A stretch of 26,875 bases of DNA. It comes from a virus. Positions 1-26,875 of this stretch are shown here, piece after piece. Location: positions 1 through 26,875 of IMG/VR virus record IMGVR_UViG_3300044730_000408. The stretch is one strand, 5' to 3'. Position 1 is the first letter of the stretch; each line of letters starts with the position of its first letter. The notes under the pieces were generated by a model. That model searched no databases, had not been told where the DNA came from, and saw only the letters and a list, made by a program, of their open reading frames with translations. A program made the position numbers and the translations under genes.

Positions 1-55
1 ATTCCTGCTTCTTGAAGAACACCAACTTGTAAGGGATGCCCTCAAAAGTCGTCAT
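1..55 (-). CDS. Partial CDS, unknown small protein following primase-helicase
   Basis: An ATG at position 55 opens a frame that stays open to the left window edge and reads MTTFEGIPYKLVFFKKQE. It overlaps the last 14 nt of the primase-helicase gene in another frame, the same kind of tight overlap seen between other gene pairs here. In T7-like phages DNA polymerase lies a little downstream of the primase; these 18 residues do not look like the start of a polymerase, so a small gene in between is more likely. Function is unknown. Only the start is visible, so confidence is moderate. Confidence 0.5.
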   Translation of the reverse strand, partial: MTTFEGIPYKLVFFKKQE

Positions 56-1640
56 AGGTAATAGGTGCGGATTGTTTGGTTGGTGATGATGCTTCTTTCA
101 GTCGCCCCGTCTCCTTGTCAAAGGAGAGCAGCCCAGCAGGCCCTGCAAGGCCGTTGAATCTGTTCTTGAGTACAACCAGCTCGGAGATGTTGTCTCCAGC
201 CGTGATGGACCGTTGTAGGGCTATTACGATGTCCGATAGCTGAGCGATGCTGTGGCTACCCCTGAGCTGGCCCATTGATACGGCTGCTCCGTCCTCATGA
301 CCCTTGTCGTTATGAGAGCGGCGTAGGTGGGAGACCAACAGCAGACCGATCTTTGTCTCTTCAACAAAGGAGCGCAGTTTGGTCATCGTCACATCAATCA
401 GCTTGCGCTCATCGTCTGATGCGTTACCAGACAACAAGATGCTGAGGTGATCGAGGATGACCCACGACACGCCCTTGGCTTTGACCATGAAGCGGATGTC
501 ATTGAGGATCACATCAGGATCCACTGAGCCAAAGCCATCCCTCAGATAAATCAGGCCTGAACCCAGAGAGGCGTCAAAGCTGGCCTGCAGGTCATCGAGC
601 GGGATCTCGTTGTTGAGATGCAGAGGCTTGTTAGCTTTTACGGTCATCAGCCGGAGGGCTGTCCGTTTGACGGATTCCTCCAGGGCGATGTAGCCCACCG
701 AATGCCCCTGATCCACCAGGGACATGGCAATCTCCCCGCAGAAGGTGCTCTTGCCAATGCCGGAGCCAGCGGTGATGGTGACCAGCTCACCCCGCCTCAG
801 TCCTGTGGTCAGTGTGTTGAGCCCTGAGTAGGGGTAGTCCGCATCCTTGCCATGTAGGGGGGTGCTGACCAGCTCAAACAACTCCCGCCCATCGATGATG
901 GTCTGGGGTGTGTAGGCCCGTTTGTTGTAGATGGCTTGCCTGATGGCATCACCATCGCTAGCTTGCAGAGCCTCGGAGGCATCCTTGTAAGCCCCCAGAG
1001 CAGCCAGGTAAACCCGATCAGGTGGGAACAGTTGGGCACATTCTTGTGCCGCCCTGGTGCCCGCCTCATCCCCATCCAGCATCAGGATGATCTCTTCAAA
1101 GCCCATCAACCACTTGAGCTGATGCCTCAGGTCCTTGGCTGCAGCAGCGGCCCCATTGGGGACACTGACGACCGGCCAGGTGGGCCTGGTTTGATAGACG
1201 GAGAGGCAGTCAATCTCCCCTTCTGTAATTACGATGGACTTACCGGATCCCCAGAGCTGTTGCCCGAATAGCTGATGTTCAGTGTTAGTGCCGACCCAGC
1301 GAAAGGTCTTTTTCTGATCACGCTCCTTGTAACCAACAACAGCCCGAGCTGAGCTGTAGTAAGGGAAACGAAGAACAGGACCCGAATCAACACGCACGTT
1401 AAATTTACGGCAAGTCTCTTCGGTAATTTTCCGAGATCTAATCGCCGCGATCTCACCCTCATAGTGCATTGTGTGTTTGGTGGATTGGTGGCTTATGGGT
1501 TCACCAGTCCCTGCTTCGTAGGTGCGGCAGGAAAAACAGAAGCCATGCCCGTCGGTGTAGCGGGACATGGCATCTGAGCTGCCGCAGTGAGAACAGGGTT
1601 CGTGTCTTACAAACTCTGATTCACTTGAGCAGGTATTCAT
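42..1640 (-). CDS. T7 gp4-like DNA primase-helicase
   Basis: Bifunctional replication enzyme of 532 aa (T7 gp4 is 566 aa). It makes RNA primers and unwinds the fork as a ring helicase. An N-terminal zinc-binding module has cysteines C16, C19, C35 and C38. A TOPRIM primase core follows, with ITEGEID near 138-144 and MLDGDEAG near 187-194. The RecA-like helicase has a Walker A loop GSGIGKST near 292-299, an ILDHLS Walker B-like strand near 395-400, and a later LLLVSHLRR strand. The protein ends in ITYDDF. T7 gp4 also ends in an acidic tail with a terminal Phe that contacts DNA polymerase, and the ssDNA-binding protein here ends similarly in YDF. The start overlaps the upstream 46-aa gene by 20 nt. 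The family call is secure. Confidence 0.97.
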   Translation of the reverse strand: MNTCSSESEFVRHEPCSHCGSSDAMSRYTDGHGFCFSCRTYEAGTGEPISHQSTKHTMHYEGEIAAIRSRKITEETCRKFNVRVDSGPVLRFPYYSSARAVVGYKERDQKKTFRWVGTNTEHQLFGQQLWGSGKSIVITEGEIDCLSVYQTRPTWPVVSVPNGAAAAAKDLRHQLKWLMGFEEIILMLDGDEAGTRAAQECAQLFPPDRVYLAALGAYKDASEALQASDGDAIRQAIYNKRAYTPQTIIDGRELFELVSTPLHGKDADYPYSGLNTLTTGLRRGELVTITAGSGIGKSTFCGEIAMSLVDQGHSVGYIALEESVKRTALRLMTVKANKPLHLNNEIPLDDLQASFDASLGSGLIYLRDGFGSVDPDVILNDIRFMVKAKGVSWVILDHLSILLSGNASDDERKLIDVTMTKLRSFVEETKIGLLLVSHLRRSHNDKGHEDGAAVSMGQLRGSHSIAQLSDIVIALQRSITAGDNISELVVLKNRFNGLAGPAGLLSFDKETGRLKEASSPTKQSAPITYDDF

Positions 1641-1761
1641 CCGAAAGTTCTACATAGTCACGCAGAACCCCTACAATCACTTCGTAGGGGACACCCTCGT
1701 CCTCAAGCTGCTCCACCAGTTGGTCGAGTCGTACAAACAGAGCGTCAATGGAATCAGTCAT
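1621..1761 (-). CDS. Small acidic hypothetical protein (46 aa)
   Basis: A short frame runs from ATG at 1761 to TGA at 1621. It begins MTDSIDALFVRLDQLVEQLE and ends DEYLLK. It is acidic, probably helical, with leucine/valine spacing that could form an amphipathic helix. It overlaps the primase-helicase start by 20 nt, and its ATG shares one base with the TGA of the upstream gene (TGATG arrangement), which supports translational coupling. I do not recognise a family. The tight packing and the otherwise uncovered gap between two real genes are the main support. Confidence 0.7.
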   Translation of the reverse strand: MTDSIDALFVRLDQLVEQLEDEGVPYEVIVGVLRDYVELSDEYLLK

Positions 1762-1991
1762 CAGTTCTCCTGGATAAGGGTGTACAGGTCTTGGCTGAAT
1801 TGCTGGTACCGCTCAGCCGCTTGGCTGTGGTAGTCCTTCCAGCTTTTCAAGGCATTGACGAGCCCCTGCAGGCAGTTCGCGCTGTAGTCACTGGCACCTA
1901 CCACCGGGGTATCGCCAAGGTCACAGAGAATGTCGCTGAAGTGTTCTTCGTAGTATTCAACTGTTCCCAGTTGATGTGGTTTGTAGGTCAT
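1761..1991 (-). CDS. Hypothetical protein (76 aa)
   Basis: A 76-aa protein starting MTYKPHQLGTVEYYEEHFSD. The frame extends further upstream, but ATG 1991 is preferred because the longer form would lie far inside endonuclease I; with this start the overlap is 35 nt. It is rich in Tyr, Gln and acidic residues, with no membrane segment or signal peptide. Its stop overlaps the next ATG. Lying between endonuclease I and the primase suggests co-expression with replication genes, but no family or function is recognised. Confidence 0.75.
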   Translation of the reverse strand: MTYKPHQLGTVEYYEEHFSDILCDLGDTPVVGASDYSANCLQGLVNALKSWKDYHSQAAERYQQFSQDLYTLIQEN

Positions 1992-2343
1992 TGGTAAGCC
2001 AGGATTGTGGGATGTCGGGATAAAGGCACCAGGGGAATCCATGCTTGTTGCACCAGTCCCCATAGGTGCTTTTGCTGCTTTTGGTTAGCGTGTTGTTGCG
2101 CTGAAATATGAAGCGGATATCTAGGTCCGGGTGTTGAGCTTTAACGGCCAGCATCTTCCTTCTGTCCGATGGCTTAAAAAAACCCTTGCATTCAAGGATC
2201 ACGCCATTGGTCAGAAAGAAATCTGGTGTGTATTTGGACTCAAGGGTATAGCTGAACTTCTCTGCCTCATAGAGGTAGGGAACGTTTAACTTCTCGAAGT
2301 ATTTAGATACCCGCTCCTCCAGGCCGGAGCGGAGATCAGTCAT
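1957..2343 (-). CDS. T7 gp3-like endonuclease I (Holliday junction resolvase)
   Basis: A 128-aa nuclease starting MTDLRSGLEERVSKYFEKL. T7 endonuclease I resolves branched DNA and contributes to host DNA breakdown and recombination. The PD-(D/E)xK signature is visible as YTPDF (D41) followed by ILECKGF (E51, K53), and an upstream acidic residue (E9/E10) in the first helix matches the family layout. T7 gp3 is 149 aa, so this is slightly short but complete. The frame is open much further upstream, but ATG 2343 is chosen because it overlaps the upstream stop by 1 nt and begins at the conserved first helix. It sits between ssDNA-binding protein and primase, as in T7. Confidence 0.93.
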   Translation of the reverse strand: MTDLRSGLEERVSKYFEKLNVPYLYEAEKFSYTLESKYTPDFFLTNGVILECKGFFKPSDRRKMLAVKAQHPDLDIRFIFQRNNTLTKSSKSTYGDWCNKHGFPWCLYPDIPQSWLTNDLQTTSTGNS

Positions 2344-2903
2344 CAGAAGTCGTAGCTTTCTTCCTCGCTCTCCACGCGGCGCACCGCCGGGGAGCTGGCC
2401 CGGTAGCCCTTGACCTCCCCAAAGATCGAGGACACGTCTTCGGCGCTCAAGGTGCCTGAGTCGATGGCCCCGTTGCCGGTGACCAGCTCGATGATCTGCA
2501 CGCCCAGCACCTTGAGGGTGGTGCCCAAGGAGGGTTTGGTGTAGGGGGATTGCTGCACGATCAGGCGGACCTTGGTCCCCTTGCGCACATCCCGGAGCAC
2601 GGACTGCTCCACCGGATCCCCGGCGGAATCGACGAACACGGGCTCCACCCGGTTGGTCTCCCCTCCGTAGCTGTACTTGACCAGGCCCTCCTCGTCCCAC
2701 TTGGCGGGGTTGATGGCCACCCGCTTGGGGTTGTCCACCTTGGACTTGGCCCAGGTCAGCAGCTCGTCGCGGTCCGCTTCGGCCTGCTCCAGCACCTCCG
2801 CTGGCAGCCGAAAGGAGAAGCTCCGGTTGTTGTACTTGCCGGAATCTTCATACACGTTGATGTAGCCGTCCAGCACAGCGTCAAAGACGTAGCGGTTTTT
2901 CAT
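2343..2903 (-). CDS. T7 gp2.5-like single-stranded DNA-binding protein
   Basis: A 186-aa protein starting MKNRYVFDAVLDGYINVYED. T7 gp2.5 (232 aa) coats ssDNA, promotes annealing and docks on polymerase and helicase. The body matches the OB-fold gp2.5 class, with VKYSYGGETNRVEPVFVDS in the middle and a VRLIVQQSPY strand. The C-terminus is strongly acidic and ends EEESYDF; the terminal Phe after an acidic tail is the hallmark by which gp2.5 contacts its partners. It directly precedes endonuclease I. About 26 nt separate the ATG from an upstream GATTCCACT element described elsewhere in this annotation. Confidence 0.93.
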   Translation of the reverse strand: MKNRYVFDAVLDGYINVYEDSGKYNNRSFSFRLPAEVLEQAEADRDELLTWAKSKVDNPKRVAINPAKWDEEGLVKYSYGGETNRVEPVFVDSAGDPVEQSVLRDVRKGTKVRLIVQQSPYTKPSLGTTLKVLGVQIIELVTGNGAIDSGTLSAEDVSSIFGEVKGYRASSPAVRRVESEEESYDF

Positions 2904-2929
2904 GGTCGATTAAATGGTTTGGTTGTGGT

Positions 2930-2938
2930 AGTGGAATC
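2930..2938 (-). promoter_or_regulatory. GATTCCACT upstream element, copy before ssDNA-binding protein
   Basis: An exact copy of the repeated element followed by ACCACAACC, 26 nt upstream of the gp2.5-like ATG at 2903. The element points in the direction of transcription. It could be a phage polymerase promoter or a conserved leader; the sequence alone does not decide. Confidence 0.55.
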
Positions 2939-2944
2939 GAAAAC

Positions 2945-3085
2945 TCAGCGCCCTTGGCCCCGGTAGGGCTTCTGTCCGCGCTTGGGCAGGCTGTGCAGTC
3001 CGGTGCCCTGGTGGGTGCGCTTGGGCGGCCCTGGGACGTGCTCACGCCGGGCTGTCGTCTTCGTTGGTGAACTCTTCTTCTTCAT
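2945..3085 (-). CDS. Small very basic hypothetical protein (46 aa)
   Basis: A short frame starting MKKKSSPTKTTARREHVPGP and ending PYRGQGR. It is rich in Lys and Arg with almost no hydrophobic core, so it may bind nucleic acid or be disordered. It overlaps the 3' end of the preceding 56-aa gene by 44 nt in another frame, so one of the two could be spurious. Without it there would be an unusual gap upstream of the ssDNA-binding protein gene in an otherwise packed region. No clear ribosome-binding site is visible. Confidence 0.4.
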   Translation of the reverse strand: MKKKSSPTKTTARREHVPGPPKRTHQGTGLHSLPKRGQKPYRGQGR

Positions 3086-3212
3086 GGAATCTGGACCAGT
3101 GGGTGGGCTCGGGATAGCGGGTCGGCAGCGTTTCGAGTTGGTCCTCGATGCTGTCGATCTCCCGTTGCAGCTCGGCCAGGGTGACCTTGCCGCTGAGCTG
3201 GATGTGATTCAC
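3042..3212 (-). CDS. Small acidic hypothetical protein (56 aa), GTG start
   Basis: Starts at GTG 3212, whose bases overlap the TGA of the upstream gene (GTGA), a typical translational-coupling junction. The protein begins with Met from GTG, then NHIQLSGKVTLAELQREID, and ends EDDSPA. The first half predicts a heptad-like amphipathic helix (LAELQREIDSIEDQLETL), so a short coiled coil is likely. The tail is acidic. No family is recognised. Confidence is limited by size and by overlap with the 46-aa basic frame. Confidence 0.55.
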   Translation of the reverse strand: MNHIQLSGKVTLAELQREIDSIEDQLETLPTRYPEPTHWSRFHEEEEFTNEDDSPA

Positions 3213-3361
3213 AGGTCAAACAGTTGGTAGCTCTTGAGGTACTCCTCGTATTCGTCGTCGGACAGCTCGGGCTGCAATGGGGGCCCGAAAGCCAAGTAAT
3301 TGGAGTAGTCATTGGGGTCGAGTTGTTCAACCTCGGCCTGCGTTAGATCCTGGGATTTCAT
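3209..3361 (-). CDS. Small acidic hypothetical protein (50 aa)
   Basis: Starts at ATG 3361, reads MKSQDLTQAEVEQLDPNDYS and ends YQLFDL. It is rich in Asp, Glu and Tyr. It is the first gene after the intrinsic terminator at 3394-3420, and the GATTCCACT element lies only 9 nt upstream of the ATG (3371-3379). It is therefore probably the first gene of the middle (replication) transcript. Function is unknown. Confidence 0.6.
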   Translation of the reverse strand: MKSQDLTQAEVEQLDPNDYSNYLAFGPPLQPELSDDEYEEYLKSYQLFDL

Positions 3362-3370
3362 GGTTTGCCA

Positions 3371-3379
3371 AGTGGAATC
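3371..3379 (-). promoter_or_regulatory. GATTCCACT upstream element, copy before the 50-aa gene
   Basis: On the minus strand the sequence is ATCGATTCCACT, then TGGCAAACC, then the ATG at 3361. Exact 9-mer copies occur at 2930-2938, 3371-3379, 7504-7512, 8336-8344, 8488-8496 and 23944-23952, all in this orientation, with a one-base variant at 5135-5143. Function (promoter or leader element) is inference; the repetition is directly visible. Confidence 0.55.
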
Positions 3380-3393
3380 GATGAGAACGCACT

Positions 3394-3420
3394 AAAAAAG
3401 GGGCCCTGGCGGGGCCCCGT
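3394..3420 (-). terminator. Strong intrinsic terminator, T7 TE-like position
   Basis: On the minus strand a GC-only stem (GGGGCCC pairing with GGGCCCC across a short CGCCA-type loop) is followed at once by TTTTTT, a canonical rho-independent terminator. On the plus strand no T-tract follows, so it acts on minus-strand transcription. It separates the RNA polymerase, MarR-like and integrase genes from the replication genes. This matches the position of the T7 early terminator, which stops host polymerase after the early region. Confidence 0.85.
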
Positions 3421-3638
3421 GGGCGGAGTGTCACTTGCACTCAGCCGAACCTGAAACTAGCGCACCATACCTAGATCCCAGTCGTTGCAAGGGTTTTTGG
3501 ACATGAGGCTTGTTAGGCTCGGTTTTTGACTTGCTCGAAACAGCAGCCGTACAGGACCCTGTAGTCAGTCGTAGTACACCAGTTCCAGGAAATCTAATGC
3601 GTGCCTCTCGGGGCCAGGTGATAGGCTCTTCTGGTCAC
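3420..3638. other. Non-coding region between terminator and tRNA-Leu, candidate attP flank
   Basis: About 220 nt without a convincing gene. It holds the candidate promoter motif at 3473-3489 and a small inverted repeat near 3426-3442 (GAGTG/CACTC). A TTGACT hexamer at about 3527 could be part of a plus-strand promoter for the tRNA, though the matching -10 (GTACAG or TACAGG) is poor. Integrase arm-binding sites could also lie here, since the tRNA and integrase are adjacent. Confidence 0.4.
3473..3489 (-). promoter_or_regulatory. Candidate promoter motif, copy 1 (GACTGGGATCT core)
   Basis: On the minus strand the 17-mer reads TGCAACGACTGGGATCT. It differs at one position from the copy at 9563-9579. 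It lies 111 nt upstream of the next ATG and just upstream of the terminator. The core ACGACT resembles part of the T7 promoter, but there is no TATAGGG. A phage-polymerase promoter placed before a host terminator would make sense; a weak host promoter (TTGCAA with TATGGT downstream) is the alternative. Confidence 0.35.
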
Positions 3639-3722
3639 GCGGACGTGGCGGAATTGGTAGACGCGCAGGTTTCAGGTACCTGTGGTGGCAACACTGTGAG
3701 AGTTCAAGTCTCTCCGTCCGCA
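3639..3722 (+). tRNA. trnL-CAG: tRNA-Leu (anticodon CAG)
   Basis: A complete 84-nt class II tRNA on the plus strand, opposite to nearly all genes. The acceptor stem GCGGACG pairs perfectly with CGTCCGC, followed by discriminator A3722; no CCA is encoded. The D-arm GCGGAATTGGTAGACGC is normal. The anticodon stem CAGGT/ACCTG holds loop TTCAGGT, giving anticodon CAG at 3673-3675 (reads CUG). A long variable arm follows, then T-arm GAGAG-TTCAAGT-CTCTC. It ends only a few bases from the integrase stop codon. Integrases often target tRNA genes, and cyanophage P-SSP7 carries an attP-like match to a host tRNA-Leu, so this may double as attP. A translational role for CUG codons is equally possible. 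Confidence 0.95.
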
Positions 3723-3726
3723 TCCC

Positions 3727-4581
3727 TCAGATTCCAGCGATAGCTGATTTCAGGGCTGCGTCGGTCGCCTTCACGTATCGAAGGCTGGTCTCGATGTTGC
3801 GATGCCCCATCAAGGCCATGATCTGTCTTGGATGAGTGACCTCACCCAGGAAGGTCCCAAAGCTGTGGCGAAGGCTGTGCCACACGTGGTCATCGGAGAT
3901 GCCACAAAAATCCCGCACCTTTTTGAACGCTCGATAGAGCTGATCTTTGTTGGAGAAGTCATCTCGGAAGAGATAGGACCGATCCAAGCGGCGCTGAAGG
4001 ATGGCTTGAACTTTGGGATGGATGGGAACCGCCCTGACATTGCGGCCCTTGGTTTCTCGGCCTGGTTTCCCTCCGACCCAAATGGTCTCTAGGGAAAGGT
4101 CGATGTCTTCTGACTTCAAAGCCATTAGCTCGCCCTGCCGAACGCCTGTGTAGGCGCTGAATGTGATGGCATCTGCCAGGTCATCTCGGTCAAAGATGTC
4201 CTTCGCCACAAAGGCCAGCCGATCCACCTGCTCTTTGGTGAAGTACGTCATCCGCACCTCACCCTCCCTCAGGCGTTTAAAACTGGGACATTCAACTGAG
4301 TGCAATCCAGCTTGGCTGGTCACCTTCAGGACGGTGGTCCCTGCAGAAACCACCCTGTTGACGGTCGATGTGGACCATTGCGGGTGGTCATCCTGCAGGT
4401 CAGCAATCATCTCCATCCACCATCCGGCCTTGGCCATACGGCTGAGTGGAAGTGAAAGCCCCGCATAAGAAGTGATGTGGTCGGCATTGATCCTGTTGGT
4501 CTTTGCCGATGGCAGACGTTTCCATCTGACTCTCCAGGTGTAGTCCAGGGCCTGGCCCCAGGTTCTGACTGTTGTAGTCAT
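3727..4581 (-). CDS. int: Tyrosine recombinase (phage integrase)
   Basis: A 284-aa site-specific recombinase. The catalytic residues are all visible: R148 in TGVRQGEL, a likely Lys in the GKPGRETKGR segment, H235-x-x-R238 in HSLRHSFG, H260 in LMGHRN and nucleophile Y269 in SLRYVKA. The N-terminal ~100 residues match a SAM-like core-binding domain in position. There is no sign of truncation. The start overlaps the MarR-like gene's stop (ATGA), and the gene ends 4 nt from the 3' end of the tRNA-Leu. Known cyanopodoviruses such as P-SSP7 carry an integrase in this early region. The intact active site suggests the protein could be functional. Confidence 0.95.
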   Translation of the reverse strand: MTTTVRTWGQALDYTWRVRWKRLPSAKTNRINADHITSYAGLSLPLSRMAKAGWWMEMIADLQDDHPQWSTSTVNRVVSAGTTVLKVTSQAGLHSVECPSFKRLREGEVRMTYFTKEQVDRLAFVAKDIFDRDDLADAITFSAYTGVRQGELMALKSEDIDLSLETIWVGGKPGRETKGRNVRAVPIHPKVQAILQRRLDRSYLFRDDFSNKDQLYRAFKKVRDFCGISDDHVWHSLRHSFGTFLGEVTHPRQIMALMGHRNIETSLRYVKATDAALKSAIAGI

Positions 4582-4943
4582 GGAAGTGGACCCTCCAGTT
4601 GTTTTTCAATCAACCGCATGAACTGAATTCCCTTGGGTGTGAGGTAAAGCCTCCACCGTTTGGGATCCACAGGATCACGCTCCCGTCTGACCAACCTCAG
4701 ACCTTCCTTCCCGAGGCGATGCTGCGGGCCGAGCCAGGTCACATTGCGTGACACAGAGCTGGGACTCATGCTCGTGGCTTCTATCACGTCCTCTTGACGA
4801 CAGCCGTCATGGGCTGCAATCCAAAGGAATGTGGAAGCCAGCTGCATCGGGAACTCACGCTCACCAGTGGAGCGGAGCACCTCCACCATCAGGTAAGCCC
4901 TGTACAGGAGCTCACTGGAGAGGATGGGTTTGCGGTCGGTCAT
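4578..4943 (-). CDS. MarR-like winged-helix DNA-binding protein
   Basis: A 121-aa protein starting MTDRKPILSSELLYRAYLMV. The middle (QEDVIEATSMSPSSVSRNVTWL, about 50-72) looks like a helix-turn-helix with the recognition helix SPSSVSRNV. It is followed by a basic wing (LRLVRRERDPVDPKRWRLYL) and LTPKGIQFM, the usual MarR/winged-helix end. MarR-type genes occur beside the integrase and polymerase in some cyanopodoviruses. It is coupled to the integrase by an ATGA overlap, so it may regulate integration or the early-to-middle switch. A variant leader (CAATCCCAC) precedes its ATG. DNA targets are unknown. Confidence 0.8.
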   Translation of the reverse strand: MTDRKPILSSELLYRAYLMVEVLRSTGEREFPMQLASTFLWIAAHDGCRQEDVIEATSMSPSSVSRNVTWLGPQHRLGKEGLRLVRRERDPVDPKRWRLYLTPKGIQFMRLIEKQLEGPLP

Positions 4944-4969
4944 GGATGGCCATGTGGGATTGAGGCTTG

Positions 4970-5125
4970 TTAGGCAGCCTCATCCTCAAATGATACATCC
5001 CAGAGATAGCACTCCTCCAGGTAGTCCCCAAGCTGGGCCAGGGCTTTACCTTTGTCGATCTGCAGGGTCTGAACGTAGTACTGGATACGTTCGACCAGTG
5101 TGGCGTTGGGGTCTAGCTTGGGCAT
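4970..5125 (-). CDS. Small hypothetical protein (51 aa) downstream of RNA polymerase
   Basis: Starts MPKLDPNATLVERIQYYVQT and ends SFEDEAA. It is predicted to be helical, with an acidic C-terminus. A GATCCCACT variant of the repeated element ends 9 nt upstream of the ATG and overlaps the RNA polymerase stop codon (5142-5144). T7 has small genes in this position whose products act on host enzymes, but no similarity to any is visible here. Confidence 0.65.
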   Translation of the reverse strand: MPKLDPNATLVERIQYYVQTLQIDKGKALAQLGDYLEECYLWDVSFEDEAA

Positions 5126-5141
5126 AGTTGGTCAAGTGGGA

Positions 5142-7481
5142 TCAACAGAAGAAATAAGAAGAGCCCTCCACGGAGGCAGGGTCAAAGTCGTAGACCATTG
5201 GAGGTAGGGTCAGAGCGCCGATCCTTTCGGCCAGGTCATGCAAGGGGCTGAACTCGGTGAAGCAGGTGGCGTAGGCCCTCCTGACAGCCCTGTTGAGTTG
5301 GTCCATGTCCTGGGCCAGACAGAGCACTGAGTCATGGATGACCGTGAACGGTGCATCAAAACTGACCAAACCCAGATGCAGGATTGATGCATCCAAGCTG
5401 TGTATCAGGTTTGGTGCTCCTGCGTTCTTATGGTGTTTGAGGTCAGGCTCCCCTAAAGAGGTGCCAATTTTGAGCTTGATTTTGCCCATCAGGTGGCTCT
5501 GGATCGTCTCTGTCTCCACATGCCTTAGGTCCTGCTTCACGACAAAGCCGCTAGGCGTGGTCCATTCGATGTGTGGTAGACCTCGCTTGATGGCCCCTCC
5601 GATCTCTCGGTTCAGCCATTCCATGACCTGCATAGGCCCTGGAACTATCTTCTTCATCGCCCCACGGGTCAGCCGTACCAGCTCACTGAGCTGCTCAGGA
5701 GCTAGCTCAATACCCCGTTTGGTCAGGGCATCACGGATGTAGCTCCGGTTGCTCAGGGTCTTGGCGTTGTAGGGGATGGTCATGACCACCCGCTTGACAT
5801 CAGACCTGCTGAGCTCGAAGTCCCACTCCTTTGGCAACTGGGGGTTGACCTCGTTGGCTACGGCTTTGTAGGCATCGTTCGGTTTGTCTCCTGGAAACAC
5901 GTTGACCAGAGCAGCAGTGCTCTTGTCGTGGCTTAGTCCAGCCAAGACCTGCAGACCTGAGCAGGTTGCGTCAACTGCAATGGGCAGGTGACACAGCTTC
6001 CTGGTTTTGGCAACCACTAAAGCGTGGTATTCCTCGCAGGCAGCCAAAAAGAGGAAGGGCTCACTGGTTCCCTCCCATTGGCTGATCTCACCGATGGGGT
6101 TCTGGGCAATCCGGCTGAAGAGCTCAGTGTTGGCCTCAGCCCACTGCTGCCTCTCGTCCATCGTGGCCTTGTCAAGCCCGTAGGTCGTGGCCAATTGGAA
6201 GTACAGCCAGTACAACGAGCGGCTTGTTAGAGGTTTGCCGTCTGCGAACAGCAAGAGGCTCTTACCGAATCCCGTGTCCTGAGGTGTTAGGAAAGCAGGG
6301 ATGGGGTAGACCCTGCCTCGATAGTCGAATGACCAGGGCAGGTAGTACCGCTCTTCCTTGACGAACCGCTTGGCCAAGGACAGGGTGATCTTTGTGCGGA
6401 TGCTCCGCTTGACCGAGGTGCTGTTGTAGTCATAGACCTCAGCAGCTTGCTTGCGGTAAAGGAACCGGGCTTCATAGTTGGTGGCTATGTCGTGTGGTTT
6501 ATCAGGCAGAGGCCTGAGGTCTTCGGGGATGAACTTGGCTGCTTCGATCTTGTAGCCATCCATTTCCAAGTGGCTGGCTACGTCAAGGATGAACGGGTTG
6601 ATCCGATAGGCCACTTTCTGTAGGTGGTTCAGAAAGGCCAACGGCTGTTCTCCCTGTAAACATGGTTTACCAAAAGTTCGGACCAGCTTGTTGCCCCTCC
6701 TGACCTCGTTGGTCAGGTACCCCCCTGCTCTCTCGTTGCTCCAGTCGTTGGGCTCAACCAACATGGGCAGACTGAGTGGTGAGAACAGCTCGGCCTGTCC
6801 CATCAAACCCTTGATCACATTCAGCATCTCTGCTGTTGGGACCAGATGGGTGGAGCGTCGGGTGCCCTGTGTCCTGGTGACCTTGTGCCACCAACCCGTG
6901 ATCCGGCAGACAGCATCAGCAAAGACGGTGCCGATCTGTACCCGTGACTTCCTGGGCCAAGGCTCCCAGTGGATGCCCATTTCTTTGAACCGACGGGTGG
7001 CGTCGTAGTCCTTGTAGTGCAGGCCCTTGCCCTTGTGGTGGTAGTTGCTGATGAAGCTCAGCAGGTTGGGGTCTTGCTCGTTGAAGTAGCGCCACTTGGC
7101 CTCTTGCTCAACAGCAATACCAACCCGGTCAATCACGTTGTTTAGCAGATCATCCCTGTCTTTTGGCGAAGTGCAAACATCGAACAGGGTCTTGATGGTC
7201 AGCATGGCGATGACCTCAGGCTCAATGCCGAGCGTGTGCTTAGCCAGGGGAGCTAGGGCTTGACCCGCCTTGCCTCTCATCAGGCGATGGGCCCTGATGC
7301 GGTTGATCTCTGCCGTAATGGCAGGCAGGGCCTCCTTGATCATCTTCCTGGCATAGACCGTGGAAGAGGCGTAGGCCCTGTCTGCGGCTTGTTGCGTGTT
7401 GCTGTACAGCTTGGCAATACCCTCCTGTACGGCTTGAGTTTCCAGCTTGATCTGTCGCTCGATCTGCTGTGGTGTGGGCAT
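5142..7481 (-). CDS. T7-type single-subunit DNA-directed RNA polymerase
   Basis: A 779-aa enzyme (T7 RNAP is 883 aa) that should transcribe middle and late phage genes. Motif A has catalytic D504 in LPIAVDATCSGLQ. Motif B has K563-R564 and Y571 in VKRVVMTIPYNAK, matching T7 K631, R632 and Y639. Motif C has D717 in VIHDSV, and the HSLDAS helix matches T7 HSQDGS. After Tyr571 this enzyme has Asn where T7 has Gly. The C-terminus is SSYFFC rather than T7 FAFA. The ATG at 7481 lies 22 nt after a GATTCCACT element. A 24-nt stretch within codons for FGKPCLQG is repeated near terL. Confidence 0.97.
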   Translation of the reverse strand: MPTPQQIERQIKLETQAVQEGIAKLYSNTQQAADRAYASSTVYARKMIKEALPAITAEINRIRAHRLMRGKAGQALAPLAKHTLGIEPEVIAMLTIKTLFDVCTSPKDRDDLLNNVIDRVGIAVEQEAKWRYFNEQDPNLLSFISNYHHKGKGLHYKDYDATRRFKEMGIHWEPWPRKSRVQIGTVFADAVCRITGWWHKVTRTQGTRRSTHLVPTAEMLNVIKGLMGQAELFSPLSLPMLVEPNDWSNERAGGYLTNEVRRGNKLVRTFGKPCLQGEQPLAFLNHLQKVAYRINPFILDVASHLEMDGYKIEAAKFIPEDLRPLPDKPHDIATNYEARFLYRKQAAEVYDYNSTSVKRSIRTKITLSLAKRFVKEERYYLPWSFDYRGRVYPIPAFLTPQDTGFGKSLLLFADGKPLTSRSLYWLYFQLATTYGLDKATMDERQQWAEANTELFSRIAQNPIGEISQWEGTSEPFLFLAACEEYHALVVAKTRKLCHLPIAVDATCSGLQVLAGLSHDKSTAALVNVFPGDKPNDAYKAVANEVNPQLPKEWDFELSRSDVKRVVMTIPYNAKTLSNRSYIRDALTKRGIELAPEQLSELVRLTRGAMKKIVPGPMQVMEWLNREIGGAIKRGLPHIEWTTPSGFVVKQDLRHVETETIQSHLMGKIKLKIGTSLGEPDLKHHKNAGAPNLIHSLDASILHLGLVSFDAPFTVIHDSVLCLAQDMDQLNRAVRRAYATCFTEFSPLHDLAERIGALTLPPMVYDFDPASVEGSSYFFC
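6652..6675. repeat. 24-bp repeat, copy 1 (inside RNA polymerase gene)
   Basis: Its core is GTAAACATGGTTTAC, a perfect inverted repeat with a 3-nt centre. The 24-bp stretch matches 11700-11723, just after the terL stop, at 23 of 24 positions and in the same orientation. It encodes FGKPCLQ in the polymerase. Confidence 0.75.
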
Positions 7482-7503
7482 TTGTACCTATGTAGGTTGC
7501 AGT

Positions 7504-7512
7504 AGTGGAATC
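7504..7512 (-). promoter_or_regulatory. GATTCCACT upstream element, copy before RNA polymerase
   Basis: On the minus strand the sequence is TTGATTCCACT followed by ACTGCAACC, ending 22 nt before the polymerase ATG. It sits in the 37-nt gap between the polymerase and the preceding 60-aa gene. Confidence 0.55.
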
Positions 7513-7518
7513 AAGTGA

Positions 7519-7701
7519 TCACCAATCAAAGTCGTCCTTCTCACAGCGGATGTGGTCGATTGCGTGCGGGTGATCCTGGACGTACTGAATGAGCTCGGTT
7601 GCCTGTACCCGAGCGTGGTATGCGTCTTCCGCATAACAGCAGAACTCCCGTCTCTGATTGGTCTCGTCTCTATAAAGGATGCAGTAAGGCTTCAGGCCCA
7701 T
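7519..7701 (-). CDS. Small hypothetical early protein (60 aa)
   Basis: Starts MGLKPYCILYRDETNQRREF and ends CEKDDFDW. ATG 7701 is preferred to longer starts because the upstream extension is Arg/Gly/Pro-rich and overlaps the preceding gene. It has a β-strand opening with aromatic residues (YCILYRDE) followed by a helix (AEDAYHARVQATELIQYV), a layout also seen in the 56-aa protein at 8495-8665 (YCYDVTYQ...). The two may be distant paralogues. Function is unknown. It is the last gene before the RNA polymerase. Confidence 0.7.
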   Translation of the reverse strand: MGLKPYCILYRDETNQRREFCCYAEDAYHARVQATELIQYVQDHPHAIDHIRCEKDDFDW

Positions 7702-7724
7702 AGGTAGGTCTTGGTTCAGGTGTA

Positions 7725-7943
7725 CTAATAGCCGTGGAGGTCCTGATAGGCGTCCGCCAGCTCTAGGTCGCTCAATAACTCGTAATAGAACAACGCCTCC
7801 GCCCACTCCTCCTTGTCGGAGGGGTCCGCTTTGGTGCTGGCTAGCTCAAGGATCAGCGATTGCCGCTCCACAATAACAACTTCTTCGTCCCTTGGGTAGA
7901 GCCAACCCTCCAAAGGTTGGGCCGTCAATAGTAGTGTTTTCAA
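7725..7943 (-). CDS. Small acidic hypothetical early protein (72 aa)
   Basis: Starts MKTLLLTAQPLEGWLYPRDE and ends LADAYQDLHGY. It has an N-terminal β-rich part and an acidic helical C-terminal half (KEEWAEALFYYELLSDLELA). Its ATG overlaps the TGA of the upstream 94-aa gene (ATGA), which supports the start and translational coupling. No family is recognised; small acidic early proteins of T7-like phages often inhibit host enzymes, but nothing here shows that directly. Confidence 0.7.
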   Translation of the reverse strand: MKTLLLTAQPLEGWLYPRDEEVVIVERQSLILELASTKADPSDKEEWAEALFYYELLSDLELADAYQDLHGY

Positions 7944-8224
7944 CTAATGGGGCCTCCAAGGGCTTTGCGAACTTGGTACTGTGTAGTTCCCACTCGGGTG
8001 GCAATTACACGTAAACTCAGGCCACGTGATCTGAGTTTTCTGATGTAGTCTGATCGACACAGAAATACGTTTCCTGTGAACAACGCAGTCACATCGTCAT
8101 TCAGTTGGTACACCCACTGGCCAAAGATCTGGCCAGCAGTAAACAGCAGGGCAACAACAACAGCAGCACCAGACAGCGCTGACCTGAGCTGTTGGCCTAC
8201 CGCTTGGTCGCTAAAGCGGTTCAT
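7940..8224 (-). CDS. Small membrane protein with C-terminal helix-turn-helix-like segment (94 aa)
   Basis: Starts MNRFSDQAVGQQLRSALSGA. Residues about 17-38 (SGAAVVVALLFTAGQIFGQW) form a plausible transmembrane helix. The C-terminal part, LRSRGLSLRVIATRVGTTQYQVRKAL, resembles a helix-turn-helix of the kind in resolvases and small regulators (turn at GTTQY). A membrane helix joined to an HTH is unusual, so one assignment may be wrong. The ATG is preceded by CCAACC, as in the 56-aa gene at 8665, and a perfect inverted repeat lies 39 nt upstream. Function is unknown. Confidence 0.6.
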   Translation of the reverse strand: MNRFSDQAVGQQLRSALSGAAVVVALLFTAGQIFGQWVYQLNDDVTALFTGNVFLCRSDYIRKLRSRGLSLRVIATRVGTTQYQVRKALGGPIS

Positions 8225-8262
8225 GGTTGGTACATGCAGGTGATGACAGGCGGCTTGTTAGA

Positions 8263-8278
8263 GCTGTCGGTTGACAGC
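8263..8278. repeat. Perfect inverted repeat, possible operator or hairpin
   Basis: GCTGTC-GGTT-GACAGC forms a 6-bp perfect stem with a 4-nt centre. It lies in the 123-nt gap between the 42-aa gene and the 94-aa gene. It could be an operator or an RNA hairpin; no T-tract follows on either strand, so it is not a terminator. Confidence 0.4.
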
Positions 8279-8335
8279 GACCTAAAACCGCCAGACCACC
8301 CAGAGGGATTTGATCCCAAGCATCACGCCTGGCTG

Positions 8336-8344
8336 AGTGGAATC
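8336..8344 (-). promoter_or_regulatory. GATTCCACT element, copy after the 42-aa gene
   Basis: On the minus strand AATCGATTCCACT is followed by CAGCCAGGC. The next substantial gene starts 111 nt downstream at 8224. Only a 13-codon frame starts immediately after it, so this copy does not sit at a normal leader distance, which favours a promoter role over a ribosome-binding role. Confidence 0.45.
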
Positions 8345-8347
8345 GAT

Positions 8348-8476
8348 TTAAGAGCGTGTACGTTGCCTGATCTGCCGCTCAACAAGAGCCAGATGGGCCA
8401 GAGCAGCAGTGCTGACGGGCTGTCCACCAGCAAGACGGGCAGCAGTGACAGCAGCGGAGTGCGTGCAGAAGATCAT
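8348..8476 (-). CDS. Small alanine-rich hypothetical protein (42 aa)
   Basis: Starts MIFCTHSAAVTAARLAGGQP and ends RQIRQRTRS. It has an Ala-rich helix with a basic end. A GATTCCACT element lies 11 nt before the ATG (8488-8496) and another starts just past the stop (8336-8344), so this short gene is bracketed by two copies. That bracketing, and its fit in a packed region, are the main reasons to accept it. No family is recognised. Confidence 0.5.
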   Translation of the reverse strand: MIFCTHSAAVTAARLAGGQPVSTAALAHLALVERQIRQRTRS

Positions 8477-8487
8477 GAGCTTGGCTT

Positions 8488-8496
8488 AGTGGAATC
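8488..8496 (-). promoter_or_regulatory. GATTCCACT element, copy before the 42-aa gene
   Basis: On the minus strand TTGATTCCACT is followed by AAGCCAAGC, then the ATG at 8476, a spacing of 11 nt. It overlaps the last codons of the 56-aa upstream gene. Confidence 0.5.
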
Positions 8497-8665
8497 AATA
8501 ACCGATGTAGCGAGGTACCACCCGCTTGAGCTGGTGACGCTCAAGAGGCAGCAGCTTGAGGATGGAATCAATGGCGCCCTCAAGGTCCTGAGCCAGGACA
8601 GGCACCTGATGTTCTGGGGTCCGACGATCAACCTGGTAGGTCACGTCGTAGCAATAGACGTACAT
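8495..8665 (-). CDS. Small hypothetical early protein (56 aa)
   Basis: Starts MYVYCYDVTYQVDRRTPEHQ and ends RVVPRYIGY. The frame is open further upstream, but ATG 8665 is chosen because the preceding codons read as non-coding and CCAACC abuts this ATG, as in the gene at 8224. The fold looks like a β-hairpin followed by a helix (LEGAIDSILKLLPLE), similar in outline to the 60-aa protein next to the polymerase. Function is unknown. Confidence 0.65.
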   Translation of the reverse strand: MYVYCYDVTYQVDRRTPEHQVPVLAQDLEGAIDSILKLLPLERHQLKRVVPRYIGY

Positions 8666-8697
8666 GGTTGGTAGAATGGAAGTGGTGGAGCCCCTGT

Positions 8698-8916
8698 ATG
8701 AAGCCCCAACAGGACGAGGTGGTGTCGAACCCAGAGCCAGCACTCCTGCTGCTCCCTCATCCCTGGACATTCCCCTCTCTGTCGGGCGGAACCCAGGTGC
8801 CTCTCGCTTCAGGCGGGGGTGGCAGTGGAACGGTTGTCAAGTCCGCCCTTACCTCATCCATGCGCCAAATATGCCGCATCACTTGGCGGAGTGCAAGTGA
8901 CCTAGAGCACATTTAA
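8698..8916 (+). CDS. Possible plus-strand hypothetical protein (72 aa)
   Basis: Starts MKPQQDEVVSNPEPALLLLP, with GGAG 7 nt upstream of the ATG, a reasonable ribosome-binding site. It ends RSASDLEHI. The middle is Pro/Leu/Gly/Ser-rich (HPWTFPSLSGG, ASGGGGSG), which could be a flexible protein or a chance frame. It lies in a gap between minus-strand gene 8495-8665 and plus-strand gene 8944-9171. If not coding, this 275-nt gap is a divergent intergenic region. Low confidence. Confidence 0.3.
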   Translation: MKPQQDEVVSNPEPALLLLPHPWTFPSLSGGTQVPLASGGGGSGTVVKSALTSSMRQICRITWRSASDLEHI

Positions 8917-8943
8917 TCTTTTTTACAGAATTAAGGCCATCCC

Positions 8944-9171
8944 ATGCCCAGATCCACGTGGCCACGGTGCTCCCACTGCAAGCACAAAGCCCCCTACTTA
9001 TCAGGTGGGGACATCTGCTCCAACTGCTACAAGAAGCTGTATCCCCTAGCTGACAAGCTTTGGGAGGATCCCCCAGGACGAACGTGGCAGGCCAAGCTGC
9101 ATGACACTTGGATTGGCCTCAAGGTGGCCCACCGTGAGCAGCGCCTGCTCTGGCACATCTTCAAACGGTAG
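8944..9171 (+). CDS. Small zinc-ribbon protein (75 aa), plus strand
   Basis: Starts MPRSTWPRCSHCKHKAPYLS. Two CxxC knuckles, CSHC near residues 9-12 and CSNC near 27-30, indicate a zinc ribbon. A basic, Trp-rich helical C-terminus follows (RTWQAKLHDTWIG and HREQRLLWHIFKR). Such proteins often bind nucleic acid or a polymerase. It is one of the few plus-strand genes and converges with the minus-strand gene at 9161-9436, overlapping by 11 nt. It sits near the presumed genome end. The function is not known. Confidence 0.65.
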   Translation: MPRSTWPRCSHCKHKAPYLSGGDICSNCYKKLYPLADKLWEDPPGRTWQAKLHDTWIGLKVAHREQRLLWHIFKR

Positions 9172-9436
9172 CCCTGTTGTCATCCTCATCTGGGTCGCTG
9201 TCCACACACTGGACCATGCTCAACATGGCCCGTCGATCAGGATCCAGAATCCATTCCTCTTCAATAGCCCACACGTCCTGGACCAGGTGAGCAGCCTGCT
9301 CGTTGGCATCCAGGTCAGCTCCCTCAGGGACAAGCTCCAGGGTTTTGTCGATCTTGCGCCAGAGATCAGTTAGGGATCGTTTGTAGATGGCGTTGATGTG
9401 GCGTTGGAGCGATGGGTTGGGTCTGCGTCGTGTCAT
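9161..9436 (-). CDS. Hypothetical protein (91 aa), first early gene on the minus strand
   Basis: Starts MTRRRPNPSLQRHINAIYKR and ends DEDDNRATV. It has a basic N-terminus, then an amphipathic helical middle (LTDLWRKIDKTLELVPEG) and an acidic C-terminus. It is the most upstream minus-strand gene of the early cluster, 126 nt downstream of the candidate promoter motif at 9563-9579. A TATAAT hexamer lies 2 nt upstream of the ATG, too close to drive this start. No family is recognised. Confidence 0.65.
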   Translation of the reverse strand: MTRRRPNPSLQRHINAIYKRSLTDLWRKIDKTLELVPEGADLDANEQAAHLVQDVWAIEEEWILDPDRRAMLSMVQCVDSDPDEDDNRATV

Positions 9437-9562
9437 AGATTATACGGTAAGTCGATAGGTTATTTGCCTTTCGGGCTACAGATCCTCGAGAATTGGGGTG
9501 ATCTATGCGTCTACATGCATAGCCTTGGCCCCTGGTGCTGTCGCTAGATCCTTAATCTAATG

Positions 9563-9579
9563 AGATCCCAGTCATTGCA
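9563..9579 (-). promoter_or_regulatory. Candidate promoter motif, copy 2 (GACTGGGATCT core)
   Basis: On the minus strand the 17-mer reads TGCAATGACTGGGATCT, one mismatch from the copy at 3473-3489, 126 nt upstream of the first early gene. Downstream on the minus strand a TAGATT hexamer could act as a -10. It could be a phage-polymerase or host-polymerase promoter. Confidence 0.35.
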
Positions 9580-9622
9580 GTGGATCTACCCTGCTGCCGG
9601 GCCTTGGGCTGGCACAGAAGCA

Positions 9623-9657
9623 CCCCCACCCCCCTGAATTTTGAGAAGGGGAGGGGG
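9623..9657. repeat. C-run/G-run inverted repeat
   Basis: CCCCCACCCCCC and GGGGAGGGGG can pair to form a 9-bp GC stem with one A-A mismatch and a loop of about 15 nt. A further GGGGGG follows (9665-9670), so the plus strand also carries closely spaced G-tracts that could stack. Function is unknown; structure near packaging ends is one possibility. Confidence 0.45.
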
Positions 9658-9951
9658 CATTGGGGGGTAGGCCGCCGGAACGCCCTACGTATCTCCCTTT
9701 GGAAATTTCTGTCAAATTACTTACCCCCCTCCAGGAGCCCCTACAAGGCCCCTCTACCTTCTCAAAGGTCAAACCCTACCCATCAACATCTCAAAGCCCC
9801 TTCTAGAGCCTTCTAGACCCCTCTCATCATCAATGCAGCAGATCTGCACCTTGGTTGACAACGAGACGCTGTGATGTGTAGGACATAGGGGTGAGGCCAG
9901 CGTGGCGGACACCACCTGACCTCGTGACCAACTCAACCAGAGATTGAGCTG

Positions 9952-10173
9952 ATGACTTCATCATGGCTACCCCAGGCAAGACCTGCTGCAGCACAACCAC
10001 CGTTCATCACCCGTAAGCCTGTACGGATCACGACAACGGTGTCTTGGGCTACGTACCAGTCTTTGATCGGGAAGAGCGACTTCGAGGGCCGGAGCTTAAG
10101 CAACCTGATGGCCTTTGTTTTGGAGTCCTATGTCAAGAGCCCCCAGGGATCCCTTGATCAGAGGCCCCTCTGA
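9952..10173 (+). CDS. Ribbon-helix-helix-like DNA-binding protein (73 aa), plus strand
   Basis: Starts MTSSWLPQARPAAAQPPFIT. After a Pro/Ala-rich leader of about 20 residues comes KPVRITTTVSWATYQSLIGK, then SLSNLMAFVLESYVK. This is the β-strand, helix, helix layout of CopG/Arc-type repressors: alternating basic/Thr strand, then a helix ending at S-L-S-N-L. It is on the opposite strand from nearly all genes. Its 3' end overlaps the minus-strand gene 10133-10279 by 41 nt. A role as a repressor of early genes or lysogeny control is possible but inferred. Confidence 0.6.
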   Translation: MTSSWLPQARPAAAQPPFITRKPVRITTTVSWATYQSLIGKSDFEGRSLSNLMAFVLESYVKSPQGSLDQRPL

Positions 10174-10279
10174 GCTCCTTTAAGGCCTTTCTAATGCTCT
10201 GAGCAAGGGTTGTATTGCCTTTAGCCTCTACAGCCCTTAGAGCCTCTTCTAGGGCCCTCTCACGTTGACTTGGATTCAT
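10133..10279 (-). CDS. Small charged helical protein (48 aa)
   Basis: Starts MNPSQRERALEEALRAVEAK and ends DQGIPGGS. It is predicted to be a single long charged helix (RERALEEALRAVEAKG then LAQSIRKALKELRG), like a short coiled coil. ATG 10279 is chosen over a longer frame because it overlaps the upstream stop (10260) by only 20 nt. Its end overlaps the plus-strand RHH-like gene. No family is recognised. Confidence 0.5.
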   Translation of the reverse strand: MNPSQRERALEEALRAVEAKGNTTLAQSIRKALKELRGASDQGIPGGS

Positions 10280-10565
10280 CTGTTCGGTAACGAGCGGTGA
10301 TACGCATCTCGTCAAAGAACCCCTGACCTGTTTCTGAGTAGACCCCTGCTGTCAAAGGTGGGGGAGGGATCTCTTGTTGTTCAAACTCACGGATAGCTTG
10401 AGTAACGGTTGATGAGGCTTTGGCTGAGATGTAATGACCCTCTAACCAGACCAACACTCCATAGACCAAATAGGCCAGGGGTTTGGGTAGGTAGGAGGTC
10501 AGGGATTGATAGAGCTGTTTGAACTCATGAAGGACTAACCGATCATGTATTGGGGAACTCATCAT
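10260..10565 (-). CDS. Hypothetical protein (about 101 aa)
   Basis: Begins MMSSPIHDRLVLHEFKQLYQ (two adjacent ATGs at 10565 and 10562) and ends YRTDESKST. A hydrophobic stretch (LAYLVYGVLVWLEG, about 30-43) may be a membrane-associated or buried helix, and a proline run (IPPPPLTAG) follows. It overlaps the upstream 59-aa gene by about 20 nt. It is downstream of thyX in the same transcription unit. No family is recognised. Confidence 0.6.
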   Translation of the reverse strand: MMSSPIHDRLVLHEFKQLYQSLTSYLPKPLAYLVYGVLVWLEGHYISAKASSTVTQAIREFEQQEIPPPPLTAGVYSETGQGFFDEMRITARYRTDESKST

Positions 10566-10722
10566 CAAAGTCCAACATCTTGTCTAGCAGTAGCCAGATT
10601 TCTTTTTCAATTGCAATGCTGAGACCTAGAGAGTTATTGGGGCAAGGTGAGAAACTACCTAACGCAGTTTCTATCCCCTGCTCTATGCAGAGCTCTAGAA
10701 TGCCGTGGGTTTTAATCTTCAT
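10543..10722 (-). CDS. Small hypothetical protein (59 aa) overlapping thyX
   Basis: Starts MKIKTHGILELCIEQGIETA and ends DDEFPNT. Its ATG lies inside the 3' end of thyX (11-nt overlap), and its 3' end overlaps the next gene, a compact chain typical of this genome. The middle has IAIEKEIWLLLDKML, an amphipathic helix. No family is recognised, but the coupling makes it likely to be real. Confidence 0.6.
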   Translation of the reverse strand: MKIKTHGILELCIEQGIETALGSFSPCPNNSLGLSIAIEKEIWLLLDKMLDFDDEFPNT

Positions 10723-11344
10723 CTGTCCACATAGCTGCGGTAATGGTTGGTAGCGCTTTTACCAGGATCTTCTTGCACTCAAGAGCGATGTCTTGGTGTT
10801 CCTTCTGGGTACCGTTAGCAGCCCTAAGGTCAATGTAATGAAGCCAGGACCTCACGCTTCCTGCCATGTACAGGCGGGTCGGCGTGCAGAGGGGCAGGAC
10901 TTCTCTGGCACACTCTTTGGCTATTCCGGCTTCCAACAGTTGTTGATAGACATCGTAAGCTTGACAGAACAGTTCACCAATCTTCCTGTCAAAGAATTCA
11001 GTAGTACTGGTGTGAAGATCATCGATGCTGTTTTGTCTGTTCTTAAGGTCTTGCCTGCGGAGTTTCGGTAACTCTGGTCTTAGGCTTACTTCTGCATACC
11101 GTTGAGAGAACTCTTGGAAGCAGAAGGATCTGTGTCTAAGGATCTGAGCTGCAATAGATCTGGTGGTGTTGATCTCCATGACAACATGAGCCATCTCGAA
11201 TGGAGACCAGTGGTTATGTTTGATGAGGTATCGTATCAGCTTCTCACTGTCAGGGTTATCCTGATTTGAAGGGTTAGAGACTCTTGCACAGTAAGCAATA
11301 AGCTGTTCTGCTTTAGGAGTAACTGATACTAATGATACTGACAT
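10712..11344 (-). CDS. thyX: Flavin-dependent thymidylate synthase ThyX
   Basis: Makes dTMP from dUMP using FAD, NADPH and methylenetetrahydrofolate, supporting phage DNA synthesis. From ATG 11344 the protein is 210 aa, a normal size. The ThyX signature is at residues 70-83: RHRSFCFQEFSQRY, matching RHRxxSxxxxSxR (Ser80, Arg82). An HWSPFEM segment near 45-51 is also typical. A start four codons upstream is possible, but ATG 11344 begins the usual N-terminal strand (SVSLVSVTP). An unusually structured non-coding region lies directly upstream. Cyanophages often carry ThyX. Confidence 0.95.
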   Translation of the reverse strand: MSVSLVSVTPKAEQLIAYCARVSNPSNQDNPDSEKLIRYLIKHNHWSPFEMAHVVMEINTTRSIAAQILRHRSFCFQEFSQRYAEVSLRPELPKLRRQDLKNRQNSIDDLHTSTTEFFDRKIGELFCQAYDVYQQLLEAGIAKECAREVLPLCTPTRLYMAGSVRSWLHYIDLRAANGTQKEHQDIALECKKILVKALPTITAAMWTDED

Positions 11345-11373
11345 GTTATAATACAAAGTGTATGACAGCTCAG

Positions 11374-11704
11374 GGTGAGGGTGATTGAGTCTTGGCTAAC
11401 GCCAATCCTCAAACCCCACCAGCTTCGCTGTGTTCCTGGGGAGTCAGACATCAGGTCGTCAGGGCTACGCCCTTCCTCCTTCTGTCTTCCTCCTACGGAG
11501 GCCGGGGCCGGTAGGTTTTGTGTCTTCTAAAGGGCGGCCGGAAACCCTTTAGCGGGAGTGTTGCTATCTCACTCCTACGGTCAATTGTTTGGTCTTGTGG
11601 GCTAGGGGGAAGGCCCCCCATGTAAAACGGAAGGGCCTCGATTCATCACCGCATATCCACACGGATCGTGTCTTACGACCCTCAGGGGAGCACCACTTCC
11701 CCTG
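11374..11704. ncRNA. Array of seven hairpins between terL and thyX, candidate structured RNA
   Basis: Seven consecutive inverted repeats fall in this non-coding stretch: a long imperfect stem at 11374-11420 with loop TAAC; GGGC-TAC-GCCC at 11462-11472; CCTCC-TAC-GGAGG at 11489-11501; CTAAAGGG/CCCTTTAG at 11527-11552; GGAGTG/CACTCC at 11555-11575; a G5/C5 stem at 11605-11619; and CAGGGG/CCCCTG at 11683-11704. None has a terminator-type T-tract on the minus strand. The RNA may be a leader for thyX, a 3' structure of the late transcript, or part of the packaging region. Strand and function are unproven. Confidence 0.4.
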
Positions 11705-11723
11705 TAAACATGGTTTATCAAAA
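11700..11723. repeat. 24-bp repeat, copy 2 (after terL stop)
   Basis: Matches 6652-6675 inside the RNA polymerase gene at 23 of 24 positions, same orientation, with core GTAAACATGGTTTA. Here it is non-coding, immediately after the terL stop (11724-11726), and overlaps the last hairpin of the array. Confidence 0.75.
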
Positions 11724-13457
11724 CTACCGACCCTTAGGAGTCCAGTCGTAGACAGGCTTGTGGGCAGGTGTCAGGGTCTTAAAGCTCTTGCCCAACACCA
11801 GGGCATCAGTAGCCAGGTGAGGGTGGTCTTCAAAGGCCGTCATCATGGCTTGCCATTCCTCATGTTTACGGATGGCTTGGGCCTGGAAGGCAGACTGGGC
11901 AAGGGCATCGATGAACCACTTCACCCCTTGAGCCAGAGCGTCAATACGGTCATCGTGTTTGACGGCTCCTTTCTCCCGACACATCCTGGACATCTGGTAC
12001 ATGAGCATGTACTCCAGGCGTTTCTCAGGAGGGGAATCAGGGTTGGACTTGTAGTCGTAGTCGAACACCTTGGGGTCAATGATCAGCTTGTGCTGGTTCA
12101 TGACTGGTTCCAGGGTATCGATGATGCGTTCTTCTTTTCTTACTGTTGCTCTGACTTCTTCGATGTCGATGGGTACTTGCATCTGGATGGCATGACGCTT
12201 AAAGAGTTCGCAGATCATGCCGTCCCCAAAGTTGGATTCAACTAGGAGTCGAGACGCCTTGTAACGCTTAGCAAGACGAATAATGTCAGACAGAGTATCG
12301 TCACTATAGCCATCACGGTAAGCCTTTAGATCACGGACGAATACGTAGCCATTAGCTTGCGAAAGGACGCAGGCCACAGTTTCATCAGTTCCTCGTCCCG
12401 ACGGATCGACCGATACAATCGTTTCATCGAAAGGAACGATTCCTTCGTCAATAAACATGGGACTGTAGAACCGATCTCCAGGAAGACCCACAGCAGGCAG
12501 TTCTTTAAGGCAATAGCGTATATCAGATGACCAAGCATAACGTTCTGCACACTCTTCCCCGATCGGGGTTACGATTAGATCTTGGAACTTAAGGGGGAAC
12601 TTCTCCGCATCAGAGAGGGAGGTGTCCAACATGAACTGGAGCATGAAGTTGCTCCTGCCCATTGCGGCTTCTCGTTCAAGCAGATCGAAGTCCGTAAAGC
12701 GACTATCTGTTGGAGCCCAGGGTTCTGCCCCGTTGTCCATATCGGCCACTAGAAGCGGCGCTAAGAGGCCTTCATACCCCCTGGCCTCACGTGGGTACCT
12801 AGCGGGCCAAACAAAGGGCTTGTAGGACCTCTCAGCGAGCTTTCTGTAGATTGTAAAAGTAGACTGAGGTGTGCCTAAAAACAGGATTCGGCTGCTCTCA
12901 TCTGGGGTAAGGATTGACTCCGCTTCAGTCACTAGTTGCAGGAGCTTTTCCCGCTGCATATCTGTAGCAGAGTTCAGGGGAACTTCAACGTCATCAAAGA
13001 TCATTAAATGGGCACGGGATCCAGTCATCTGACCTGTGATGCCCACAGACTTGACAGAGGGAGCCTGGTGGGGTTTTGCTGGCCCTACGTCGAAGGAGAT
13101 CCGCGACCACCTCTGATCTTCTGATTTGGGACCCAGATGGTTGAGCCAAGAAATATCGAGAATGAGCTTCTGACAGAAGATCGAGAAGTTGTCGGCTCGT
13201 TCCTTGGAAGCCGAGATCACCATGATCTTCTTGTCCGGGTCGTTGTAGAGAGTCCATAGCACAAATGCTGCTGTAATCCAGGACTTTCCAACTCCACGAA
13301 AAGCGCTGATCTGGAGACGCTTAGGGCCGTGTTGCAGATAGTCAGCAATCGCCAGTTGAGCCCGTGTGGGCTTTGGGAGTCCTAGCTCCCTCCAGATCAG
13401 TGTTAGAAACAGTTTGAACTCTTCTCGAAGCTTGCGGTCTAAATCATTAACGTTCAT
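11724..13457 (-). CDS. terL: T7 gp19-like large terminase (TerL)
   Basis: A 577-aa packaging motor (T7 gp19 is 586 aa): ATPase plus nuclease that cuts concatemers and pumps DNA into the head. Walker A is FRGVGKS at 53-59, Walker B LMIFDD at 151-156, and coupling motif LFLGTPQST near 193-201. The nuclease has D351 in VSVDPSG, E407 in LLVESNFGDG and the acidic HDDRID at 501-506. ATG 13457 lies 5 nt after the stop of the tail-lysozyme-like gene. The family assignment is secure. In T7 this gene is near the right end of the genome; here early genes follow about 2 kb downstream. Confidence 0.96.
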   Translation of the reverse strand: MNVNDLDRKLREEFKLFLTLIWRELGLPKPTRAQLAIADYLQHGPKRLQISAFRGVGKSWITAAFVLWTLYNDPDKKIMVISASKERADNFSIFCQKLILDISWLNHLGPKSEDQRWSRISFDVGPAKPHQAPSVKSVGITGQMTGSRAHLMIFDDVEVPLNSATDMQREKLLQLVTEAESILTPDESSRILFLGTPQSTFTIYRKLAERSYKPFVWPARYPREARGYEGLLAPLLVADMDNGAEPWAPTDSRFTDFDLLEREAAMGRSNFMLQFMLDTSLSDAEKFPLKFQDLIVTPIGEECAERYAWSSDIRYCLKELPAVGLPGDRFYSPMFIDEGIVPFDETIVSVDPSGRGTDETVACVLSQANGYVFVRDLKAYRDGYSDDTLSDIIRLAKRYKASRLLVESNFGDGMICELFKRHAIQMQVPIDIEEVRATVRKEERIIDTLEPVMNQHKLIIDPKVFDYDYKSNPDSPPEKRLEYMLMYQMSRMCREKGAVKHDDRIDALAQGVKWFIDALAQSAFQAQAIRKHEEWQAMMTAFEDHPHLATDALVLGKSFKTLTPAHKPVYDWTPKGR

Positions 13458-13462
13458 AGGTG

Positions 13463-14260
13463 CTACGCAAACGGCACCATTCGCCCATCAGGAAGGATCC
13501 TTTCGTATTGAGCGGGTGGCCGATAATTCGGGTTACCAGGTGGTTTGATTTCTCTTGGGCTCCAGCCTGGTGTTGGTAGTGGGGTGTGTGGGCCTTGGGG
13601 GATCTCCAGTTGGGACGAGTTCCACCGAATCGGAGGAATACCCAACGCTTCCCAGAACGGTCTTTGACCTGTTGCGGGTTGATTCTGTTGTTGTGGGATT
13701 TGAAGCTCTTGTTGCTGTTGCTGCGTCAGGGCTCGATAGACCTGTTCGGCCAGTTGAGCTCTCTTTTCGGTATGGGGGACACTGGGCCTGAAGTAGCCCT
13801 TTCCTGCTACAGCAGAACCTGTGTAATAGCTTGCATACTTTGCTGGTGTCCCTGCTTTAGGAGCACCTTCAAAGACACGGGTGTAGCCAATCAAGCTTTG
13901 CCCAGGAGCGGGATCGTGCTTACCTGTGTACTCTTCTACAAAGTATTGAAGCTGCCATTGGGGGCTGTTCGGATCAATCCCTTGTTTAATGGCTTTGGCT
14001 CTTGCATTGTCATAAGCAATACGCCTCATGCCCGTGTACTGTGACAGTCCCCTTCCTGCGGCTGCTCCCCTTTCAACAACATCAAGCTTGTCTAGGCCCT
14101 GCCTTCCTGTTTCCACAATCCAAGAACCCAGCAGACCGGCAGCCTGCTGGGGTGTCATCTTGGGGATTCTTCCCCCACTCATCTTGGAGATGGTGTCAGA
14201 AGTAAGGGCCCCCCAGAGGTAACGCATACTTGGCGTTACCGCAAAAGTGGGGGCTGGCAT
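13463..14260 (-). CDS. Tail-lysozyme-like peptidoglycan hydrolase, probable virion protein (265 aa)
   Basis: Starts MPAPTFAVTPSMRYLWGALT. ATG 14260 is chosen because it lies 1 nt after the preceding stop; a longer frame would overlap that gene. Residues about 35-130 match the phage tail-lysozyme layout: LGSWIVETGRQG (likely catalytic Glu), GRGLSQYTGMRRIAY, then WQLQYFVEEYTG. The rest is low-complexity, with a Gln-rich run (TQQQQQELQIPQQQ) and Pro-rich segments, typical of a flexible virion tail. It may open the cell wall during DNA entry. This is a second cell-wall enzyme besides the glucosaminidase at 15502-16080. Confidence 0.75.
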   Translation of the reverse strand: MPAPTFAVTPSMRYLWGALTSDTISKMSGGRIPKMTPQQAAGLLGSWIVETGRQGLDKLDVVERGAAAGRGLSQYTGMRRIAYDNARAKAIKQGIDPNSPQWQLQYFVEEYTGKHDPAPGQSLIGYTRVFEGAPKAGTPAKYASYYTGSAVAGKGYFRPSVPHTEKRAQLAEQVYRALTQQQQQELQIPQQQNQPATGQRPFWEALGIPPIRWNSSQLEIPQGPHTPLPTPGWSPREIKPPGNPNYRPPAQYERILPDGRMVPFA

Positions 14261-14261
14261 A

Positions 14262-14492
14262 TCAGTACTTGACGCTTGTAGCTTTGCCGATGCTGGTTGA
14301 AGTGACAGCGTTAGCACGAGCTACACAAGCACTGAGGATGTCGAGAACATCACCAACAGTGCTGGCAGTCGTGATGCCAGCCAGAGCAGCATCAGCAGTA
14401 GCATCGATTGTGGTTGCTGCTTCTGCCTCGTGCTTACACAGAGACAGAGCCGAAGCGGGCTTAACGTTAGCCGGAAAAACTTGAGCAGTCAT
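14262..14492 (-). CDS. Small Ala/Thr-rich hypothetical protein (76 aa)
   Basis: Starts MTAQVFPANVKPASALSLCK and ends IGKATSVKY. It is rich in Ala, Thr and Ser, with helical stretches (DATADAALAGITTA). It lies 2 nt from the HNH gene and 1 nt from the lysozyme-like gene, so it is certainly within the late transcript. It resembles small virion or decoration proteins in composition, but no family is recognised. Confidence 0.75.
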   Translation of the reverse strand: MTAQVFPANVKPASALSLCKHEAEAATTIDATADAALAGITTASTVGDVLDILSACVARANAVTSTSIGKATSVKY

Positions 14493-14494
14493 AA

Positions 14495-14761
14495 TTAAGA
14501 AGCTTGTATTTGAAGAAAGATATTGACGGGTAGTGAACCCTTGGATTGATTACAAGATCTACAGGCAGTCACGCAATTGCTTGCTGTCGTTGGACCGCCC
14601 ATTGACCTTGGTCTGACATGATCAATTGTCAGATCTTCTGTGGAGCCGCAATACACACACTGGTTTTTATCCCTTCGCCTGATCTCGTCTCTCCACATTC
14701 TTTTAGCATCACTGCTTCTGAATGTGAGCAAATCGTGCATGAGGCTTCGGGGGGTTTCCAT
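14495..14761 (-). CDS. HNH endonuclease (88 aa)
   Basis: Starts [20 protein letters not shown]. The HNH core is clear: CVYCG zinc knuckle, [12 protein letters not shown] (the catalytic DH), then [16 protein letters not shown] with the second CxxC. HNH proteins encoded beside terminases assist packaging cuts in some phages, and others are free-standing homing nucleases. Here it sits a few genes before terL, so either is possible. The fold assignment is solid; the role is inferred. Confidence 0.9.
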
Positions 14762-14780
14762 CGGTGGCTCATTGGGTCAG

Positions 14781-15032
14781 TTACTTCAGTGTTGATTTAC
14801 CGTTCTTGCCATTACGGCCTCGATTCTTGGAAGGAGATTCCAGGACCATCCCACCTCCTTTTGTATGGCTCAGGTCTTTGCCACCTTTACCAGCGATACC
14901 TCTACGTCTGCGCTCAGTCCAACGCTCTTCTGACTTTTGCTTGACGCTAGGTTTCTTGTTGTATTTACGCTGATACGCGTTCTTCTTGGCCCTAAGTTTA
15001 GGGTTCTTCTTGTACGGGTTGTAGTTGGCCAT
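14781..15032 (-). CDS. Small highly basic protein (83 aa)
   Basis: Starts MANYNPYKKNPKLRAKKNAY and ends GRNGKNGKSTLK. It is dense in Lys and Arg throughout (for example RRRRGIAGKGGK) and probably binds nucleic acid. It lies 2 nt downstream of the small terminase candidate, within the late operon. Similar Lys-rich small proteins occur in cyanophages, but I cannot assign a function. Confidence 0.75.
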   Translation of the reverse strand: MANYNPYKKNPKLRAKKNAYQRKYNKKPSVKQKSEERWTERRRRGIAGKGGKDLSHTKGGGMVLESPSKNRGRNGKNGKSTLK

Positions 15033-15034
15033 TG

Positions 15035-15271
15035 TTACACCTGAGGGCTCATGTCTTCTAAAGTCAGCTCAGGAATCAGGCCAACAAGCCCGGCAAGAGG
15101 GCTGCCCTCAATGGCTACACCAGTAATGTCATTAGCCTTTAGCCATTCAATCGCAGCTCGAAGATCAGCAGTAGATGCCTCACCTGATTTGATACGGCTT
15201 AAAAACTCTTGAGTAACAAGAGTGTGAAGCTCATTAAATTGCTCCTCTGTTGCCCGTTGTTCATTAGCCAT
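15035..15271 (-). CDS. terS: Candidate small terminase subunit, T7 gp18-like (78 aa)
   Basis: Starts MANEQRATEEQFNELHTLVT. The helical N-terminal half (FLSRIKSGEASTADLRAAIEWLKAND) followed by GVAIEGSPLAGLVGLIPELT matches the layout of T7-like small terminases, with ATG and helices in the same order; T7 gp18 is 89 aa. It lies between lysis genes and terL as in T7 (gp18 then gp18.5, gp19). It overlaps the upstream gene by 8 nt. The assignment rests on layout and size; direct residue conservation is limited. Confidence 0.65.
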   Translation of the reverse strand: MANEQRATEEQFNELHTLVTQEFLSRIKSGEASTADLRAAIEWLKANDITGVAIEGSPLAGLVGLIPELTLEDMSPQV

Positions 15272-15509
15272 TTCTCAGTACGATCTGATCTAACTTGTTT
15301 TCAATTCGGATCATGTGATCCTCCATTTTCTGTAGAGCAGACGTGAGTTCATAACGTGGTACGTACTTCTCCGCTACACGTAACTCCATTTGATCGATTC
15401 GCCTATCAAGGTCAGAGATTCTGGAATTGGTCCTAGAGGTCACAGCAGCCATACCCCCACTTGCTCCAATAATCAGTGAGACAACACCAGTGATGATTGC
15501 TTCAAGCAT
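15264..15509 (-). CDS. Membrane-anchored coiled-coil protein, spanin-like (81 aa)
   Basis: Starts MLEAIITGVVSLIIGASGGM: residues about 3-22 form a transmembrane helix, followed by a charged coiled coil (ISDLDRRIDQMELRVAEKYV, then LQKMEDHMIRIENKLDQIV). In T7, gp18.5 (an inner-membrane spanin) is in this region; this could be its counterpart, or an accessory holin. It overlaps the endolysin by 8 nt, so it belongs to the lysis cassette. No outer-membrane partner with a lipobox was identified, so spanin is a tentative call. Confidence 0.65.
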   Translation of the reverse strand: MLEAIITGVVSLIIGASGGMAAVTSRTNSRISDLDRRIDQMELRVAEKYVPRYELTSALQKMEDHMIRIENKLDQIVLRNG

Positions 15510-16080
15510 TGTCGTTCATGATCTTGATTAGCTTTTGGCTATAGGCCGGATCTGTTGCGTAACCTTCCCTCTTGAGAAGGATTGCACATTCTTCTCTTGT
15601 CTTCGCCCTGTTAACTCCCTTGTATCCCTTGTAGTCTTTGTACCACTGAGTTACGAGGTGATTCACACAATCAAAAGGGGTAGCAAAGTCCATGAAGGAT
15701 GCTTTGATGATCACCGCACCCTTGCCATAGTCTTCCCAGGTCGTTTTGATTGTGCCTGGACCTTTGATACCAAAGAAATTATTTCTGCCAGACAGAATCG
15801 TTCCACGGGCTGACTCCAATGCCCATTGGGCTGCCACTACTTCAGGGAACTTGGCTCCAGCTTTAGCTGCACAGGCTTTAATGCCTGACCACGAGTTCTC
15901 AAACTTTTGATCACCTTTGATAGGGGCCTCTTTGACCCTCTGAGGCGTTCTCCAAAGCTTGACCCACTTCTGGTCATCAGCCAAGAAATAAGGCCCCAGA
16001 GTGTCCTCCAGGGCCCTCAGAGCTTCGTTTTGGTGTGGCAGACCCTTGTAGTTCTTAACAACGTCAAGGATGCTGATCAT
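15502..16080 (-). CDS. Glucosaminidase-type endolysin (192 aa)
   Basis: Starts MISILDVVKNYKGLPHQNEA (ATG 16080), 2 nt after the holin candidate's stop. A GTG at 16086 that overlaps that stop could add two residues. The C-terminal half matches FlgJ/mannosyl-glycoprotein glucosaminidases: VVAAQWALESARG holds the likely catalytic Glu, followed by RNNFFGIKG and FMDFATPFDCVNHLV, the usual layout. It should cleave the glycan chains of peptidoglycan at lysis. It belongs to a lysis cassette with the two membrane genes around it. A cell-wall specificity for the host cannot be read from the sequence. Confidence 0.88.
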   Translation of the reverse strand: MISILDVVKNYKGLPHQNEALRALEDTLGPYFLADDQKWVKLWRTPQRVKEAPIKGDQKFENSWSGIKACAAKAGAKFPEVVAAQWALESARGTILSGRNNFFGIKGPGTIKTTWEDYGKGAVIIKASFMDFATPFDCVNHLVTQWYKDYKGYKGVNRAKTREECAILLKREGYATDPAYSQKLIKIMNDNA

Positions 16081-16082
16081 TT

Positions 16083-16286
16083 TCACCGACCGCTAATGAT
16101 TCGACGAATGGCATCCAGTTGCTCATCCTCTTTACGAATAGGACGCAGGCCATTGACAATAGTGGCCAGCAACTGAACGATGCTGTTGGACTTGAGCTTG
16201 CTGTTACCAACGACCTCGCTGGCCAGGAACAGTGCAAAGAATGCGATGGTTTCAACCGAAACCTTGACGCCAAGAAGGGTAAGCAT
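16083..16286 (-). CDS. Holin candidate (67 aa)
   Basis: Starts MLTLLGVKVSVETIAFFALF. A transmembrane stretch at about residues 6-27 is followed by a basic, helical tail (NGLRPIRKEDEQLDAIRRII). T7 holin gp17.5 is also 67 aa and lies in the same position after the fibre genes and before the lysis enzymes. It directly precedes the endolysin. The size, position and membrane helix support a holin; sequence identity with gp17.5 is not obvious. Confidence 0.7.
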   Translation of the reverse strand: MLTLLGVKVSVETIAFFALFLASEVVGNSKLKSNSIVQLLATIVNGLRPIRKEDEQLDAIRRIISGR

Positions 16287-16291
16287 GATGA

Positions 16292-16840
16292 TTAGTTGGT
16301 AAGGGTAATGGTGTCTTCGTTGCTTGCACTAAAGAGAGTGCTATCAGTAATCACGGAGCCAGAGGTAACCTGATCGATAACCGTGATGACTTCTTCAGGG
16401 ACAGGTACAACCTCCCAGACGCTGAAGTCAGGACCAGTGACATACGCAGCAAGCTCGTCAGTGGTCTCTGTAAGCCTCAGGAAGGCCTCCTTTTCATTGC
16501 TTAGGGAGCGAATCTCAGCACGACGCTCAAGGACGCTCTGGGGGGCTTCACGGCCCGTCTCAGCAAAGCGGGTGATATACCAATCGGATTGGCTAAGGAG
16601 GGAGCCAGCAGTTTGCTTAACTTGGCCTACCCACTGCTCTACAAGCTGGGCATGATCCTTAGGAATACCTGTATCCCAATAGAACCTCTGATCGACCGGG
16701 ATTGGGTCAGGCTCTTCCGTGATGCCAATGGCTGCCCGCTCTTCAGGTGAGGCAAGACGGATCCAGTTGGCAGGATATTGAACGCCCTCGTGCGCAAAGG
16801 CAACGTCAGGGCTAATTGGTTTTTCGTTCAGAATAAACAT
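16292..16840 (-). CDS. Tail fibre assembly-like protein (182 aa)
   Basis: Starts MFILNEKPISPDVAFAHEGV. The segment FYWDTGIPKDHAQLVEQWVG and SQSDWYITRFAETGREAP resembles chaperone/assembly proteins encoded after tail fibres, which have a W-rich helical core. The C-terminus (ITDSTLFSASNEDTITLTN) is polar. It directly follows the 792-aa fibre gene. It is probably a fibre-associated chaperone; the evidence is pattern and position, not catalytic residues. Confidence 0.65.
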   Translation of the reverse strand: MFILNEKPISPDVAFAHEGVQYPANWIRLASPEERAAIGITEEPDPIPVDQRFYWDTGIPKDHAQLVEQWVGQVKQTAGSLLSQSDWYITRFAETGREAPQSVLERRAEIRSLSNEKEAFLRLTETTDELAAYVTGPDFSVWEVVPVPEEVITVIDQVTSGSVITDSTLFSASNEDTITLTN

Positions 16841-16873
16841 AATGTTCCGTATTAGTCTTGTTCTCTAGTGGGG

Positions 16874-19252
16874 TCAGCGGGCGCGGGCGTAGTTGAAGGG
16901 CGATTCGGCGAAGGCGGCATAAATGTATGTAGCTCCTGAGACGTTGACCGAATCTCCGGGAGTGCCTCTTACCTTGAACCCGTTGCTCAGGATGTCGAAA
17001 GCGTATTCAGCGTTTGTGCTTTCCTGAGCAGAAAGATTCGGGAACAAGGCGCTATTGCTTACGTTGTAACTGTTTCGTGATGCGTCGATGATCGTCCAGT
17101 TATTTGTACTGTCAGTTCGCTTGGTAAGAATCCACCTAGGACGGAAATTACAGAATACAAATGGGCCGTCACCAGATGCGCTGCCGTTGCCGGTGTAGCT
17201 GCCAAAAGAAGAGTACCCGGCTACTGCGGCGAAACAGTATGCAACGTAGTTGGCACCATTTGAGTTAGTTGAAGAACTATCCCAAAGTTGAAAAACGGTT
17301 GATGTAGGAGTGGTTCCGTTGAAAGGCTCTGGTTGCGTTGCAACAGCATCTGTCAGGTTCAAATACAAAACTTTGTTCCATCCGCCCAATGCTGTGTGTC
17401 CGACAGCCCAACTAGGTCCAGATGAAGTTCGGTTTTTGACAATAATCATCGACGGAGCAACGCCTAATCCGTGACCCACGCTTGCGCCCTGTGTATTGTT
17501 TCCCGTATAAGTAACGATTGAAAACCCCGCCGTCGTATTAGCTCGCACCTGACTAGAGATGGAGCCATCTGGGTTGGACACTGCAGAACCAGTCCCGGCG
17601 TCCCAGGCCCAGGCGACGTAGGGGCGTCCAGAGCCGTTAGCGCTTTTTACGGTATAACCACTGCCAAGCGAAAAGCCATCTGAGTTAAATGCAGTCAACG
17701 CATCGGTGTCAGTTCCTTCTGCGTTTGTTGATTCAGACGCCAGGTAAACGCTGGCTCCTCTGACAATATCGTAAGAATTGTGGCCGCCGCCGTTGCGGTC
17801 TTTAATCCAGACAAAATCAGGACTAAATCCTAAACCAGTAATACTCCTTGACGCACCGGTGCCCGTATAAGTCACCACATCCATCGCCGTATTAGGCTTT
17901 GTGACTAATGGTGCGGGCAGGTTGGCCGTGCAGAGCGCCTTGAAGCCGCTGGGAGCCGTGTAGGCGAAGGGGCGTTGGCCGAAGTTGCACACCATGACGG
18001 CATTACTGTCTGATCTTGTCAAAGGAAATAGCGTTTTGCCAGACAGGCCACTAACAAGTGTTCCCTGCGATACGCCATTCTTATAGCAGACCAATGAACC
18101 ATTGTCGGCGTCATAAGCAAAGCCGATGACATCGTTTACTGCGTAACTCGCGCCGTATGAAGTTTCTACGGCTGCAACGTATTTGGTCCCGCTGGCGTTA
18201 TACGTGTAATTAAGCGCATAATCGTCGGGTTCGTGGCTGTACTGAGTCACGCCATTAAATGCGCTGCCGGTAAGGTTCGTGCAAACAATTTCCCAGTACC
18301 ATTTTCCGCTGGACATTCCGATGGTGCCCATTTTGTTGTTAGCGCCACCAGTCCGTTCCAGATTCCCGTTGGCGAGCGTAACTGTGGACTTGCCCCCAAG
18401 CGGGTTGAGCGTGCAGTAATTCCCCCGCACCTCACCCCCCACGCCCGTATCCGTCTGCGCCCCGTTAGTGGGAACGTCTACGAGGGAGTCGTTGCCTGCA
18501 CCAGCGGTGACCGACAGGTTCTGTGGACTCCAGTTGTTCCCGTTGCCACTAGTGTCCTTCCCTAATGTGGTCGCCGTGTTGCTGCTGTTGTCCGCGAACT
18601 CCAGATGCCAGCCTTGCGAGCCGTATGATCCCGAGAATGCCTTGGGGATGAGCTGGCCGGTGGTGGCGTCGGTTTCGGTGAAGCTGCTGGGGGTCAGCGC
18701 TTGGCCGTCGATGAAGTAGATGTCGGCTAGGTAGCCGTTGAAGTATCCACTAGAGTCGGAAATGTAATGAGCAACTGCAGCGTTGACGTAGCTGTCTTCG
18801 GTTGTGTTGGGGTATGTAGCCACTCCATAGCTTTGCTCAACGCCATTAACGTACAGTTTTGCTCTGTTGGTGCTGGTAGCAGCAGAGTAATCTACCGCTA
18901 GAACCACATGGCACCATGCCGAAGTGTCTCTAAAAACGGCATTTGTTCGTAATACTAGGTTGTTAGCGCCAGCGCGCAGATCCCAATACTGCAAATAATT
19001 GTCGCTGTTGAAGTATAAATACATCGCGGAATTTGTCCCTGTCCCTGTAGAGAACAGGTTTTGCGTCGTGCCAAGTGCGCTCCGCTTCACCCACCCCGCC
19101 CAGGTCCAGGTCTTGCGGTTGCCAGCAGATGCGGGGGTGCGGGACAAGTAGGCACTGTCACTACTGTTGAATCTGAGACTTCTGGAAATACCCGCAGATG
19201 CAGTGCTAGCACTACGAAGCAGAAGCGGATTTGCGTTTCCTGGAATACTCAT
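16874..19252 (-). CDS. Large adhesin/tail fibre protein with LamG- and SPRY-like domains (792 aa)
   Basis: Starts MSIPGNANPLLLRSASTASA. A LamG/concanavalin-like β-sandwich is at about 25-215 (WTWAGWVKRS, WCHVVLAVDY, KLYVNGVEQ, YLADIYFIDGQ). A SPRY-like region at about 300-430 has GKWYWEIVC and VIGFAYDADNGSLVCYKNG. A repeated module follows, seen as VVTYTGTG...FSPDFVWIKDRNG and IVTYTGNN...VAPSMIIVKNR. These look like ligand-binding receptor modules, so the protein probably helps recognise the host surface. It lies 1 nt after the preceding fibre gene, consistent with a multi-protein tail fibre. Specificity cannot be inferred. Confidence 0.8.
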   Translation of the reverse strand: MSIPGNANPLLLRSASTASAGISRSLRFNSSDSAYLSRTPASAGNRKTWTWAGWVKRSALGTTQNLFSTGTGTNSAMYLYFNSDNYLQYWDLRAGANNLVLRTNAVFRDTSAWCHVVLAVDYSAATSTNRAKLYVNGVEQSYGVATYPNTTEDSYVNAAVAHYISDSSGYFNGYLADIYFIDGQALTPSSFTETDATTGQLIPKAFSGSYGSQGWHLEFADNSSNTATTLGKDTSGNGNNWSPQNLSVTAGAGNDSLVDVPTNGAQTDTGVGGEVRGNYCTLNPLGGKSTVTLANGNLERTGGANNKMGTIGMSSGKWYWEIVCTNLTGSAFNGVTQYSHEPDDYALNYTYNASGTKYVAAVETSYGASYAVNDVIGFAYDADNGSLVCYKNGVSQGTLVSGLSGKTLFPLTRSDSNAVMVCNFGQRPFAYTAPSGFKALCTANLPAPLVTKPNTAMDVVTYTGTGASRSITGLGFSPDFVWIKDRNGGGHNSYDIVRGASVYLASESTNAEGTDTDALTAFNSDGFSLGSGYTVKSANGSGRPYVAWAWDAGTGSAVSNPDGSISSQVRANTTAGFSIVTYTGNNTQGASVGHGLGVAPSMIIVKNRTSSGPSWAVGHTALGGWNKVLYLNLTDAVATQPEPFNGTTPTSTVFQLWDSSSTNSNGANYVAYCFAAVAGYSSFGSYTGNGSASGDGPFVFCNFRPRWILTKRTDSTNNWTIIDASRNSYNVSNSALFPNLSAQESTNAEYAFDILSNGFKVRGTPGDSVNVSGATYIYAAFAESPFNYARAR

Positions 19253-19253
19253 A

Positions 19254-20108
19254 TCAGTTCACCGTGTTGTCGAGGAGCTGCGCCGTAATACGACTAGCAG
19301 ACTCAACGAAGTAGGCGATGACGTTGACGCTGCTGAGCGTTGTGCTCATTTGCGGTGCGCCTCCTTTCCATTTCCAGGCAGTCGAGTATGCAACTTGCGC
19401 TGCCGTTGAGGCGTTCTGCGTAATGACGATGCACCCGCTTTGACCAGCAGTGATGTTGCTGGGCGTTGCCAGAGTGACTGTGCCTCCAGCGGGAAGGCTC
19501 AGGGAGAAGTGGTTGGCGGTGGCAAAGTCAAGCGTGGTGGTACCGGCCGCCAATGCGCCAAGGGCGCTGATTGTTCCACGCTGAGCAGCAGTGAAGCTCT
19601 GGGCTGATGCAAGAGCTGCATAACCCGAGATGCTTGCCCCTGCGGGAATGGTGACCGTCCCCGTAAAGGTTGGGCTGGCCAGAGGTGCATATGTGGACCC
19701 AGCAGCACTGGTGGTCAAATAGCTGCTCATACCAGCTTGGGTCTGGTAGGTAGAAGCAGCGGTGCTGGTGTCCAGGTAGCCACTGATCGAAGCACCAGCA
19801 GGGATTGTGACCGTACCCGTGAAGGTGGGTGATGCAAGAGGTGCATAAGTAGAACCCGCTGCACTAGTAGTCAGATAAGAAGACATACCAGATTGCGTCT
19901 GGTATGTACTTGCTGCTGTCGCAGAGGTCAGATATCCGCTCAGATCAGCTTGAGTGCTGACAAGAGCGTTGTTCTCTTTGACATACAGCTTATCTTGGTC
20001 AGTTGCATAAACAACTTCCCCCTCAAGGATGTCAGCAAGACTGCTGTTCAGGTTTGCGTAGGTACCCCGAGCAATGCGAACAGGAGTACGATAAGTAGGT
20101 GTAGGCAT
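19254..20108 (-). CDS. Repeat-containing tail fibre protein (284 aa)
   Basis: Starts MPTPTYRTPVRIARGTYANL. A 52-residue unit occurs twice in tandem, at residues 57-108 and 109-160, including YLTTSAAGSTYAPLASPTF and TGTVTIPAGASISGY. The DNA copies (19629-19784 and 19785-19940) differ at many synonymous positions. The N-terminal part has ILEGEVVYATDQDKLYVKEN, typical of phage fibre head domains, and the C-terminal part is β-rich. The start overlaps the T7-type fibre's stop (TAATG). It probably extends or caps the fibre. Confidence 0.75.
   Translation of the reverse strand: MPTPTYRTPVRIARGTYANLNSSLADILEGEVVYATDQDKLYVKENNALVSTQADLSGYLTSATAASTYQTQSGMSSYLTTSAAGSTYAPLASPTFTGTVTIPAGASISGYLDTSTAASTYQTQAGMSSYLTTSAAGSTYAPLASPTFTGTVTIPAGASISGYAALASAQSFTAAQRGTISALGALAAGTTTLDFATANHFSLSLPAGGTVTLATPSNITAGQSGCIVITQNASTAAQVAYSTAWKWKGGAPQMSTTLSSVNVIAYFVESASRITAQLLDNTVN
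19629..19940 (-). repeat. Two tandem 156-bp units in the fibre gene
   Basis: Units 19785-19940 and 19629-19784 encode nearly identical 52-residue protein repeats, but the nucleotide copies differ at many third codon positions. Confidence 0.85.
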
Positions 20109-21274
20109 TAGAAGGTACCTCCGTCAAGAATTTTTGAACCGTTTACTGTGCTAGAGCCATTAACAAAGTTCCCACCATCAATTAACTCAACAACTGCATA
20201 GCGGTTGTCAGGATCATTGGGGAAATACTGAAGCCATACCCAGCTTCCTGCTGCACTGCTGTACTTAATCCGAACACTCAGACCTGGGTCCCCTTTGAAC
20301 CCATAGGGAAGTCCGATCAAAGGAGTAAAGGTTTGGATGCCAGTTGAGTCTGTGACCTCCACAGCATCGTTATTGGCTGGTGATAGTGGTATTGAGTTCT
20401 TAGTGGCAACAATGTTGTACAGCAAGGCGTTAGCAACAGCGCTAATCGCCTGGTTAGCCGTTGCAGAAGCATTATTTGCTGTCGTGATTGCGCTGTTAGC
20501 GTTACTCAGGGCCGTGTTGGACGTAGAGGTAGCACTGTTTGCAGTGCTCACCGCACCGTTAGCGGTTGAGACTGCAGAGTTGGCTGTGTTTACAGCCTGT
20601 TGAGCTGTGTTGGTGGCAGCATTTGCCGTTGAAACAGCGCCTGCAGCCGTAGTCGATGCAGAGTTAGCTGTTGAGACTGCTGCTGAGGCGTTAGAAGACG
20701 CTGTATTGGCTGTACTGACTGCAGCAGAGGCGTTACTAGACGCTGTATTGGCTGTTGAAACAGCAGCAGCAGCGTTAGAAGAGGCTGTGTTGGCTGTGGA
20801 AACAGCAGCAGATGCGTTGCTAGAGGCTGTGTTAGCTGTGCTTACAGCAGCAGCAGCATTGCTTGAAGCAGTGTTAGCTGTTGATGTTGCAGCGTTGGCA
20901 GTGCTGATAGCCGTGTTTGCATTTGCCAGTGCTGTAGTAGCCCTTGTATTGGCTCCAGCTGCAAAGTTGACGGACTCTTGGGTGACATACAGGTTCTGAA
21001 TGAAGTTCTCATTCAGGTCTTGAGACCGGATGGCAGAACCTGGGTAGAAAGTGGCAAGCAGAGTAGAATCATCTGTTGATCGATAGATCCTAATAGCGGC
21101 CCCGTTAGCGGGGGCCGTATTAAACTGCAGGGTGGTAGCGTTGGCAAAGGTGTATGAAGTTGTAAGGGTGCCGTTAACTGTTACCTTAACGTCACTCTCT
21201 CTAAGATATGGGAAAGTAAAAGAGTAGAGAACGGTTGACCCGTTCCCTACGTAGTTATTTTCAATTGTTGCCAT
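20108..21274 (-). CDS. T7 gp17-like tail fibre (388 aa)
   Basis: Starts MATIENNYVGNGSTVLYSFT. Residues 1 to about 110 match the T7 tail fibre N-terminal domain that attaches to the tail (FPYLRESDVKVTVNG, IRIYRSTD, GSAIRSQDLNENF, QNLYVTQES). Residues about 113-285 form a long Ala/Ser/Thr/Asn-rich repeat shaft of 14-residue periods (AVSTANTASSNAAA). A GFKGDPG turn leads to a β-rich end (SWVWLQYFPNDPDNRYA), closing with GSKILDGGTF. The receptor tip is absent, so the fibre probably continues through the two downstream fibre proteins. It follows the giant virion protein. Confidence 0.93.
   Translation of the reverse strand: MATIENNYVGNGSTVLYSFTFPYLRESDVKVTVNGTLTTSYTFANATTLQFNTAPANGAAIRIYRSTDDSTLLATFYPGSAIRSQDLNENFIQNLYVTQESVNFAAGANTRATTALANANTAISTANAATSTANTASSNAAAAVSTANTASSNASAAVSTANTASSNAAAAVSTANTASSNASAAVSTANTASSNASAAVSTANSASTTAAGAVSTANAATNTAQQAVNTANSAVSTANGAVSTANSATSTSNTALSNANSAITTANNASATANQAISAVANALLYNIVATKNSIPLSPANNDAVEVTDSTGIQTFTPLIGLPYGFKGDPGLSVRIKYSSAAGSWVWLQYFPNDPDNRYAVVELIDGGNFVNGSSTVNGSKILDGGTF
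20414..20938 (-). repeat. 14-residue (42-bp) shaft repeats in the tail fibre gene
   Basis: A repeated VSTANTASSNA-type unit with a period of 14 residues spans about residues 113-287 of the fibre, most regular in residues 142-205. The opposite strand carries a long spurious open frame because of the composition. Confidence 0.85.
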
Positions 21275-24200
21275 TACTTAATAGGCAGATTTACGAGATT
21301 CTCAAAGCTCTGCTGAGGCTTGTTAGCCTCCATAGACCCGCGACGGGCTGATGTGATCTGATTTCTGTTTTTATTGATATCGATTACCAGTTCTGGGAAT
21401 TCTTGTTTGACTCGATCAAGTGCTGCATCTCTATAGCGCTCATGGATCCTCAAAATCTCCCGATAGAAGAACTGATTCCTCTTGTCACCTGCAATTCCTG
21501 CCCTGAGGTCACTTCGATACTGCTCCACAACCTTGGGGAAGTTCTCATGTGTGACTAACTTCTTCAGTTCTTGGTACAGACCGCTCTGTCCCATCAACTG
21601 TTGCACTCTGGAGATGTGTTCAGGCTTTAGCTTCACGCCTGACACTGACTTCATAACATCGCTGCTCTCAAACTCAATGTTTGTCAGAGCAAGACGCACT
21701 GGATCAGCATTCTTATCTTGAACAGCAAACGGAAGAAGCGCATTGACCCCACCGCTAGGTGAGAACATAGGCTTGCCATCAAGGTAGTCATACTTAATTG
21801 GAAGTTTGTACAGTCCTGCTGATGCTGTGGACATCAGACGCTGCAAAGCACCGTCGTATTCCTGCATGTATGGGTTTAGTCCGTTGGCCAGGGACCTACG
21901 AGCTCCAGACAGAGGGATGAAGTTGTTAGCAACCTCTGCAGGCAGCTTCGATAGGGTTGAAAGGCCCTGCCAGCCAGGTGTAAGCATCTGACCCAGAGGC
22001 ACAACACCTTGCATGTATGACTTGTTAGTCAGGTTCATGGCAATGGCATACGTGAGATACCCCGCGAGGTATTCCCGTTGCTCTTCACCTAGACCATTCC
22101 TCCAGCCATACTTCGACATCTGTACCAGGTCAGCTACAGCCGAGAGGATCTGACCAAAGGGTTCAATCCTGCTGTAGTCAAACCACTTGGTTTTCTTGTT
22201 GCCATCCTTGTCTGTGTACTCACCAACTCGGATCGAGCGGGCTGCATTGGTCTGCAACCACACTTTCCTCTCTGCTGGGTCCGGGGGACCATTGCCAGTG
22301 ATGTGATCAGCAAAAGCAGCCGCTGCCCCACTGATGACAATGAATCTACCAACTGCTTCCCTACCTTTCCAGATGGCTTTGGCATATTCATCTTCACCTT
22401 CCATCACTGCCTTGTACTCCCCAAGGGCTTTATGCAGATATGGAACGTGAGATGCTGCAAAGACCATGATGTTGTGGCCAGTCTTCACGAAGGGGAAGAA
22501 CGGCCTGAGTGGGGGGAACTCATTGATCAGATCAGCAAAGGACCTAGCAGCCCCCTCCAGGTCTGTCTGGAAGGTTGAATCCTTAGCAGCAGCAATCAGG
22601 TCCTCATCTTTCAAGGCACCCGTCTTGGCATCGAATGCTTTATCTGTTCCTTCCTGGAGCAGACGCTCAAATGTCTCCGTAATAGTCTGACCACTACCCG
22701 TAGACTCTTCAATTGCTTTCAGCATTGTGCGGGTGTTGTATTCCATCCGCCCAATCATTGTCTTGAAGAGCTCGTCAGAGGTGGTCAACAGCTTGCTGGG
22801 CCAACTGAACAAGGGGAAGTCAGCCATCGCCTTGAGCATGGTGACAAAGTTCACACCCCTAGCCAGCGCCTGATCTCCACTTACCTCAACAGCCCGTTGC
22901 AGGAGTTGTAGACGAGCTTCCTCTTCACCCTGACGGATCATCATCTTGGATCCTTCAGTAATGGGTCCATCTGCCCAGGCTTTCTTAGCCATAGTGAAGG
23001 CAGCATTCAGAGTGTCGTGGAAGTTATAGAGCGAAGCAATAGCAGCCTGTTTGACCTTTGCATCACCACCCACAAAGCCAGCAACTGGCCTGTACATGGT
23101 GTTCATTGCATTAGACATCAGGTTGACGATCTGAGTCTTGGGCGAAGACAACATGGAGTTGTACATGATCTTCAGCGCCTGACCCATGCTGATCTCTTTC
23201 AGATACTTGCTCAGGTGGATCGTCTTAGTAGCATCACCATCTGCCAGAAGCAGAGCATTAGCAATCCTCCAAGCTTCCCGCTGGGCACTAGGCTCTCCAG
23301 ATGCCAGCTTGGAAACAAGGTCATCAAGTACCTTGTCAGCAGCTTTCAGCTCTGCAGTAACCTTCTCCAAGGGAGGAGGGCTGAATGGATTGCTAATCTC
23401 GATGCCAAGGCCAGGAACTTTGATCTTGTAGGCAGAAAGCATCCGGCTGTAGGCGTTAGCGCTTTCTTTGTGAACTCTAAGCAGTGCCTTTAGGTTATCA
23501 ACCATAATCTCAACTTGAGGGAACGAGTCCATATCGGCTTCCCCAAGTTTCATGATGTTGTAGCTTGACTCGTACAGGCGGCTTGTTATTTCTTGCATCA
23601 GGCCACGGACCTGGACAATACCCGCCTGAGTAAGAAGAGAATCCTCTCCTACGTTCATAGTCAAGAGCTTGTTGAAGTCCACTTCACCAGTGGTTCCCAA
23701 GGCATCTTGAATGCCTCGTGCAGCGTCTTCAACGATCTGCTCAACAGGCATACGGCTGATCGAAGAGAGCTCTTGCAGGTCAACGGGGTTCTCCCTCACC
23801 ATCTGCCTCAGAATCTGGGCAGGCTCATCACCAATCGACCTGGCAATGCGGCTTAGCTGGGCTTGAGTGACAGTGGGTTGTGAACCACCTCTAACTCCCA
23901 TTTCTAAGCCTTGGCGAGCTTCAAGCTGCTGTCCAATTGCCGTAGTGGAATCGATTGTACGCTGTTCAAAGGGCCTTCCGGTTTGAGTACGCAGGTGATC
24001 GCCCTGGGTGTAGCGAAGAGAATCCCCACCTCCCATAGGAATCTGATTCACCAGATTGATATCATCAATAGCTGGCTGATCAAAGAGACTTCCAAGGAAT
24101 CTAGCTTCATCCTGATCTTCTAGGACTCGAACGATCTCAACTACTGGACCATTCTCACCAACGCTAGCCTTCAAGAAGGCATCTTCCCTTGACAGGATAT

Positions 24201-26875
24201 TTTGGTTCCTAGCAATGAAGTCAGCTACTCCCTCTTCAGAGAAGTCCTCTAAAGAGCGGTAGTCAACATTCACGCCATAGCCCCATGCCGGAGTGTTGCC
24301 TGTAGCTGGATCAATAAATGAAGGTCTATCTGGTTGAGCAAACCGCACCTCTTGAAATACATTTGGATGCAGCTCAGTGATTTCCCTGCTTCCAGCAGCG
24401 AAGTACTCAGGAACAACCTCAGCAACATCATCCCAGGTTACGGGGATCCCACGCTCTGACTGCGAGATTAGGTTTTGCAGTCGTGCAGTCCGTGGATCTG
24501 CCTGATATGCTTCTTGTTGAACCCTGGCAAGTTGTGTTGGTGTTACACGTGGTGGTTCACCGTATTCACTAAGCCACCGGCTGATGGCTTCTTCTATTGA
24601 ACCAAGGTTATTAGCCTGAGCATAGCTCTCATAGCTTTGTTGCTTAAAGTTGGTTACAAATTCTTCTATTGCATCGAACTGACGAAACTGACTAAGTTGT
24701 GTCTGTGCTCTTTGCAGATATGGGCGTTGCCTGTTTACTGCCTCTAGTGCTTTGGCAGGATCATTGGGATCCAGGGGTGCTAGCCAGCGCCCTCGGCCAT
24801 CAGGAGCTGAACGTACAACGGCAAGTTGAGCACCCTCATTACTCACGGGGCCAAATCCGGCACGCGAATATAGGCGTTGGCGGATTGGTATTGCTTTTAC
24901 CTCGCTTAGGAGGTTCTTGTTGGTTGCGTATTCTAGCTTTTGAGCATCAGTGAATCCCGCCCAAACCTCGTCAACGCTTCCACGCATTGCGTCGTGCAGC
25001 TCCTCTGCATAGAGGGCTTTTGCCCGCGCATCAACCTCAGGGGTCAAGCGGGATACATCACCCCGACGCCTAGCCTGAGCACCACTCAAACCACGACCAT
25101 ACGTGTCATCAGCGGGAAAGTTAACTAGCACTGTCCCAGGATCGAACTCGGTTCGAGCAAGGCGGTGGAAATCAGAAACAACCTTCCTTCCATAAGGACC
25201 GATCAATTGATCGTCGCCGCTCATGTCCCAGGTTACTTCGTAAACCTTTGTGCCACTGGGTAGTGTGTACGCTTGTTCAATATCGTTGTCTTGACGTATC
25301 CTCCACTCTACTCTGTTTCCATTTGGTAAACGTGTAAAGTGATCGGCAAAGCTACTGGTTTTTAGCTGATTCCGTACAGACTGATCACCACGATATCGTG
25401 TTTGTAGTCCAGGGACAAAGCCATCTCGGTAGTCGATCAGTTGATCGTAGTCAGTGAAGCTTTTGTTCAGCTTGTCTGCTGCTATCAACTTGTCAGGGTC
25501 GTACACCATTGCCACTACGGGCGGCTTACCGTGCAGAGCCTCGTCCCAACCAGGAGGGGCGTATTGAGGATCAAAGGGCACCTGCCCTACTACCCGGAAA
25601 CCATTCCGTTCGTATATTTTGCGGAGGTTTGGGAGATCAAAGTTGTCGAGCTTGATCCCACCTTGACGGATAGCCTCCTGGACTACTGCATCACCAACAC
25701 CACTAGGCCCACCTGGCACCTTGTAGACACCTTTGATGTCTCCATCAGGTCCAACGAGACCACCACCACCTTCAACGGTGATGATTCGGCCCTCAGTCGC
25801 TTTGGCAAGGTCTACAGAGTCAACTGACCAGTACGTTGAAGGGTCTGAAGCCTTTGTGGCTTCTAGCTCTTGCACGAACTGCTCTGGCGTCAGATTTGGT
25901 CGAGTGGAAGTGATAGTTGCTGAAGAAGCCCTCTGCGAGTTATTCAGGATGTCTTGAACTTCCTTGACTGCCTGTTGGGCAGCTTGCTCTTCGGGGACAC
26001 CAGCTTTCGTAGCCCTGCGAAGGGCTCGTACACCAGCCAGATATGCACCTGCTGCATCAGCGGCAAAGCCTAATCCAGGGCCCTCAAGTCCAGTCTTCAA
26101 TACTGCTTCCCACGGACTGTCATCCTCGTCCACAGCCAGGGCGGTGAGCCAACTTGGGTACCAATCAGGGGCGTTCTCTTTGATCAGCGTCGAGAGATTC
26201 CCCTCCCCACGTGTTGCTGAGATCAGATCTGCTGGGAGGCCCGAGACAGCTCCACGAGCTCCAGCTTGAGCAAGTACGCCGAGTTTTGCAGCGGTACTAC
26301 CAGCAGCAGCAAACTTTGCACCAGCAGCAGGAAGTCCACCAAAGCCGCCAGTTCCGAGCATCAGAACTCCAAATTCAAGGAATCCCTGAGCTACCTTTCC
26401 CACTCCCGTTTGAGCTCCGAGCTCATCACGCCCTAAGTCCCAAAGAGCCCACTCGTATTTGTTGTGGAATGGGTTCTCAGTATCCTTGACGTTTCCAAGG
26501 GAAGCACCAAACCTAACGGTATCTCCGATTAGCTCACCAGCATTCAGAACACTGGCAGCAGCACCACGAATGCCACCACCAACGCTCCTTACTGCCTCAG
26601 CAGCAGGGTCATTCCTAGAAACGTCCCTTGTCCGTTGAATACTTTCCTGGAATGTTGTCCTTTGGTTTGCCCTTTCCCTGGCAATTTGATCTGGTGTTTT
26701 TTGATTGCCCTGGAAGGTATTGTCAATAGCATCAACAGCAGGGATACTGATGTTCTCTTCGATCCACTTCCCAACACCTTGCAAGGGGTTGTTTCGTGCA
26801 GGACCATACTGTTGACCACCATCACGCCTTACCTGATTTCTTCGAGGCGCTTGGGCTACTTGTTGTTGATTTGTT
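21274..26875 (-). CDS. Giant internal virion/ejection protein, T7 gp16-like position, 5' partial
   Basis: The frame is open from 21274 to the right window edge, at least 1866 residues, so the true start lies outside. The N-terminal part shown is Gln/Arg/Pro-rich (QQQVAQAPRRNQVRR). Counting from codon 26782-26784 as residue 1, about 315-432 looks like a GNAT acetyltransferase fold: GVGDAVVQEAIRQGG, LPNLRKIYERNGFRVVG, then PPVVAMVYDPD. The C-terminal half is helical (SSPKTQIVNLMSNAMNTMYR, FFPFVKTGHNIMVFAASHVP), as expected for a large internal core protein ejected to form a DNA conduit. No clear transglycosylase was seen in the visible part. It precedes the tail fibre as in T7. Confidence 0.88.
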   Translation of the reverse strand, partial: TNQQQVAQAPRRNQVRRDGGQQYGPARNNPLQGVGKWIEENISIPAVDAIDNTFQGNQKTPDQIARERANQRTTFQESIQRTRDVSRNDPAAEAVRSVGGGIRGAAASVLNAGELIGDTVRFGASLGNVKDTENPFHNKYEWALWDLGRDELGAQTGVGKVAQGFLEFGVLMLGTGGFGGLPAAGAKFAAAGSTAAKLGVLAQAGARGAVSGLPADLISATRGEGNLSTLIKENAPDWYPSWLTALAVDEDDSPWEAVLKTGLEGPGLGFAADAAGAYLAGVRALRRATKAGVPEEQAAQQAVKEVQDILNNSQRASSATITSTRPNLTPEQFVQELEATKASDPSTYWSVDSVDLAKATEGRIITVEGGGGLVGPDGDIKGVYKVPGGPSGVGDAVVQEAIRQGGIKLDNFDLPNLRKIYERNGFRVVGQVPFDPQYAPPGWDEALHGKPPVVAMVYDPDKLIAADKLNKSFTDYDQLIDYRDGFVPGLQTRYRGDQSVRNQLKTSSFADHFTRLPNGNRVEWRIRQDNDIEQAYTLPSGTKVYEVTWDMSGDDQLIGPYGRKVVSDFHRLARTEFDPGTVLVNFPADDTYGRGLSGAQARRRGDVSRLTPEVDARAKALYAEELHDAMRGSVDEVWAGFTDAQKLEYATNKNLLSEVKAIPIRQRLYSRAGFGPVSNEGAQLAVVRSAPDGRGRWLAPLDPNDPAKALEAVNRQRPYLQRAQTQLSQFRQFDAIEEFVTNFKQQSYESYAQANNLGSIEEAISRWLSEYGEPPRVTPTQLARVQQEAYQADPRTARLQNLISQSERGIPVTWDDVAEVVPEYFAAGSREITELHPNVFQEVRFAQPDRPSFIDPATGNTPAWGYGVNVDYRSLEDFSEEGVADFIARNQNILSREDAFLKASVGENGPVVEIVRVLEDQDEARFLGSLFDQPAIDDINLVNQIPMGGGDSLRYTQGDHLRTQTGRPFEQRTIDSTTAIGQQLEARQGLEMGVRGGSQPTVTQAQLSRIARSIGDEPAQILRQMVRENPVDLQELSSISRMPVEQIVEDAARGIQDALGTTGEVDFNKLLTMNVGEDSLLTQAGIVQVRGLMQEITSRLYESSYNIMKLGEADMDSFPQVEIMVDNLKALLRVHKESANAYSRMLSAYKIKVPGLGIEISNPFSPPPLEKVTAELKAADKVLDDLVSKLASGEPSAQREAWRIANALLLADGDATKTIHLSKYLKEISMGQALKIMYNSMLSSPKTQIVNLMSNAMNTMYRPVAGFVGGDAKVKQAAIASLYNFHDTLNAAFTMAKKAWADGPITEGSKMMIRQGEEEARLQLLQRAVEVSGDQALARGVNFVTMLKAMADFPLFSWPSKLLTTSDELFKTMIGRMEYNTRTMLKAIEESTGSGQTITETFERLLQEGTDKAFDAKTGALKDEDLIAAAKDSTFQTDLEGAARSFADLINEFPPLRPFFPFVKTGHNIMVFAASHVPYLHKALGEYKAVMEGEDEYAKAIWKGREAVGRFIVISGAAAAFADHITGNGPPDPAERKVWLQTNAARSIRVGEYTDKDGNKKTKWFDYSRIEPFGQILSAVADLVQMSKYGWRNGLGEEQREYLAGYLTYAIAMNLTNKSYMQGVVPLGQMLTPGWQGLSTLSKLPAEVANNFIPLSGARRSLANGLNPYMQEYDGALQRLMSTASAGLYKLPIKYDYLDGKPMFSPSGGVNALLPFAVQDKNADPVRLALTNIEFESSDVMKSVSGVKLKPEHISRVQQLMGQSGLYQELKKLVTHENFPKVVEQYRSDLRAGIAGDKRNQFFYREILRIHERYRDAALDRVKQEFPELVIDINKNRNQITSARRGSMEANKPQQSFENLVNLPIK

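Follow-up and report, generated by a model that had tools for sequence, protein, structure and literature searches.

Why would a T7-like cyanophage keep a non-coding gap full of hairpins directly behind its large terminase gene? The question is raised by an IMG/VR record of 26,875 bases (the window, by which we mean the whole stretch of DNA analysed), a T7-like cyanophage of the Syn5/P60 type whose TerL is 80–83% identical to that of Syn5, P60, S-CBP42 and S-TIP28. Its sense strand is the minus strand, which carries terL, thyX and nearly all other genes of the window. No notable coding frame lies between terL, whose stop is at 11724, and thyX, which starts at about 11344. The order terL-gap-thyX is kept in metagenomic relatives, with gaps of about 80 to more than 800 nt. 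A first-pass annotation had described a hairpin-rich gap at this place, and the gap is real: the stems are found on the sense strand, and coding frames of note are absent. Its bounds of 11374 and 11723 also fit, with the refinement that the first 20 nt on the terL side appear to be promoter, not hairpin. This promoter had gone unnoticed in the first-pass annotation, although the region is best understood from it.

Structured elements of the gap

The following features, all read in sense orientation, can be distinguished; the evidence for each is given in brackets.

11705..11723, minus strand: predicted right-end promoter of the phage RNA polymerase (RNAP), TTTTGATAAACCATGTTTA, with +1 near A11705 (twin in the RNAP gene, Syn5-homologous position)
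11683..11704, minus strand: hairpin A1, stem CAGGGGA/TCCCCTG at 11704-11698/11689-11683, octaloop AGTGGTGC at 11697-11690 (covariation, covariance-model match)
11663..11681, minus strand: extra hairpin A1b, GGGTCGT AAGAC ACGATCC, stem 11681-11675/11669-11663, inserted between A1 and core (window's close relatives only)
11646..11662, minus strand: conserved core GTGTGGATATGCGGTGA of the type GTGTGGA-n-GCGGT (sequence invariance)
11610..11639, minus strand: hairpin A2, the third hairpin, terminator-like, stem about 11638-11633/11616-11611, T tract degenerate (TTCCCCC) (hairpin and T-rich tail in relatives)
11555..11575, minus strand: module B hairpin HP4, GGAGTG/CACTCC, stem 11575-11570/11560-11555, loop AGATAGCAA (covariation, 8 sequences)
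11527..11552, minus strand: module B hairpin HP5, CTAAAGGG/CCCTTTAG, stem 11552-11545/11534-11527 (covariation, 8 sequences)
11391..11520, minus strand: two or three thyX-proximal stems, including TTGGC GTTA GCCAA at about 11405-11392 (predicted fold)
6653..6671, minus strand: twin promoter word GGTAAACCATGTTTACAGG, at 35% of the RNAP gene (match to the right-end word)

Can folding energy alone make the case for structure? The sense fold of the gap reaches −144.5 kcal/mol (z −4.7, with 0 of 100 shuffles equally good) and the antisense fold z −1.9, while the terL-thyX spacers of 82 unique relatives average z −3.2 in sense and −2.6 in antisense. Other 300-nt windows of the same genome, coding ones included, reach z −4 to −5 (minus-strand control: mean z −1.45, sd 1.46), and folding energy was therefore rejected as proof. 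The stems that had been called unusually dense are thus real, but their folding energy is not exceptional for this genome, so that the case for structure rests on covariation. Absence of covariation had been named beforehand as the outcome that would speak against structure; the comparison was run and covarying stems were found, so the structure is not refuted. The thyX-proximal stems are nearly invariant in close relatives, which leaves no variation for such a test. Direct DNA similarity searches of the gap against phage records returned nothing useful, and a scan for sigma-70 promoters and terminators gave nothing above shuffles.

Hairpin A1 covaries strongly. Across 47 distinct sequences its 7-bp stem is 98.2% paired and carries double changes at six of seven pairs, with 87 double-change cells where 22.5 are expected; the covariation score is 0.796, compared with at most 0.278 in slid controls. 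Among the G-U cells of these 47 sequences 27 are G-U and one is U-G; on the other strand they would be C-A mismatches, and the pairing is therefore that of a sense-strand RNA. Next to no variation is seen in the loop AGTGGTG(C/T) and the core G(T/C)GTGGA-n-GCG(G): GTGGA and GCG are present in 47 of 47 aligned sequences, and 51 of 166 loci carry the 15-nt core letter for letter. Even the inserted A1b shows a compensatory U-A to C-G double change in the stem of one relative (L014). S-CBP2 retains hairpin A1 and has no core.

Downstream of the core, 68 of 74 non-redundant relatives have a sequence-variable hairpin within 20 nt, the counterpart of A2. The fraction of T after the last G-C pair of this hairpin is 0.45 in the relatives, against a background of 0.26 (p 1e-9). 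The remark in the first-pass annotation that no terminator T-tract is present holds for the window, in which the third hairpin is followed by TTCCCCC, by its letters a poor terminator; the homologous hairpin of most relatives does have a T-rich run. We searched 13 genomes, namely the window and 12 isolates from 11 genera (Syn5, P60, S-CBP42, S-TIP28, SS120-1, S-CBP2, S-CBP4, S-RIP1, P-SSP7, S-RIP2, P-SSP10 and S-CBP3), with a covariance model that did not include the window sequence. It finds one copy per genome in 8 of the 13 and matches the window with E 1e-4. Rfam, at gathering and at permissive thresholds, returned chance matches only and no family.

Further towards thyX, module B covaries in eight sequences. 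HP4 occurs with three stem types around an almost invariant loop (100% paired, double changes at three of six pairs), and HP5 is weaker (87.5% paired, double changes at two of eight). A different, Syn5-type module lies about 80–250 nt behind element A (A1, core and A2) in the loci L167, L051, L052, L056 and L169. It looks like a three-way junction with a probable pseudoknot between loop and downstream sequence, whose strands, for example CGACTGGGG/CCCCAGTCG in L052, look covarying by eye; an Rfam match for the L052 module was not found. Elsewhere in the window, a second stretch poor in convincing genes at 9437-10259 (sense fold z −4.3 for the folding window at 9601) might hold the genome end or a terminal repeat, and a tRNA-Leu (CAG) at 3639-3722 adjoins the integrase gene at 3727-4581, which we take to be the usual attachment-site layout in these phages.

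The unit is not confined to close relatives of the window. Phages of the P-SSP7, S-CBP4 and S-RIP type carry a variant, group II, with GGGTGGACCC, in which a stem such as CAGGAG/CTCCTG encloses AAGGGAAGGGTGGACCCGA and is followed by a hairpin with CTTTTT; the unit of P-SSP10 belongs to group I. The unit lies behind terL in 109 of 115 group I loci and in 58 of 58 group II loci, counts that include loci fetched by DNA pattern alone, and five of the six group I exceptions lack the stem and fit the pattern only by chance. Among the group I loci that extend far enough, 34 of 73 have thyX within 1.2 kb downstream; in group II it is found in 30 of 31. Deposited records annotate no feature at the unit, except in S-CBP4 (HM559717 and NC_048183), where a terminase annotation overlaps it. 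An origin as a host non-coding RNA was considered and rejected: a scan of bacterial genomes found the full stem and motif only in two phage-like contigs of metagenome-assembled genomes (MAGs). Element A with its stem lies on contigs assigned to a Crocinitomicaceae MAG (L406) and a Euryarchaeota MAG (L421); both contigs are probably cyanophage DNA that binning has placed in a bacterial and an archaeal genome.

A predicted promoter word shared with the RNA polymerase gene

What would transcribe such an RNA? The 23 nt directly behind the window's terL read TTTTGATAAACCATGTTTACAGG. The word at this position has a twin inside the RNAP gene (16–18 nt exact, one mismatch in 19) and no further copy in the window. 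The same arrangement holds in 13 of 13 genomes, where one exact word of 13–25 nt, different from phage to phage, recurs at the unit's start and within the RNAP gene. With two mismatches allowed, exactly two copies exist genome-wide in 12 of the 13 and three in S-CBP2 (L172), whose third copy, at 16390 and with one mismatch, lies within a ribonucleotide reductase gene. Taking all loci that have both regions, a word of at least 12 nt is shared in 40 of 44, and in 39 of these 40 the RNAP-gene copy sits at 0.33–0.36 of the gene. The twin in the RNAP gene contains the start of the 5' arm and neither hairpin nor core, and the A1 hairpin and core are thus not parts of the promoter. Such phage-specific word pairs are what would be left by a polymerase that co-evolves with its two promoters.

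In nearly all these phages the RNAP gene (5142-7481 in the window) holds the promoter word at about 35% of its length. Transcripts begun there would cover only the final two thirds of the polymerase's own gene, and this may limit self-amplification of the enzyme. A related observation comes from the pelagiphage HTVC011P (L480), in which a 20-nt twin word, CTAAGTGCCACTATTAGATA, has one copy following terL and the other where the RNAP gene ends. The two copies are likely the promoter pair of that polymerase, without the hairpin unit; hairpin A1 was not found behind terL in HTVC011P or HTVC019P.

Syn5 provides the reference point. Its RNAP promoter is published, with activity shown for Syn5 and +1 at the G after GTAA, as taken from template design, and the phage is reported to have only two promoters, one of them inside the RNAP gene (PMC3950665). 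The Syn5 positions equivalent to the window promoter hold ATTGGGCACCCGTAAGCAAG, which is the published promoter. Like that of the window, the right-end copy of the Syn5 promoter, ATTGGGCACCCGTAA, stands behind terL with a second copy in the RNAP gene; the two promoters are positional equivalents, but their sequences are unrelated. As a candidate for the window promoter the Syn5 sequence itself was rejected, since it has no match in the window and the promoter word is phage-specific. With transcription starting at the G after GTAA, the Syn5 hairpin CAAGAGA-AGTGGTGC-TCTCTTG (7 bp) begins at +2. In the window, where +1 was placed by alignment, the predicted start likewise lies one base ahead of A1. 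In Syn5, 1,402 nt separate the start of the unit from the right end, which places it beyond the terminal repeat of 237 nt. Outside Syn5, promoter activity is what we infer from the paired words and their positions.

T7 offers a second comparison. It uses many promoters, not two, and one of them, phiOR, shares the placement: this phage-RNAP promoter lies near the right end, roughly 100 nt past the gene for the large terminase (+1 at 39229, 99 nt behind gene 19). In T7 and T3, phiOR has a reported role in initiating replication at the right end or in packaging of concatemers. The right-end words share traits of this promoter class, lying directly behind the large terminase gene in the loci counted above and, in the 13 genomes, matching the other predicted promoter of their phage. 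The T7 segment, however, contains no AGTGGTGC hairpin, no core and no following terminator-like hairpin.

A probable right-end unit and its rivals

We consider it probable that the gap holds a right-end transcription unit, in which a phage-RNAP promoter behind terL makes a short structured non-coding RNA. What is observed are paired promoter words, covariation at the RNA level, conservation beside terL and a T-rich tail; termination by the phage RNAP, a free RNA and its role are predicted. In this scheme the phage RNAP would start directly behind terL, near 11705, and the emerging transcript would fold into A1, which would present the invariant loop AGUGGUGC; next would come the core GUGUGGA-n-GCGGU, likewise invariant and single-stranded. 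Most transcripts would stop at A2, about 75–100 nt from +1, and form a short structured non-coding RNA. With the weak T tract of the window, more transcripts may continue through module B into thyX. A partner, be it protein or RNA, would likely make contact at the loop and core. The RNA might act by binding this partner in trans, or it might serve replication or packaging at the right end in the manner of phiOR in T7, and the promoter would also fulfil whatever function phiOR has there.

Of the four candidates put forward in the first-pass annotation, a small RNA fits best, as paired promoter, covarying 5' hairpin, invariant loop and core, and terminator-like hairpin come as one unit. Phage-encoded small RNAs resemble it in having their own promoter, a stable 5' hairpin and a terminator-like 3' hairpin. 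Here, too, a predicted promoter and terminator flank a non-coding structured segment, the terminator tract being weak in the window. The unit differs from them in that a single-subunit phage RNAP would transcribe the predicted RNA and in having no Rfam family. In most relatives A2 with its T-rich tail is similar to a T7-type class I terminator (hairpin and U run), whereas in the window the T tract is interrupted. A2 may fail to terminate this class of polymerase, because Syn5 RNAP reads through the T7 terminator in vitro (PMC3950665).

How do other explanations compare? The most serious of them, which we nevertheless hold to be rather unlikely, assumes a phiOR-like promoter at which the act of transcription is what counts, whether to initiate replication at the right end or to package concatemers, while the hairpins do no more than stabilise the transcript or terminate it, and bind no partner. 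The matching location of phiOR in T7, 99 nt past gene 19, argues for it, as does HTVC011P, whose twin word without A1 suggests that a promoter can exist without the RNA motif. It leaves unexplained, though, why an 8-nt loop and a core are invariant across many genera, and the T7 phiOR transcript has no such hairpin. A cis-regulatory leader of the downstream gene, an attenuator or riboswitch acting on thyX in the window, appears improbable. It would account for a promoter, a terminator-like hairpin and covarying module B between the start site and thyX, and for the presence of thyX after nearly every group II unit (30/31). Yet in group I the unit stays behind terL and thyX is next in only 34 of 73 loci with enough DNA, the spacer varies from 80 to more than 800 nt, and Rfam gives no match. 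The leader once proposed for thyX is therefore not upheld as the main role, and read-through from the unit into thyX is possible.

The remaining two explanations stay closer to the end of the late genes. That the elements are only a terminator or 3' stabiliser of a long late transcript ending after terL is very improbable. In its favour, the last late gene is followed at once by a GC hairpin whose tail is rich in T, but neither the second promoter one base ahead of A1 nor the invariant loop and core would be explained. From the earlier suggestion of a stabilising 3' end, what survives is a possible side role of A2. We give hardly any credence to packaging-cleavage sites in the DNA at the genome end, be they cruciforms or terminase sites. 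Their proximity to terL and the right end would fit, but the Syn5 unit, as deposited, lies 1,402 nt from the end and beyond the 237-nt terminal repeat, which speaks against the packaging role proposed at first pass, and the G-U bias of the stem indicates RNA and not DNA hairpins.

Implications for T7-like cyanophages

A right-end promoter is already known in Syn5, whose RNAP serves as an in vitro transcription enzyme, and as phiOR in T7. A universal cyanophage promoter pair with predicted start sites was not found in the annotations or literature searched. The conserved structured RNA was likewise not found in Rfam, annotations or literature; the Syn5 RNAP literature searched mentions no structured RNA at the start site and states no reason for the second, right-end promoter, the original enzyme paper (J Biol Chem 2013, PMC3561573) lying outside the scope of these three statements. 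The comparison predicts the promoter pair and its start sites for every T7-like cyanophage examined, P-SSP7 included, and the right-end copy is predicted to begin a conserved structured RNA. These predictions are testable in existing isolates such as Syn5 and P-SSP7.

Going one step further, we tentatively entertain the idea, at somewhat less than even confidence, that T7-like cyanophages share a widespread, once-per-genome family of non-coding RNAs made by the phage polymerase, whose invariant loop and core act in trans by binding a factor of the phage or the host. Candidate partners would then be the polymerase, the terminase or a host RNA. If true, infection by well-studied phages would require an RNA component that has gone unannotated. 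The unit is found in T7-like viruses of both ocean and freshwater cyanobacteria, and if the RNA is real and trans-acting, a very abundant group of ocean viruses would carry an unrecognised RNA gene.
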